In this document: piece after piece, positions 1 through 64,000 of the stretch
How positions within the stretch are numbered: position 1 is the stretch's first letter
Layout: every line of letters begins with the position of its first letter
Assembly: GCA_012862575.1 (NCBI GenBank)
Contig: BLSF01000008.1
Location: 682,001-746,000 of the forward strand
Reading direction: 5' to 3'
DNA length: 64,000 bases
Origin: Parietichytrium sp. I65-24A
Lineage: Eukaryota > Sar > Bigyra > Thraustochytrida > Thraustochytriidae
Made by a program: the position numbers and the translations under genes
The notes under the pieces: model-generated
What the model saw: only the letters and a program-made list of their open reading frames with translations
Told to the model about the DNA's origin: nothing
Database searches by the model: none

Positions 1-83
1 AATGACAATGACAATGACAATGACAATGACAATGACAATGACAATGACAATGACAATGACAATGACAATGACAATGACAATGA
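1..83. repeat. AATGAC hexanucleotide satellite
   Basis: Almost fourteen perfect copies of AATGAC run from the first base of the window, so the array probably continues to the left. A short related stretch in the opposite orientation lies near 1785-1805. The same six-base theme (AATGAC/AATGGC) reappears inside the RCC1-like gene, where it is translated as Asn-Gly and Asn-Asp repeats. Confidence 0.95.
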
Positions 84-2629
84 TTGAAAGTTACACTAGT
101 CACGCCATGTCACGCCTGCCGTGAAGTTGCTTTCACAGTCAGAGGATGTCAGGGTGACCTTTATTCTTTTCTCCCAGTCGTGTCTGCAGACTAACCAACT
201 TAGGCCGCCATTGAAAGAGAGCACCGGGAAACAGCAACGAGCAAAGCCCACGGTCAGCATTGTCAGCATTCGCCATCACTCACGATTCCCCTATATTCCC
301 CTATCCTTTCCCCACTTACGCTCTCGATTGCTCGCAAAAAGTCACGGAGACTGTTTGTAAACTTGGTACCGCGGTGCATTCCCGCGTTGGTGCGCTTATT
401 CGGTGAGGTGTGCAGCCTCAGGCTGCCAGTTTACCGATGGATTCCCTGCACTGTATCGCTTGCAGAAACGCTTTCAGAAAACCTTCACAGCACTTTTTTT
501 TTCAACGACTTGCACACTCGCACGCCTCTTCTACATTTTTATATTTAATAAAATTGAGTGCATGAAGGCATGTAGGCATGTAGGGTTGTTCAGCTCATTG
601 TTCAACTGAACTGACAGTGAATATTCGTCGCGGACAAGGTCTTGTTCGGAGACTTCTCACGACCGACAACCTACTTAACGAGGCGTTTTCATCTAGGAGC
701 TCTCTAATTTTAACTATACTAGCTCTAGTGGTTAGAGCGAGAGTGTGTACGGGGGGAGAGTGTGCGCCAGCTTCACTACACCACGTGAGGTGGATCCGAG
801 GGACGAGTCCAAGTATTCAAAGGAACAGCGTGTGTGGTGTGCTTATGCTTCTCTCACGACTCTCACGATGGCATCCGCTGCCACCTCCTGTGGCGGTGCC
901 TTGTCCTTGATCAAGAGTTGTTCAAAGTGTTTTCTCCTGTAAACCCACTCGCTTTTCACGTATTTGCGACCTTGTTCACAAGACCCAGGTTTGGTAAGAA
1001 GGAAACGGGTGTTTCGAGTAGTAAAAAAAAATGGGTCAAATCATGTCAAATCTGCGCACACCCAACGCTCTCCATTTTGCCAAACAACAATGAATTTTCC
1101 GCTTAACAAATGCTATACTTACTAACTAAAGCATTGGTTAGCTAAAATAGAAAATTAAAATCGAGCACTGCGAAACTGCGAAAAGGAAAGGATTTGGAAA
1201 ATTGCACATTCATCCGAGTCCTTGATTGATTGATTGATTGAGTAGGTTGAATTATGTTGAGTTATGTTTGAGTGATTGATCTCATTGATCCAACGAATAA
1301 ATTCTTAGATAGGGTTTAAGATAGGACCCAAGTCCTGTAAATCAGCACTTAATCGAAGCTGTGAACATGCTCTTAGACCGAATTGTATGTTGCGATTTAG
1401 AAGTTGTTGTGTATTTTTTCCAGAATTCAGTTGAGAGTGAAAGATCCCAAAACTCCCAGACCCGTACTAGACCTCATTAAACTCGTTCTTCGGCTTTGGC
1501 TGGACTCCGAACACTCGGATCAATTCTCCATCATCCTACACTCTTGATTTTGTCCCTGATCGAGGAGTGAAAGGTCCATTTGCTTTCTTTTCTTCCTTCT
1601 CAATTAAAATTGAAATCAATCAATCAAATCGAATGCAAATATGACCCAAATCAAAGAAAACTGAATGAGCTTTGATCGCATGTGATCGCTTTGATTCGCA
1701 TTTGATCGCTTGATTCTTTTGCCCTCTTCCACTGTTGCCTGTTACCTGTGGCCTGTAGCCCTCCCAACCTCTCCAAGACGACATTGTCATTGACATTGAC
1801 ATTGACTCGCCCGACTCACCGAGGGGCTCGGAGTTGGTGCGAGTCTGAGAGGAAGACAGTCGCCGTGCGTGTGACCCGCGAAAGGAGAGTTTAACTAGTC
1901 TTCAACGGTGCGTACCGTAGTACTACCTAGTCGAGTCCGAGAGTCTCTAGTGGCCAGTTCAGAGGAACGGTTAGTGCTCAGCATCGGGCTGGAATCTCCG
2001 TCCAGCGATCCTCACACGTGCAACCCGTTCACAGATCTTGTGCGCGCCGCATAAAGGTCTCGTAGTCCATTCACTCACACTCACACACGTTTTGCAACTC
2101 GACCAGCCAGCAAGTCTTTAAATAAAAGCACTCCCCATCTCATCCTTCCACGAAAGAGTCGAGCCACGAAAGGGCACAATTCTACCCGATCATAAAATAC
2201 CTAATCGCCCTGTATGCTTTGACGACTAAGCTCCACTTCTTCGGGCGCTGTCCCAGGCTGATTTGGGAAGAAGCGTACAAAATCAAAAGAGAAAAAGACG
2301 GGCCTCCTCTCAGTCCTCTCTCCTTTGTCACCCCTCCCTCTCCTCTGTCTCCTCCATCCCTCCTCTCTCCCTCTTCAGTCCAGTCCACCTCACACCACTA
2401 GAACTAGACCAAACTGCACTTTACTTGCGGACGTGTGCAACCAACACGTCAGTCAACCACATAGCATAAAGGATAAGACTTTAACCGTGCGCTACCAGGA
2501 TCGATAAGAATACCCAGCCGTGGACGCGCAACGTGACAAGACGAGCATGCGGCAGACCCCAAACGCACAAGCAAGCAAATAGTGAAGAAGTCACCGTCGT
2601 TCTCGTGCACAAAGCAAAACCCAGTCAAG
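84..2629. other. Intergenic region with one dispersed repeat
   Basis: I see no supportable gene here; all frames are short and lack recognisable domains. Bases about 130-233 are a copy of a dispersed repeat that recurs near 41265-41371. TGATT and TCAATCAA stutters occur near 1225-1245 and 1615-1630. Bases 2295-2395 are strongly pyrimidine-rich and precede the secreted-protein gene by about 240 bases, so they could belong to its promoter or 5' UTR (inference). Confidence 0.6.
130..233. repeat. Dispersed repeat, copy A
   Basis: This segment contains the blocks GGATGTCAGGG, CCTTTATTCTT, CTCCCAGTCGTGTCTGC and a block ending in ACTTAGGCCGCCATTGAAA. All of these recur near 41265-41371, partly rearranged and partly duplicated. 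No coding capacity or terminal inverted repeats are visible. It may be a fragment of a non-autonomous mobile element. Confidence 0.75.
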
Positions 2630-3103
2630 ATGAAGTTCTCCAACGCCCTTCTCGCTGTCACTGTTGGAGCAGTCAGCGCATCCTCTGCTGCTGCTGATAA
2701 CATTACAGATCAGTTCGACGCGCTTGCCAATAACATGGTCTGTGCCAAGGCAAACTGCACCACATATGTCGATGCATGCTCTAACTCCACCACGTGCGCT
2801 AGCAGCGTATTGTCTCTTTTCAATCTATTTGAGAACGGCGCAACCGTCAGCGCATTCCAGACCTTTCTGGTCGGCGCTTCTTCCGAGCAGGATACCATGG
2901 CTCTGCTCTCGTGCTCAGCTTGCCAGTGCCCTTCCGACTACGCGGCTCTTGGCCTCGACCCAACCAAGAACGCCACCACCTATGCGGCTATTGATGCGGC
3001 TCTCTGCTCCTCTGTCGAGACTTCTGCACCTACCTCCGGCGCATCCACCGCTGGAGCCCTGTTGACTGCTTCCGTCGCAGCACTCCTCGCTCGCTTCATG
3101 TGA
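2630..3103 (+). CDS. Small secreted Cys-rich protein, probably GPI-anchored
   Basis: The 157-residue product starts at the ATG at 2630, which follows AGTCAAG. Upstream in-frame codons contain no ATG. Residues 1-22 form a clear signal peptide (MKFS, then a hydrophobic Ala/Val stretch ending SSAAA). The mature part has eight cysteines, including an SCSACQC cluster near residue 104, and several N-glycosylation sequons (NIT, NCT, NST, NAT). Residues 135-157 are a Ser/Thr/Gly segment followed by a hydrophobic tail ending LLARFM, as expected of a GPI-attachment signal. The Cys-rich small helical character recalls elicitin-like proteins, but the Cys spacing is not a clear match, so the family is unassigned. 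The C-terminus is similar to that of the partial gene ending at 40251, so the two are probably relatives. Likely role: cell-surface protein (inference). Confidence 0.85.
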   Translation: MKFSNALLAVTVGAVSASSAAADNITDQFDALANNMVCAKANCTTYVDACSNSTTCASSVLSLFNLFENGATVSAFQTFLVGASSEQDTMALLSCSACQCPSDYAALGLDPTKNATTYAAIDAALCSSVETSAPTSGASTAGALLTASVAALLARFM

Positions 3104-3827
3104 ATGCCAAGTATATAACTATCTAATATTCTATTTGTCAAAAGTGCAGTTGTGTTCCTATCTCAGAAGTCCTTTTCTTTCCATCCACCGCGCGTTGGCA
3201 GGTGGTTCCCATGAATGAGTGCTGCAACTGGGCCAGTGACTCACACAGAGGCCGGCCAAAGAAAGGCAGCTTTTTTTTTACTAAAGCCTTGATCGTGTCT
3301 TGCCGTCTGGATGCTTCTCGGCTTCAAATGAGACGTGTTCGCGCCGCTGGAAATCGACAACAAGAAATCTGTGGCCAGGGAGAGCATTGTTCTGTGGACG
3401 AGTTCCTGTGCAAGGCCTTGTTTCGGTCTTTCAACCAACAAAATGAACGTAGACTCTTGCTCCACGTTCCGCCCTTCGCCCTTGATTTGACGAGGACATC
3501 AGATCCGCGGCCGGAGACAAAGAGTGTAGAAGAGCGCACAGCGTAGAACCGAGGGGATGAATGACAAACAAATCACCAACCAACAGAATGAAATAATTAA
3601 TCCATTTAGTCAGAAAAGTCAGGTGTGAGAAAAGTAGAAGAGAATTAAAAACCAATATACATATTAGGGAAGAATTGACACGGCTAAACACCTGACCACA
3701 GACACCGAAAAACCCAGGCGCTCAAGTGCGCGGAACAAGGTGAACGGCCATGACGTATTATTATTGTGGCGACAGTTGTCACTGTTCATAAGGAGCACTT
3801 GCACATTGTGACACCCGCACAAGCGCT
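3104..3827. other. Convergent intergenic region
   Basis: This is the space between the 3' ends of the secreted-protein gene and the HMG-box gene. It should contain both 3' UTRs. Short frames on either strand show no domains or convincing starts, and I see no RNA gene. Confidence 0.6.
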
Positions 3828-4332
3828 TTACTTTTTCACACGTCCAGCGCGAGCCTTCTTTGGTGGCGCTGCAGCGTCCTTAAATGCCTTCATCTCGGAT
3901 TCGTACCGTTTCTTATCAACAGCAGCCATTTTCTCATACTTTTCGCGATCTGACCCACTGACCTCCTTCCAGCGTTTTCCGATCTCGGTACTCACATCAG
4001 GGAGCTTGAAGTCAGGATTCTCCTGGCGCACGATTGGGCGCACATCGTTTGCGTAAAAAATATACGCAGACCTTGGCCTCTTTGGCTGTAACCGCACCCC
4101 AACAAGACAAACCATCAACATCAACGTCAGCCAATCTTTAATAAAAAACCATCAAATTCCTCCCGCGCGCTCGCGCATCCTTTCCCCTCTGCCCCTTCCC
4201 TTTGGCCAAGCCGAGCATTCAACGTTACTGCCCCCACATACATGTCTCACGTCTCTAGCGGTAAAATTGGTCCTGTTCACCAACTCACTCACTCACCTTG
4301 GTCGCTTCTGGCTCCTTAGCTGCGCGTGGCAT
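3828..4332 (-). CDS. HMG-box DNA-binding protein (two exons)
   Basis: Exon 1 (4332-4297) encodes MPRAAKEPEATK. Exon 2 (4085-3828) encodes one HMG box from PKRPRSAYIFY to about residue 80, then a short basic tail (PPKKARAGRVKK). The joined product is 97 residues, the size of NHP6/HMGB single-box proteins, which bind and bend DNA without sequence specificity and act in chromatin and as FACT partners. The key box residues are present: the PKRP start, the aromatic pair in AYIFY, the W in GKRW, and Y residues in the third helix. Exon 2 alone has a poor alternative N-terminus (MMLMVCLVG) that is really intron; the splice restores a typical basic N-terminus. The family call is very secure. The start is supported by AAG before ATG and by the perfect splice. 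Confidence 0.93.
4086..4296 (-). other. Spliceosomal intron of the HMG-box gene
   Basis: A 211-base GT-AG intron in phase 0. The donor reads AAG|GTGAGTGAGTGAG, and the acceptor ends GTTACAG just before CCAAAGAGGCC. Splicing joins EATK to PKRPRSAY, which is exactly the usual N-terminal boundary of an HMG box. The donor is itself part of a GTGA stutter. Confidence 0.9.
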
Positions 4333-6379
4333 CTTTCTTGTCCGGCTGATAAGTTGACGGCGTCGCAAAGATACGTTCAAGTGCTCAAACTCGTTTGGGT
4401 TCTGTCCATGGTCGCTCTCCCGAGTTCCATCACAACCGCAACAAGCTTGGTTCTGAACGCCGGCTGGGCACATCGCCAAACAGCCATACTGGACATGTGG
4501 GCTCCGCAAATCCGCCCTCCTCACTCGCTGTATCGGTTGCATTTCGCTGGCCGGCACCCTCCCGTTGCAAGAAAGTGGGAGACTCTGTGGCAGGGGGGAG
4601 GAAAAATGCTGAATGCTGGGGGCTGCTCTCTGGATGGCGGGGGGAAACAGGAGCGTCCCACCACAAGAATTTTCCTCCTGTTCTGCGATGCCTATAGATT
4701 TGAGACAACCAATTGATTCGCGAGTCAAAGAGAGTCTGATGCTGGTCCGAACATTTCCGCCATAATGAGGTGGCAATCTATAATCCGCACCATATGGTTA
4801 CATATGCCTCCGTTAAGACACAACAAGTGACATCGGGCGAGCATTATGACAAGAAGGCTGCAGGCGGTTTTCCCATACAATTGACATGGGATTTGTCCGT
4901 GAAGGAGACTGGCACATCTGGAAAATATAAAAGTTTTTCCCACGCGGATTCACCTTGAACATGGCTCGACGAACTATCTGGAATCGAGCCAACTTCACAA
5001 ACCGTATTTTGAAGTATGCAATTATTCAAGATACGTATTTGAAAATAACACCAGATATCGCGACGGTTCTTTCTGTTCCTGATACTAGTCTATTAAGTCT
5101 AGCTAGCTAGTTGTTAATAGTCAGTTATAATAGGCAAGTTGTTGTAGATCCATAGCCATCCTTAAGTCTCGAGCCATGCGCATTTAGCTACTCTCAACTA
5201 GCGAGCTAGTCTACTAGCTGTCTGGAAGGAATTAACACTAAGTCCCCAGATCACCGTTTTCTTTTTCAACCATCTATAGTCCTCGGTAGCGCAAAGCGGT
5301 AATCCCTCCGAGTTTGGTTGGGCGTTCCAAGTTCATCACAGTCAGCCACTTCTCAAGATTCTCAAGTGGCGATCGGGGCGATCGGGGCGGAGTTTACATT
5401 TGCATCAGCGCCGTGTATGGCTCTTCTATATCATCCGGTAGGATCGGTGCCAAGTGGCTCTGCGTGTAACAATGAAACTAACACACTTACTCTCTCCAGG
5501 GCCTCTAATATCTCTCTTCTAGCTTGGTAGGCCTTTCTAATGTTGCAAATAGCCCAGCTACACTGCTTCTTCAGGAGCGCAAATAAAAGGTGAGGAGCTA
5601 AGTTTAGCCCCTTCGAAAAATGGAGCCGTCAGCTTTATGAGGCCAAGCTAAGAAAGCAAGCCTTTTAGTCTCCGGATCAAATTAGGAACGCTAGCCACCA
5701 ATGTTCCCTCACAAATGACGATTACCCGGAATTCTAATATCAGGAATCTGCCAGTGAGATAAGTGGTAGCAATGAATTTGTGAGGAGAAAGACTGCTCTG
5801 TACTTCGAACCTAGGTGATCCAAAACCTCACAAGTAATTCAGAAGAACAGAAATTCTGAACAGAATAAATCACTGAACAGGGAGTTAATTTATTAGCTCT
5901 TGCGGTAGAGAAGCATTATCACCCGGAGGGGGTGTAATCGCGTGGGACTGTGGTGGAGGAAGGAGCGTTGAGCTAAGCAAACCCTTATCTGACGCCCCTC
6001 TGAGGGTCCTATAGAGGAGCCCTTCAAGTCGTCAGCTTACATGAGGAAGCCGCCTCTCCTCACAATAGTAAACACCACACTCGTGACAACAGTCTCCAAC
6101 AATTGCGCCGACCAAAGAATGAATGAGTACTGACTGACTGAGTGAGTGAACGAACGAAAAGGCGGACGCCGAGTACACAAGCACACAGCACACAGCACAC
6201 AGCACACAGCACACAGCACACAGCACACAGCAGCAAGGAGCAGGTTGGAGCCTGTGGGAGCGTGAGCCTGGGCCAGGGATCTGGGGAAAGGAAAGAGTGA
6301 GCAGCGGCGAAGACCAGCTCGGGACGCTGGCAGCTGAGCAAAGTGACGAATTTCTTTCTTCTTTGCAGGTGGGAGAAAA
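4333..6379. other. Divergent intergenic region, CTAG-rich
   Basis: About 2 kb separate the HMG-box gene (leftward) from the histidine kinase gene (rightward). I see no supportable gene. Clusters of TAGCTAGCTAG and CTAGCGAGCTAG occur at 5098-5225. A CACACAG-type array occupies 6181-6232, and GACT/GAGT/GAAC stutters lie at 6131-6160. A pyrimidine tract ending in CAG (about 6350-6368) looks like a 3' splice site 11 bases before the kinase ATG, so the kinase may have a 5' UTR intron here. Confidence 0.6.
6181..6232. repeat. CACAGCA 7-bp tandem array upstream of the histidine kinase
   Basis: About seven copies of the 7-base unit CACAGCA, ending about 150 bases before the ATG at 6380. It lies in the presumed promoter or 5' UTR. 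Confidence 0.95.
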
Positions 6380-9006
6380 ATGTTGACGTTCTCTGTGCAG
6401 TCGCTGAAGAGCACGTCCATTGCCCTGGCCGACTCGGACACCTTTCGCCTGCTCGAATGGAGCGCTCCGTTTCAAAATTTGGTGCTCGAAGGGCGAAATT
6501 TCGACAACCGGGAAAACGTATATCTGTCGGACTCGCTGTTCCTCTCGGACGAGGAGATCTCCAGAGCTTTCGAGTCGACAGTGCAGCTCAACAAACGGCT
6601 CAACCCTGACGTGATGAGTCCCGTCTCGAGATGGGTGGCTGTGGTGCTGCACCACACCAAAATCATGGGTAAAAAGTACTTTATAGTCGAGGTTTCTGAT
6701 GTTGATGCGAAGGTTCTGGCAGAGGAACAGTTTACTGGCTGCCTCGAGACCTCCTTCGACGGCTTCTGGGACTGGCACATCCAAGCTGATCATGAGTACA
6801 TGTCGCCCCAATTCTGGCGCATGTTCGGATACGAGCCCGAGGAGAAAGAGCACAAACCGAGCGCATGGATGGACATGATTTTTAAGGAAGACCTGGAGAA
6901 AGCAATGGTGAATTTAAATAAACACGTCGAGAGTCGGGGAGCGCATCCGTACTTCCAAGAGGTCCGCTATCGACACAAAAATGGATCAACTGTGTGGGTC
7001 CGTTGCAAAGGCCGCGTCACAGAGTTTTCAGATGATGGCACTGCCGTGAGGATGATTGGAACACATACTGACATTACTGAACTCAAGAGGCAAGCCGAAG
7101 AGGAACGCAATCTCAGACGCGTCATCGAAGAGCAAAGTCGGCTAATGCAAGCCCGTGCAAGGGAGCTTGAGGAGCTCATCAATCGAGCGAACGCCCCGGT
7201 CCTTGGCGTTGACACGAATGGGTACATCACGCACTGGAATCAATGCCTTGCAAAGCTCACGGGGTACGAGTCCAAGGACTCCATTGGCCAGCCACTGAAA
7301 GACTTTTGCTTGCCGGAGAGCTGCGAACAGGTCAACGACTTTTTGAAATCTAACAGAACCAAAAAGCAAGTAAATAATGCCACCGTGCGGTTCAGACGAA
7401 AGTATGTCAAGGTGTCTGACACAAATGTGGTAGACGAGCTCTCGGTGTGCATACTCGCAAACAGCACAGTGAGGTACGACACTGACGAGAAACCTGTTGG
7501 CGGCTTCATGCTCGGGCAGGATCTCACTCAGGTGAAACTCGCTACGGCAGAAGTCATCCAAGAAGCCTCCAAGGCCAAAGCGGAAAAGGCTTTGAATGAG
7601 TATGTCGCTCATGAAATCAGAAATCCCGTATTTGCGGCCCAGAGCGCAGCAAACTTTCTGTCTGACGAATTGGGTTTCCTCAAGACCCTCATCACAGACG
7701 AAACCTTTGGAACTTTAAAGACCTCTATGACCCTGGACCAATCCCAAATCGAGTCTGTGTCCAAAACTCTTCAGTCTATCCGACAGGATGCTACGATCAT
7801 CCAGTCAAGCCTAGGGTATATGTGTGACCTTTTAACATCCCTGTTGGACCTCAACAAATTCTTGGATGGATTTACCGAGAGCAAGTCAGAGGAAATACAT
7901 ATTCTGAAAGATGTGGTAAACCCGGTGTTGAGCATGCTAAGGCGGCGTTGCTCTGAGAAGGTCACCATCAACGTACGCGTAGATGCTGGCTGCGAAGACC
8001 CTTGTATCATCGGAGACTGTACAAGACTTCGGCAGGTCGTGACCAACATGCTCTCGAACGCTCTAAAATTCACCGTCAAAGGCTGGGTTACAATACGTAT
8101 CGAATGTGTCCAAGACTCGCTGTCTATCGCCTTCGAAGATACTGGCCCTGGCGTACCGAAAAGTGAAGAGCAGAACCTCTTCAAGCGATTCTCTCAAGTC
8201 GCTGGCCAAAAGCAAGGTAGCGGAATCGGGTTGTACCTCACCAAGCTCGTCGTGGAGCGCCTGGGCGGGAGTGTCAGCCTGGATACATCATATCGGTCCT
8301 CACACCCGGAGTTTTCCGGAGCCCGATTTCTAATTCGTTTACCCTTCCCTAATTACTCGCAGCCGTTGATCGCAGAACGGCCCGCTCAAACATCCGTCCC
8401 TGCCGCCACGCCAGAGCTGGTCGAATTAAAAAATAGCGTGTTCAAGGTTTTACTCGTTGATGATGATCCGGCGATTCGACTTGTGCTCTCCAGACGGCTT
8501 CAGAAAATTCTTCCCCGGAGCAGCATACTGGTTGCGAGTTCCGGAGAAGAATGCTTGGAGGTCTCCAAGCGTCAAAACTTTGACTTGTTCTTTATAGATG
8601 AATATATGCCCATGGTAAGTCCATCGTCGCTGTATTAGCTGCTCTAGCTAGCTCGCTAGCTCGTGAGGAGCGGCCCTTTTTTGTTTTGTCATTTTCACTG
8701 ATCTGGAAACTGACGACATGTTCTGGACATCAAATCGCGTAGTCGGGAGGAGAGCTGCTAGGAACGGAGACCATTAAGATACTGCGGGATCGTGGTGTCT
8801 CGGCGCCCATTATCGGGGTCTCGGGCAACCAAATTGTCGACAAACATCTTCAATGCGGCGCAAACTTGTCGTGGCAGAAACCGATTCCTTCTGACTCCAA
8901 AATTTTGCAGGAGCTCGCCAAACTTCTCAAGCCACGAGATAGAAAGCGAGCCCACCACGAAGAGACAGTTCTCCCAAACAAGCACTCTCGAATACAGCCC
9001 GCGTAA
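6380..9006 (+). CDS. PAS-domain hybrid histidine kinase (two exons)
   Basis: Exons 6380-8614 and 8743-9006 join to an 832-residue protein. Residues 1-120 are unassigned. A PAS fold lies at about 126-237 (FDGFWDWHI, ending GTHTDITELKR), followed by a coiled-coil linker and a second PAS at about 267-385. The dimerisation/phosphotransfer box is EYVAHEIRNP with His411. The catalytic domain shows the N box around Asn560, the G1 box DTGPGVP at 587 and the G2 box GSGIG at 613. The receiver domain starts at VLLVDDD (690-696), has the phosphoacceptor Asp740 in FIDEYMPM, Ser772, and the conserved Lys791 in QKP, the last two from exon 2. All catalytic residues are present, so an active phosphorelay sensor is likely. 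No membrane span is seen, so it should be cytosolic. The signal sensed is unknown. An HPt partner is not in the window. Confidence 0.93.
8615..8742 (+). other. Intron in the receiver domain of the histidine kinase
   Basis: A 128-base phase-0 intron. The donor follows CCCATG as GTAAGT; the acceptor is CGCGTAG before TCGGGAGG. Reading through it hits a stop at once, while splicing continues the receiver fold (GGELLGTETIK, APIIGVSGN, WQKPIP) and supplies its conserved Lys. Confidence 0.92.
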
Positions 9007-9685
9007 ATTCATTGCATGCTTGCAGGGCATTCATCTTGTTTGTAATTTATACTCATTAACCTGATTGACCAAGCGCGATCATCCGAGCCGAACTTGTCGC
9101 CGCCGTGTCTGTAGCGAATCTCTGCGGGTTCATTTCCGCGTATATTCGCTTCACCTTGCATTCGCCCTGTCACGGGGGGGGGGGCTAAACGCCGTCTGCT
9201 CAAGAGGCATGGTCTGCGTGACTTCCCTACTCTATTTCAATTTGCTCGAGATGAAAGCGATACATACAGTTCTAACACGAAATCAAAAACGTTTTGTTAC
9301 GCAGATGCGAATGGAAGATAGCAAATCAAGACATATGGACCAAAGATGGGTCTGGCGGCGAGATGTAGTACAACCGTCGCTTTTCTTCTATCTCTCTAAT
9401 ATCTCTTCCCTTCCTTTCCACGTCCTTGTATGTCCTTCTTCTCACAGTAAACAGTGAAATCCTTGCCTTTGCTCATCACTCTCAGTCTCTACGTCCAAAA
9501 AGCGAGGACACCACAACCCACACAGTCGCGCGCACGTACGCACGTACGCACGTACGAACGTACGAACGTAGGCAGGCCCAGCAACCCGAGCGGAGGGTGG
9601 AGGGTGGAGGGTGGAAGGAGTCGACAAGAGAAGAGAAGAGGGCACAGGGGAAGAGACAAGATATTAAGAAAGGCGCTCGACAGCG
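9007..9685. other. Intergenic region with tandem repeats before the RCC1-like gene
   Basis: No gene seen. A run of nine G lies at 9176-9184. An 8-base CGCACGTA-type array occupies 9531-9570, and a GGAGGGT 7-base array occupies 9592-9615. The next ATG is at 9686. Confidence 0.65.
9531..9615. repeat. CGCACGTA (8 bp) and GGAGGGT (7 bp) arrays
   Basis: Two adjacent short tandem arrays lie at 9531-9570 and 9592-9615, within 160 bases upstream of the RCC1-like start codon, probably in its 5' UTR or core promoter. Confidence 0.9.
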
Positions 9686-12157
9686 ATGGCGACGCTAGCC
9701 GGGCGCGCAGAGGACGTGGAAGTGGCGTTGGGCGACGGCCGCAGCCCGGAGTGGCGCGTTGTCAACGTCCAGGCAGGCTGGGGGCCGCAGAAGCTGGCCG
9801 CGCACGCGCTCACCGTCCTCGGCCGTGACGTCGGCGGCAACGGCAACTTTGACAACGGCAGCGCAAACACGAACGACGACAACGACAACGACAATGGCAA
9901 TGACAATGACAATGATAATGGCAATGGCAATGGCAATGGCAACGGCAATGGCAATGGCAATGGCAATGGCAATGGCAATGGCAATGGCAATGGCAATGGC
10001 AATGGCAATGGCAACGATAGCCGCAGCAGCGTGAGGGATGATGTTAATGGCAAGAGCAATGGCAGTGACGGCAGCGAGAACGGCGACGGCGCTGGCCGCG
10101 GGGCTACGGCCAGGTGCTTCTCGGTGCGGGGCAGAATGGAGGAGGTGCGCAGCCTGGAGCAAGTGCGCGCAGGGGACAGACTGCTGGTGACGCACGACGG
10201 CAGCGCCCCAGTTCCGTACTCGGTGCTCGGCTGCGGCAGCAACAGCAGCGGGCAGCTTGCGCTTGGCGCAACCTTTGCCGCTGTCAGGGCGCCAGAGTTT
10301 GCGAGGGCGCTGAGCGGCGTGCGCGTGGTGCAGATCGCGTGCGGAACCGCACACTCGCTGGCGCTCACAAAGGGTGGCAGGGTTTTTGCGTTCGGCAAAA
10401 CAGCCGATGGAAGATTAGGCATCGGCGATCAGCCAGGTCAAAATATGCCGCGGCAGATCTGTGCAGATCCCGTGCCTGTGCCAATTCCTGATCGTGCCAA
10501 GGCGAGGCTGGTCGCTTGTGGGAGAAACTTTAGCGTGTTAATTGCCGGTGCGGCAGGAAAGTCGCGCGTGTACTCGTGCGGAAAGTCAGGGCCGTGGCTC
10601 GGGCTTGGACCCCTCGGCGAGAGCGATTCAGGCGGGGTCTGGTCTCTGAGGGCGGTGCAGTTTCCAAGCGCTCTGGAAATTTCTAGTATTTCATGCGGTG
10701 CGGTGCACTGTGTTGCGACGACGTCGACGGGACTTGCGTTTTCGTGGGGGCGAGGCGAAGACGGAGCTCTCGGCCATATCTTGTCCGCCACACGCTCATC
10801 TGGGAACGAGCTTGCAGATGAACAGAGGGATTATATTTCAGGACATGACGTGAATCCTAGCTGCGGGATTCGAGACGAGCCCCTCTTTCGAATACATGCT
10901 GAAATGGAAGATGTTTTCGTGGACGAAAGAGAAAGGCATTATGCGGTATTGCTTTCAAAACCTCTCATTGACACTTTGGACAAATCCTCTGCTAGAGGCA
11001 GCAATGGCATCCACAATGACACCCAACAATCACACGGGGTCGCAAACGGCACGTCGCCTCATTCCGCCTCACCAAATCCGGATGACACGCTAGGCATGCG
11101 AGCGCCTGCTTCATCCGACACGCTAGTATATACCGGGCCTTTCATTAAAACAGTTGCCCTGTCACCTGGCATGATGGTGGGAATGTTTGACGCCCAGACG
11201 GGAGACTCACTTGAAACTTCTCGCAGTAGCGAAGCGGACTTCATCTATGTAGTCCCTGACTACGCGGACGTTGCCCGTCCCAAAAACATTGTGCTTATGC
11301 GAGGATTCAAGTGCAAGATGGCTGCTGCCGGTGACACACACTCCCTACTGCTGGATTCGGACGGCAAAGTATTTGCATTTGGACTCAACACGCACAGTCA
11401 ACTTGGCCTTGGTTCTGAAATCATGACGAATGCCGGCATCGCCGGAACGGCGATCCCGTTTCGAGTGCACATTTCGCCAACCAAGGACATTCCCATTCGA
11501 AAAATTGCTTGTGGCAGTGCTCATTCTGTCGCTTTGGGAGTGGATTCCAAGGTCTACACGTGGGGGGAACGAGCGGTTGGGAGAGGTGGCAACCCTTCCA
11601 TTCCTCTTGCAATAGACTTCGACGGCGCACCCCTCAGCTCCGTCAACGACGTGGCCGCTGGAGATTTTCATACTATCTGCTGCACCACTTTCGGTCATGT
11701 TTTGGGCTTTGGCGACAATCGCTACGGCCAACTGGGCATCGCCCAGTCCGAAAGTGCCTCCATTGATGAGCCCAGAATACTTCAAATCAATCTCAAGACA
11801 GCAAATTTTTACCAGGCCGAAGGGGACCTTGAGGAAAGGATCAAATCGCTCAGCCCAGAGAATGATCCAACGTTGATTATTACGTCAGTTTTTGCAGGTG
11901 GCGGCGCAGAGGAGGGATCGGGGCACTCTTTTTTCCTTAGCTGCTCACTCCTGCACCAGAACGTCTGGCAACAATTTGCAAACCAAGCAGCACCACATTA
12001 TTACACGGGACGGCCGAAAAGAGAGAAAGAATCACGCAACTATTGCGTGGCGTGGCCGTCTTCTTTCTTGTCGGCCTCCACTAAGGGCAGCTCTGCTCCG
12101 TCAGCCAACTCTCAAGACACGAAGGCTGAAAACGATACCACATGCAAAATATCCTGA
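9686..12157 (+). CDS. RCC1-repeat beta-propeller protein with Asn-Gly tract
   Basis: 823 residues from the ATG at 9686. RCC1 repeats run from about residue 177 to 750, with about seven blade signatures such as YSVLGCGSNSSGQLALG, IACGTAHSLALT, VFAFGLNTHSQLGLG, IACGSAHSVALG and VLGFGDNRYGQLGIA. A non-repeat insertion of about 160 residues (roughly 372-535) sits between blades four and five. Before the propeller, residues about 51-110 are dominated by Asn, Asp and Gly, encoded by AATGAC/GGCAAT repeats. RCC1 itself is a Ran nucleotide exchange factor, but most proteins with these repeats do other jobs, often as scaffolds or ubiquitin-pathway adaptors. Here no second enzymatic domain or nuclear localisation signal is obvious, so function is unknown beyond the fold. 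No intron is needed. Confidence 0.9.
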   Translation: MATLAGRAEDVEVALGDGRSPEWRVVNVQAGWGPQKLAAHALTVLGRDVGGNGNFDNGSANTNDDNDNDNGNDNDNDNGNGNGNGNGNGNGNGNGNGNGNGNGNGNGNGNDSRSSVRDDVNGKSNGSDGSENGDGAGRGATARCFSVRGRMEEVRSLEQVRAGDRLLVTHDGSAPVPYSVLGCGSNSSGQLALGATFAAVRAPEFARALSGVRVVQIACGTAHSLALTKGGRVFAFGKTADGRLGIGDQPGQNMPRQICADPVPVPIPDRAKARLVACGRNFSVLIAGAAGKSRVYSCGKSGPWLGLGPLGESDSGGVWSLRAVQFPSALEISSISCGAVHCVATTSTGLAFSWGRGEDGALGHILSATRSSGNELADEQRDYISGHDVNPSCGIRDEPLFRIHAEMEDVFVDERERHYAVLLSKPLIDTLDKSSARGSNGIHNDTQQSHGVANGTSPHSASPNPDDTLGMRAPASSDTLVYTGPFIKTVALSPGMMVGMFDAQTGDSLETSRSSEADFIYVVPDYADVARPKNIVLMRGFKCKMAAAGDTHSLLLDSDGKVFAFGLNTHSQLGLGSEIMTNAGIAGTAIPFRVHISPTKDIPIRKIACGSAHSVALGVDSKVYTWGERAVGRGGNPSIPLAIDFDGAPLSSVNDVAAGDFHTICCTTFGHVLGFGDNRYGQLGIAQSESASIDEPRILQINLKTANFYQAEGDLEERIKSLSPENDPTLIITSVFAGGGAEEGSGHSFFLSCSLLHQNVWQQFANQAAPHYYTGRPKREKESRNYCVAWPSSFLSASTKGSSAPSANSQDTKAENDTTCKIS
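9890..10015. repeat. Coding AATGAC/GGCAAT microsatellite
   Basis: Hexanucleotide repeats inside the RCC1-like gene, read in frame as (Asn-Asp)n then (Asn-Gly)n. The six-base period keeps the frame open whatever the copy number, so length change would alter only the linker. Confidence 0.95.
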
Positions 12158-12544
12158 TCACTGTAATGTATTCTATTTATCTTCCACAACTATCAATCGC
12201 ACACTCTACAACCTCTTTTTCTTCATTTATTTACAGTAAATCGAATGCCCTAAGCTAAATGACATCCTGCTTGCCTTTCCAGCCCCGCTTAGCGCCAATA
12301 AGTGTCGTGGCTGACAGAGGAAATATCTTTCAAATTCTTCCAACTACTACGAAGGGATCATAACTCGATCGGAAATCCACGAAGCCATCAATTAACAAAA
12401 CAAATTAAAAGCAGCAAATGAACTGCAAAGCACAAAACGAGAGAGGAGAGCAGAGGCACTGCTGCTCCAACCTTGCAGCTGCTGAAACTCCGTGACCCCC
12501 CGCTTCCTTTACTTTTTCGGATCCTTGTTCTCCAGCCAAAAAAA

Positions 12545-12724
12545 ATGACCGTTGAACCATGCTCGGACTCGGACTCGGACGGTCACTGTGACAGCATTAT
12601 AACTTGTCATAGCGATTCCAGTTTTCCGCGTCAAGGCTTACTGACAGACAATGAGTCTCTATTAGCTAATGCCAAAGTCGAAAACACTCAAGACTCTCAA
12701 GACGCAACACTGTCTGAAGTATAG
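12545..12724 (+). CDS. Possible small acidic protein or upstream ORF
   Basis: 59 codons from an ATG in an A-rich context (CCAAAAAAAATGACC), encoding an acidic peptide with an SDSDSDG motif, four cysteines and many Ser and Asp. No known domain. It could be an upstream ORF in the leader of the gene at 13143 or a chance frame. Only the length and start context support it. Confidence 0.2.
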   Translation: MTVEPCSDSDSDGHCDSIITCHSDSSFPRQGLLTDNESLLANAKVENTQDSQDATLSEV

Positions 12725-12982
12725 CCACCGAGGGAAACAAGCACAGGCGTATGGCGCCAAGTGGGCAAGTGAGTAAGTGGGCAAGTGCCCACGCACAAAT
12801 CTCTCGCCTCGCGTGACCTAGAGCTCGCCAAAAGCACTCTTGCTTTGATATCGATCATTCAGAGACGACGTTGGAAGCGACTAGACCTGGAGGACCTCCG
12901 AGCTGTGCACTGTGCACGCGTGATTTTGGAGCACGGCGTGGAAGCTGCGGATTCACACATACAGAAAGAGCGCTTGTGGCTG

Positions 12983-13021
12983 ACCGGACGACCGAACGAC
13001 CGAACGACCGAACCGAACGAC
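12983..13021. repeat. ACCGAACG 8-bp tandem array
   Basis: About four to five copies of an 8-base unit, about 120 bases upstream of the start at 13143. Confidence 0.85.
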
Positions 13022-13142
13022 GTTCCCGGCGCCAGTGGGGACAAGGGCGGCGCTCCGTCGCACCGCATGCTTCTGCCTCTTGAGCTCTGCCCGAGAGGCC
13101 GGGATCATGTATGCGGGGCGAGGCTGAGACTCTTTTGCAGCG

Positions 13143-16100
13143 ATGTTTGTGCCAGCGGCCTCGAAACGCGACGATGACGGGAGACGAGACCGTCGTAAAG
13201 AGCTCAGCGAGATTACCAGCGGCGGCCGCGATAAGGATCAGAAGAGCCAGGAACTGGCGAAAGGGAATGCGAATGGCCGACGGGGAAAGGAAAAGGCTGA
13301 GGCCAAGTCTGGCGGCGCAGGGCAGCGCGACCTTCTCGCCGAGGGATCGAAATTGCGCAAGTTCGTCAAGCAAGAAGAAGCTGCACGAAGCGTGCTGAAT
13401 GAGTCGGTCGAGCAAGCTCAAAAGTGGCTGGACGGGAGACACCGCGCCGCCCTCGTCATAGGCAAAGCAGCTAAGAAATGCTTTTACGCGAGGGTGCGGG
13501 CCGCCTGGAAGACCTGGCGAGAGGTGGTGGCTTCTCAGAAGCGAGTTGAAAGGCTTCGAGGGAACGCAATTGACGTCCTTGCAAGATTCTGGGCGAGGTC
13601 AAGGAGAAGTGAAGCGCTACGTACATGGCGGGAATTCAACAGGCGAAGAAGGCGCGAGCTGCGCAAATTGCAGACGACTGCTGCCACGCAGATTCAAAAG
13701 GTCGTTAGAGGCTGGGTTGCTCGGGTTAGAACTGCCCGACTGAAATTACTTTATTATCGGAAATGCGCTGCAGTGCACTCCGCGTCGATCCGCCTGCATT
13801 CCGTTTTTTCGCGTCGGCGTTTGGTGAGAAACATCATAACCGATGTGCGCACTGTAGACGAGCGTCGCGCGCGGGAAGCTGAGCGCCGCTCGAGAATTTT
13901 GGAAACCCAGCTGATGGCAAGAGAAGAAGCTGAGCTACGCCAGTATATTTTGCAGGTTCGCATGAGCAAAATTGAACAACTTCGCATGGCCAAAGCGGAG
14001 TCAGATTCAAAGGAAGGAGAAGCATACTTCAACCAACTCGAGCGCGACCGCAAATTTATGGCACTAGCGGCAATTGAATCTAAAGCCTTGGCCCAAGAAC
14101 GGGTTTTTGAGGACAACTCCTCCGTTGCTCTTGTCGCGGAGGACGAAAGATCAAGATTGGCTGCCAAGTATGAACTGGAGAGGCACACTTTGGAGACCAG
14201 GTTAATGGGAATCGCGGAGGCGGAGGGACGTCGACTTCGGCTTCAATTCAACGCTGAGGCACTCGAGCGACGACTTATGCTTTGCGAAGAGGTGCTCGGC
14301 TGGAGAGATACCAGACGACCAGAGAAGTTGAGGCGCTCAATTTCACATTTAGATTTGAGTCTTTTAAATGTGATTCAAGGCTGTGACGTAAGCAGTGCAC
14401 CGGCCACTTGTCCAGGAAGGTTTGCTACGGTACAGACGTCTAAGGGCAATCAAAAGCTACGGGACATTATCCTAAAGCGCTCTGACACAATGCCGACCTG
14501 GGCACGAAAAGAGAAGGTCCCAAGTCTTGTAAGGTCAAATTCGACCGGTTGCGAGGTTCCTCGAGAATCCATGGACGCGGATATCAGGTGGAGAGCATGG
14601 GGTTTGAAGAAGGCAAACTCATTCTCGTACTTTGCGCTGGACGCAATAGAGCCAGCCAGCGAGTATTCACGGGTGTGCAGTGCCCGCACCTTTGATTCTT
14701 CTGACAAAGAGATTTATTCCAAATGGCTAAAGCTTGCATCTGCTCTTGGACCTAAACGCTTAAAATTGCACAGGAGTGCTTCTTTCCCATTGTTATCCAG
14801 CGAAACTGGAGAGGAAGGTGCTAGGGAGTGTACCCTTCTCCCGGTGCCTGCAAAATCTGCGAGAGCAGACTTGGCTGTGGCGTTGCCTTTGTCCAAGCCA
14901 GGCAAGAGACAGCAAAAAATTCTGCGAATGCAAACGTTTCCAAATGCTGCAAATAGAACGTCAACATTGACGAGCCAAGTATTACCAAATTCGGCACGCC
15001 AAGAGCCGGCAGAGACCGGAAATTTTCTACTGCGCTCCACGTTCCAGAAGAGTAAAACGCTCCCGAACATTAGTACGGAGCCTCATGGGGGCGGATCATC
15101 CGAGTCGTCCTCAGCAAGACCTTTTGCTGAAAAAGATGAGTCGATTGTTGACTTGGATTCGTTTCAACCGTACTCTGTGAAGGAGACTGGCCGAAATTCT
15201 TCCGCAAGGACTTCATCGACAACCGACACCGATGCTCCTGCGTCTCAACTTCTCCAGGGGCGTGTCTGGCCATCCAAGCTTGAATGGCGCGAAGTAAAAA
15301 GTGTGAGCGAAAGCCACCTTCAGACGCACGGTTCTGCAACAGAGGCTCTTGCGAAAGATTCTGACACCAGCCGGTTGACGGAAAATGGCGAGACAACCGG
15401 ATTTCGGGTTCTCATTCACCGATCCAGCATGGCGCTTCGCATACAATGTGCATATCGTCAAGCAAAAGCAAAGTACGCTGTTCAGCTTGAGCGCTCAAAG
15501 CAGCGATCCAAACTCTTGTGGGAGGCTACAATTCGGATTCAAAAGATTTGGAGAGGGAGCCTCACGCGATGGAGACGGGCCAAGTTTGAAAAGCAAAAGC
15601 TTGATGCCAAGATCCAGAAGGAATATTTGGAATCTTACAAGGAAGAGCGACTGCAAAAGGCGTGGAAAGTGGCACTTGCCGTACAGCTAGAGAAAGAAGA
15701 GCAGATTCTTGAGTTTCATAAAGAAAACATCAAGGAGACAGAAAAGAGGAATGTATACTACAAAGACCGATGCTCCACTGAGAAGGAGAATCTCTCCGCG
15801 TGGGAGATGATCAGGCAGCCGCCCCACGTTGGACGAATCGACGGCACCGATGCATACTATTATAATCCCAAGCTTCTCGAGAGTCAATGGGAAGCTCCGC
15901 GGGGCTTTATTGATGAGAAGGAGGAAGAAAGGCTTCGCTCGTTTTGGAAAACTCCACCCGACCCAGAAGAGCTCCGAGTGTTTCAAAAAGCGTGGGTGCG
16001 AATCAGCGGACCGGACGGTATGTCTGTCCAGTACTACAACACTTGGACTGAACAAGTAGAAGATTCCGAGCCGCCAGGGTTCGAAGAGCCTGAAACCTGT

Positions 16101-17057
16101 ACGCTCAAAGCTCCTCATGCCACTCGCCCAGAGGAAGTGGGATCGGATGGCATCATTTGCTGCGGATTGTGCATCACTCGAATGGCAGATAGAAGATGCT
16201 TGGAGTGTGGGCCCGGCTTTGCTTATTGCCTAGAATGCTTTTTAGCTTCGCACAGCGCCTCACATTTGCGGTGCCACTTGTATGATATTCTGTCCGACGC
16301 TGATGCTGACGTTGAATTGGACTACGACAGTCCCCAGGATGAAGATGAGGACTACATCGAAAGCACACTATGTACCGAGTGCGAAAAGGAGCTCGCGGTT
16401 CTAGTTTGCGAGCAGTGCGGGGACCAAATGTGTGACCCTTGCTTCAAAAAATTACATTCCAAGGGAAATCGAGTGCAACACACCTTCGCGCCTTACAACG
16501 GTTGTCTCTGGGAAGAATATTATGATGATGTGACCAACACCTCCAAGTTCTTTCACGCAGAGACTAGAGAGTTCACTGATGTACGCCCCATTGAGCTCAT
16601 GTTTGGACCTGAAAGGCGCGAATTTCTGGAAAGGCAAGCCGTAGAGAAACGACAAAAGCTGGATGCGCAAAAGCTCATGGAGCTGGAAGCACAGCTTCTG
16701 GACCTGAAGATGTTTCGCGAGGGCATAATGCGTGAAGAGGAGGAAAGACAGCGCCTGATTGCAAGCAAAAAGCAATCCAGATTCAAGAAATTTGCAGCCT
16801 TTGTATCTCCCACGTTTGGTGATCGAAGCGCTCAGGACCAGCTCGACGGGAAGGAGTCGTCGAAAGATGACTTGCTAGCCAAGAAATCTAATAGAAATAC
16901 TATGACGTCCCCGTTGGGCAGGTCGACAATCATGTCGCGATCACGCTCCAGAAAATCTAAAGCAAGCGTAAACCAGGATGCTGCATACCTCCAGCGTGTT
17001 ATGCTGGGAAAAGCAGTGTCAAGGAGAGGCACAACCCTTGGGAAAACCTCGGACTGA
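13143..17057 (+). CDS. Large IQ-motif / WW / B-box zinc-finger scaffold protein
   Basis: 1304 residues in one frame. IQ calmodulin-binding motifs lie near residues 180-205 (AATQIQKVVRGWVAR), 760-775 (MALRIQCAYR) and 794-812 (ATIRIQKIWRG). A long charged helical region follows at about 240-380, then a Ser-rich region. A WW domain is at about 886-921 (WEMIRQP through YYYNPKLLESQWEAP), with a weaker WW-like stretch at 945-982. Two B-box-type zinc fingers rich in Cys and His occupy about 1005-1050 (CCGLCITRM, RRCLECG) and 1075-1120 (CTECEKELAVLVCEQCG). A third WW-like stretch is at 1120-1152, and a coiled coil at 1156-1210. No catalytic domain is present, so a calcium/calmodulin-responsive scaffold, perhaps cytoskeletal or flagellar, is an inference. 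A splice-acceptor-like CAG ends two bases before the ATG, so the true N-terminus could lie in an upstream exon. Confidence 0.88.
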   Translation: MFVPAASKRDDDGRRDRRKELSEITSGGRDKDQKSQELAKGNANGRRGKEKAEAKSGGAGQRDLLAEGSKLRKFVKQEEAARSVLNESVEQAQKWLDGRHRAALVIGKAAKKCFYARVRAAWKTWREVVASQKRVERLRGNAIDVLARFWARSRRSEALRTWREFNRRRRRELRKLQTTAATQIQKVVRGWVARVRTARLKLLYYRKCAAVHSASIRLHSVFSRRRLVRNIITDVRTVDERRAREAERRSRILETQLMAREEAELRQYILQVRMSKIEQLRMAKAESDSKEGEAYFNQLERDRKFMALAAIESKALAQERVFEDNSSVALVAEDERSRLAAKYELERHTLETRLMGIAEAEGRRLRLQFNAEALERRLMLCEEVLGWRDTRRPEKLRRSISHLDLSLLNVIQGCDVSSAPATCPGRFATVQTSKGNQKLRDIILKRSDTMPTWARKEKVPSLVRSNSTGCEVPRESMDADIRWRAWGLKKANSFSYFALDAIEPASEYSRVCSARTFDSSDKEIYSKWLKLASALGPKRLKLHRSASFPLLSSETGEEGARECTLLPVPAKSARADLAVALPLSKPGKRQQKILRMQTFPNAANRTSTLTSQVLPNSARQEPAETGNFLLRSTFQKSKTLPNISTEPHGGGSSESSSARPFAEKDESIVDLDSFQPYSVKETGRNSSARTSSTTDTDAPASQLLQGRVWPSKLEWREVKSVSESHLQTHGSATEALAKDSDTSRLTENGETTGFRVLIHRSSMALRIQCAYRQAKAKYAVQLERSKQRSKLLWEATIRIQKIWRGSLTRWRRAKFEKQKLDAKIQKEYLESYKEERLQKAWKVALAVQLEKEEQILEFHKENIKETEKRNVYYKDRCSTEKENLSAWEMIRQPPHVGRIDGTDAYYYNPKLLESQWEAPRGFIDEKEEERLRSFWKTPPDPEELRVFQKAWVRISGPDGMSVQYYNTWTEQVEDSEPPGFEEPETCTLKAPHATRPEEVGSDGIICCGLCITRMADRRCLECGPGFAYCLECFLASHSASHLRCHLYDILSDADADVELDYDSPQDEDEDYIESTLCTECEKELAVLVCEQCGDQMCDPCFKKLHSKGNRVQHTFAPYNGCLWEEYYDDVTNTSKFFHAETREFTDVRPIELMFGPERREFLERQAVEKRQKLDAQKLMELEAQLLDLKMFREGIMREEEERQRLIASKKQSRFKKFAAFVSPTFGDRSAQDQLDGKESSKDDLLAKKSNRNTMTSPLGRSTIMSRSRSRKSKASVNQDAAYLQRVMLGKAVSRRGTTLGKTSD

Positions 17058-17862
17058 TGATGAGAATCGCATATATATGATGGTCTGTTCTTTCCGTGCT
17101 TGGAAAGCAAGTGACCACAACGCTAAAACCGGGTCTAATTCTATTTACAGCGCAACGTTGCGCTCTTAACGATACACAGATTCCTTCTTCCAAACCGACA
17201 CAATTCACGTTTTCTGACCGTCGAATGCAGAAAAAACTCTTCGGTCAGAGATTTGCACCAGGTCGCCCGCAAACGAAGTGCTTGCAGATGAGTGGAAGAA
17301 AGCTAAACTCAGAGTCCAGAATTCGGAATTCAGAATGATGATGATGATTCGTCCAAAGTCAAGAGGTGGCGTGAAACGCTCGTCCTCAAGCCTCTGGCTT
17401 TCTCAGGCTTGCCCCCCCCCCTCAAAAAAAAAAAAAAAAAAAATGTTGGGGGTATTTGGTTGGACCCAAATCATGGCAATTGACCAACTCGTCGACTAGG
17501 AGTGGCTACATATTCAATAGCAGATTCTGCGGCTCTGTCACTGCCAACGGACACCTCCGATTGGTTGCCCTCCAAAGTGAGCGGGGCAAAGTCTAGAGGG
17601 ATCCGAGTGTATAATAAAATATCTTGCGGGGCGGAGTTTTCGGGATTGGAGCAAAAGCAGATCTGCCGGCAGACCTTGAACGGCAGCCACAGAACTCTGA
17701 AGGATAGTCGGATCCAGTTGCGAATTTGCAAGCAGACCTTGAATTCAACTTGCGGCGACGGCTGGAATCAAAAAGAGGTAGAGAGATAGAGAGAGATAGA
17801 TCGAGAGAGGTTCACTCGCAGTGTTGTCCTTGAGTGCGCGGGATCGTGAGGCGAAAACAAAT
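17058..17862. other. Intergenic region with C10 and A20 homopolymers
   Basis: No gene seen. A run of ten C (17412-17421) is followed two bases later by twenty A (17424-17443), which could be a retroposed poly(A) tail. CCAGAATTCGGAATTCAGAA occurs near 17318-17337. GCAGACCTTGAA occurs twice (about 17672 and 17731). A GAGATA/GAGAGA stutter lies at 17778-17812, just before the next gene. Confidence 0.6.
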
Positions 17863-18864
17863 ATGTCAAAGTACTTGCATCTCGCTGGAGCGGCCGGGTT
17901 GGCCCTTCTCGTACCTGCGTCTGGGTATGAGCTGATTGGACTGGGGGCTTGTGTGGATGCGTCAGGCACACTTTTTGACAATATTTACTTCAGAGACTCT
18001 TCGTACACAGATCCCGGGGCGTGCGCTGGCATTTGCTTTAACGCCTTGACAAACGACAATAAAGCAATCGGATTTACCACGCACACTTCTGGCGTGTGCT
18101 ACTGCTTTTACGACAACGGAGCTGTAAACGTTTACAAGTTGAATGGTGGCGCCTACTACAGTGGTCATGCCGGAGTCGCCCCAGTTGCGTCAGCGTCCAC
18201 TGCATTTGGGTCCGGGTACTCGTGCTACGGGCGAGACGGAAGCGACTCCACGTCCACACTCAACCCCACCGCAGCGCCTTCAAGCACACCGACCAAGTCT
18301 CCTTCGAAAGCCCCATCCAAGGCGCCAACAGCCCTTCGAACCAGTACCCCGACTAGAGCTCCATCTGATGCGCCTTCGCAAGCCCCGTCCAAGGGAGCAA
18401 CAAGTGCCCCATCTGCCGCCCCAACAATGGCTCCAACTAGCGCACCTTCCGTAAGCCCTACTAAGGCTCCTTCGAAGGCACCAACCAAGGCTCCAACTAG
18501 CGCGCCTTCCGCGAGCCCTACAGAGGCTCCTTCCATGGCACCAACAGAGGCCCCGACTAAATCGCCTTCCAAGGCGCCAAGTGCTGCTCCATCGAAGAGC
18601 CCAACGAGCTCCCCAACTCAGAGCCCAACCACGCTGGCTCCATCGGCAGCTCCCACATTGGCACCAACACCTCTTCCTTCTGCATCACCGACTTTTGCAC
18701 CCACGATGGCGCCGACCTATGATTCTTGCGAGGCTATCAACTACGATGACTCTGTCGCCGACAAGAAGAAAAACAAAGCTTGCTTGGCCCTTCGAGCTTA
18801 TGCCACGAAGGGGAACGGCAAGCTCCTGTGCCGATGGGGCCTCAACGGTTGCATGCTTAAGTAA
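17863..18864 (+). CDS. Secreted Cys-rich (WSC-like) protein with PT/APS stalk, paralogue 1
   Basis: 333 residues from the ATG at 17863. A signal peptide covers residues 1-20. A Cys-rich domain follows at about 21-125 with the pattern G.C.D, FDNIYF, C...CF, THTSG.CYCF..NG, NGG.YY.GH and FGSGY.CY.RD. Residues about 130-285 form a mucin-like stalk of APS/APT/SPT triplets, probably heavily O-glycosylated. The last 45 residues form a small Cys module with CRWGLNGC. No GPI tail or membrane span is seen, so it should be secreted or wall-associated. The N-terminal domain resembles WSC-type carbohydrate-binding domains in its CYCF motif, but has fewer cysteines; the family is therefore tentative. The gene at 20757 has the same three-part layout, pointing to local duplication. 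Confidence 0.88.
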   Translation: MSKYLHLAGAAGLALLVPASGYELIGLGACVDASGTLFDNIYFRDSSYTDPGACAGICFNALTNDNKAIGFTTHTSGVCYCFYDNGAVNVYKLNGGAYYSGHAGVAPVASASTAFGSGYSCYGRDGSDSTSTLNPTAAPSSTPTKSPSKAPSKAPTALRTSTPTRAPSDAPSQAPSKGATSAPSAAPTMAPTSAPSVSPTKAPSKAPTKAPTSAPSASPTEAPSMAPTEAPTKSPSKAPSAAPSKSPTSSPTQSPTTLAPSAAPTLAPTPLPSASPTFAPTMAPTYDSCEAINYDDSVADKKKNKACLALRAYATKGNGKLLCRWGLNGCMLK

Positions 18865-20756
18865 GGCGTCCGATTCTCCGGTTCTCTGGCTCGAGACTCC
18901 TTGCGAAGAGTTCCTGTGATACACATCGCATTTACATTGATTGATTCACTCAAAACCAGCCAAGCTTTTAGATACTCAGCACCGACTGGCCAATTATACG
19001 CCATACATTTTGAATTAATTATTTCTCTTTAGTGTCTGACTATCTCACTTTTTCATGGCATTTTAGATTCAGAAGCCAATGCCCTGTCCTGTCAGAGAGC
19101 GGAGCTTTTCGTTTCTTGTCGGATGCGGAAGCCCGAGGGAACTACGCCGTTTTACAGAATTCAGAAAAAAACAAAGGTTGCAAAAAACAAAACTCAGTGC
19201 CACGTTGAAGAGCTTCACCGCTTTCCTTTCGCGCCGATGAAAGTTCATTCATTCACTCACTCACTCACTCACTCACTGATCCACCCACCCACCCAACACG
19301 CACACTCGCACGACTCGGAACGGCAGCTGGCACTGGCATGTCATTGTGCGAACGGCCTGGCCAATTTTCTCGACATGCTGTATTTTCCAAATTTTCCACC
19401 TAGATGGTTGAATGTTGACGCCCATGGGTCAAACATCCCAGAACTACTTCATGTCGCGTCAAACTCGTCAAACTGTGTCTCTCTCAACTGTAATGCTTGA
19501 TAGAGGCGGCTAGGCGAGCGGAGGCGGCTAGGGACTCAGAGGCTCAGGGACATTTCAACGCATCTCCCGCAAGCCGCGTCTACTGGTCTGCTGGCGCAAA
19601 GTGTAGCAGGGGAGTGGTTGGAGCCTTTGTTTGGGTCAGTGTGGTCAGTGGGACTTGGCGACATCGTGCACCATCGTGCTGCTTGCTCCGTCTCTTTGGT
19701 CTTCTTTCTTTCTTTTACAAAGGAAAGAGGCGTGCTTGTCAACCTTGAACGACTGCCGTTGTGGAATGGCCAGCAAAACTTGAGTGTTGGTTTTAACATT
19801 CCCACTCACTGTTCGACATTTTCATGTAGTTCGCAAAATATTCAGTATTCACAGTATTCACAGTCAGTATTCAGAATTCACTTGTCGTAAAAGTTAAAAA
19901 ACAGCAGGTCGAGCAGAATCAGATCGAATCATAACACACGGCGGGCGAGTCCATGACGAGAGAGAGAAAGAGAAAGAAGGCTGGTTAGCCGTGAGTGAAG
20001 TGATTGTCTGTGTATACGATACGATGTCCCCTATACAAAGCACAAAACAAAACACTTAGCCCAGGGCAACGTCCACATCGATGGTGCACAGTTCCAGCAA
20101 TGTGTGTAGTTTGTGCTTACGAGAGAAGTAAAAAAGAGACGTTCTGGTCAAAGGCTCACATGGCTCGAGGTTGGACGCCACTGGGTGGCATTACACCGAT
20201 AATTGAAAATCTTCCTCGAATTGTGCTGTTCTTTTGCGCTCAAGCAAAAGCATCAGCGTTTGCGAAAAGCACCTTCGCTGGCACACATCAGACACAACCA
20301 GCTGCCAAGTTTAATCCTCAGAGGCGAAGTCAGGAGAGAGAGGGAGAGAACAGGTGTGGTTGTGAGAGAGAGAGCAACACTGGCACTTTCATCAAGAACC
20401 TGGCACCGGTACAAGGGCTGAGTTCCGGTACGGACATGCGAGTCACAGTACTCGCTAACAAAGACGGACCACGGTCCACGGATGCCCGTCCACGGAGTGA
20501 GTGCACGGTGAAATTGATTTGAAAACAGTCTCGACACGTGCTTGTCAAATTTCACTGACTTAAATAGAGAAGAACGTAGTTCACGCCCTAGCCGGTGACT
20601 TTCGCGCCAGCCTGAGCCGGAGTGCGTTGCCCGCAAAGAGATTGCAGAATTCAGATTGTACAGGGCAACCGGTTTGACGGCAAACACCCAAAGACCAACT
20701 GAAGCCGAGCTCGCACTGTCGCTGGTCTGTTCTCTCTTTCACACTCCAGGGGGGAA
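18865..20756. other. Intergenic region between the two paralogous secreted-protein genes
   Basis: No supportable gene. A TCAC tandem run lies near 19250-19278 and a CCAC/CACCCA run follows it. CAGTATTCA repeats occur at 19843-19880. A purine stutter GAGAGAGAAAGAGAAAG is at 19959-19978. A frame of about 170 codons at 20004-20522 lacks an ATG start and any domain. Confidence 0.6.
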
Positions 20757-21497
20757 ATGGCAAGGTTGTGGGCCGCCGCTGTTATTGCCACGCTTTGCCT
20801 CGCTGATGGCGCAACTGGGGCGGAGCTTCTAGGAGTTGGAGTCTGCGTGGACGGGGACGACAACATTTTCGACAACATCTATTTCGACGGGTCTCAGTAC
20901 GCCGATGGCCCAACGTGTGTTGCGAAATGTTTCTCTGACGCGACTTCGCTCAACAGAGCGGTTGCGGCCGTGACGCACACGTCAGGAAGGTGCTATTGCT
21001 TCTTCAATAACGGCAGGATCGTGGTGAAGCAAAGAAATGGCGGGAGATACTACGGAGGTCACCGTGGGGAGGAGCCAATTGTAGGCTTAACGTCACGCTT
21101 CGGTTCGGGATACAACTGCTACATCCGTGACAGACCAACGACGAGCTCCCCCACTGCGCCAACCAGCTCTCCCTCGGTTTCCCCAACACCGGCGCCAACA
21201 TCTTTCCCAACATCACCAACGTCTGTCCCAACACCATTGTCAGGTGGCGGGAAGCCAGCAACCTCGGCTCCAACATCCCCAACACCTGCCCCGACACCAT
21301 CGTCAAATGGCGGAGGGCCAGCAACCTCGGCTCCGACATCCCCAACAACAGCTCCAACGTCATCTACAGCGGCGCCAACGACAGTTTCGCAGTATTGCAG
21401 CACGATCACAAGCAGCTCAACGTGCAATAACATTAGGGGCCCATCTGGCTCTAAAATTTGTCGCTGGAATGGCCAATCCGGATGCATTGAACGCTAA
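20757..21497 (+). CDS. Secreted Cys-rich (WSC-like) protein with PT-rich stalk, paralogue 2
   Basis: 246 residues from the ATG at 20757. A signal peptide covers residues 1-21. A Cys-rich domain at about 22-124 shares with the upstream paralogue the conserved blocks FDNIYF, THTSG.CYCF..NG, NGG.YY.GH and FGSGY.CY.RD. The stalk (about 128-212) is rich in Pro, Thr and Ser with two GG.PATSAPTSPT-type repeats. The C-terminus is a four-Cys module ending CRWNGQSGC. The stalk is shorter and different in repeat unit from paralogue 1, while both end domains are conserved, so the stalk has diverged by repeat change. Secreted or cell-wall location is likely. Ligand unknown. Confidence 0.88.
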   Translation: MARLWAAAVIATLCLADGATGAELLGVGVCVDGDDNIFDNIYFDGSQYADGPTCVAKCFSDATSLNRAVAAVTHTSGRCYCFFNNGRIVVKQRNGGRYYGGHRGEEPIVGLTSRFGSGYNCYIRDRPTTSSPTAPTSSPSVSPTPAPTSFPTSPTSVPTPLSGGGKPATSAPTSPTPAPTPSSNGGGPATSAPTSPTTAPTSSTAAPTTVSQYCSTITSSSTCNNIRGPSGSKICRWNGQSGCIER

Positions 21498-22825
21498 TGG
21501 GCGAATTCAGCGCGGTCGTGCGTGCTCTTTTTGCGAAGAGATTAGCTCTTCTTTTGTGTCTACAATGATTTATGTTATCCTACGACCGTGTCGAACATGT
21601 GGACATCGTCGCTAACCTCTGTCAGTTTATAGAACTCTTCATCGTTAATATGCATTTGCGAAAAAAATAGAAGCGTGTTTGATGATCGAGTATTTGTATT
21701 TTCGAACTTTGAACTCTCTGGAAATGGGTTACTTTAGATCTGATAACACGCGGAATGTGCACAGTGATACTTGCAAATGTTTGTTGGCGCTTTGCAGAAG
21801 CCCGGTCGCTCCAGAATGCCCAACGAGCAGTCAGAAAATTGTGACGACAGTCAATTGAGGTCTGCAACAAGTGTGAGCTCTGATTCTCTGCTCAGAATCA
21901 CCCTTTCTTTCTTCGAGAATTCAGGGAGCTACGTTTCTGTTGTCAATGATATTCCTTTGAATTAGCGTGCTCCTCCAGAACTCAGGGAAAAAGCAATAAT
22001 TTGAGTTGTCAGCCATTGTCATTTGAAGAGGTTGCAAGATTTCTCATCAAGCCATTATTCCTCAAATTACGTCACACGTGCCACAAAGTGTTTATTTTGC
22101 AAGTTCTCCACAGCGCAAGAGCAAGCGCAAAACAGCTCCGCCACCATGGATGTTGTGGTTACACAGGTTGCTTTTTAAAAAGCCACAGCTCGGCGCAGAA
22201 CTGTCGAAATATCCATCAGCTACTATGTCTTGGAATAAACTTCGCCAAAATGAGCTCTTCAGCTGCTACACCGAATCAGAACGAGCGCTATGCCTCCCTT
22301 GGCGCCAAATCATTTCTCATCAACATCGTTCGGAAGTTAGCACGATGAGGGAGTGCAGTTGCTTGCTCTTCAGCCTTCAAATCCACCCAGCATCCATCGA
22401 CGAATGTGTTTCTCGCCAAGTCGCGACCAAGCGCATACGCTTGGTACGCTTCGTCATCCCGGCTCTAAACAGATCTCAGCCAGGACTTCCCTCGATTCCA
22501 CTATATATAGTGTTAGTACAGTACAGATCTCTACCTATGACATTCCACTAATAAGCATTAGTACAGTACTGTCCAGAGAGGTGTGCTAGCGGGTGGTATT
22601 ACGGTTGGTGGTAGCGAGGAAGAGAGATGAATCGAGGTAAAGGAATGAGGCAAGTCCGCTTGTTCGAAGCAGCGTAGAGTAAGGAGGCACCATACCTTCC
22701 AATAGAGTTTGTTCTCGCTACACTCGTGACCTCCACTTACAGAGTACAGAGGTGGTCTGAGCAGTTTCCGAACTTGACTTGGGTTGGCGGCTTGGAGGCG
22801 AAGAGTGGGAAGGCGCTGGAGGGAG
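21498..22825. other. Intergenic region before the triple-RING gene
   Basis: No convincing gene. TTAGTACAGTAC occurs twice (about 22512 and 22558), close to an AT-rich CTATATATAG stretch at 22501-22510. The part from about 22700 is open in the frame of the next gene but has no ATG before 22826. Confidence 0.55.
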
Positions 22826-24274
22826 ATGCCACTGCTGAGGAGGGTTCCATGGTTGTCGAGATATGCGCGAGAGAGACGCGAGAGCAGGATCTCGTCTTTG
22901 GAGCCACTTTCAGCGAGCGTAGAAGAGGAAAGTGAGTCAGCAGAGGACCATACGCCGCGCAAAAGTAGTGAGGACGCAGACCAGGAGCCGCAGTGTGCAG
23001 AGTTGCTGCCAAAGGGAAGTGAGTCCGCAGAGGCCCATGCGCTGTGCGAAAGTAACGAGGACGCAGAGCAGGAGCCGCAGTGTGCAGATTTGCTTCCAAA
23101 AGCCGAAGCCTTACAGAACTTTGAGACTGTGGAAGCGTTCAGGGAAATGCGAGGAGACGTGTGCTGCATTTGCCTGAGCAAGCGACCTGTTTGGAGGTTT
23201 GAGGGAGAGTGTGGGCACCGGTCATGCTGCAAGTCCCCTTCTTGCATCGCTGCAGTCATCGCAAAGAAACGTTGTCCGCTGTGCAATGCCAAGGTCTGGG
23301 ATGATGCGCTAAGCAAGGTGTGCTGCGTTTGTGAATCCGACGAAGACTTGAACCAATTGAGCCCGTGTGGTCACAACGTCTGTACGAGCCCGGACTGTCA
23401 GGCTGAGATCATGTCCAAGAAGCTCTGCGCTCTCTGCGGGAAGCAGGCGTGGGAGTCATGGCGGAACAAGTTCTGTTGCAAATGTTCAGAGCATGACTTA
23501 GTCATTACCCTCGACCGCTGCGGTCACGGTGTCTGCAGTGAGCTGGATTGCCTGAAGTATGCGCTTGGTCAATCAGCGTGCTTGCTGTGCGGCACGACGT
23601 TTTATAGGACAAAGGCTGCAAAACGCTTCGCAGAGCCGCCTCAGGGTCACTCAAACACTGCTGCTGCCAATAACACTGGCCAAAGCAAGGGCTCCTTTCT
23701 TTCAAAATTTGGAAATTCTCCAATGCCAAGCTTGGTCTCCCTCGTCATTGCGAAGGGCAGTCTTCTGCAGAGAGGGCTTGGAACTGTTCTTGTCCCCTGT
23801 TTCGAATTGCTGCTCTTTGCGCCACACTGCGAGTCCGATCGTGAGAGGGACCGCGACATCGTCTATTCCAGGTCGATAAGGACGCTGATGTTGCAGATGC
23901 TTGTCTGTTATGAAGTTCATTTCATAACGTCAACAACGATCGATTCTGTGGAGAAATGGATGGCGAGCAATTTCGAACTCGAGCCATTCGCTTGGTCTAT
24001 CGGTTACGAAGTAGTATTGAATGGTATCCTGCTCGCATGCACACTACGCCTGAATAACAATCTTGGCCCTGCAATTGAGTTCGCTGATCAGGTGAAGAAG
24101 GTTCGGATATTCTTGTTGAGCCTAGGTTCTATTGTGCTTTTGGCGATTTGCTGGGACATCATTTCATCAGCTGAAACTGCTTTGAGCGCCACAAGTATGT
24201 CGAAAAATCTCATTGAGGCTGCCGCAGTTTTCTACTTTTCCCCCGACTTCGACACCTTGGACACGATCGAGTGA
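22826..24274 (+). CDS. Triple-RING-finger membrane protein
   Basis: 482 residues from the first in-frame ATG at 22826. An acidic N-terminal region contains a perfect-length tandem duplication of 29 residues (36-64 and 65-93). Three consecutive RING-like zinc fingers follow at about 112-158 (CCICLSKRP, CGHRSCC, CPLCNAKVW), 165-209 (CCVCESDED, CGHNVC, CALCGKQAW) and 216-260 (CCKCSEHD, CGHGVC, CLLCGTTFY). Residues about 300-472 contain three to four hydrophobic segments, likely membrane spans. RING domains usually recruit E2 enzymes, so a membrane-bound E3 ubiquitin ligase is plausible, but three in tandem is not a family I recognise. Each finger has an extra Cys between the CGH and the final CxxC, suggesting a lineage-specific variant. 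Confidence 0.85.
   Translation: MPLLRRVPWLSRYARERRESRISSLEPLSASVEEESESAEDHTPRKSSEDADQEPQCAELLPKGSESAEAHALCESNEDAEQEPQCADLLPKAEALQNFETVEAFREMRGDVCCICLSKRPVWRFEGECGHRSCCKSPSCIAAVIAKKRCPLCNAKVWDDALSKVCCVCESDEDLNQLSPCGHNVCTSPDCQAEIMSKKLCALCGKQAWESWRNKFCCKCSEHDLVITLDRCGHGVCSELDCLKYALGQSACLLCGTTFYRTKAAKRFAEPPQGHSNTAAANNTGQSKGSFLSKFGNSPMPSLVSLVIAKGSLLQRGLGTVLVPCFELLLFAPHCESDRERDRDIVYSRSIRTLMLQMLVCYEVHFITSTTIDSVEKWMASNFELEPFAWSIGYEVVLNGILLACTLRLNNNLGPAIEFADQVKKVRIFLLSLGSIVLLAICWDIISSAETALSATSMSKNLIEAAAVFYFSPDFDTLDTIE
22931..23104 (+). repeat. In-frame 87-bp tandem duplication
   Basis: Two 87-base units, 22931-23017 and 23018-23104, both encode SESAE...EDA(D/E)QEPQCA(E/D)LLPK. They have diverged at several codons, so the duplication is not recent. 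Confidence 0.9.
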
Positions 24275-24860
24275 AACCATCGTCACCCACGTTTGCATCA
24301 GTTTTGCAATTTCGCACTGCAGTCTGACACCAATGATTTGGCGATGCCCGCGTTCCTTTGCGAGGATTTCCTGTGTGGCTCAGATTTTCTGTTGCCGTCA
24401 CGGATCCCTCTTTCTTCCCCATCATCCCCATCATCCCCATCCCCAACTACTTCAACTACGCCACGATTGGTGATCTAACACCCCATAGTAACAATGTCTA
24501 ACCAAGATACTACCAAACCGAGTACAACATCACATAATAGCCCAACCGTTTCCACGTAAGCAATACTCTAACCGTCGCATAGGCGATAAAGTAGGACCTC
24601 TGAGGATCCTGTCCTATGACCCAACTACTCTCAACAGAGAAGCATGATCACAAGACATCGCAAAATAGCGCGCGCATACTCGAGTAAGCGTACCTCACAG
24701 TCACAGTCACAGTCATAGTCACAAACATAGTCACAAACATAGTCATAGGTGCAGTCAGCGAAGAGGCGAAAAGGCGAAGAGTAACAAACGGCGCTCCAGT
24801 GTCGAACGAGAGAACGAAAGAACGAAAGAACGAAAGAAAGAAGAACGAAAAGTAGTGAGA
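24275..24860. other. Intergenic region with tandem repeats before the LsmAD gene
   Basis: No gene. A CCCCATCAT run is at 24417-24440. A CACAGT/CATAGT 6-base array occupies 24695-24747, and a GAACGAAA 8-base array occupies 24804-24840, ending 20 bases before the next ATG. Confidence 0.65.
24695..24840. repeat. CACAGT (6 bp) and GAACGAAA (8 bp) arrays
   Basis: Two short tandem arrays at 24695-24747 and 24804-24840. The second lies in the presumed 5' UTR directly upstream of the ATG at 24861. Confidence 0.9.
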
Positions 24861-26729
24861 ATGAGCGAGGAGATGGACCTTTCGTGGGCGTACGACGGCG
24901 AAGAGCCAGCTCGCGGCAAGAAAGGAGGCAAGAAGAAGAACAACAAGAAAGGAAACAAGGAGAACGCCGTGCAGGCGCAGAAGAAGAAGAAGAAGGAGGA
25001 GGAGCCGAGCAAGAAGGTGGAGTCGGAGTCGGAGGAGGAGGAGTCTGAGGAGGAGGACGATTTGGCGCTCATGATGCAGTTTGTTGGGGACAGCAGCGCG
25101 CTGAAGGAGAAGAAGAAGGCCGAGGCTGGAAAGTACGTAGATGAGTCCGCTCGTGCCACGAGGGAGGTGGTACGGGAGCACAGGAAGGAAAAATCCAAGA
25201 AGGCTGGTGCAGAGCGGATGAACCAGCTGAGAAAGCTTACTTTGCAGAATCTGAGCGCGGCGTCCTCAGTGTGGGACGCGGGCGTGGAGGAGACACCGGA
25301 AGATGGGGACTCAGGTCTGGCACCGTCGAATATGCATGTGCCTAGCTCGGAGAGCGAGGCCCAGGCCATGTTTAATGAGGTTGTGAGAGAAAGCCAGCGA
25401 CTTTTGCTGGCTCAAGATGTTGAGGCCGCTGTGGAAAAGCTACGCGAAGGACTGGCTATCTGCACCGCATTTGAAGGCAAAGCTCTATGGCGCAGTACGG
25501 TCGAAATGACATTAGGCTCCTCCTTGCTTAAGCTGGGCGAAACGCGAAAGGCAATCCAGCACCTAAATAGTGGCCTTTATGCAGCTAGAAAAGCCCATTC
25601 AAGCTCTTTTGACTCGCTGCCTATGCAGAAGCAAATTCTCTCGATTTTGATAAAAGCGAATGCTGACGTTGGCAGAAGTGACATTGCTGAAGGATGGCGT
25701 GCACAGCTGAATGCTCTGAACAGCACCTCACCAGAATTAGAGAGCACCAAACAAGACTATGAAAGTTTTGATTTTAGCAGCCTGCCATCTGATCTTCAAA
25801 CCAGCCTGGACCAGGCAATTGAAACCGCCAAGGACGGCCACTTTGGTTTCCTTCGGGCGCTGTTGCATGCTTTTAGAAACGGACGGAGTGGAGTTCAGGT
25901 TGGTGCCATTGCTTCTTATCCTCACTCCGAGACGGGAGCGACCCCTTTAATGGTTGCCAGTGCCCGAGGCGAGGTGGATTTGGTACGAGCGTTGCTTCAC
26001 GCCGGAGCACCGATTTCCTTTGTAGCTAACAATGGAATGAGCGCTCTGGAGTGGGCAGCTCGGTTTGATCAGCCTGAAGCTGTGCAGGTACTTCTTGAGA
26101 GCGGGGCTGTTTTTGACGGATCGCTTGATGCTGCCACTCTGCAATCTTGGTCACCACGTGTGCAATCGGCAATTTCATCTTTTGTCGCATCTAAAAAACA
26201 AGCCGCTCAACAAAAGCCTACAGCTAAAAAGCAATCCAAAGCACCTGCTGTACCGCCAAGTGCTCCGTCGGCCGCAGACAACGCAAACAAGAATGATAGC
26301 GCAAACACGAACAAAAGCAAAATAGACAAGAAAGGGGGCGAGCGCGATTTGGAAAAGTGGGACAGCGCTGAAGGAAATGCTAAAGCTTCAGAAGGAAGCA
26401 CTGAACTGGAGAACCTCGAGCACGACAAAAATTGGGATCAATTCAAAGCTAATGAAAATTTGGGAGTGAAATCATCCGGGTTTGATGAGAACTTGTACAC
26501 AACGAAGCTTGATGTAGATTCAATCTCACCGGAGCTTCGGGAGCAGGCGGAAGCACTGGCGCGAAAGATCGAGTCAAAAAAGACTACCAAGTCCGATGAC
26601 TACGACGAAGAGGAGGCTTACTCAGCTGTGATCCGCCCGGACGGCCAGAGCAAACCAGACGATGACGGATGGACCGATGCTTCGGTCCGTAAGAAGAAAA
26701 ACAATCGCAAGCCTCGCAAGGCCAAGTAA
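24861..26729 (+). CDS. Ankyrin-repeat protein with ataxin-2-type LsmAD domain
   Basis: 622 residues from the ATG at 24861. Residues 15-85 are a Lys/Glu low-complexity region. Residues about 173-293 are helical and TPR-like (LREGLAICTAFEGKAL, LGETRKAIQHLNSGL). Two ankyrin repeats lie at about 358-421 (GATPLMVASARGEVDLVRAL, MSALEWAARFDQPEAVQVLL). Residues about 521-572 match the LsmAD domain of ataxin-2/Pbp1: NWDQFKANENLGVKS, FDENLYTTKLD, then SPELREQAEALARKIE. Ataxin-2 proteins bind RNA and poly(A)-binding protein in stress granules, normally with an Lsm domain in front of LsmAD. Here no Lsm fold is seen; TPR-like and ankyrin repeats take its place. A cytoplasmic RNA-granule role is inferred. 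The C-terminus is basic (RKKKNNRKPRKAK). Confidence 0.88.
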   Translation: MSEEMDLSWAYDGEEPARGKKGGKKKNNKKGNKENAVQAQKKKKKEEEPSKKVESESEEEESEEEDDLALMMQFVGDSSALKEKKKAEAGKYVDESARATREVVREHRKEKSKKAGAERMNQLRKLTLQNLSAASSVWDAGVEETPEDGDSGLAPSNMHVPSSESEAQAMFNEVVRESQRLLLAQDVEAAVEKLREGLAICTAFEGKALWRSTVEMTLGSSLLKLGETRKAIQHLNSGLYAARKAHSSSFDSLPMQKQILSILIKANADVGRSDIAEGWRAQLNALNSTSPELESTKQDYESFDFSSLPSDLQTSLDQAIETAKDGHFGFLRALLHAFRNGRSGVQVGAIASYPHSETGATPLMVASARGEVDLVRALLHAGAPISFVANNGMSALEWAARFDQPEAVQVLLESGAVFDGSLDAATLQSWSPRVQSAISSFVASKKQAAQQKPTAKKQSKAPAVPPSAPSAADNANKNDSANTNKSKIDKKGGERDLEKWDSAEGNAKASEGSTELENLEHDKNWDQFKANENLGVKSSGFDENLYTTKLDVDSISPELREQAEALARKIESKKTTKSDDYDEEEAYSAVIRPDGQSKPDDDGWTDASVRKKKNNRKPRKAK

Positions 26730-27525
26730 TTCTCTGCAGCTGACAGCGGTGTATCCTTGCCAGATCCAGTGCTGACTAAATTTATAGTATGCTCTTACGC
26801 TTCATTTAATCCTACAGACAAATTCTCTTCAGCTTGTGAGCAAGCGATGTTCGAGTTTCCAAGACGATCAACTCTAATGGCTTCATTTCCTCCTCAACAG
26901 GGTACCCTCCCCATGCCTCTACTTTGCAACCTTGAACGACACAGCTTTTACCAATTTTTACCAAGTCGGAACATCAACTTATGAGTATTGACTCTTAATG
27001 CGCTGGTCAGGTGCATATGACCAATATGACCGTTACACCTGTTTCAGTCACGGTGACCGTCACGGTCACGGTACAACAGCGCACTTCCAAGTGTGAGTGC
27101 TTGTCTCCATCTCTAGCGGTGTTTCTTCTCGAGATGATGAGGTTGTGATGCATAGATGGCGATGAAGCACCGATGGTGCTCTTCTCATCAAAAACAGCTT
27201 TGCCCATTCAACAAACCTACCTCTGCACTTGGAGCCAGCCTCTGCACCTTATATTGGTGCAGGTGGAAGGTAGGTACTCAAAATCAGTACGTGAGCTTGA
27301 CAGTGTCCTCGACCGGTATACTTTGTTTTTTCTTTTTTGTTCCTACTACAATCTGCTCTTTTCGCTCTTTTCTTTCATTTCGTTCGCGAGTCAGCGCTCG
27401 GTTGCTCGCATTACTCACTCGCGTGTGGCGCGGCGAGGCGAGGAGAGGAGAGGAGAGGTGTCTCGGGTCAGGTCCGAGAGCAAAACGTGCGTTGGCGTAT
27501 TTGACGCAGAAATATTACAGAGAGC
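26730..27525. other. Intergenic region
   Basis: No gene seen. A GTGACCGTCACGGTCACGGT stutter at 27050-27070 is nearly palindromic (GTGACCGTCAC). A GAGGAGAGGAGAG purine stutter at 27432-27455 lies about 70 bases before the next start. An ATTACAG acceptor-like sequence ends at 27520, five bases before the kinase ATG. Confidence 0.6.
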
Positions 27526-29913
27526 ATGGCGTCCTCGCCTACGCCCATACTGCCCGGGCACGGCGAGGTAGACAATCGACCGTGGCTTTTGTTTGGTGAG
27601 GACGAAGAGATCGAACAGGAATTGAAAAAGGCGGGTGTCTCCTTCCAAAGAGGCTTTGACATCCGGGATGAGAGCGTGATCCACAGCGAGCAAAAGCTTC
27701 GGAGTTGCCGGGTGCTGATAGCAGTGTCCTCCTCGGTGGGCAAATTGGTGATGAAGGCGTGCTTGAGCTTCGCAGTACCCTTCATTCCTCTTGCTGCTGA
27801 AGGCGAGGTTTTGAGGAAGGACTTTGAGCTGCTCCTTCTCGAGTGCGACCGGGATGTGGTGCATGCCCCCTTTGAACTGCCTGCATTGGAGGCATTTCTC
27901 GAAAAGGAGGTGATGTTCGCCAACAGTCGCGGAATTCTATTAGTAGGTTCGGAAGGAAGCGCCTATTCCAGCAAGCTGTCGTGTAGTGGGCTCTCTGTCT
28001 TGCTGGCCGCGAGCTCGAGCGACTTCCGAAACATGTTGCACGCCAAGGAGCGCGGCATACCCCTTCCAAATCGCATGGAGATCGAGCTAATCATCATCGC
28101 AGAAAGCGACTTGGAGCTGTGTACGGAGTACTTGAATATGATACAACAGCACGATTATTTTAGTCTATTGCCGACTTTGGCAATCGCATCCGAAGATTGC
28201 ATTGATGAAAAGCTCGCAGGGTCATTTGAGACGATATTGCCAGGAAAGGTGGTTCTCGAGAGCGAGGCGTTTGTTCTTGGGCAAGTTCAAATGGCATTGC
28301 GAATCGCAAATCTGCGAAAGTTTGCGCACGAGGCGTTGCTTAACATAAACCCTGTGCAGGATGGCCAAGTTTTACCGCCTCCTTTAGAGAGTCAGGGAAG
28401 CAGCAGTTCAAGTCTCTCGGAGCGTATGATGATGTCGGACAGTAGCTTGCAGAGAACTCGTGCTCAATTCTCCAATGCTGCGATTGCGGAGGATGATGTG
28501 GAGACGTTTGAGGAGGACCCGATTATAGAGATTATGAGCTCCGCAGCTGAGCCAACACTGAGCCGCCCTGCGTCTCGAATGGCCTCCGTTGCTCCGTTGC
28601 TGACACGCCGCAGCACTCGGTTCTCGCTTGGGCACAGCTCAACCTTAGATAGCAGAAGCGATTCGAGTTATGTGGACTTGAAAGACTCGATGGCTCGAGC
28701 AGATAGACTGGAACAAGTGGTGGCCAAGCAAAAGCGAGATATGGCAAGGCTCAAGTTTGAGAGGGACGAGCTGGTCTGGAAGCATCTCCGGGAGTATAAA
28801 TTTCACTACATTCCAAAAATGACCATTAAGCCGTTTAGAGAAGTGGGCTCAGAGAATCTCGGCTCGGGGAGCTTCTCGAAGGTCATTGAGGCTGTTTTGA
28901 CGAACAGCAAAGACCTCTCTCGTGTGCCGCGGGTAGCCGTAAAGGTAATACCCAAGAACGTTGTCAAACAGCTTGAGCATGTGCAAAGATTGAACGAGGA
29001 GATTCAGTATTTGAAGGTTCTCCATCACCCAAATATTGTTCAGCTAATCGAAGCACACCATGGTGAGAGTTCTGTGAATATTATAATGGAGTTGGTGAAG
29101 GGCGGGACTCTGGATGCATGGTTACAGGAAAATACGGCACGACGCGGGGAGACTGCATATGTAGCGTCAGCACAGACAATCTTGCAGCAGCTCGTAGGAG
29201 CCATTGACTATATTCACAGTAGGAACGTGTGCCACCGAGACATCAAAACAAACAATGTGCTTATGACAGGTACCTTTGAACATGGTCCTGCGATTAAGCT
29301 TGTAGATTTTGGATTCGCGACAAAGTTTAAGAAAGGTAAATGGTTGAGAGAGAGCGTTGGAACCCCGGGCTTTTGTGCGCCAGAAATTTCGCTGGGGCGA
29401 AAGTATTCTGGCCCTGCGGTGGACATGTGGAGTTGCGGGATGGTGGGTGCAGCTCTGCTCACAATGAGTGAGCAAGCATTCAAGTCTTTTAAAGAGCGGG
29501 ACGAAGACGTTGAGGTGGATCAAGTCTCTCTCGACACTTTGATACACTCGATTGTCCCTGAACAAGGCAGAATTTTGATATCACAACTCCTCGCGGTTAA
29601 CGGAGACCTTCGTCTGTCTGCTTCTGAGGCTCTCAAGCAGCGTTTCTTGACAACAGCGATTGTTTGCGAGCCAGTCAGTCCTGCACGAAGCCCGTCGAGA
29701 ACGATTAATGTCTCTGAACTTCAGGCTCCTGTGTCACCCAAGACGCGGAGGAGTACAAAAGATGTGCTCTTGCCTTCTCCGATTAAAAGCCCGAAACAAG
29801 GTGACCTGCCCACTTTGAATGTGAGCGGGAGTAGGAAGACGATCAAATCGCCTGGTGCTCGCTCACCACTTCCAAAGGTCAAATCACCCCATACTGCAAG
29901 CGCATACTTGTGA
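27526..29913 (+). CDS. Serine/threonine protein kinase with receiver-like N-terminal region
   Basis: 795 residues from the ATG at 27526. The kinase domain covers about 442-712: glycine loop GSGSFS at 446, Lys473 in AVKVIP, catalytic Asp572 in HRDIKTNN, DFG Asp594, and an APE motif in GFCAPEIS. All catalytic residues are present. The closest general resemblance is to CAMK-like or ULK-like kinases, but I cannot place it further. Residues about 20-270 look like one or two degenerate receiver folds (hydrophobic strands ILLVG and ELIIIAESD, an alternating alpha/beta pattern, ILPGK near the end) without the normal Asp phosphoacceptor; this is inference. A coiled coil lies at about 385-425. The C-terminus is Ser/Pro-rich (PVSPKT, PSPIKSPK), with many potential proline-directed phosphorylation sites. 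Confidence 0.88.
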   Translation: MASSPTPILPGHGEVDNRPWLLFGEDEEIEQELKKAGVSFQRGFDIRDESVIHSEQKLRSCRVLIAVSSSVGKLVMKACLSFAVPFIPLAAEGEVLRKDFELLLLECDRDVVHAPFELPALEAFLEKEVMFANSRGILLVGSEGSAYSSKLSCSGLSVLLAASSSDFRNMLHAKERGIPLPNRMEIELIIIAESDLELCTEYLNMIQQHDYFSLLPTLAIASEDCIDEKLAGSFETILPGKVVLESEAFVLGQVQMALRIANLRKFAHEALLNINPVQDGQVLPPPLESQGSSSSSLSERMMMSDSSLQRTRAQFSNAAIAEDDVETFEEDPIIEIMSSAAEPTLSRPASRMASVAPLLTRRSTRFSLGHSSTLDSRSDSSYVDLKDSMARADRLEQVVAKQKRDMARLKFERDELVWKHLREYKFHYIPKMTIKPFREVGSENLGSGSFSKVIEAVLTNSKDLSRVPRVAVKVIPKNVVKQLEHVQRLNEEIQYLKVLHHPNIVQLIEAHHGESSVNIIMELVKGGTLDAWLQENTARRGETAYVASAQTILQQLVGAIDYIHSRNVCHRDIKTNNVLMTGTFEHGPAIKLVDFGFATKFKKGKWLRESVGTPGFCAPEISLGRKYSGPAVDMWSCGMVGAALLTMSEQAFKSFKERDEDVEVDQVSLDTLIHSIVPEQGRILISQLLAVNGDLRLSASEALKQRFLTTAIVCEPVSPARSPSRTINVSELQAPVSPKTRRSTKDVLLPSPIKSPKQGDLPTLNVSGSRKTIKSPGARSPLPKVKSPHTASAYL

Positions 29914-30213
29914 AGCGTAGAAGAAACAAAAGTGTGCTTGCTAATTGCGGTTCGTGTTGTTTTGCTCCTCAGACAGAGACAGTGGAGAAGAAAAAAGATT
30001 GGAGCTGAGATCTGCCCACCTGTAAGAATATTTGTTGTCTATCTGTAACGTTTTGTGCTCTCTCTCCCTCTCTCCCAAGTCTTTCTCCAGATTTCGATGG
30101 AAACAACATTCAACATAGATTTATAATTTACGTTTTCATCAAATTTTCAATCTCAGAACGACCCAAGTGTGGCGGGTGTATCTGAGCCCAAACGACCACA
30201 CTCTTTGAGAGCA
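29914..30213. other. Short convergent intergenic region
   Basis: About 300 bases between converging genes, holding both 3' ends. A CTCTCTCCCTCTCTCCC pyrimidine tract lies at 30059-30076. Nothing else is seen. Confidence 0.6.
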
Positions 30214-32103
30214 TTATCCCTTGTTGCTTGAGACAGCCTGAGGCACGCGGTGCTGCCCAGACTTTTTTCCACGCTTCCGAGTGGTCTGCTTTGCGCTGCG
30301 ATCCCCCGGTAGGCGAATATCCTTTTTCTTGGTGCCAGGTTGCACCTTGCCTCCGTGAGAAAATTGTACAGAATAGGTGTCTTTGCCGTCGCATCGGATT
30401 ACAAGTGCCGGATAAAAGTGGCCATCGCTGTAATTCCTTGCCTGGCACGGCTGATCATCCAAAGACACCTCGGTGGATTCTTCGTTTGCCCAGGTTTGAC
30501 GCAGCTGCTCCAACTTGCTCAAAACATTGGCTGCCTTGTCTTTCAGGGATGGCATCCGCTTAAGTTTTCCTGTTCCACCGGTGCTTGTGTGCGAGCGGGA
30601 AGACGAGTCACTTGCATTCGACTTTAATGACTTGGATGACTTGCGCCACAGCAATTTTCCGCTTTTGCCCCTCGACCTCGACTCTTGCAACCCACCTTTA
30701 GCAGTCGGAACGAGCTCCTCCGTGGCGTCTACGAAAGGAGATTTGGGCTTTGGTTGTTTTGGGGAGAGAGGGTCAAGCTCTGGGCTCGGGAATGCCTTGC
30801 GCCTGCTTTCCCGGAGGTGGGGATACTGATTGTACAAGGTCTCCATGTCGTCTACGACTTGGATATCGAGCTTTCTCGTTTTCTCCTGTGTTTTGCCGTT
30901 CTTTTTGAATTGAACTGTGAACAGACCTTTTCCGTCGTATTTCACAATTTTGGCAGAGTAGAAGGTCTGGTCGGAACGGTCAAGTGCTCTACACTCCTTG
31001 CCTATCCAGTCAAAGTTTGCGTCAACGTTTACCTTGAGCTGCTCCAAGCGCTGCAACACGCGTTGCGCAACTGAATCACCTCTGGCTTTACTTTTCCGGC
31101 GTACTGACACTTGTTTCTTGCTGGATACACGCTTTTCTGCAGGGTTATCCGGCTCAATCTCCTCATTGAACTCGTCTCCGTCAGAGTCCGATTCAGGCTT
31201 GCTCTGGTTCCCGTTTCCAGCGTTCAATAGGTCGTCTTCGTCAAAATAGTCTGCCGCGTCAAACTCGTCATATATGCCATCATCTGGATCACCATCAGCA
31301 TCGTATTCCGCTTCTTCTCCATCCTGCTCATCCAAAGACGGGGAGTTTGTGCGCACCACGCTGCCCATATTCGAGGAACGAAAGGAGCTCAGGCGATAGC
31401 TGGGCCCAGTGCGCACAACGCTGTTCATCTCAGTGTTTCGCGAGCTGCTCAGCCTACCCGTTCGCACTACACTATTCATATTGGAGCTTCTGCTCGAGCT
31501 AGCTCTTCCGGATTTCCCAGCACCGGAATACGTTACACTATTCTTTTTACTTTTCGACGCCGTGTGTGGCTCTTCTCTTGACTTGGCAGGTGCGCGCAAG
31601 TGGGGATTCTCCAGCGCTAGCTTGTAGGGCGACTCAAAGATGCCTGAAGATGTGTCACTGCTATCGTCAAGACTGCTCCTTCTCTTGGATACTGACAGCA
31701 ATGACCTGGCCATGGCCGCCAAAGAATTCGATTTAGAGCTACTTTTCCGGCTCGCGCGCAGTTCCTTGTCCTCCTCTTCGCCTTTGCTCTCCACTGGGCT
31801 CGGGTATCTGGCATAAAGAGTCTCCATGCCTTCGGTCACCTGGAGGTCCACCTCCCTGACGTTGTACTGCTTCCTGCCGTCCAAAAACTGCACGGTGAAT
31901 CTATCAACTCCGTCAAACGCCACGACTATGCCCGGATAGAAGCAGTTATCCCTCCAGTCCAGCGCCCTGCACTTCTTGCCCACCATGTTCTTTCGCAACA
32001 CTTTCGGGTCGTCGGCGTCCCAGTCTGACTCCATATTCTGCAGCCTTTGCAGCACCTTCTCGGCCGCGCTGCTCTTCCGCGGCTTGTCCACCTTCTTCCC
32101 CAT
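30214..32103 (-). CDS. Protein with three Tudor-like modules
   Basis: 629 residues from the ATG at 32103 (MGKKVDKPRK, with AAG before the ATG). The frame stays open further upstream, but through simple repeats, so those codons are taken as 5' UTR. Three similar modules are seen, each a short helix (VLQRLQNM, VLQRLEQL, VLSKLEQL) followed by a Tudor/Agenet-like barrel: CRALDWRDNCFYPGIVVAFDG, CRALDRSDQTFYSAKIVKYDG and CQARNYSDGHFYPALVIRCDG, each continuing with an F/Y(T/S)VQF strand. Modules one and two end with METLY(A/N)(R/Q)YP. They map near 32080-31805, 31070-30815 and 30550-30290. Between modules one and two is a Ser-rich region with three copies of an NSVVRTG-type repeat, then an acidic stretch. 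Tudor-like folds bind methylated histone tails or other methylated proteins, so a chromatin role is plausible. Exact ligand and family are unknown. Confidence 0.82.
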   Translation of the reverse strand: MGKKVDKPRKSSAAEKVLQRLQNMESDWDADDPKVLRKNMVGKKCRALDWRDNCFYPGIVVAFDGVDRFTVQFLDGRKQYNVREVDLQVTEGMETLYARYPSPVESKGEEEDKELRASRKSSSKSNSLAAMARSLLSVSKRRSSLDDSSDTSSGIFESPYKLALENPHLRAPAKSREEPHTASKSKKNSVTYSGAGKSGRASSSRSSNMNSVVRTGRLSSSRNTEMNSVVRTGPSYRLSSFRSSNMGSVVRTNSPSLDEQDGEEAEYDADGDPDDGIYDEFDAADYFDEDDLLNAGNGNQSKPESDSDGDEFNEEIEPDNPAEKRVSSKKQVSVRRKSKARGDSVAQRVLQRLEQLKVNVDANFDWIGKECRALDRSDQTFYSAKIVKYDGKGLFTVQFKKNGKTQEKTRKLDIQVVDDMETLYNQYPHLRESRRKAFPSPELDPLSPKQPKPKSPFVDATEELVPTAKGGLQESRSRGKSGKLLWRKSSKSLKSNASDSSSRSHTSTGGTGKLKRMPSLKDKAANVLSKLEQLRQTWANEESTEVSLDDQPCQARNYSDGHFYPALVIRCDGKDTYSVQFSHGGKVQPGTKKKDIRLPGDRSAKQTTRKRGKKSGQHRVPQAVSSNKG

Positions 32104-34472
32104 CTTCCTATCCCAGCTACCCCAGCTATCGACTCTCCAGCGGCCCAGGCCCTGCCAATCCTTCTCCCGCAAATCCACCTCCAGCTGCTTCCGTTCTTGG
32201 CTACTTTTGCAATCTTTTGCAGCTCCGCTATTTGACTGACACAGCACCGACCACCCTCCCCCTACTGCACACAATACCCACTTCGCACTTCGCACTTCGC
32301 ACTTCGCACCACGCACTACGCCGACCGTTGTGCTTGTTCTTGTTCTTGTCCTTGCACTTTGCACTTTGCACTTTGCACTTGTGCGCCGCGAGTACAGCGG
32401 GGACTGTGACTGTGAGGGACTCTTTCCTTTCTCCTCTTTCGTCTTTCTCCTTTTCTTTCTCTCTGCCACCTTGCATGCATAGTTGCATAGCTTGCATAGT
32501 TGGAATATGATTGACACTCACATCATCTCACATCACTCACATCTCAACAATTCTCAACATCCCACATGGTGCGTACTACCTTTCGCTGTAGTCCTTCCTA
32601 CTCTCCAGTGCCTACCAGGGACTTACCGCGAGGGCTATTAGGTAGGCCTCGACTAGTGGGCTTCACGGCAGAGGGCGTATTGCGATGGGTAGGGAGGCCT
32701 ATCGATCGGTACTAGTACCCACACGCGGCCCCTCACAAAATCGGGAATGCTCGAGGGTTGTAAGGAAGGGAGTAGCTGCGGAGTAGGGATGGTATGTATT
32801 CGAGCCGAGTCGTAGCGAGAATTAGCAATGTCCCTGGGAGACAGGCTAGACTAGCCGGACAGGTAGAAGACGTCTTATCGAGTTGGTGTAGTTCATCATT
32901 GGCACATGACTTGGCGGCAGAATTGGAAAGCTGCTGGGTGCAACGCAAAAAGCAGTGTAAGCCGCTTTCAGTGCTTCTCGAGTACACTGCTGTTGTTTTT
33001 GTGCTCGAGAGAGCTGGGACTGTATTCGTGCGAGCTCATGGGCTTGTTTTTGCACTGTCATTCACTGCACTTGTGCTGCTTGTTCAATGAAGAAGGACAT
33101 AACAAGAGAAACAGACTGTGAACAAAAACATTTCTCCCTCCCACTGCCACTCTACTAGCCAGCTCCTACCAGTGTACTACACAGTACAGACGATGGCCGT
33201 TCTAACTTCCGCGCGTTCTATGCAAAGCTCTAGGATCGCCTATACCGGGTTGTGCGGGAAAGCTCGGCTAGCGTGGTCGTTGAGTGACCCTTATACGTAC
33301 CTTGGGAGGAGGCAGAATTTGGCGAAGATGCTGGGAGAAGGAGATTACTGTTTTACGAGACCTGCGTTTATACGCCTCTGCGCCCCTCACTTTCGCTAGA
33401 ATACCAGCGGTAATTACGTCACAAGATAAAGACGTCTTGGTATAGATTTCGCCGGAGCAATTGAAGTTGAAGAGCGGGCTCTTTGCAGCCGTAGTAAAGC
33501 CGTATTACGAGAAATGCTACAACCCGGGACACCAAGCGCACACCCTTGGCATTTGAGCTCACACTGTGTGGAGACTACTGTATGAGCTATATAGGGATAC
33601 GAACACGCGACAGTGCGAGTAAGCTATCCAAAATATTAGGAAAAGTGGCCCCAAGAGAAGGTGGAGGTACTATAGAAAGTGTTGTCAAATTGATAGTCCT
33701 GAGTTTCGTGTGGATGTGGATGTGGCATGTGGCAAGTTGGTTCGTAGCATTGTTCGTTTATTGTGATGTGCAACAGTGTCCGAGTTCATTACCTTCTCCA
33801 TGGCATGTCGTGAATGTCCAGGGATGGATTTGGTACAGGACAGGCCGATTGCCAAAAACGATGTCAGATTTAGAACAAATTGATTCGGGATCTCATCTCA
33901 CGCGCCGGGAGTGTTGCTGCGTTGCTTCTAAAAGACTACGTCATGAAAAAGGGAAGGAAAGGAAACAGCACAACAGGAAAGAAGAGTTTGGCAAGATTTT
34001 ATTCTCGTGAGATTGCGTCCATCAGGCAGTCCATCATCGACAATCTGGAGTTCAGAAGCATTGCGCTTACACAGACTGTCCAAAAGCAACACGTGAACAA
34101 GGGCTTTGTTGCCTGTCCTGCTACGATTGTGCTCGAGTACTGGGCACTGTTAAGCTCCCGCAAGACGCCGTGACTGACTGCAGTAGACTACCTGGCGGTA
34201 CATTACAGTCAATTGAAATAGAAGGCATGGAACGATGGGAACGACTGTAAAGTCTTCGGATTCCCGGCAGTGGTTTTGTAACTCTACAACTAGCAAATTG
34301 CAAAGAAAAGCTCGTGCATACAAGGACACTTGCTTGACAAGAAGCACAAATTCAAGAAATGCTCACAAAAAGCACAAATGCTATCACATTATGTCCTGCA
34401 AAACTGTATTTCAACTTTTGAGAAGGTACCCAAAACCACAAACGCCGACTTGAACTCGGAAGGTACAAGGTC
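32104..34472. other. Gene-free stretch of about 2.4 kb with possible gene relics
   Basis: The 5' side holds AAGTGCA/AAGTGCG-type 7-base arrays (on the minus strand) at 32280-32381, upstream of the triple-Tudor gene. A 12-base perfect palindrome GGTACTAGTACC lies at 32708-32719. Two overlapping frames on the plus strand (33546-34010 and 33880-34173) total about 200 codons, but have no domain, and the second lacks an ATG. They could be remnants of a decayed gene; support is weak. Confidence 0.5.
32280..32381. repeat. CTTCGCA and CTTTGCA 7-bp arrays
   Basis: Two related 7-base arrays, CTTCGCA at 32280-32306 and CTTTGCA at 32351-32376, lie 180-280 bases upstream of the minus-strand start at 32103. 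Confidence 0.9.
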
Positions 34473-35396
34473 TTACTCGCGACTGATAACGAGAGGAACC
34501 AATTCGCAATTGGCTGGCCAGTGATAAGGGGAACCAAGGTACTGCACCGAGTGAGCCATGTAAGAACTGTGGCCCACGACTGCAACGGACTTCCACGGCG
34601 TGCGAATGAGCCACTTATAAAAGACCTCAATGCGTTTCTCAACCTCTTCGTCCTCCTCTCGCTTTGGGGAGAACCAGGTATCCTGTTCGCTCTCCATAAA
34701 GTGGTCAAAGTCGACCTCCGGGAACTCAGATTTCAGCTGAGACACAGGCTTGCGCTTGTCGCATTTATTCTTTCCAAATCGCTCCCGGCTCATCTCCACT
34801 GCGTAGACAGGAACCTTGCCCCAAATGTGAGCGAAGCCATATTTGGCCGTTTCGATTGCGCGCGTTAAAGGGCTTACGATGATGACGTCAACTTTGAGCC
34901 CAGCAGCCATGGCCGCCCGCACGGACTTGTTGAGGGTGGCGCACTGCTCCTTGCCTACATCGTTTAGCGGAGCATCGAAGTACTTGTCCGACAGGGCTTC
35001 TTCCGTTTCCCACTTGTGCGAGCCCAGTTCCCGTTCCGCGACATTATGAATGCCCTCCCCGTGCCTCACCAGTAACACTGCTTTCGCAGAAGGATCTCTC
35101 TCTTGGAGCCGTCCAAAGTCTGACTCGAATTCAGACCATGTGTGCCCAGGCGCCAAGCCCAGCGTGGTCACATCCTTGTTGTTGGGCTTGAGCGCTGATT
35201 GCGGCACGCTTGACACCACTAATTTCGCGTGCCTCGAGCTGTGATACAGCACTGCCAGCCGGTCAAGGAGCTCCCGAGGGACTTTTTCCGCCGCTGAAGC
35301 TTCTCGTGACTTGCGGGTGACAAATTGAAGCGCCAAAATTGCGGACACCACCAGCGCCGCTCCCAACACTACCACGTTTGACGAGCGCATCATCAT
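34473..35396 (-). CDS. Membrane-anchored histidine phosphatase (phosphoglycerate mutase-like)
   Basis: 307 residues starting MMMRSS at 35396. Residues 7-25 form a single hydrophobic segment, probably an N-terminal membrane anchor. The histidine-phosphatase core starts at VLLVRHGEGIHN with Arg111 and the phospho-accepting His112. Arg179 in SPLTRAIET, the acid Glu at about 201 or 205 (AVEMSRERFG) and the second His276 in VVGHSSYM complete the catalytic set. The CDKRKPVS and EF....WF features are seen in the fungal/plant branch of phosphoglycerate mutase-like phosphatases rather than in glycolytic PGAM. Substrate unknown; a phosphatase at an internal membrane is likely. The start lies directly beside a 7-base tandem array. 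Confidence 0.9.
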   Translation of the reverse strand: MMMRSSNVVVLGAALVVSAILALQFVTRKSREASAAEKVPRELLDRLAVLYHSSRHAKLVVSSVPQSALKPNNKDVTTLGLAPGHTWSEFESDFGRLQERDPSAKAVLLVRHGEGIHNVAERELGSHKWETEEALSDKYFDAPLNDVGKEQCATLNKSVRAAMAAGLKVDVIIVSPLTRAIETAKYGFAHIWGKVPVYAVEMSRERFGKNKCDKRKPVSQLKSEFPEVDFDHFMESEQDTWFSPKREEDEEVEKRIEVFYKWLIRTPWKSVAVVGHSSYMAHSVQYLGSPYHWPANCELVPLVISRE

Positions 35397-36264
35397 AATG
35401 AACTGCTCTCTGCTCTCTGCTCTCTGCTCTCTGCTCTCTGCTCTCTGCTCTCTGCTCTCTGACTGACCGTATCTCTAGCTGTGCGCGTGAGTCGACTAGC
35501 CGCCCAAAGCTCACTCGAAGCTAAAGCTCCCGACACTCACGCTACTCAGGCTCGTGCTATCTCGTGCTCCTTTTACTGCAACTCTCTTAGAAATCTTGCC
35601 CGGACCACTTTTCTTGCTATTCCGGGGTGGTCTTCCGACTTGCTCCCCTCAAACAGATATGACAACCAGGACTGAGTACTAATTAACATCGGTATTCCCA
35701 TTCCAATGAGTGAAATAGAGAAACACATACTTCTCCTTGAGATCTTTATACCTTGTAGTTTAAAAGAAAGTTGCCGTTACAGGGGTGGGGCTGCCAGTGC
35801 TTCATCCGAAGAGTCTATAAAAAGTGAAACACAAGATGACTTGGGTCTCGCAAAAGTTTGTCCGCCGGGTTTGCAAAGTTGTATGTAAGATTGATTGTGT
35901 GTCAGCTAAAACCCCGCTCTCCAAGGCACGCTACGAGAGAGAACGGATTTGCAAAACGCCTGTGAGCAAATACCATACCGGTATCATATCATCGTCAGCA
36001 TAATTTCGTGTTCTCCGTTGCAAGTTGCACAAAAAAGTTTATAGTTTGGTAGCGAAGACATACACTATACATCCTCGCCATCGCTATTGCTGCCACACCG
36101 AGTAAAGCAAGCATAGACTCGGCCTCGGAGGGAGGACACTCGACGGAAAGGTCTCGACTGGATATGTGCTCCTGAACTTGAGAGCAAGGAGGAGCGGAAG
36201 GCGCGCGTACGAGCTTGTGCAAAGTTTGCTAGTTGCTGAGCTTGCGCTGTGATCCCGTGCCAAG
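35397..36264. other. Divergent promoter region
   Basis: This lies between the phosphatase (leftward) and the coiled-coil/C2-like gene (rightward). A 7-base array occupies 35399-35460. A possible 60-codon frame at 35706-35888 has an ATG but no domain and is not called. ATACCATACCGGTATCATAT, a near-palindrome, is at 35970-35989. Confidence 0.6.
35399..35460. repeat. CTCTGCT 7-bp array abutting a start codon
   Basis: About eight copies of CTCTGCT (AGCAGAG on the coding strand) begin two bases upstream of the phosphatase ATG on the minus strand, so the array is almost certainly transcribed as 5' UTR. Confidence 0.95.
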
Positions 36265-38934
36265 ATGGAGCAGGAAGAGGCGGAGAAAGTGGGTGGCGAA
36301 GCAAGCGTCGAGGAAAAGAAGGAAGATGTAGGAATGAAGAGCGCCAGGGCGGCACCGCAGACGGGTGTTGACTCCTTGCAGACAATACGTGTGCCGGTAC
36401 GTTCCAAAAGCGACGTAGCACAATTTGACGTGGATGAAGCGAGGAAAGGCTTCAAGAGTAGCAGGATCTCAGGGCTATCCCTTCGAACAGATGGCGGCGC
36501 GGATGAGCTGGCAACGAGAATGAGTCAATTTGCGCCAGCTTCACCGAAACATTTGGATGACCTTGACAAATGGCTGGAAGCCGTGGAAGCAGAAGAAGAG
36601 GAAGATGAGGGCCAGGATCTACTTGAGAAACTGGAAGAAGAGGAGCAGGAGCTTCGCTCTTTTCAGCTTCCTGCTGAGAAAGGCATAGATGAGCTTGAGC
36701 ATACAAAGCTGTTGCAAGCATCGCGCAGGCAGCTCGAGAAGAGTATTAACTCCGCTGGCGTGCTATTGGATTTCGAAACCAAGACAAAGGCGTCTAAGAT
36801 CCAGGTCGCGAACGTGTCCAAAGAAGAGGCTGAAAAGCGCTATCAAGTATTGAAGGATAAGAGAGAGGCAGATAAGGAGAAGATCAAGGCGAACTTTTTA
36901 AAGCAGCAGCAAGACATGGCTTTCCGCGAGATCAAAGCGCGCGAAAGAGTCCTCAAGGTGTACAACGAGAAAGAGTCGCTCATCAAGCTGCAAAAGCGGG
37001 ATTTGGTGAGCAAAATCGAGTCCCTGCGGCCGCGGCTCAGAAGAGAGTTCCAGCAAAAGTCTGAAGAATTTCATGAATTAATTAAGGCTCAGAACGCGTC
37101 CTTGGAGGAGCAGTACGGTAGCCTGGCTCAAGACTATTCTTACGAGCCGCGAAAGTTATTAATTGATTCGTCTGTTCGCATACCGCAGACCATCGTACTC
37201 AATTTTTGCTTTGCGCGAGGGATCAAGGACAAACTGCCACGCGGAACCTACACACTGGTCGGGTATTTGATGGACGAGCTTGGTGGTGTTCCACTTCATT
37301 ACTCTAAGCGAGATTCACCAGTTCTGTCGGTCCCGTTTCGCCACTTTGGCAAGTTTAGCAGCTTTGAGACGCAGATCAACCGGACCTTATCCATTGTCTG
37401 TCCACCGCGGAGCGCAGTAAAGCCATCCAATGTATTTGTCATCGAGCTTTATCAGCATGCCACGCTATCGATCAAGAGTCACGGCACGCACTTTACAAAG
37501 ATTGTTGGGTGGACTGCGCTCCCGGTCCTTGACTGTAACGGGGAGTTCCTTCAAGGCCCTTTTCGGCTTCCCTTCCTTTCCGGAAGCTATAGCTGTAAGT
37601 ATGATCGTTATTTCAAGATCGAGCGCAAAATAGCGCGGGACTTGGACAACTGGCTGTGTAATATGTACCTTCGTGTGGAGAGAGCGGTTCAGGGCGCCGG
37701 TCATGAGCCCACAAAGACTAAAGTGGGCTTGGATCTTGTTAGCGAGCTTAAGACAGTCTTCCCGTCATCTTCCGGGCCAGCCAAAACAGAGGGAACTGGT
37801 GTATTGAAGAGACTCCTTCCACGCATGTGGAAGAAATCGGCAAAAGTTGGCATTGGCCTTCAAGCCCAAGGCGATAAGGACGGCACACAGCAGGAATCTC
37901 AAATAAACGCAAAGGATTCTCCGCTTCAGTTGGCTCCTCACGACGCGATGGATATGGAAGAAGACCAGGACGCATTTCAGTATGCCGTTCAGCGGGGCGG
38001 CAAGTCGTTGCGTCATTCAGCGATGGCTCACATCAAATACATTAAGGACGATCTCCTTAACACGTTCTCGCGCTCGCGCTGGCATTCGAACGAGATCTGG
38101 ATGACACTGTTTCTGTGGGCGCTGGCGTACTGGTTGCGGTTGTACATTCACTACTTTGCACAATTCTTCTTCCTGCAGTACACGGGCCAAGCGACAATTT
38201 ACGATCTGCAGCTCTTCCTTCACCGTTGCGTACTCAAGTATTCGACCGGCGCGCTGCCCATCATCACTCTGGTGTCCACCATTCTGCTCGGCACGTTGTC
38301 CAACGTAGCATTCTTTTGCCTCCTGTGTCAATCCTGCATGCTGCTCTCTTGGGTTTTCGGCTTCATGCCCGACGCTCTCCTCCACTTTTGCACAGTCTTC
38401 GGGGTCCTCACTGTCCTCGACCCGTTCCTCGTGCTCGCTTCTGACTCCATCTCCCAGGCGTACTTTTGCTCCTCCGTCTGCTCCTCCGACCCGTTCCACC
38501 GCGACTGCCTCTGCACCCCCACCGACGTCTCGCGCATCTTCTCCGCCGTGGCCGCCACCGAGGGCTCCCTCCTCAACGCCTGGTACCTGTCGCTCCTCGT
38601 GTACGCGCTCGTCTCCGCCGCCGCGGCTACCGTCCTCGCCGCGCACCTCGTGCTGCTCAACCGCAGTGGCCGGGCGCAGGACCTCTTTCGCAGACTGCAC
38701 CTCTCCGAGCCGGCCTTCTTCCTCCCCGCGGACAGCGAAGTGTCCGCGCAGTACGTCGCAGCAGCGCTTCAGCGCGCGGACGCCTGGCGAGGACCCCGTG
38801 GGGAGACGCGCGTGGTGGACAGACAAGTGTCCGCGGACGCTGAGAAGGTACAGGTCCTCGAGGACGGCAGGCTCTGGAGAGAGTTCCGACGCTCGCCGGA
38901 CGACGGGATGATACTGGAGACCACGCCGTTTTGA
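36265..38934 (+). CDS. Coiled-coil, C2-like, multi-pass membrane protein
   Basis: 889 residues from the ATG at 36265 (context CCAAGATGG). The N-terminal 125 residues are charged and probably disordered. A long coiled coil spans about 126-289. A beta-rich, C2-like region covers about 299-472 (IPQTIVLNFCFARGI, YTLVGYLMDELGG, VFVIELYQHA, GWTALPVLDCNGEFLQGPFRLPF). After a linker, residues about 609-815 contain about five hydrophobic spans (IWMTLFLWALAYWL, ALPIITLVSTILLG, TVFGVLTVLDPFLVLAS, WYLSLLVYALVSAAAATVL and others) with a Cys-rich loop (CSSVCSSDPFHRDCLC). The last 80 residues are soluble and face the other side. I do not recognise the family. The layout, a cytosolic C2-like module before a multi-pass membrane domain, suggests a membrane-trafficking or ciliary protein (inference). 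GC content rises clearly in the 3' third of the gene. Confidence 0.82.
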   Translation: MEQEEAEKVGGEASVEEKKEDVGMKSARAAPQTGVDSLQTIRVPVRSKSDVAQFDVDEARKGFKSSRISGLSLRTDGGADELATRMSQFAPASPKHLDDLDKWLEAVEAEEEEDEGQDLLEKLEEEEQELRSFQLPAEKGIDELEHTKLLQASRRQLEKSINSAGVLLDFETKTKASKIQVANVSKEEAEKRYQVLKDKREADKEKIKANFLKQQQDMAFREIKARERVLKVYNEKESLIKLQKRDLVSKIESLRPRLRREFQQKSEEFHELIKAQNASLEEQYGSLAQDYSYEPRKLLIDSSVRIPQTIVLNFCFARGIKDKLPRGTYTLVGYLMDELGGVPLHYSKRDSPVLSVPFRHFGKFSSFETQINRTLSIVCPPRSAVKPSNVFVIELYQHATLSIKSHGTHFTKIVGWTALPVLDCNGEFLQGPFRLPFLSGSYSCKYDRYFKIERKIARDLDNWLCNMYLRVERAVQGAGHEPTKTKVGLDLVSELKTVFPSSSGPAKTEGTGVLKRLLPRMWKKSAKVGIGLQAQGDKDGTQQESQINAKDSPLQLAPHDAMDMEEDQDAFQYAVQRGGKSLRHSAMAHIKYIKDDLLNTFSRSRWHSNEIWMTLFLWALAYWLRLYIHYFAQFFFLQYTGQATIYDLQLFLHRCVLKYSTGALPIITLVSTILLGTLSNVAFFCLLCQSCMLLSWVFGFMPDALLHFCTVFGVLTVLDPFLVLASDSISQAYFCSSVCSSDPFHRDCLCTPTDVSRIFSAVAATEGSLLNAWYLSLLVYALVSAAAATVLAAHLVLLNRSGRAQDLFRRLHLSEPAFFLPADSEVSAQYVAAALQRADAWRGPRGETRVVDRQVSADAEKVQVLEDGRLWREFRRSPDDGMILETTPF

Positions 38935-39210
38935 GTACAGCGGGGGTGCGCGCCGGGGACCCCGCGGACGCCGAGAACCACAGAACCGCAGAACCCGAGA
39001 GTGGTTTGCAGAAGAGCCCAAGAACCGGAGGGACCGTCACTCGCTGCAATGGAATTGAAGAACCGGAGAACCGGAGAACCCGCTCTGCGCAAGTACAAAA
39101 AACCATGGTACCAGGTACTCGAGTACTACGGCATCGGTGCTGGTTAACACTCTCATACCGGTATAGCTACTAGCTAGTAGTAGTAGTAATTAATAATTCT
39201 GAATCATCCG

Positions 39211-39301
39211 TTGAGACTGCGGAACGCAATGACATTCTTGAAAATTTGTTCCAGTGATTTGTTCGTGAGAAAAAATGATAAAAAACATTAAAAGACATGG
39301 G
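39211..39301. repeat. 85-bp direct repeat, copy 1
   Basis: Begins with CCGTTGAGACTGCGGAACGC, continues with AATGACATTCTTGAAA, and ends in an A-rich part reading AAAAGACATGGG. The second copy at 39896-39980 is highly similar at both ends and varies in the A-rich middle. Confidence 0.85.
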
Positions 39302-39807
39302 CCTGACAGGCCAGACCTAATGAAAAGCCGGTCCGCTAGGGGAAGCTATCCTATGCAGAAAAAATATGACATAGGAGGTGGAGTCCGGTGTCGAGCACAA
39401 TCTGGCGAAGACTGCTTGAAAACGATCCGTTGGGTATGAAATGTATGGCAAAAGTGCACTGACCTTGTAAGCACACAACGAAGCGCGCAGAGCGGACATT
39501 CCCCTTTACAAAAGGAATCAACGTCCCGAGCTTTATTCGCTCTAGATTAGCCTCTCTGGAGCGAAAGACGCGAAAGACGCCAGACGAGGTCGAGTCTGCA
39601 CAATTGAGTTGAGTATCGGTAATTATGACTAAACGCTCATACGAGCCCATGGCAGTGCACTGATTTCGTGTACGCGCAGCGAGGCGCGCAGTGCGAGTGA
39701 GTCAACGGAAACGAGGTCCAAGACCCGAATGCTACTTCAACTTCCGAATTCGTACTAGGTTATGGTACGCTGCACTTCGTGGCTTCACTTGCATGTATTG
39801 AGCACCC

Positions 39808-39855
39808 CACCTTCCGATAGGGTTTGTTTACGCACTCACTTCGTGGCTTCACTGC
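39808..39855. repeat. Short dispersed repeat (CCGATAGG / TTCGTGGCTTCACTGC)
   Basis: CACCTTCCGATAGGGTTTG and TTTACGC, followed by ACTTCGTGGCTTCACTGC. A near-identical unit is at 40955-41006, and the second half alone occurs at about 39771-39790. Non-coding. Confidence 0.8.
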
Positions 39856-39895
39856 TCAATGCAGTGTGTGTATTGACAGTGAGTTATCGAGTTAT

Positions 39896-39980
39896 CCGTT
39901 GAGACTGCGAAACGCAATGACATTCTTGAAATTTTGATTGACTGTGAAAAAAAAAAGAAAAGACATAAAAAGACATGGGA
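39896..39980. repeat. 85-bp direct repeat, copy 2, ending at the ambiguous base
   Basis: Same start and end blocks as the copy at 39211 (TTGAGACTGCGAAACGC, AATGACATTCTTGAAA, AAAAGACATGGG). It ends two bases before the N at 39982, which suggests that the assembly joined a repeat copy to unrelated sequence here. Confidence 0.85.
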
Positions 39981-39981
39981 C

Positions 39982-39982
39982 N
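39982..39982. other. Ambiguous base, probable assembly join
   Basis: The only N in the window. It separates a non-coding repeat copy from the start of a 27-base coding tandem array, so it probably marks an unresolved or collapsed stretch rather than a simple miscalled base. Confidence 0.8.
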
Positions 39983-40251
39983 GCACCATGGCACCAACCA
40001 TGAACAACACCACCATGGCACCAACCATGAACAACACCACCATGGCACCAACCATGAACAACACCACCATGGCACCAACCATGAACAACACCACCAACGT
40101 CACCGTTTCACCAACCGCTGCACAGACCATGCAACCAACCGCCAGCAACAGCACCAACACCACTGCACCAACTTCTGCGCCAAGTGATGCATCTAGCACT
40201 GCAGTTATTCTGACCGCTTCTGCTGCTGCCCTTCTTGCACGCTACATGTAA
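39983..40251 (+). CDS. 3' part of a GPI-type surface protein, 5' end missing
   Basis: The open frame after the N encodes four perfect 9-residue repeats TMAPTMNNT, then an Asn/Thr-rich stretch with many N-glycosylation sequons, APTSAPSDASS, and a hydrophobic tail ending ALLARYM before TAA. The tail matches the end of the secreted protein at 2630-3103 (ALLARFM), so this is probably the C-terminal half of a related GPI-anchored protein. No signal peptide or Cys-rich domain is found upstream of the N, where the sequence is repetitive and non-coding, so the 5' half is missing from the assembly or truly lost. A likely polyadenylation signal AATAAA follows near 40316. Confidence 0.7.
39985..40092 (+). 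repeat. 27-bp coding minisatellite, four perfect copies
   Basis: Unit of nine codons encoding TMAPTMNNT, repeated four times without change. The array begins two bases after the N, so further copies have probably been collapsed. Confidence 0.95.
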
Positions 40252-40954
40252 ATCGGTATTTTTCGCCTCCGTTTGAGAAGCTGTTCTTTCTCTGCTCTTT
40301 CACGAGATGTCGCTAAATAAAGCTACCTTTCATGAATTATGAATTAAGAGCGCGCACTTTGTCCACTCATACATAAATGTTTTCGTCTGCTACTGTCTTT
40401 CATTGTCCAAGAAATTGGAGACCCAACCTTTCAGCTCGTTCGTTTAGCTCTCCTTTCTGGCCTTGAAATAATCATGAAAAGTACGGACGCCAGAAAGGAC
40501 CTCCGTCGTTAGCGTCTTGAGCGTTGAGGAGCACAAAACTCTGAAGAGTCCAGGGTCTGGAACACTCGTCTACGTTACGCAACAACGAGGAGGCGCAGCT
40601 CTCCTGTACGAAGAGAGCCGGAACCGGGTGCGCTTGCGTTGGCAATGTACTAACAGTCACCACACATACGCATTCGTACGTACGCGAGAAAGAAGAAGAC
40701 AAACTTGGGAGGGTCTCGGTGCGGGACCACAACCCCTTGGACGATTCTAGTTTGTGGAGACCAGGCAGACGTGCAATGCGGACCTCTAGAAATTTATCGC
40801 CGAGACGGGTTAATCGGTTTGACGCTGTAATCGAGACGCTGCATGGAACAGGAGACTCCACAGACACCCACGGACACCACGGACTCGACTCTTGCATGGA
40901 TGATCGATTCGGTTCCGCAGTCGTCGGGATCGCCAAGATGACAAGATGACACCG

Positions 40955-41006
40955 CACCTTCCTTCCGATAGGATTAGTTTACGCTGCACTTCGTGGCTTC
41001 ACTGCC
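40955..41006. repeat. Short dispersed repeat, second full copy
   Basis: CACCTTCCTTCCGATAGG, then ATTAGTTTACGC, then TGCACTTCGTGGCTTCACTGC. It matches 39808-39855 with a few differences. Confidence 0.8.
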
Positions 41007-41264
41007 AAGATGACTCTGCTCTGTGTTTGCATTCTATGTTATTCGCCCTTCATGGGGAAGGAAGCGCAAGACCCTTCGAATCCTTCGTTTTAATTTTAAG
41101 GATCTCGAATCGAGCAAATAGTTTAATGCACTAACCTGAGCGCAATTGACTTTGTCAAGCCATGATTCGTCGTGAGAAGCGAACTCGCTCAAGACTGTTG
41201 TTGTGATAAGGGTTTCCTCAGGCTATCGCAGCTCCCTAACGGCATCGCTACCTTTATTCTTCTC

Positions 41265-41371
41265 TCCCAGTTCTCCCAGTCGTGTCTTCCGACTAAGGAT
41301 GTCAGGGCGACCTTCACAGTCGTGTCTGCCGACTAACCAACTTAGGCCGCCATTGAAATGGAGCACCGTGA
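41265..41371. repeat. Dispersed repeat, copy B
   Basis: It shares with 130-233 the blocks CTCCCAGTCGTGTCT, GGATGTCAGGG and a block ending ACTTAGGCCGCCATTGAAA. Here the CAGTCGTGTCT(T/G)CCGACTAA block is present twice, so this copy is internally duplicated relative to copy A. Confidence 0.8.
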
Positions 41372-41431
41372 CTATAATAGTGGGTGCGCGATTGGCAACG
41401 ATGTACAACGCGTACTGACTGTGAAATAAAA

Positions 41432-41472
41432 AAGAAGAGGGAAGAGGGAAGAGGAAAGAGGAAAGAGGAGAG
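41432..41472. repeat. GAAGAGG purine tandem array
   Basis: Seven-base purine repeats (GAAGAGG, later GAAAGAG), about 190 bases upstream of the PRP38 start codon. Confidence 0.85.
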
Positions 41473-41658
41473 TGCAAGCGCTTGTTGCAAACTGCACATG
41501 TACACTGAGACAACTAACTCCACCTCACGCTCTGTGCCTACAAGAAAAGAAAAGGAAGGAAATCAGTCACTTTCGGAGGGTGGTCGGGCGCCAAAAGAAA
41601 AAAAAGAGGCGGCAGTGAAAGCAGAGACCGGAGGAATCGGAAGAGGACGGCGGACGAA

Positions 41659-42600
41659 ATGAGCGAACTTCAGCTGCAGACGCTGTTGCATAGCTCAGTT
41701 CACGGTACTGACGCCGTCAACATTGTGGACCGCATTGTGCGCACGAGGATTACGGAGTCAAGCTACTGGAGGCAAGAGTGCTTCGCTCTGGACGCGGCGG
41801 GGCTAGTGGACAAAGGCGCCAAACTGGAGGCACTAGGAGGCTCGTATACAGAGACCGGAAAGCCCACGGCTTTCTTATGCCTGGTGCTCAAGCTGCTTCA
41901 GCTTAAACCAGAGGAAGAGATCGTTGATGAGTTACTGGAAAATTGCGAGTTCAAGTATCTGCGAGCACTGGCCGCCTTTTACGTGCGGCTGACAGGGTCT
42001 CCCAAGCAAATCTACGCCAAGTTAGAACCCCTTTACATGGATTACTCCAAGCTGCGCGTTCGTAGCAAGGCAGGCTGGAGCATTATCACCATGGACGAAT
42101 TTGTGGACAACTTACTCTCAGAAGAGTTTGCCTGTGACATTTCGCTTCCGCGGCTGGTTGGGAGGCACGTCCTTGAGGCCAACGGGCTCATCGAGCCCTA
42201 CGTTTCCCCCGTCCTTGCCAAGCTGGCACAAGGCGACACGGAGAGTCTAGGGTCGATTTCTGAACCGAGTGATACAGCGGACGAGGACGAATTCGATGCT
42301 GAGAAAGAAGGCGTAACGGAGAAACCAGCAGTGAGGCTCAAGGACTCGAGTAAAACTTCGGAGAAAGACACGGGAAGAACCACAGGCACCAAGCCCGAAG
42401 ACACGGGTGCTGTGGGTCTGAAAGTTGGAAAGAAACGTGAGCGTTCCCACGATGATGGGAACGTTTCTGAGAGCGCTGAAAGCCAAGAGCATCATAAGAG
42501 AGAGAGAAAATCAAAGAAAGAAAGGAAGAAGGAAAAAAAGGCAAAAAAAGAAAAGAAAGAGAAAAAGAAACCGCGACTTTTCATCAAAGGTCTCAAGTAG
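41659..42600 (+). CDS. PRP38: Pre-mRNA-splicing factor PRP38
   Basis: 313 residues from the ATG at 41659. Residues about 8-185 match the PRP38 family closely: HSSVHGTDAVNIVDRIVRTRI, SYWRQECFALDA, KPTAFLCLVLKLLQLKPE, FKYLRALAAFYVRLTGS, LEPLYMDYSKLR and CDISLPRLVGR. PRP38 is a stable part of the spliceosomal B complex (tri-snRNP-associated in yeast) and is needed for spliceosome activation. Residues 190-260 are acidic and the last 60 are Lys/Glu/Arg-rich, as in the PRP38A branch. An active splicing machinery agrees with the two introns seen in this window. Call very secure. Confidence 0.95.
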   Translation: MSELQLQTLLHSSVHGTDAVNIVDRIVRTRITESSYWRQECFALDAAGLVDKGAKLEALGGSYTETGKPTAFLCLVLKLLQLKPEEEIVDELLENCEFKYLRALAAFYVRLTGSPKQIYAKLEPLYMDYSKLRVRSKAGWSIITMDEFVDNLLSEEFACDISLPRLVGRHVLEANGLIEPYVSPVLAKLAQGDTESLGSISEPSDTADEDEFDAEKEGVTEKPAVRLKDSSKTSEKDTGRTTGTKPEDTGAVGLKVGKKRERSHDDGNVSESAESQEHHKRERKSKKERKKEKKAKKEKKEKKKPRLFIKGLK

Positions 42601-42851
42601 AATTGCTATTGATATTAACTCTTCTTGTAAATTGAAAAAACGAACTGCCATTGATACGCTCCAAGGCTGTCAGCTCGCACCCTCCCGTTTCGAACGAGAT
42701 GGCGCTGCATTTTTCAACGCTTAAAACACAAACTCCAAAACAAAACCTACAGGGATTGTCTTCTCTGATACAATACAGGTAAACACGTCACGTGCTTTGT
42801 CAGACATTTGCTGCAAAGCTGAGATCGGACGCGATAAAAGGAACTTTTGAA

Positions 42852-43604
42852 TTAAACTTGAGCACTCGCGGCTTTCGTGTCCGCATCGCTCTTAGCAGCC
42901 GTGATTTGCGCCGCAGGGCCAGGGGACTCAACAACCGCATCTGGAGGGTTGCTTTCCGCGTTGCCCCCTCGACGAGGTATTCTCCCTGTTCTGACGATGT
43001 TCTTGCAAAACCCAAATGCAACCATGTATCCCCCCAAATGTACTGCCACGTAGATAGCTATTGCAACCCCTGTTCCGAGAGAATAGCTCACTCGTTCAAA
43101 CATGGTTGCAAATGGCCAAGATGTGATCACCGCAGCCAGGATCGTCAACTTCAAATAACGCCATGAGCTCCTGCCCCTAAACTCCCTCTCTCCGCCGGCG
43201 ATGGCAATTAGGTCCCCAAAAACCTCTATCAGTGCCCACCATGTTGTTGTGAAGATTGCAAGCAGCACGAAGCACAAAGCTTCAATAAGCCTTTTGGTGA
43301 TGGCGCCTTTCGGGTCGATTGGGTGATGAAAGTAAATATGAAAAAGGTTGATCCCCACCGTCTCCACCACACCCAATACCAGCCAGCTCTTGTTATCTGG
43401 CGCGAACTGGCTACCGGAGTATGAGCCCGACGCAGACGCTCGCGCCTGTATACCTTGGGCCACCTCCTTGATGCCCAGCTTCTGAACACTGTACGTCACC
43501 ACCGCAGCTACACACGCGACCCCCAAGATGCCGACCACAGCCCCTGCAACGCGTCTTCCAACCGCCCTTTTCGTCACCTCGGCGTCGAGTCGCGGATCCT
43601 CCAT
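42852..43604 (-). CDS. Five-span membrane protein of unknown family
   Basis: 250 residues starting at MEDPRLDAEV (ATG at 43604). An earlier in-frame codon exists, but its translation is Arg/Cys-rich and without character, so the internal ATG is preferred. Hydrophobic spans lie at about 16-40 (VAGAVVGILGVACVAAVVTY), 71-92 (WLVLGVVETVGINLFHIYF), 104-135 (ALCFVLLAIFTTTWWALIEVF), 150-170 and 180-205 (GTGVAIAIYVAVHLGGYMVAF). The second and third spans carry conserved-looking polar residues (E, N, HIYFHH; E). The C-terminal 40 residues are soluble and Ala/Asp-rich. I do not recognise the family. It converges with PRP38, with 251 bases between the stops. Confidence 0.72.
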   Translation of the reverse strand: MEDPRLDAEVTKRAVGRRVAGAVVGILGVACVAAVVTYSVQKLGIKEVAQGIQARASASGSYSGSQFAPDNKSWLVLGVVETVGINLFHIYFHHPIDPKGAITKRLIEALCFVLLAIFTTTWWALIEVFGDLIAIAGGEREFRGRSSWRYLKLTILAAVITSWPFATMFERVSYSLGTGVAIAIYVAVHLGGYMVAFGFCKNIVRTGRIPRRGGNAESNPPDAVVESPGPAAQITAAKSDADTKAASAQV

Positions 43605-43946
43605 CGCCCTCTGCTCCCCAGCGTCTCGGTCTCTCTGCGCGCACGTTCGGTCTCGTGCGCACAAACATGTCGTCACCTTAGTGTTTCGGGTATCAGCTCT
43701 CAAGAGACGAAAACTGAACGGGGTGTGCACGCTGGCGATTCATATAGGCACTCTGGCACTCTGGCTCTCAGTGGGGTTAGAGGTGATACTGAGTACCTTT
43801 TTCAATCAATCAATCAATCAATCAATCAAGACGAAGACGAAGACGAAGCGGGAAAAAGTTGCGAAGGAGAACACAGGTTTTACATGTATCAGGGCTAGAA
43901 ACGAAAGCGTCGATGGGACAGACCACATTGCGACATCAAGGTCTGA
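43605..43946. other. Intergenic region with TCAA repeat
   Basis: A TCAA tetranucleotide run (43803-43829) is followed by a GACGAA run (43830-43848), about 200 bases upstream of the membrane-protein start on the minus strand. The rest shows nothing. Confidence 0.65.
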
Positions 43947-44382
43947 TCAAATCATGTCGGAGTGGTTGTTGAGGATGGCGTTAACATCGTCTTGGGAGGC
44001 GCCGGCTTGGAGCATGCGTTGCCGGAGGACGTGGGATTGCACGTTTGCGGCCCATTTGCTTAGGCCGTCTCCCATGAGCGAGAGAATGTATCCTTCTTCC
44101 TCGCTTCCTTGGGCGGTGTCGGGAACCGCCTCCAGTGCCTTCAAAGTGTTGGCGTTGAGTGTCTTCTTGGTCTCCTCGGGGACAGCGTACTTCTCCGCAA
44201 GCTCGTCAAAGAGTGTTTCCTCATGGCCTGAGTACTCTGTGAGAAGATCGTCAATATCTGCCAACCTTTCAGGCGCGAGTTCAGTGAAGAACGCGGTCAG
44301 AATCGCGTGATTGATATCATATGCTTCCTGGCTCTCTAGAGCCTTGGCGAGAGCACCCAGCCACATGACTACCTCTTCCTCT

Positions 44383-44414
<32 letters not shown>

Positions 44415-44903
44415 AGCCGAGTCATCAGGTTCCCTTTGAATTCTGCTCTCTGCTTTTGAGCCAATCTCCTCAATCACTGAGTTGGCCTGGTCAGATTCAT
44501 CCTCAACATCGGCCTGGTAGCCAGTGCCGCTTGCAGGCTGTATTAGTGACTCGCTGTCCTGCGGCAGGCTCTCCTCTTGCGTCTCCCCATCCTTCGAAAG
44601 AGGCGGCGGTGGGGAATTGACTGACGACTTCCTTCTAAGAACGGCACTCGTTCGCTTCGATATAGACTTCCGCGCTGCAGAGAACCTCAGAGCAAGATTT
44701 TTTACGATGGACTTTCTCTTTGCCTCCAACTCCAGGGCTTCCTCTTTCGCCTTCTTCAGATCCTTCGCGCGCAGTGTCAAGTTGTACCTGGCTGCCCGTG
44801 CTTTCGCCACTTTGGCTGCGTTCACCAACTCTCGCTCTTTATATCTGCGCTGCTGAGCCATAAACGCCTCTGGCGTGCCAGTGAACACCCATTCCGTCGC
44901 CAT
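43947..44903 (-). CDS. Charged coiled-coil protein with acidic tract
   Basis: 318 residues from the ATG at 44903 (MATEWVFTGTPEAF). Residues 15-90 are basic and helical (YKERELVNAAKVAKARAARY), followed by a Ser/Pro-rich region. An unbroken run of about fifteen Glu, encoded by GAGGAA repeats, lies near 165-180. The C-terminal part is helical and contains TAFFTELAPERLADIDDLL, then TEYSGHEETLFDELAEKYAV. This resembles a short helical repeat I have seen in many protist proteins (form: F(Y)...NP.KL..VD.LL.KY.G.EE.L...L..KY). That resemblance is from memory and unverified. Function unknown. Confidence 0.75.
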
Positions 44904-45629
44904 TTTCTGCTCCTCTCTCCCTTTCTCTCGCCCGACGTCGCTCTTTTAATACCTTTTCGTCGCACTTTTCTCGCGCTGTCTCCCTTCTGCCGAGGACACT
45001 TCTCGCGCCAATTCTTACTCCTATATGGAAAATGTATCGACTGCTAGAGGACACGTGTGAGAAAGTGAGCGAGAGCGGACTATTAAAAATAGTAAATCGA
45101 GGGCTAAGCTGGCACACACCTACACTTAAACAGACTCCTATTGATTGTTATAAAAGCGGGATAATGCTCGGTATAATAGTACTATATTATGTGTTAGCTA
45201 TTCAGATGATGTCACCACAGCTTAGTGATTGCTGATAATCAGTGGTAGGTGTATGGAAAGGTGCTAACGAATGGGTAGCTTTAAAAATAGAACTGGAATG
45301 GTCGTGGGCGGTACAGTAGTATAGCATAGTATTTCTTAGCGGTGATGCGAAATGCGGATTGATGAGAAAAAACGTGCCGCAAGAAAATGTTGAGCAAATG
45401 TTTCGCAGAGTCGCCGGATGAATGCAGCGCAGCGTCTTGTCGACCGTTGCAAGACGACGAAGGTAGGCAAGAACTCTACCGATACAGCGCGACTGCTTGA
45501 AAGGGTTTCTGGTTATGTTGCCGATGGATGCGAAGGGATGTCAACAGTTTTGTTTTCCTCTAGTTAGGGCTTCCCAACACAAAGTGTTTGGAGCAAGAAT
45601 AGAAAGGATTGCTTCATGTGAATTTTTAT
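44904..45629. other. Intergenic region
   Basis: I see no gene, RNA or notable repeat. The stretch is AT-richer than its neighbours around 45130-45320. Confidence 0.6.
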
Positions 45630-47540
45630 TTATAGCTTTGAAGATCCATTGACAATGTTGCTAAAGTCGTGAGGAGTCAGGGGAAAGTACTTCTCTTGCG
45701 TGGCATCGTAAAAGTATAGGGGGTCAGTCACTTTTGAAGGGTCTACGCCTTCGTTTCGCATCCGGACCTTTTGGATTTTGAAGGTTCCTGTGGTGTCCAT
45801 GGATTTCAGCACGCGAATGAAAAGAGGCATGGCGTACGATGGAAGCTGGTCTTTGCAAATCTTTTGGAAATTCTGCAACGAAAAGGAGCTGTCGTCGAGA
45901 ACACACGCTGCGCAGCAAGCCCTGCCATCCTTTCCAGGAAGTTGCACGCCATAAACGCACGCTTCTTGGACGCCTGGAACGCTTCCCACGATACCAGCAA
46001 CCTCGGTCGTTGAGACGTTCTCCGCCTTCCATCGAAAAGTGTCCCCAATTCGGTCTACAAAGTAGTAATAGCCGCGCTTATCCTTCATGAGAAGGTCTCC
46101 CGAGCGAAAATATCTGTCGCCTTTTCGGAAAACGTCTGTGAGAATTTTCTTTTTCGATTGTTCTTCATCGCCATAGTAGCCATCGAAGGTACCTGCAGGC
46201 CTGTTTTTTATTTCTGCGACAGCCTCACCTGCCTCGCCATCAGCCGCTACGATGCAAAATCCGGTTTTCGGATCTCGTACCGGCTGCTCCGTCTCCGGGT
46301 CGAACTTGAGGATCGTGCAGAATCCGAGTTGGCGCATGAGAAGGCCCATGTGGCCAACTGCGCCTTGCGAAGACTTGTCAACAGAGTGATTGAACAGCGC
46401 GACATTGCCTTCTGATGATCCGAAAAACTCCCCGACTTCAGAGATGTTGAATCTCCTCTGAAACTCCGCCCATATTTCAGGACGCAGCCCGTTCCCCACC
46501 GCTAGTCTTACGCAGTGCGCCTTGTCTTTAGGAGAAGGAGGCGCTGCGAGCAGATATCTGCATAACTCTCCGATGTATTGGATCACGGTGCACCTGTACT
46601 TGGCACAGTCTTCCCAGAACGCAGATGCGCTAAACTTGGTTCGAATGACCAGTGTGCAACCGATGGTGAGGCAGAGCCCTCCTCCAATATTGGTTGCAGC
46701 AGAGTGGTACAAGGGAAGCCCAGAGTTATATATACGATCTTCAGGGCGAATGCCGAACTGCACCCCAAAGGCCGCCCCAGCCCCGAAAATTTTGGCATGC
46801 TTTAAGATTGCTGGTTTCGGCATCCCAGTGGTGCCACTCGTGTAGATGAGCAGACAATTGTCATCAAAGCCCACCCCGGCCCTCCATGACCGCGGAACGA
46901 TGGCTTTGGAATACCCTTGAAAGCGCTGCGTCGCGGAGTCCACGAACGAAAAAGCATCGGCTCCAACTCCTTCGACATGTAGGTTAAAACCCAACGCCTT
47001 CATCTCTTCCACCGAGTCCTGAATGTTTTCCACGCACTCATGGCCAAAAAAAAGGTGTTTGGCCCCGGCAACTTTAAGGCAATGCATCAGCGGCTTGTGC
47101 TTCAAGTTGTGGTTTATGAGCGCCCCGACAGCTCCAATCTTTGCGAGCCCGCTCCACGCAAAAATGAACTCCGGGCGGTTCGTCATATAGATCGCCACAA
47201 CGTCCTTACTCTGAACGCCAAGCTTTCGAAAGTATCTTGCGGCTTGATTGGCATGTTCATCCCAGTCGCGGAACGAGTAAGCCTTATCTTCGAACACGAT
47301 TGCCTCCTTCTCGTTGAATCTCACCGCAGCGCTCTCGATGCCGTCTGCGACCGTCCACTTGGTGAACATGTGATGCTGGATCTGCAGCCCCAGTTTGGTC
47401 AGTCCCATGAGGAGCTTTGCATCCTTGAGGATGTAATGCTCATCATCCAACTTTTTGGTCACCGCACCAACGCCTGCAACGGCGGCAGCTGACACCGCCG
47501 CGATCGCCCCCACGGACGCCATGCCGGATCCTTTTCCCAT
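45630..47540 (-). CDS. FATP-type very-long-chain acyl-CoA synthetase
   Basis: 636 residues from the ATG at 47540. Residues 8-28 are hydrophobic and Ala-rich, a probable membrane anchor. The AMP/ATP-binding motif YTSGTTGMPKPAI begins at Tyr233. The FATP/VLACS signature runs from FRSGDLLMKDKRGYYYF (Asp482 region) through VDRIGDTFRWKAENVSTTEV. The end, TGTFKIQKVRMRNEG, carries the conserved C-terminal Lys. Length and motifs match the SLC27/FAT1 family, which activates long and very long fatty acids to acyl-CoA and couples this to uptake, at the ER, plasma membrane or peroxisome. The extreme C-terminus is SSKL, close to the peroxisomal PTS1 tripeptide SKL, and ends exactly SKL, so peroxisomal import or anchoring is likely. 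Confidence 0.95.
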   Translation of the reverse strand: MGKGSGMASVGAIAAVSAAAVAGVGAVTKKLDDEHYILKDAKLLMGLTKLGLQIQHHMFTKWTVADGIESAAVRFNEKEAIVFEDKAYSFRDWDEHANQAARYFRKLGVQSKDVVAIYMTNRPEFIFAWSGLAKIGAVGALINHNLKHKPLMHCLKVAGAKHLFFGHECVENIQDSVEEMKALGFNLHVEGVGADAFSFVDSATQRFQGYSKAIVPRSWRAGVGFDDNCLLIYTSGTTGMPKPAILKHAKIFGAGAAFGVQFGIRPEDRIYNSGLPLYHSAATNIGGGLCLTIGCTLVIRTKFSASAFWEDCAKYRCTVIQYIGELCRYLLAAPPSPKDKAHCVRLAVGNGLRPEIWAEFQRRFNISEVGEFFGSSEGNVALFNHSVDKSSQGAVGHMGLLMRQLGFCTILKFDPETEQPVRDPKTGFCIVAADGEAGEAVAEIKNRPAGTFDGYYGDEEQSKKKILTDVFRKGDRYFRSGDLLMKDKRGYYYFVDRIGDTFRWKAENVSTTEVAGIVGSVPGVQEACVYGVQLPGKDGRACCAACVLDDSSFSLQNFQKICKDQLPSYAMPLFIRVLKSMDTTGTFKIQKVRMRNEGVDPSKVTDPLYFYDATQEKYFPLTPHDFSNIVNGSSKL

Positions 47541-48724
47541 CTCTCGCTTCTTTCCACCCCCGACAAACTCTTTGCAATCAATCGCCTCGATGAATGGCTT
47601 TCACTCGCGTGTAAAAGTCTCCTGCTTCAAACCAACGCAAAAATCGCACGTCTGCGTCAACGCTGTCATCACCCGCCTCCCAAAACCTCCCGACACCCAA
47701 GACGAATCAAGACAACAAGACGATAGGACAAACAAACTATCGCCGGAAAAGGGTTCCCGAACGGATACGCAGTTACAATAGCGGTGTGATAGCACGTAGT
47801 GCTCTACACCACTAATAGTAAGGGCCACTGGCTAGCTCTCTAGCTAGTCGCGAAGGTACTACTTTGGACGTCGCATTCTACGGAGAGGTATAGAGCTGCC
47901 GTAAGCCTCCTGTTAGGCGATTAAAAGATGAAAAACATGAATGAAAAACATGAACTGCGAACGCAACGAGTAAGCCTGCTGGAGGCTTGTAGCTACATAT
48001 TCAAAGGGATAGACAATGCTGACAATGCATTACCGGTAATTATTCCTTTTCTTGAGAAGAGCTCACAGTCGCACGATGGCACTCAGGTGAAGTGTGCGCA
48101 AACCTATCTCCACTACCTCCACTTTCACCACTTGAACGAAAAAAAAAACAAGCAAGTTCAAATTTCGGTTTCGAATTCAACTTACCGGTGCGTGTACGTA
48201 CTACTCGTCCCGAGACTGCAATTGAGTCTGCAAGAAGCTCACAGGGCTCGAAGTTGCTTGAAGAGATCGACTTGACTGTCAACTGACCTGGCCCAATCCA
48301 TCCAAGAAGCTGACATACACACCACACAGTTCAGTCTAATAGCACTAGAGCGCACTACTAGTAGCCCGCACGGCAACCTAGCTCGTGGGCTTACCGCACC
48401 ACTATCCACGCTCACTAAGAGGCTGAGAGGGAGAGGCCTACTCTCCGTTAGCGCCAGGGAGTAGCTAAGCGATATGTGCTGAGTATACGTGAGAAGAAAA
48501 AGAAGAGAAATACTAAGAGATGATAAGAGAGTGAGTGCACTTGCACTTGCACTTCACTTGGACTTGGTCACTTTGTCACTTTGTCACTTTGTCACTTGCA
48601 CAATTGGAAGCAGAGAACGAGGAGCTGATTTGGGTTCAAACTGCGAAAGCAAAGAGTGGCGAAGGGACAGAGGCATAGAGAGGGAAGGGAGAAAAGCGAA
48701 GAATAACTCGTTGGAGAGGAGAGG
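47541..48724. other. Divergent intergenic region
   Basis: This lies between the FATP gene (leftward) and the TPR gene (rightward). No gene is seen. CTAG-rich stretches occur at 47829-47848. A CACTTG run and a GTCACTTT 8-base array occupy 48538-48600, about 125 bases before the next start. Confidence 0.6.
48538..48600. repeat. CACTTG (6 bp) and GTCACTTT (8 bp) arrays
   Basis: CACTTG repeats at 48538-48562 lead into GTCACTTT repeats to about 48597, upstream of the start at 48725. Confidence 0.9.
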
Positions 48725-51142
48725 ATGAGTTTGACGAAGCGAGTGAGCGCCGCGCGGGAGAGCTTGAAGCGCAAAAGTCTCAAGCTGCTGGGCCTCGCAG
48801 GGAGCAAGAAAGGGCCGGACGACAATGTGGTGGTGAGGTACAGCGGAGTGTCGGTGAGGTTTCTGAAGCAGCTGAAAGAAGAGCTGCTCAGCGGCAGCCT
48901 GGTCTCTGACGTGGAGCTGTGTACGGCAGACGAGAGCTTGACCGTGAAGACTATTGATGGCAGCACCAAGACAGTGTGGGCAGGGTGCACGGTGCGCGTC
49001 AAAAGAAAGCTCGGGAACGGCAAGTTAAAGTGCCGTGCGGCGTATGTGGGCCTGTTTGACGCTCCAGCCAGCGTCAAGCTCACCCCAAAGGAGCGCAAGG
49101 ATTGGACCATCGAAGACGTCTGCGAGTATGTAGTGCTCGAGGATACGCGCGATGAGAAGCTGTTTTATTTGGACCTGATGGACGAAGCCGATGTCGGCAA
49201 GAGGTTCCAAGGAGCCTTCTTGAGTCAAGCGCGCAAGAGCTGCTTCTCGGAGCTTGTGGACTCACTGGTTGACTATTACGGCGAAAGTAACATTGCAAAG
49301 CAGTTCGTGTGGTTCGACGTGTTTTGCGCTAACCAGCCCTTGCTGACGATGCGGGACTATGGACTAGACGACAGTGTCCAGAAGGAGAGGGAAGCGCTCC
49401 TGTCCAAAGGTCTGCACGATGCAATCAACGAATTTGATGACCGATTAATATATTTTAACTCGTGGCTGGATCCGTACCCGATCCAGCGCGCGTGGTGCGT
49501 GTGGGAAATATTTGGCTGCGTAAAGACCAGCAAATCGCTAGACATTATCTACAAGCCGGGGGAGGAGGACGTCTTTCTGAAAACTCTCATGGGGGACAGA
49601 CAGCTGATAGTCAAGCACATTATGGACATGAAGCTAGAAGAGGCTGAGTGTCATGCACAGGCGGATAAGGACGCAATCGATCAGGCTGTGGATAAAGAGG
49701 TTGGCTACCACAAGCTCAATGTGACAATCAATCATCTGGTGGTTCGATGGATGCGCATATTTCTCGAAAAGCTCATCACCCGCGAAAGAAACGCCCGAAC
49801 AGACGGCATGGAGCTTGCGCAATTCCTGTTCCAAGCTGGGTACCTGTTTCGTGAGACACTGGCAGACGGTGACCGGGCGATCGAGATATACAAGGAGATT
49901 GTCGAAGTCCTAATAAAGGTGTGCGGGAAGCGAAACCACATCAGCGTGGCATCAGTGCTGGCGGAGCTTGGAACCGTCTACTTTACTCAAGGAGATCATC
50001 AGAAAGCTTTGGAATTGTTCAAAGAGGTCCTGCCCATACAGGTGGAGGCTATTGGAACTCGGGACCACCCTCTAGTAGCGGCTACACTCCATAACATCGC
50101 GAGCGTACATCTTGTGATGGGAAACCTCAAACCCGCACTAGAAGAATTCAGTGATGTTGCATCGATATTCAGAAGCATCTACGGACGGGAAGACCACCCT
50201 GATATGATAACAACGTACCAAGCTATCGCGTCGGTTCTCCAAGCCCAGGGCAAGTATGATGATGCACTCAAAGTCTATAACGGTGAGCTCAAGATCGAAG
50301 AAGCCTTGTACGGAACCCGAGACCACCCCAGCGTGGCAGTGACCTTGCAATGCATTGCAACAGTTCTGATCGACAAGGGCGAGTACGACCTTGCGCTCGA
50401 AAAGAGTGAAGAAGTGCTCATGATAAAGGAGAAGGCGTACGGTGGTCGCCAGCACGCTTTAGTGGCGGTGACCCTGCACTCAATTGGGTTGGCGCTTGAG
50501 GGCAAAGGGGAATATGCGGAAGCACTGGAAGCCTTCAACGAGGTTCTCCAAATAAACGAAGCCGTGTTTGGCGTGAGCGATCATGCAGGGTCTCTGGCTT
50601 CACTAATCGAAATCGCTGACATTAAGACCATACAGGGCGGCGAAGCTGCAGCAGAGGCATTCGGCATCTACGAACGCGTGCTGAAATCGGTGGAGAAGTT
50701 GTACGGAGGCCGAACGCACCCAGGCGCGGCGCTGGTTCTCATTGGGATGGCGGAGTGGTACAACCTCAAGTCAGATGCAAAGCATGCTCGCGCTGTTCTC
50801 TCCGACGCGGAGCGCGCGCTAAAGGACAAAGGCTTCCAGAACCACTGGGCGCGCCTGCTTGCTGCGCAGGGCGTAACGTGCCGCCTCGAAGGAGATTTGA
50901 CGCGCAGCTTAGAACTGCTCCAACAGTCTGCTGCATTGCGAGAGTCCATGGGGCAAACGCGCGCCCACTTCCTGGCTCAAAGGACGTTCCTTGAGATATT
51001 CAAGACGGTTGCCATGGAGGGCGACAAGACACGCGCCTCAAAAGCCTTCGACGAGCTCATGGAGATCCGCCTCCAGCTGTTTGGCGCCGACCACCCGCTC
51101 GTGGAGCAAGCCCGCGCCGCCAGAGCCGCCTACCTCTCATAG
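48725..51142 (+). CDS. TPR (kinesin-light-chain-type) protein with TIR/HET-like N-terminal domain
   Basis: 805 residues from the ATG at 48725. Residues about 140-290 hold a compact alpha/beta region with the motifs FVWFDVFCANQ (about 194-204), LIYFNSWLDPYPIQRAWCVWEIFG (about 241-264) and SLDIIYKP. The W.D.F..NQ and R.WC.WE motifs recall TIR-like or HET-like domains. Residues about 360-800 are TPR repeats of 42-residue period, kinesin-light-chain type (HP.VA.TL..IA.V....G.Y..AL......L.I....YG). Such N-terminal domain plus TPR proteins are, as far as I recall, common in stramenopiles and other algae; function is unknown. An innate-immune or peptide-sensing role would be an analogy only. The first 130 residues are basic, then beta-rich. 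Confidence 0.82.
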   Translation: MSLTKRVSAARESLKRKSLKLLGLAGSKKGPDDNVVVRYSGVSVRFLKQLKEELLSGSLVSDVELCTADESLTVKTIDGSTKTVWAGCTVRVKRKLGNGKLKCRAAYVGLFDAPASVKLTPKERKDWTIEDVCEYVVLEDTRDEKLFYLDLMDEADVGKRFQGAFLSQARKSCFSELVDSLVDYYGESNIAKQFVWFDVFCANQPLLTMRDYGLDDSVQKEREALLSKGLHDAINEFDDRLIYFNSWLDPYPIQRAWCVWEIFGCVKTSKSLDIIYKPGEEDVFLKTLMGDRQLIVKHIMDMKLEEAECHAQADKDAIDQAVDKEVGYHKLNVTINHLVVRWMRIFLEKLITRERNARTDGMELAQFLFQAGYLFRETLADGDRAIEIYKEIVEVLIKVCGKRNHISVASVLAELGTVYFTQGDHQKALELFKEVLPIQVEAIGTRDHPLVAATLHNIASVHLVMGNLKPALEEFSDVASIFRSIYGREDHPDMITTYQAIASVLQAQGKYDDALKVYNGELKIEEALYGTRDHPSVAVTLQCIATVLIDKGEYDLALEKSEEVLMIKEKAYGGRQHALVAVTLHSIGLALEGKGEYAEALEAFNEVLQINEAVFGVSDHAGSLASLIEIADIKTIQGGEAAAEAFGIYERVLKSVEKLYGGRTHPGAALVLIGMAEWYNLKSDAKHARAVLSDAERALKDKGFQNHWARLLAAQGVTCRLEGDLTRSLELLQQSAALRESMGQTRAHFLAQRTFLEIFKTVAMEGDKTRASKAFDELMEIRLQLFGADHPLVEQARAARAAYLS

Positions 51143-51569
51143 GACTGACAGTCGACTGGACTCACGTGCGAAGAACAACTCCGGCGGTAACACAAAACAA
51201 TGCGAGCGACGACTGCCACGATACCAGCACCATCCGTCGTCACCGATACCGATACCGATACCGATATCGATACCGTTGCCTGCCAAAGTCGTCACATCTT
51301 GTTGTTCTTCTTTTCCTATTCTCCACTCAGCTCTGAAACACACGTTGACTTTCTTCCTTGCTTCCGTCTTTCGCAGCTCTCTCGCAGCGCCGTCAGTCCC
51401 CACTGTCCCCACTGTCCCCACCGCGCACCCCGTTCCGCACAGCTGCAAACGTCCCTTTCCAACTACTGCGTCCCAGGAGTCCCAGGAGTCCAAGGAGTTT
51501 CAGGAGTCCCAAAGTGTCCCAAAGCGTCCCAAAGCGTCCCAAAGTGTCCTCGGAAGAGCGGCGGGAAGC
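51143..51569. other. Intergenic region rich in simple repeats
   Basis: It contains a CCGATA hexanucleotide run at 51240-51285, a CCCCACTGT run near 51396-51420, a CCCAGGAGT stutter at 51471-51510 and a GTCCCAAAGC 10-base array at 51511-51547. The last ends about 22 bases before the next ATG. The frame of the next gene is open through all of this but has no ATG. Confidence 0.7.
51511..51547. repeat. GTCCCAAAGC 10-bp array
   Basis: About four copies of a 10-base unit directly upstream of the deaminase-Nudix start, presumably 5' UTR. Confidence 0.9.
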
Positions 51570-52937
51570 ATGGTGCCGAGCCGCGCGGGACAGCTGGCAG
51601 CGCTGCAGCACGCGCGTCTTGCGTACGCGCTGGGCCACGTGCCGGTGGGCGCGTCCGTAGTGTCCTCGGGCGGGCGGCTGGTGTCCTCGGCGCGCAACCA
51701 CGGCCCTCTCCACGCCGAGGTCGCCGCCCTGCTCCGCGCCAGGACGCCCCGCGCCCATCTCCGCGCGGAGGACACCGGGAACCCGACCCCGGAGCGCGGG
51801 GAGCGCGGGAACCGGCGGCGAGGCGGGTTCCTGGCGGCCGGCGCGAAGCTCTTCGCCACGCTGGAACCCTGCGACGCGTGCCTCGCCAGCGCGCTCAACG
51901 ACCGCGTCGCGGCGGTGTACTTTGCCGCAAGGAGCCCCAGATGCGGCGCCTTCCGCCTTCCGCAGATTCCGCAGCCCGACAGAAAGGACGCGGAACACGC
52001 GGAACATGCGGAACACGCGGAGAACGCACTGGGCGAGGACACGTCACTGGGTGCGCGCATGCTCAGCGAGAGCCCGGCGTACGGGCGCGACAGGCGACCC
52101 GAAATCAGATGCACTGCCGGCGATGATGCGGGAGAGAGTGCGCGAGACGAGAGCGGAAGCGAGGAGGCCGAAGCCATTGCGCGAGAGAGTGCCAGCCTCA
52201 TGCGCAGCTTCTTCGCCCGTCGCCGCGACAAGGACGGTCCGGTCAAGGGAGAAGTCGGAAAGATGGACAAGGCGGAGAAGCACGAGAAGCACGGGCAACG
52301 CGCAAGAGAATCGCAGGCAGTGATCATTGCGCAGGCGCTGGTGCTGTCCAAGGACCGGGGACATGTGCTGCTGAGGCGGCACGTGGACGGCGCATACGTG
52401 GGAAGGTACACGGGATTTCTGGATGTGGTGGACTCGGTGGACGTGTTGGAAACAGCGGACATGGCTGACGACGGGGCCGCCAATTCGGACATCGGCGATA
52501 GCTTTAGCGACCACGTGCCGGTGCCAGCCAAGTCCGTTTTGCAAGACATCGTGGCCAGGCAGAGCGCGGGCAAGGTATGCGATGGAGCATGGGAGAACAT
52601 GCGGCACCTCGGCACCCTCGAATTCCTGGAGGTGGGCAAGGACGCTGGTGTGGAAACGAGGCCGAGCCTAGAGTTCCAGTTCGTGGTGGAGACCAGCCTC
52701 TCGCCAGGGCCAACTGGCGACGATTCGCTTGAGTGGTTCCCGAGGAGTGAGCTCCCATTCCACGCTATGCCGGCAGACGACCAGTTCTGGTACAACGACG
52801 TTTTGCAGCTCTCGGACGTCCAGGCCAGCCCATACCCAGCCACGTCATTCGATCACTTGAGTGGCTATTTTGTGTTTGACGGAAAGGAGCTCTTGTGCTG
52901 GGAGACAAAGCTGGGCCGTTGGGCCGAGTGGATTTAG
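51570..52937 (+). CDS. Cytidine-deaminase-like / MTH1-like Nudix fusion protein
   Basis: 455 residues from the only in-frame ATG (51570); the open frame upstream is simple repeat. The N-terminal domain (1-120) has the zinc motifs of the cytidine deaminase superfamily: His48-Ala-Glu50 and Pro-Cys101-Asp-Ala-Cys104 (LEPCDACLASALNDRV). A basic insert of about 35 residues separates them. Base-, nucleotide- or tRNA-deaminase activity cannot be told apart. A charged linker (125-245) follows. Residues about 250-455 resemble MTH1/NUDT1: VLLRRH, GAYVGRYTGFLDVV, FQFVVETS, then LEWFPRSELPFHAMPADDQFWY and HLSGYFVFDGKELLCWETKL. The last parts match the MTH1 C-terminus well. However, the Nudix box (G..5 E..7 REUXEEXGU) is not present: the region reads AKSVLQDIVARQSAG, without the metal-binding Glu residues. 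The Nudix fold is therefore probably non-catalytic, perhaps a nucleotide-binding partner of the deaminase. GC content is high. Confidence 0.85.
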   Translation: MVPSRAGQLAALQHARLAYALGHVPVGASVVSSGGRLVSSARNHGPLHAEVAALLRARTPRAHLRAEDTGNPTPERGERGNRRRGGFLAAGAKLFATLEPCDACLASALNDRVAAVYFAARSPRCGAFRLPQIPQPDRKDAEHAEHAEHAENALGEDTSLGARMLSESPAYGRDRRPEIRCTAGDDAGESARDESGSEEAEAIARESASLMRSFFARRRDKDGPVKGEVGKMDKAEKHEKHGQRARESQAVIIAQALVLSKDRGHVLLRRHVDGAYVGRYTGFLDVVDSVDVLETADMADDGAANSDIGDSFSDHVPVPAKSVLQDIVARQSAGKVCDGAWENMRHLGTLEFLEVGKDAGVETRPSLEFQFVVETSLSPGPTGDDSLEWFPRSELPFHAMPADDQFWYNDVLQLSDVQASPYPATSFDHLSGYFVFDGKELLCWETKLGRWAEWI

Positions 52938-53388
52938 TTCCTGACAGCATGCAAATGCGGGTGCTTTTGTGCCTTTGTTCCTTTCTCTCAACTCGGGCTC
53001 TTCTTGCTGCTCTCCTCTCGTGTATTGCAAATCACTGCAAACGCAGATGCTCCATTTTCGCCGAAGGCTCAGCTCTGCGTCATATTTATGTTGTATTCAC
53101 AATGGGTACTTGATGTGCACATTCGTTTATTTGAAGTGCTTGATCATCACGATAGCAAAAATGAAAAATAGATGGGCAAACTTGTGTTGCTGAACTGATC
53201 GTTTAACCCTTGAACCCAATCGCCAACCCGCGACTTGCGCAAGGAGGTATCTGACAAATAACGAGAGAGAAAGAGAGAGAGAGAGAACGAGCTCACAAGA
53301 CACGACACACAAAGATGAAGATCTTAAGTAGTAAAGCAAAACAAATACAAGTTCAAGACCGAGAAATAAAAATCCATTCGACTCTCCA
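52938..53388. other. Convergent intergenic region
   Basis: This lies between converging genes and holds both 3' ends. A GAGAGAAAGAGAGAGAGAG purine run is at 53261-53285. Nothing else is seen. Confidence 0.6.
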
Positions 53389-55551
53389 CTACCATGTGTT
53401 ACATGGGGGGTTGCTGCACCACGGATCATTCCAGATTTTGTTTCCGTACACCTCAGGTTGCAGCAGCCGGTCGGGCGGAATCGTTGCGCGTTGCCCATTA
53501 TCCCACGGAGTTCGTAAGTCCTCGTCAATGGTCAGCGCGATTCCAAAGAGCTTGTCCTCAGCGCAATCCAGTCGGCATTTTTTCACGTTCAAATTGATGG
53601 TCCCTATAATGGTCCCAGGGATATTTCCGGTGTTGATGCGGTATGTGAAAGAGTCTGTTCCTCGGAAAGAAGAGTTTGGGACATACACAACTTGTCGCTC
53701 GTTGCGAATGACGTTGGCCATTGCTTTTGACCCATCCAAGTTTGTGGTGAGGATATTGCCGAGCCCGTATTTGTGATTGCAGTCCATCGGGCCACAAATG
53801 GACGTGAAAATTTCCTCTCCGGCTTGCGCTTCGATCAGCTCCCCTTTCAAGTATGATTCAGCTTTGTACAGCTTGCCGTACTTTGGTAGGGTCAAGACTG
53901 TCGCAGACATGTCCACGTAATAGACCAAGTCAGAGCCCTCAATCGCCTCGCCAGTGGATCGATTGCGAGGGGTTATTTCCAGGACCCAGTCACTGATCGA
54001 TCCGAGCCCATTTTCCACGCTTCGGCGCTTGGATGTCTTTTCGTCCTTGACGGTCTGCTTGACAGAGTCGGTGATCGCGAGCATCCACGGCCCGTAGATC
54101 TCCGTTCCACCAAACACGTCTGAAAATGCTTGCTCAGGCACGTAGTTCCCCGCAGGGATGGGGGAGCCGCCGTCATATACCTGCAACGAGTACAGCTGAT
54201 CGGTAAAAAGCAAAATCTCGGAGATGCTGAGGTAAGAGGACTGACGAAGGCCCACGCGAACGTATCTACCGCGCGCACCAGTTGGCAGAGGGACGTTGAT
54301 CTGTCGTTGACGATACTCGATTGGAAAATTTTTCTTGTAGGGCGCACTGGCCATGGCGTCCTCCAAAGAAATGCTACCAAACGGCACGTCGGACACCAGC
54401 ACGACGCCGCTCTCCATGTTGGCATTGTAGTACGTGTTGCGAGTACCATTTTGGGCGGTTATAACGCTCACGCTCGCTACTTGGTCTTCTGGCAAGCGCT
54501 TCGGCCCGGCTGTCAACTCATTCGCAGTTACTTCAAGTGGATTGACGTCCGAGTTTTCGGTGATGAAGGTAATTGTCCACTCGTACCCACCTGTCACGTC
54601 CGCCTCATTTCGAGTGACCGATACGAGCCCAACGTTTGAAAGCGCTTGAAGTTTGGACTGCATCGACTCGCCTTTGCCAACCCCCGCATCTGTGCTGGTT
54701 GGGTCTTCATAAGCCACCGACGGTACTGCGTCGAAGCTAATGTCGGTGGTTTCCGAGACCAAACCATTGTGTTCCAGCGTCAGCCTGAAAGTTCCAGCGA
54801 GGGTGACGATGCCTTTGGTCTTTACGATCTGAATTTCTTTGATTTGATTTTCCGGATCGGGCGTCCACAGCACCATAGTGCCGAGGTCGTAGCTGGCCCC
54901 GAGATCGATTTGATACCAAGGGTTGGTTTCTGTTCTGGTAGCCATCCCTGAGGTGACAATGTCCCCGTCCGTCGCTCGCCATGCCGCAGTGTTATCGCCA
55001 GACATGGTGCTGCTCTGCTCTCCAGGCCGCCCAGAGGCAAGATTGTCCCCAGTCATGTCCGCAAAGGTGTAGTCGAAACCTGTCCCTAACGCAGTTTGGC
55101 TTTCGGATTTGGCCAAGCGCTTCTGCACCTTGGACACAACTGTCTCATACTTGCGCTCGGCCGGGATACCAAATGTTTTCGTACCACAACGGTTTCCAGA
55201 AAGTACCGAAGATTGTTCCTCGTGGAGTATCCTGATGTCGAGATCTCCAGCGGACTCGTGATGTAGGCCGCGCATCCGAACCTTGATATTGTCCACGACG
55301 AGGTCGCTAAACTTGCCCACGTTCCCAAATGTATCGGGGCTTATATATATTGGCCAGTTCAGTTGGCCTCCCTTGCGTCCCGGCTCCGGCAACAAGGTGG
55401 ACGACGACAGAGGTACGAACGCCTCTCCATTAATATTGACATCCACTGTCTGGTTCACGGGTAAGCTCAGAGGCTTCCATTTGTTTTCCACCGCCACACA
55501 CGTCTCAATCGCCAACGCGGCAGCCGCAGCTGCCCACGCAAGCCCCTTCAT
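53389..55551 (-). CDS. Secreted discoidin-like (F5/8 type C) and P-domain-like protein
   Basis: 720 residues from the ATG at 55551 (MKGLAWAAAAAALAIETCVA), a clean signal peptide. Residues about 85-122 read like a proprotein-convertase P-type beta-sandwich (LVVDNIKVRMRGLHH..AGDLDIRIL). A discoidin/F5-8C domain begins near 170 (NLASGRPGEQSS, WRATDGD, NPWYQIDLGASYDLGTMVLWT) and its last strands lie near 427-449 (GRYVRVGLRQSSYLSISEILLF). About 180 residues lie between, including VSVTRNEADVTGGYEWTITF (roughly 275-357), similar to filamin-like repeats known in protist surface proteins (recalled, unverified). A second P-like segment is near 459-529 (YGPWMLAITDSV, ISDWVLEITP). An Ig/cadherin-like segment follows at 587-654 (VPNSSFRGTDSFTYRI). 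There is no membrane span, so it is secreted or wall-attached. Carbohydrate or lipid binding is likely for the discoidin part. Confidence 0.85.
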   Translation of the reverse strand: MKGLAWAAAAAALAIETCVAVENKWKPLSLPVNQTVDVNINGEAFVPLSSSTLLPEPGRKGGQLNWPIYISPDTFGNVGKFSDLVVDNIKVRMRGLHHESAGDLDIRILHEEQSSVLSGNRCGTKTFGIPAERKYETVVSKVQKRLAKSESQTALGTGFDYTFADMTGDNLASGRPGEQSSTMSGDNTAAWRATDGDIVTSGMATRTETNPWYQIDLGASYDLGTMVLWTPDPENQIKEIQIVKTKGIVTLAGTFRLTLEHNGLVSETTDISFDAVPSVAYEDPTSTDAGVGKGESMQSKLQALSNVGLVSVTRNEADVTGGYEWTITFITENSDVNPLEVTANELTAGPKRLPEDQVASVSVITAQNGTRNTYYNANMESGVVLVSDVPFGSISLEDAMASAPYKKNFPIEYRQRQINVPLPTGARGRYVRVGLRQSSYLSISEILLFTDQLYSLQVYDGGSPIPAGNYVPEQAFSDVFGGTEIYGPWMLAITDSVKQTVKDEKTSKRRSVENGLGSISDWVLEITPRNRSTGEAIEGSDLVYYVDMSATVLTLPKYGKLYKAESYLKGELIEAQAGEEIFTSICGPMDCNHKYGLGNILTTNLDGSKAMANVIRNERQVVYVPNSSFRGTDSFTYRINTGNIPGTIIGTINLNVKKCRLDCAEDKLFGIALTIDEDLRTPWDNGQRATIPPDRLLQPEVYGNKIWNDPWCSNPPCNTW

Positions 55552-58500
55552 CCCGAGAGCGGCAATACTCAGGCCCACCTTTCCAGACCCGCGAACTAAC
55601 TGTTCTTGGCCGCTGACTCTGCCGGTCCAAGCCAGCAGCGCAAGCTGGACGTTGGCTTGACGATCCCTAAGTGCGAAAACTACGGGTTATATTTTATGCG
55701 AAATCCTCGACACGATCGCAATTGTTCGTGAGGAAGCCGCTACGTCCTGTCCAGAATTATGCTTTTGCCGGTGTTACTTTAACGCGCTCATCCAGTCTAT
55801 TCAGCGCGGTCGTTCTGGCATCGAATCAATCATCAAAACAATATATAAAAATGTGTCTTTGCTCAACCTTTGGACGCTATTCGACGGCCGTCAAACGCTT
55901 TTGCACTGACGTTCATGTTTTGTTCCATGGCTCCATTCTATATTCTTTGTCTTCGGCCCGGTACACTTGCGTCAACGGCTACAAAGTTCTCCCACTCCAA
56001 AGCGAACTCATGTACAACGCGAAGTTCTTTGAATAACTGCTAGCGAGGGTAGGGACGAATAGAATCTCGAAGGTGCGACAATTTATGCACCAAAATCTCG
56101 CCAGCGAATCTAGACCATTGACAATTCTTACGGCGTCGTACCGTGTTAAGGGACTCGAAAGTCACGGCAATAACAAGAAGAGGGAACTGGGTCCGCCGTT
56201 AGAATGTATCAAGACACGCTTACGCGCGTGCCTGGCGCCATCGAAGGACTCCGCTGTGCTTGGTATTATCAGTTGAGCCCCAACTTTTGCACCAACCAGT
56301 CAAGAAATCGAAGTTGTTGCGAGAAGTCGAGCTTGATAGGCCATCGTTCACATAGACCAAAGAAAAGACTGCAAATTGCTCTCGAGAACAGATATGGAGC
56401 ATATGTGCGCCATCTCTTGGTGAAAGCCAAATGTTTATCTCGCTCGACATGTTCGACGACATTCCACCTCCACCTTGCACTGTATTCTGTAGTTTTACCC
56501 GTGTCACCTATGCGCCGATTAGCGTTTGTGTCTCCGTGATGCAAACCAACAAACAAACCTACAAATAAACAAACGCACGAACAAAACTGGGTCGGTTCTC
56601 ACTTGTCTGCCTCACATTTCTCAGATCTGGCTTTCAAATGTGTCCTGCGTGGCTTTCCTTCCATTCCCTTGGAAGGTTCCAGTACTGAGTAGTACTTGTA
56701 CTCGCACTTGTACTCGCACAGTGTAGGCGGAAATTGTTCACCCACTTGGCCAGCATCCACCTCTTACGCACCACAGAGGGAGAGAGAAAGAGAAAGAGAG
56801 AGAGAGAGAGAAAGAGAGAGGCGAAGATCCTCTGCACACAATAAATTCTACAAGTGTGGTCCGGGTCCTTCCGGATCTTCGGCTTTAGAGTCTGTTTATA
56901 ATCTCACATTTAGAGATGTCGCCTTTACTTATCTCTCCCTGTGATACTTAAGATACTCACGAGTTGAATACTCTGTAGTGCTGGTAAGTACCCCGAACAT
57001 CGGGGTCACAAATATTCTTTTTTCCCCGCTCTCCTGCTCTTGCTACTAGTGAGTTCTGAATTCTGAATTCTGCACACTTGCCACTGAGCAGCAGCTCCTC
57101 GCGTCGTGAAGGTCCACCGAGAATTCGAAGGATAAGCACTCAGATCATCCGAGAATCCCGCGACGAGTTCTGGACTTGCAAACTAACTGAATTCTGAGTC
57201 CTGAAAAACGTCTCTAGTACGTCCTGTGATAGCGAAAGTAAAAGCTGGGAATTCTGGAAGACTGGAGAATTAGATTCTTGAGATTAGTCGCTCACGATCT
57301 CCGGACCCGGTGAACCAAAGCCGCATCCCCGCTATGGCTCCCTTCCAGGGGTTTTGCTCTTACGAGTTCACTAAGAAAAAGTTAGTTCTTGATGTTCTCG
57401 ATGCTTGTAGGTCTCGAATACGCAACACTTTGCGCTTTTGTAAACTCAGAGCTCTTGGAAGGAGGTCAGACGAGCCGCTGCCGGGGATGGAACGTATTGC
57501 TCTGCACTTTTTTATTGCCTGCCATCTAAGCCATCTAAAGGGGGTCCTCTCCTCATCCCGCCCTTGCAGTCATACCTTTCTTTCTTTCTTTCTTTCTTAC
57601 GTTCGTTCTATGCCTGCAAAGCTCTCAGTCAATTCCCTCCAATGGAAACTTCAGAGCAGGAATTGCAATTTGCATACTATTCGTTTTTAGTTTAGATAGA
57701 TCATAGATTGTTGCTGAGTATGAGACTCGAGACTTGCGCACTTGCTTCAGTCTCTCTCTCTCTATCTATCTATTCATCTCTCCCCCTTTCTGATGTTGAT
57801 GATTGATTGGTACTGTATAAATGTAGCATTTACTCTGACTGTGAGTAAAGCTGAGACTCCAGAATCTCTCGACATCTCTGAACTCATTTCATCATGTTGA
57901 GCAACTCAATTCCACGCATTGTTCAGTAAGCTCGGCCGATCAAACCCTTCATTGAATCAGCTCTCAAAAGAGGCTCTTCAAGCGAACGTTTTTGGAAGGT
58001 ACTGAAACTAGTATTCGAGTACTGGCACTCTCGGCATGATTTCAATGAGCATTTCAAATGGTTTGATTGTACATCCACACAGCCACAACACAGCCACAGC
58101 CACCGTAGCGCCAAGCACTTTTTGGACTTGCTAGATGTACCGCTCCAAAACCAAAGATGACGAGCACACTGTCCAAACATATTCTTGCTCACCAGAATCC
58201 GGGATTCAGTATGGCTTGTTGACGCTGACACACAGAAATATCGCCATCGCCATCGTCATCTCATTCGAGGACCACACAAGCGACAAGCAATGCTGACTAA
58301 CTTACCCGGCAAAGTACTCGTGGCTGGTACGGGTGGTACCGTGGCGAGATGAAACGAGCAATTGGTACTAGTACCCGCACCATCACAGCTTACAACATTC
58401 GCAAAGCCAACAGGAAATCAGAAGGATGATCTCGACAGGCTGGCTGACACAAGACCTCGACCTCTACAATCTCTACAACACTACAATCACGCATTAGTGG

Positions 58501-61500
58501 CGAGAGCAATTCTACTAGTCGCAGGCATCGAGTAGAGCGAGCGCACACTGTGGCTTCACGGAGGCTTGGGGTCACTTATCGAGCCGGGTAGAGCCCTTTC
58601 GCAGATCTCGAGCTTGGCAAAGCTCACAAAACGCAATGGCGCTGAGCGGGGCTGTGAACCAGCTTTCGCGAACGCCTCACAAGGAGGCCTCTCGGTAGCC
58701 TCGCAGCAGTGGGTACGGCGAGGGGGCGAGTGAGAGTGAGAGAGTGAGTGTGAGGGTGGCAACGGCAGTTGTAACATTTTGCCAAACCACCCTCCTCCGC
58801 AACCTCCGCAGGCAGCTCCGTGGCCCCAGCCCACCTGCTCATGACACAAATCGGCTGGAGGAATTGTTACTTTGACATGCTCGTGATTGTCGCGATTCGT
58901 GGCTTTTCGAAAAGCCCACTGCCAGCTGCGCCTTGTTTCATTTGCCACTAACAAGAACGGGCCATGAGATACAGAAGGGGGGAGGGGGATGGATGAAAGG
59001 ATGAATGAGTAGAAGAAGGAAACGAGCTGGTCTCCCCTTGAGTGCTGATGGTGTTGCTCGAGAGAGAGTGACAGAGAGAAATGAACGTATGCCATAAAAG
59101 TGTCGTGCCACACGGGTTTCTTTCGCGGGTGGGCTGTGCCACTTGGTGTGTTCACTCGAACTTTCGCATGAGGTCTGTGCACGGAGAGTGTTGGAAATGG
59201 CCTTTCATCGCCACACTAGTTAACTTCCCCTGAGTTGCTGTGATCTCCCAGAATCAGACTCGCACTCGCACACTTGCACTCGCAGGGATGTTAATTTCCA
59301 ACTACCACGCTCGCCAGCTGTGAACTGCAGAGTTCACGATGTAACTCAAGTTCTCTTGTTGTTCAACTTTCATTCTTAGCGTTCGAAAGAAAAAATCTAC
59401 TGCAACTTATTTATTTGCTATATAGAGTATGCCCTGTCGCTCCAGTAGTTGAGAATAGCACGGGAGGAGGAAGGAGAGGTGGGATGTAGAGCATTTGTGT
59501 TGTTAGTTTACAGCGAGGTTCTTATTAACAACAGTGGTTCTGTTGGATGACTCGTCAGGCTCTCAAAATGTACTTGTGGTTTTACTTTCAATTTTGAGTT
59601 AGGCTAGTTTATTATGTAGAAATTGCGTGGATTAGCTTGCTGATGGTATTCTTCCCTCTCTCAATTGTCCCGTTACTACCTTGGCGAAAATGCAGAGTTC
59701 CCGGTTTTCTTTTTATTCTTGTGATAGTAAAGTCGAAAGAACATTAAAATTTTTCATTTCTTCTGAGCCGGAAACACCCTGTTTAGAATTTCCTCTGTCT
59801 CTCGCTAAAAGAGCCACAACACAGACACGCGCTTTGGATTGAAGAAATCACACAAGATCTAGATTCAGAATTCAGAATTCAGAATTCAGAATTCGGATGT
59901 CAGAGAGTTCCAGCGATCGCCTCTTGACGTGCATACATTCCCTTGTGCGTGCCTTGTGGCTTGCTTCTGAATCGACATTTGACTAATTGACTGGCCGCAT
60001 CGCGCTCCTGTGAGTCACTTGGAAAGTACGATTAAAACTCTGCTGAATTCTGAATCAGAATATTTGGTCTTCCCTCCCTGCCCAGCGCGGAGTCTTGAAA
60101 GTCTTGAAGGCAAGTAAGTACTCAGAGGAACAACGAAACCACGTGAAAAGAGCATCTGAAGCATGCTAAAGCCGCCCTGAGGTTCCTGAGGTATTTGTTC
60201 GAATTGAAAGTTAGAAGTTTGCGGGGCACAATCTACATCCCGACTACATACTTCCAGATTTGGAAAGAGGCGACAAGAAGCCCTGACCCAAGAGCACTCC
60301 GCTCCGTAGCATTCGCACATGTAAAGTGAGAAACCGTGAGAGAAAGGCGAGGGCTGTATGAGGCTGTTTCAAAACTTGCTGCCACGGTCATGCACGGGAA
60401 ACGATTTCCAAGTTCCAAATTTTTCCCTTGCCAAACTTTCCAAGGCTTCTCTCCGGGCTGGAGATAGTATAGCACTTCCACTGGCACCCTATCCATCACA
60501 TGACGGTTCATTACAGTAAACTCCAAGTTTACTTTAGAGTCTAAGCTTTGGTTAACTATAATAACACACAGACAACACGTAATACCTCTGGGTACACACC
60601 TCGGCGAGTTTATAGGAAGGGTAAGTCCGCCCTAGTGCTAGTGTGTTCCCTTGAGCTCCCTTACTTTCATTCTTCAACTACCTGTTATATATAATTTCAA
60701 CTAGCTCACTGCTTGGAGGGTAGTAGTGGCTGGGAGAAAAATCTCAGACCTCTCAGACCTCCGGTTTTTTGCTATGGCACAGGAAAGGGAAGAAAGGAAA
60801 AAGGAAGGATGGAAGGAAGGATGAAGAAGGAAACATCAACTTGAACAAGCAAAGAAAAACAGCGAGTTGGTTGAGTTGGTAGTCGAGAACGCCCCGCTCT
60901 CGGACAATCGTACTCAGCACTGCATGAGCTAAGGTCGAGGCAGGGGTAAGCTTTCCTTCCCTTCAACCTTGGAGGAAGATTGTCGATTTCGAAATCGAGA
61001 GCAGCTATTTCGTACTGCCCGTTCCCTGCAAGTTTGTGCCTGTCAGCTCCAACCTTCTTCCTGTTCGCGTTGTGACGATCCGAATTTCGAACTGCTGTGA
61101 ATTACCATACCGTACTTTCATGATTCCCTCTTTCAAGAGTGAACGAGCGCTAAAGCGTACATCTCCCCCGATCGAGCGACAGTGATACGGATATGGTGAT
61201 ACTAGATGGCGCGTTGCGTTGCGTTGAGGTGCTGCCTGCTTGGTGCGCCCATCAGCCCGCCACGGGGCTGCCATGATGAAGGTCCACCCACGATGCTCTA
61301 CTTGGAAAGGGGGGAAAGTACGACGATTTGCTGCTTTCGGCCAGTCTGACGTGCTTCGTGGGGCAAGCCAGTAGATAGGCCCGTGCGGGGTGGGGTGGTC
61401 GACTTGGCGTAATCGTTTTCACGATGTTCCTGGCAGGCTGGCACGGTCCTGGGAGAAGGTAGTTGTGAGGATTCGAGCCGGGTGTCCAGTAGAACCTACA

Positions 61501-64000
61501 ACTAGCCGGGAACGCAGAGACGTAGAGACTTGGAGTGGTGGCAGCCTGGCAGCGCTTGTAAAAAGCTCTCACGGATGTGAACCCAATTCACTGCAACTTT
61601 ACGAAAGAGTGTTTCGTTTGGAAGTTGGAGCACAGACGCGCACTAGGCGAACACCGCATTCTGTGTATGCTAACTGGCCAGTATCAAAACTCCTAGCCAC
61701 TCCTGCCCAACTCACGAACAACACACACTTTGAGCGAGCTGTTTTGGCAGACTGGCACTGCACAACTGTCTGCCAGTGAGACTGACTGTGCATGAGCTCT
61801 ACATTCTACTGTTTCATTTCTTGGGTGATTGATTTTTTTTATCCACACCGCTCGAACTTTTGCACGTCATGGTGCCTCGCATGGCACTTGTGTAATTTAT
61901 GTTCCCGGTTTCTCTTTTCCCTTCACGGTTGCACTCGCCAAAAGCCAAAAGACCGACTTGGAGAACTTTTAGCGAATTCCGCCTTACCTTGTTCGTGTTC
62001 ACTGTTCATAAAATAGAAATAGAAATAGAAAAATAATTAGAAATGCACATTGACTGCGCGAATTCATTATTTCGATCCTCTCCCCCGTTTACCTCGTTTT
62101 CCCCCTCCCCCCTCAGGGCGTCGCGAGATGAAAATCTCAAGCCCGAACCAAAATTGGTGAGATTCAGAGTTCACTTCAATCACGACAAAGATGGAGGAAG
62201 GCAAGTCTCTGCTAGTCTAGAACACGCTCATTTCGAGACTTGCTGTTCTGTTTTTAAATCAGATGCTTCGAAACCACTGTTAGATTCAGTGAAATTTGAA
62301 GACAGTCAGTCTGAATGAAAAAATTAGCTAGATTTTGTAAAAACAGATGTTGGCTGGGTGGGTGCTTCAGACGGTAGTTTGAGCTTTCCTTGATCGCTTT
62401 GGCCCTCGCCCCACTGGACCATCTGCTAGCGCGGAGAGTAGGCGCTTCGTTTGCAGACGAGGTGTCGAGAAGAAGAGGAGGAAAGAGAAATCAAAAACTA
62501 AAGTTGTTAAAATTAAAACTAAGAACTGAAATCCTCCGTCTCTCAACATCGACGTGAAAGTACAGAGAGCGCACACCTTTCCTGCAGTCATCTTGATTGA
62601 ACTATCGAACTGCCAAGAAGGAGGCTAATACGACTTTCCTAAACGCGCATTAATAGGTACTACAGCAACCTGGAAGTGCATAGAGGCGCAAAAACGTTCG
62701 TTCCTCTTCCTGTTCCCTCCCTGCCAGTCTCAGTGTGCGGCAGTGCTTTCTTTCTCCCGCCTGTCTGCACTGTCCACACTATTACTCCACATCTATGTTA
62801 TTCCGAAAGTCGCGATGCTCGATGCTATGAGGAGCGCTATATGCCGAGTAGCTTTATGGTTAAATCCACCCTTTCCTTTCCTCTTCCCAAGCAAACCTCC
62901 GTTAGTTCTTCATTCATCTCCTCTTCCTCTGTCGACTTGAACGTTGCCCTGCCCCGCCCCGCCCGTGGCAAGAGCTTGGTGTAAATAAAAAAGGGAGATG
63001 ACACCTCCGCTTTACGGTTCAAATCTGTTCAGAGAACAGAACAGTCGTGCTCACAACTCCCAATGCAACATCAAACTGTCTCACAGTCGTCACAACTCAC
63101 AGAATAGTACACACCTTTGGTAGCATTGGGGTTAGACTTCCACTAGCCGCTGTAGTAGTCGAGCGCCGCGAAAGTGAAAGTATATGCCTTGAGTAGAAAG
63201 AGTACTAGCGGCAAGTACCCTGTGCCAGTGGTTGTGGGTGGATGAGATAGAGAGGGATGTAGGAGAGGGGGCAGTGGCGGTGAGTCACGGCAAAAAGATG
63301 AAAGTACAAATTCCAATTTACTATTGATTTTAATCAACAGTAAAACAGCATACAGTTCGTTCTGTGTCGCCGTTGGCTGACAGAGAAAGTCAGTGACGCA
63401 AATTCCCGGAATCATAAAAAGAGAGCAACAACTAGAATTTGAGTTTGGAAACTCAAAGTAGTTTCTTACCAGTAGCGAGATTGCTTCCATTGCTTCTAGC
63501 GAAAGCCAACCGATTTGTACCTTGCGCCGCCGAGATTTGCTGCTCGTGCGCTCGTTCCAGTCTAGTTGATGCATTTGGAAGCTTCTGCGAGACCAACTAA
63601 CCAAACTGACCAAACCACCTCTCTGACATTCCCTGACGCACAGCTCACCCTTCTTCTCTCTCTCTCTCTCTCTCTTTTTATTTTCTCTGGCTCTTGCTTC
63701 CTTGCTTTCTTGCGTTGTCTCCCTCACACCCTTGTGTTGCCCTCCCAGCAGCCTCCCATGCCTCTCTCTCACTCACTCAAGTCGCAGTACTCAGTGTGAA
63801 AGAAAGTACACTTTCTTGGCTTCCACTCTCTCACTTTCTCACTCTCTCTCTCTGTCTGTCAGTGATTCTGCCTTCTCCTTCTTGTCTCGGTGTGTACTTG
63901 TGCGGCTCTGTCATCCCTTCTTCCTCTTCATTCTCCAGATTTCTCTCGCTCTCTCTTTGTCTGCACCTCACCTTCCCTCCTTTCTTTCTTCCTTTTTCTT
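55552..64000. other. 8.4-kb gene-free region
   Basis: No reading frame here has a recognisable domain together with a convincing start. I see no tRNA, rRNA or mobile-element gene. It holds many simple repeats: GAGAGAAAGAGA (56774-56822), TTTC (57578-57598), TCTC/TATC (57750-57775), AGAATTC (59863-59894), AAATAG (62009-62035) and TC (63655-63676). It also holds the palindrome GGTACTAGTACC at 58364-58375. The longest frames, such as minus 58556-59182 and minus 63143-63772, are low-complexity His/Ser/Pro-rich or purine-driven and are not called. Unrecognised non-coding RNAs or fast-evolving genes with several introns cannot be excluded. Confidence 0.6.
59863..59894. repeat. AGAATTC 7-bp array
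   Basis: About four and a half copies of AGAATTC (EcoRI-site repeat). The same GAATTC(A/T)GAATTC theme is scattered elsewhere, near 17318, 19872, 57054 and 60043. Confidence 0.9.

Follow-up and report, generated by a model that had tools for sequence, protein, structure and literature searches.

This locus raises the question of whether a single gene encodes a deaminase joined to a relative of MTH1 that has lost its catalytic Nudix box and, if so, what such a protein would do. The window, by which we mean the whole stretch of 64,000 nucleotides analyzed here, spans C8:682001-746000 of a 42.5-Mb eukaryotic genome. The 455-residue fusion frame was found as originally predicted; it starts at the first ATG of its own frame, and a search of the 42.5 Mb returned a single match (C8:733570-734934, 100%).

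Positions 51570-52937, plus strand: 455-residue open reading frame made of a TadA-like deaminase, a linker and an MTH1-derived C-terminal domain (open reading frame list, genome match).

Over 20 windows of 60 codons, the third-position G+C of the frame ranged from 0.70 to 0.95, and the second-position G+C was below that of both other positions in all 20. The first 120 codons had the highest third-position G+C (0.91) when compared to the 11 other open reading frames of at least 400 residues in the window. A foreign origin of the 5' third was nevertheless rejected, since a similar trend, with the first 120 codons richer in third-position G+C, was seen in 9 of these 11. Because the linker would have remained open by chance with a probability of 0.056, its openness is weak evidence for a fusion. 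The chief argument is instead that two conserved domains lie within a single uninterrupted frame, and judged from the sequence we regard the deaminase and the box-less MTH1 relative as a genuine, if unusual, fusion. No GTRAG donor was found in the linker or in the insertion at the box, although the gene may include a coding exon further upstream or introns with signals of another kind.

A decaying, non-functional gene or an assembly or annotation artefact would fit with the fact that the fusion is known from a single genome, with the chance openness of the linker and with a low-score tandem repeat at the expected start of the box (TGGACGTGG, 52420-52450). The 455 open codons with their consistently low second-position G+C, the intact deaminase motifs and the lack of a GTRAG donor in the linker and box insertion argue against this explanation, which we consider quite improbable. 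The leader of the gene (51242-51549) carries short tandem arrays, including ACCGAT, GTCCCCACT, GTCCCAGGA and GTCCCAAAGC.

We then analyzed the N-terminal half.

Positions 51570-52235, plus strand: TadA/ADAT2-like deaminase domain, residues 1-222 (Pfam, AF2, Foldseek).
Positions 51711-51719, plus strand: HAE, residues 48-50; His48 is a zinc ligand and Glu50 the proton shuttle (the same in all 11 TadA rows).
Positions 51867-51881, plus strand: PCDAC, residues 100-104, with Cys101 and Cys104 as zinc ligands (unchanged across the 11 TadA rows).
Positions 52158-52232, plus strand: predicted helix 197-221, which may correspond to the C-terminal helix of TadA (AF2, alignment).

The zinc site of the CDA superfamily (HAE and PCxxC) was present and intact, as had been claimed. 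The protein scored 33.2 bits against PF00383 (cut-off, 25), and Pfam returned only deaminase families for the whole fusion protein. The TadA rows came from a search seeded with the fusion deaminase aligned with two other deaminases of this genome; 11 of the 45 candidate stretches in viral contigs were confirmed, all of them TadA-like by eye, and 11 were used in the fusion alignment and 10 in the TadA profile. N43, H48, A49, E50, C101 and C104 were invariant in the fusion and all 11 rows. According to the available part of PMC8216470, the wobble-adenosine pocket and zinc positions of TadA/ADAT2 are N42, H53, A54, E55, C83 and C86; N43 of the fusion corresponds to the pocket residue N42, and the other invariant residues match pocket or zinc positions given there. 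A PDB sequence search gave 14 matches up to an E value of 1, all to deaminases, most of them named tRNA deaminases.

The AF2 model built with the TadA rows had block means of 82 to 96 (residues 1-60), 91 to 94 (91-120) and 91 (201-220), and of 43 to 74 in the insertions, of which one lies at about residues 60-88 and a long one at about 128-195. The domain had been thought to end at about residue 125, but the predicted helix 197-221 places its end probably at about 222. F215 and R219 of this helix were invariant in the TadA alignment, and its pLDDT of 91 over residues 201-220 was obtained with an alignment containing TadA rows. By sequence alone the helix was marginal, scoring 6.0 bits when the best of 2000 shuffles reached 5.3. 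According to PMC8216470, TadA needs its long C-terminal helix to bind the anticodon stem-loop. When the deaminase model was searched with Foldseek, ranks 1 to 15 were TadA chains, some of them engineered (E values of 5.3e-9 to 2.2e-7), and rank 16 was ADAT2/ADAT3. The tRNA-deaminase-like fold together with the predicted C-terminal helix points to an RNA substrate.

Overall, the domain resembles TadA/ADAT2 in its predicted fold, in HAE, PCxxC and the pocket asparagine and in the predicted C-terminal helix with its FFxRRR motif. It differs in its score on the NCBIfam TadA equivalog (21.5 bits for a cut-off of 150), in a pre-HAE loop that falls six residues short of the length seen in 10 of the 11 TadA rows, in four residues absent after PCxxC, in the two insertions, in an acid-free N terminus and in the extra C-terminal domain. 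On the TadA profile, the fusion reached 51.3 bits, compared to 51.5 for ADAT3, 99.0 for a gene at C99 and 147.3 for a two-domain gene at C9. Since the latter two outscored the fusion, the profile does not single it out as the TadA of this genome, and since both look guanine-deaminase-like by eye, it does not tell the two types of enzyme apart. In the deaminase tree, only 1 of 14 inner branches was well supported, leaving the placement of the fusion unsettled, and its branch was very long (length 4). The deaminase is thus best described as TadA-like and not as a proven TadA.

These same observations bear on whether the protein could be a divergent small-molecule deaminase of the guanine, guanosine or cytosine type and no RNA editor. 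Guanosine and yeast cytosine deaminases were also in the Foldseek list, and the short pre-HAE loop, the long branch and the higher scores of the C99 and C9 genes would all be compatible with this. The leading TadA and ADAT2/ADAT3 ranks, albeit from a model built with TadA rows, and the predicted C-terminal helix speak against it, and we consider a small-molecule deaminase rather unlikely.

To place the C-terminal half, we relied on profiles.

Positions 52302-52934, plus strand: MTH1-derived domain covering residues 245-455, dead as an enzyme judging by its sequence (profile, AF2, VIA-align).

Pfam gave no family match in residues 245-455, and the MTH1 matches of phmmer against the PDB were weak (E values of 1.6 to 4.3, residues 375-414). 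In its own genome, the domain matched, besides itself, only an MTH1 gene at C42 (E value of 0.06, 36% over 45 residues). A bacterial and archaeal search queried with MTH1, and not with the fusion, yielded 36 MTH1 loci. Of these, 32 were extracted (L061, L063, L068 and L069 being outside this set) and 27 entered the MTH1 profile, after L060, L062, L065, L066 and L067, which were cut short in reading or had no box region, had been left out; L038 was trimmed by 92 residues. Together with the genome's own MTH1, the profile held 28 sequences, while 12 viral MTH1 loci were left out of it; 22 of the 36 loci were used in the structure alignment.

On this profile, the C-terminal domain scored 27.9 bits, compared to 8.0 bits for the best of 4000 shuffles and 4.8 bits for the best of the 171 other open reading frames of at least 100 residues in the window. 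The support was located in residues 342-418. Residues 245-330, which include GRYTGF of the originally predicted MTH1-like frame, reached only 0.6 bits alone on the whole profile. For this first half of the domain, the placement comes from the alignment and not from the score.

We also removed the genome's own MTH1 from the profile and cut the profile after the Nudix box. For comparison, we used the 22 genomic Nudix matches, 20 of which had loci (MTH1 and 19 others). On the post-box half, the domain scored 28.1 to 29.8 bits and the whole fusion protein 26.2 bits, whereas the MTH1 gene reached 84.5 bits and none of the 19 other Nudix frames exceeded 6.6 bits. On the box half, the fusion scored only -4.3 to 0.4 bits, versus 86.4 bits for the MTH1 gene and 5.9 to 32.3 bits for 17 of the 19 other frames. 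On the uncut profile, three active-looking Nudix frames (28.7 to 31.9 bits) exceeded the fusion domain (27.1 bits) owing to their boxes. The contrast between the halves indicates that the box half has decayed while the MTH1-specific half (PF..M..DD..W) was retained, and by these scores the C-terminal domain is a descendant of MTH1.

The predicted fold agrees with this ancestry. AF2 with 22 MTH1 rows gave a mean pLDDT of 71.5 and a pTM of 0.67 for residues 245-455. The best 50 of 611 Foldseek matches of this model were all wild-type or mutant MTH1 (best E value, 1.7e-11), and VIA-align gave a Z score of 15.8 to MTH1 chain 5ant_C (rmsd of 2.9 over 150 residues), compared to about 11 for MutY chains. 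Structure prediction thus returned the expected Nudix fold, but an alignment of MTH1 rows biases AF2 toward it. In a full-length AF2 model without MTH1 rows, the block means of the C-terminal domain were 26 to 42, so the fold assignment rests on homology. A joint alignment of the fusion with both TadA and MTH1 rows put the latter in the wrong place and was discarded.

We next analyzed the residues of the box and of the base pocket.

Positions 52416-52574, plus strand: Nudix box site, with GGK, RE and EE replaced and about 28 extra residues inserted ahead of the helix (alignment, six-frame scan).
Positions 52776-52790, plus strand: DDQFW, in which Asp403, Asp404 and Trp407 correspond to MTH1 Asp119, Asp120 and Trp123 (alignment).

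For the mapping, we used human MTH1 catalytic residue numbers, and Trp123 as a pocket residue. The human columns were mapped via one bacterial row, and placement beside the 28-residue insertion is uncertain. With this proviso, Ala299, Asp300, Gln331 and Ser332 stand at columns that are R, E, E and E in all 22 MTH1 rows, that is, in place of Arg51-Glu52 and Glu55-Glu56, and Gly37-Lys38 is replaced by Asp285-Val286. The expected loss of the metal-site glutamates was therefore seen at the RE and EE columns; the Glu100 position, however, holds the acidic Asp384, so that one acidic ligand place is kept. The absence of the box itself was borne out by the box half-profile and by a six-frame pattern scan of 51570-53200, which gave no REUXEE-like match. 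A looser front-half pattern matched at residues 161-174 and 230-247, both within the linker and both lacking EE. The idea that the box is restored through a hidden intron or a frameshift was rejected on the basis of the six-frame scan and of the lack of a GTRAG donor in the linker and insertion. With the metal ligands lost, hydrolysis of modified purine nucleoside triphosphates by the C-terminal domain is predicted to be absent.

In the alignment, Phe27, Asn33, Phe74 and Trp117 of MTH1 are replaced by Ala275, Thr281, Glu354 and Pro401, respectively, and the Met81 position falls on Pro365 in a gap-dependent manner. Phe72 (Phe352), Asp119-Asp120 (Asp403-Asp404), Trp123 (Trp407) and Phe139 (Phe436) are kept. 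The Asp119 position is D in 18 of the 22 MTH1 rows, and the Asp120 and Trp123 positions are D and W in all 22. The human pocket residue names are those of the available part of PMC7152754, where Asp119 and Asp120 are reported to bind 8-oxo-dGTP, 2-oxo-dATP and O6-methyl-dGMP, and Asp119 to bind N6-methyl-dAMP. Trp117, Asn33 and Phe27 thus appear to be lost and the base pocket to be partly retained. Compared to MTH1 (NUDT1), the 8-oxo-dGTP pyrophosphohydrolase, the fusion shares the C-terminal half, DD..W, the Phe72 and Phe139 positions and the predicted fold, but it has neither the Nudix box GX5EX7REUXEEXGU nor GGK, has Trp117, Asn33 and Phe27 replaced, carries the insertion of about 28 residues and is attached to a deaminase.

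At the expected Nudix loop GGK..GE we observed a weak 9-bp tandem repeat (TGGACGTGG, 52420-52450; score of 34, 72% matches), as if slippage had replaced the loop. Separately, in L066 (2001-2300), a bacterial MTH1-like open reading frame from a metagenome-assembled genome, GGKV is followed directly by GEPIETEEM; the box is thus deleted, which could be an assembly error.

What the sequence itself shows is a single fused frame, a deaminase with intact motifs, descent of the C-terminal domain from MTH1, a lost box and a partly retained base pocket. From there, we infer that the gene is expressed as protein, that this protein acts on adenosine in RNA and that binding takes place through its C-terminal domain. 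One gene would give one protein with two functional halves. The N-terminal half would be a zinc-dependent deaminase of the TadA/ADAT2 type, most likely converting adenosine to inosine in RNA. The C-terminal MTH1 descendant, having lost the metal-binding Nudix box, should not hydrolyze nucleotides and would keep a base, a stretch of RNA or else a partner subunit close to the deaminase. To adenosine deamination on RNA with such a non-catalytic base- or RNA-binding module we assign about an even chance; the alternatives overlap with it and with one another.

The original prediction had proposed that the dead Nudix domain recognizes substrate for the deamination of damaged nucleotides. Substrate recognition is the natural reading of a box-less MTH1 half, but a damaged free nucleotide as the substrate was not supported. 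In that explanation, the MTH1 domain would capture oxidized or methylated purine nucleotides and pass them to the deaminase, a small-molecule activity that overlaps with the one considered above. Asp403/Asp404 match the binders of modified nucleotides Asp119/Asp120 (available part of PMC7152754), and the Phe72 and Phe139 positions are retained. On the other hand, Trp117, which stacks on the base, Asn33 and Phe27 are replaced, making MTH1-style binding of 8-oxo-dGTP doubtful, the deaminase fold is nearest to tRNA deaminases, and an MTH1 with an intact box is found elsewhere in the genome. We therefore hold nucleotide capture to be unlikely.

Alternatively, the MTH1-derived domain could be purely structural or serve dimerization, with DD..W kept for folding and the deaminase being an ordinary divergent one. 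The invariance of the Asp120 and Trp123 positions in the 22 MTH1 rows is compatible with a structural role, and several pocket residues are gone. However, Asp119/Asp120 are described as base-binding (available part of PMC7152754), and the box has decayed while the other half is still recognizable, so that a purely structural role seems of low probability to us. The loss of the cutting site with part of the base-binding half kept suggests a dead enzyme turned reader.

Two known systems provide comparisons. CFIm25 (NUDT21) is a dead Nudix protein that binds RNA. It resembles the fusion as a dead Nudix fold acting as a nucleic-acid reader and differs in having no deaminase and in belonging to another Nudix subfamily. 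MutY recognizes 8-oxoG with its Nudix-fold domain. MutY/MUTYH follows the same principle as the fusion, in that an enzyme that modifies bases carries a Nudix-fold domain with a box unlike the hydrolase motif (PMC5389931). Unlike in the fusion, its catalytic domain is a glycosylase and not a deaminase, and the C-terminal domain of the fusion matches the MTH1 profile whereas the genome's own MutY does not. A derivation of the C-terminal domain from MutY was rejected because this MutY, a separate gene at C10, was not reported against the whole or either half of the MTH1 profile with filters off and E values up to 1000. A MutY-like mode of action, in which an oxidized or methylated purine of either RNA or DNA is read by the dead MTH1 domain and a nearby or opposite adenosine is deaminated by the TadA-like domain, appears very unlikely; if it held, damage would be marked or corrected by deamination and not by base removal.

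The domain survey of Iyer et al. (2011) is reportedly the main one for deaminases. Among titles and abstract openings in the literature we found no deaminase-Nudix fusion, although a prior mention is possible, and the word deaminase is absent from the available main text of the Nudix clan survey (PMC5389931). Non-catalytic Nudix modules are known in some cases, and the fusion would add one that descends from MTH1 itself and is attached to an enzyme that edits bases.

We also asked what related genes the genome contains. Nine other PF00383 matches lie at seven places, including, by motif, ADAT2 (C29, two exons) and ADAT3 (C34), and a separate MTH1 gene with an intact box lies at C42. With MTH1, ADAT2, ADAT3 and MutY intact elsewhere (by motif), the fusion is an additional protein, and the possibilities that it is the genome's ADAT2 or its sole MTH1 were rejected, both being present elsewhere. 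No fusion relatives were confirmed in viral contigs. An anti-phage or phage family was rejected as well, since PADLOC gave no match and PHROG only dCMP deaminase matches (E values of 0.12 to 0.14).

Several other domain combinations were seen in this genome. L003 (G000:C9:149453-150427) is a tandem double deaminase in a 557-residue open frame, in which the second domain has TSE and PCVMS instead of HAE and PCxxC and is probably dead. L006 (G000:C39:390946-391317) is a deaminase domain with an MEPCSVRLSG...PC site inside a 2266-residue open frame. By eye, L027 (G000:C5:231695-232114) joins in a single frame an isopentenyl diphosphate isomerase-like domain and, after it, a polyprenyl synthase-like domain, and in L016 (G000:C63:87240-87587) a Nudix domain comes after a dephospho-CoA kinase-like domain, again within one frame.

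Finally, we considered where an RNA substrate might lie.

Positions 51570-51716, plus strand: first 49 residues without Asp or Glu, a possible mitochondrial targeting feature (inferred).

The 47 residues before HAE contain no acidic residue, compared to 4 to 10 in all 11 TadA rows, and there are none in the first 49 residues, compared to 3 to 11 in the 11 other open reading frames of at least 400 residues in the window. The fusion has no presequence ahead of the deaminase helix. The mitochondrial contig (C141, 39,303 bp) carries 21 tRNA genes, all on the same strand, and tRNA-Arg(ACG), with the anticodon loop CUACGGA (by eye), is the only A34 tRNA among the 21 found. The same number of tRNA genes, also confined to one strand, is present in the mitochondrion of Schizochytrium sp. 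TIO1101, where TAA, TGA or TTA serves as the stop codon (PMC7799850). In 16 mitochondrial genes, chosen and named by eye from open frames except for cox1, which was found by family, TTA made up 4 of 4327 codons, versus 270 for TTG. On these mitochondrial grounds, we take the organism to be most likely a thraustochytrid. Their 112 CGN codons were 59 CGT, 18 CGC, 25 CGA and 10 CGG. A tRNA-Arg with inosine 34 decodes CGU, CGC and CGA (available part of PMC3711424).

The fusion could accordingly be imagined as the mitochondrial enzyme making inosine 34 in tRNA-Arg(ACG), an assignment that we regard as doubtful. If it were true, it would name the inosine-forming enzyme for a mitochondrion with a single A34 tRNA, and an organelle deaminase would have gained a second binding domain, somewhat like ADAT3 for the cytosolic enzyme. 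Since the C99 and C9 genes fit the TadA profile better, the mitochondrial target is only a guess. Moreover, the 16 genes contain 36 AGA/AGG codons for which no matching tRNA was detected among the 21, which suggests tRNA import. The AGR codons and the 10 CGG codons, unreadable by I34, imply another tRNA source, and this argues against the mitochondrial idea; ADAT2/3 could serve mitochondria instead, as might other deaminases encoded in the genome.

On the same mitochondrial contig (L098-L101, G000:C141), two 189-residue open reading frames have identical first 70 residues, and open reading frames of 398 and 183 residues, nad7 by eye, likewise have their first 70 residues in common. These pairs with common starts suggest duplicated segments.
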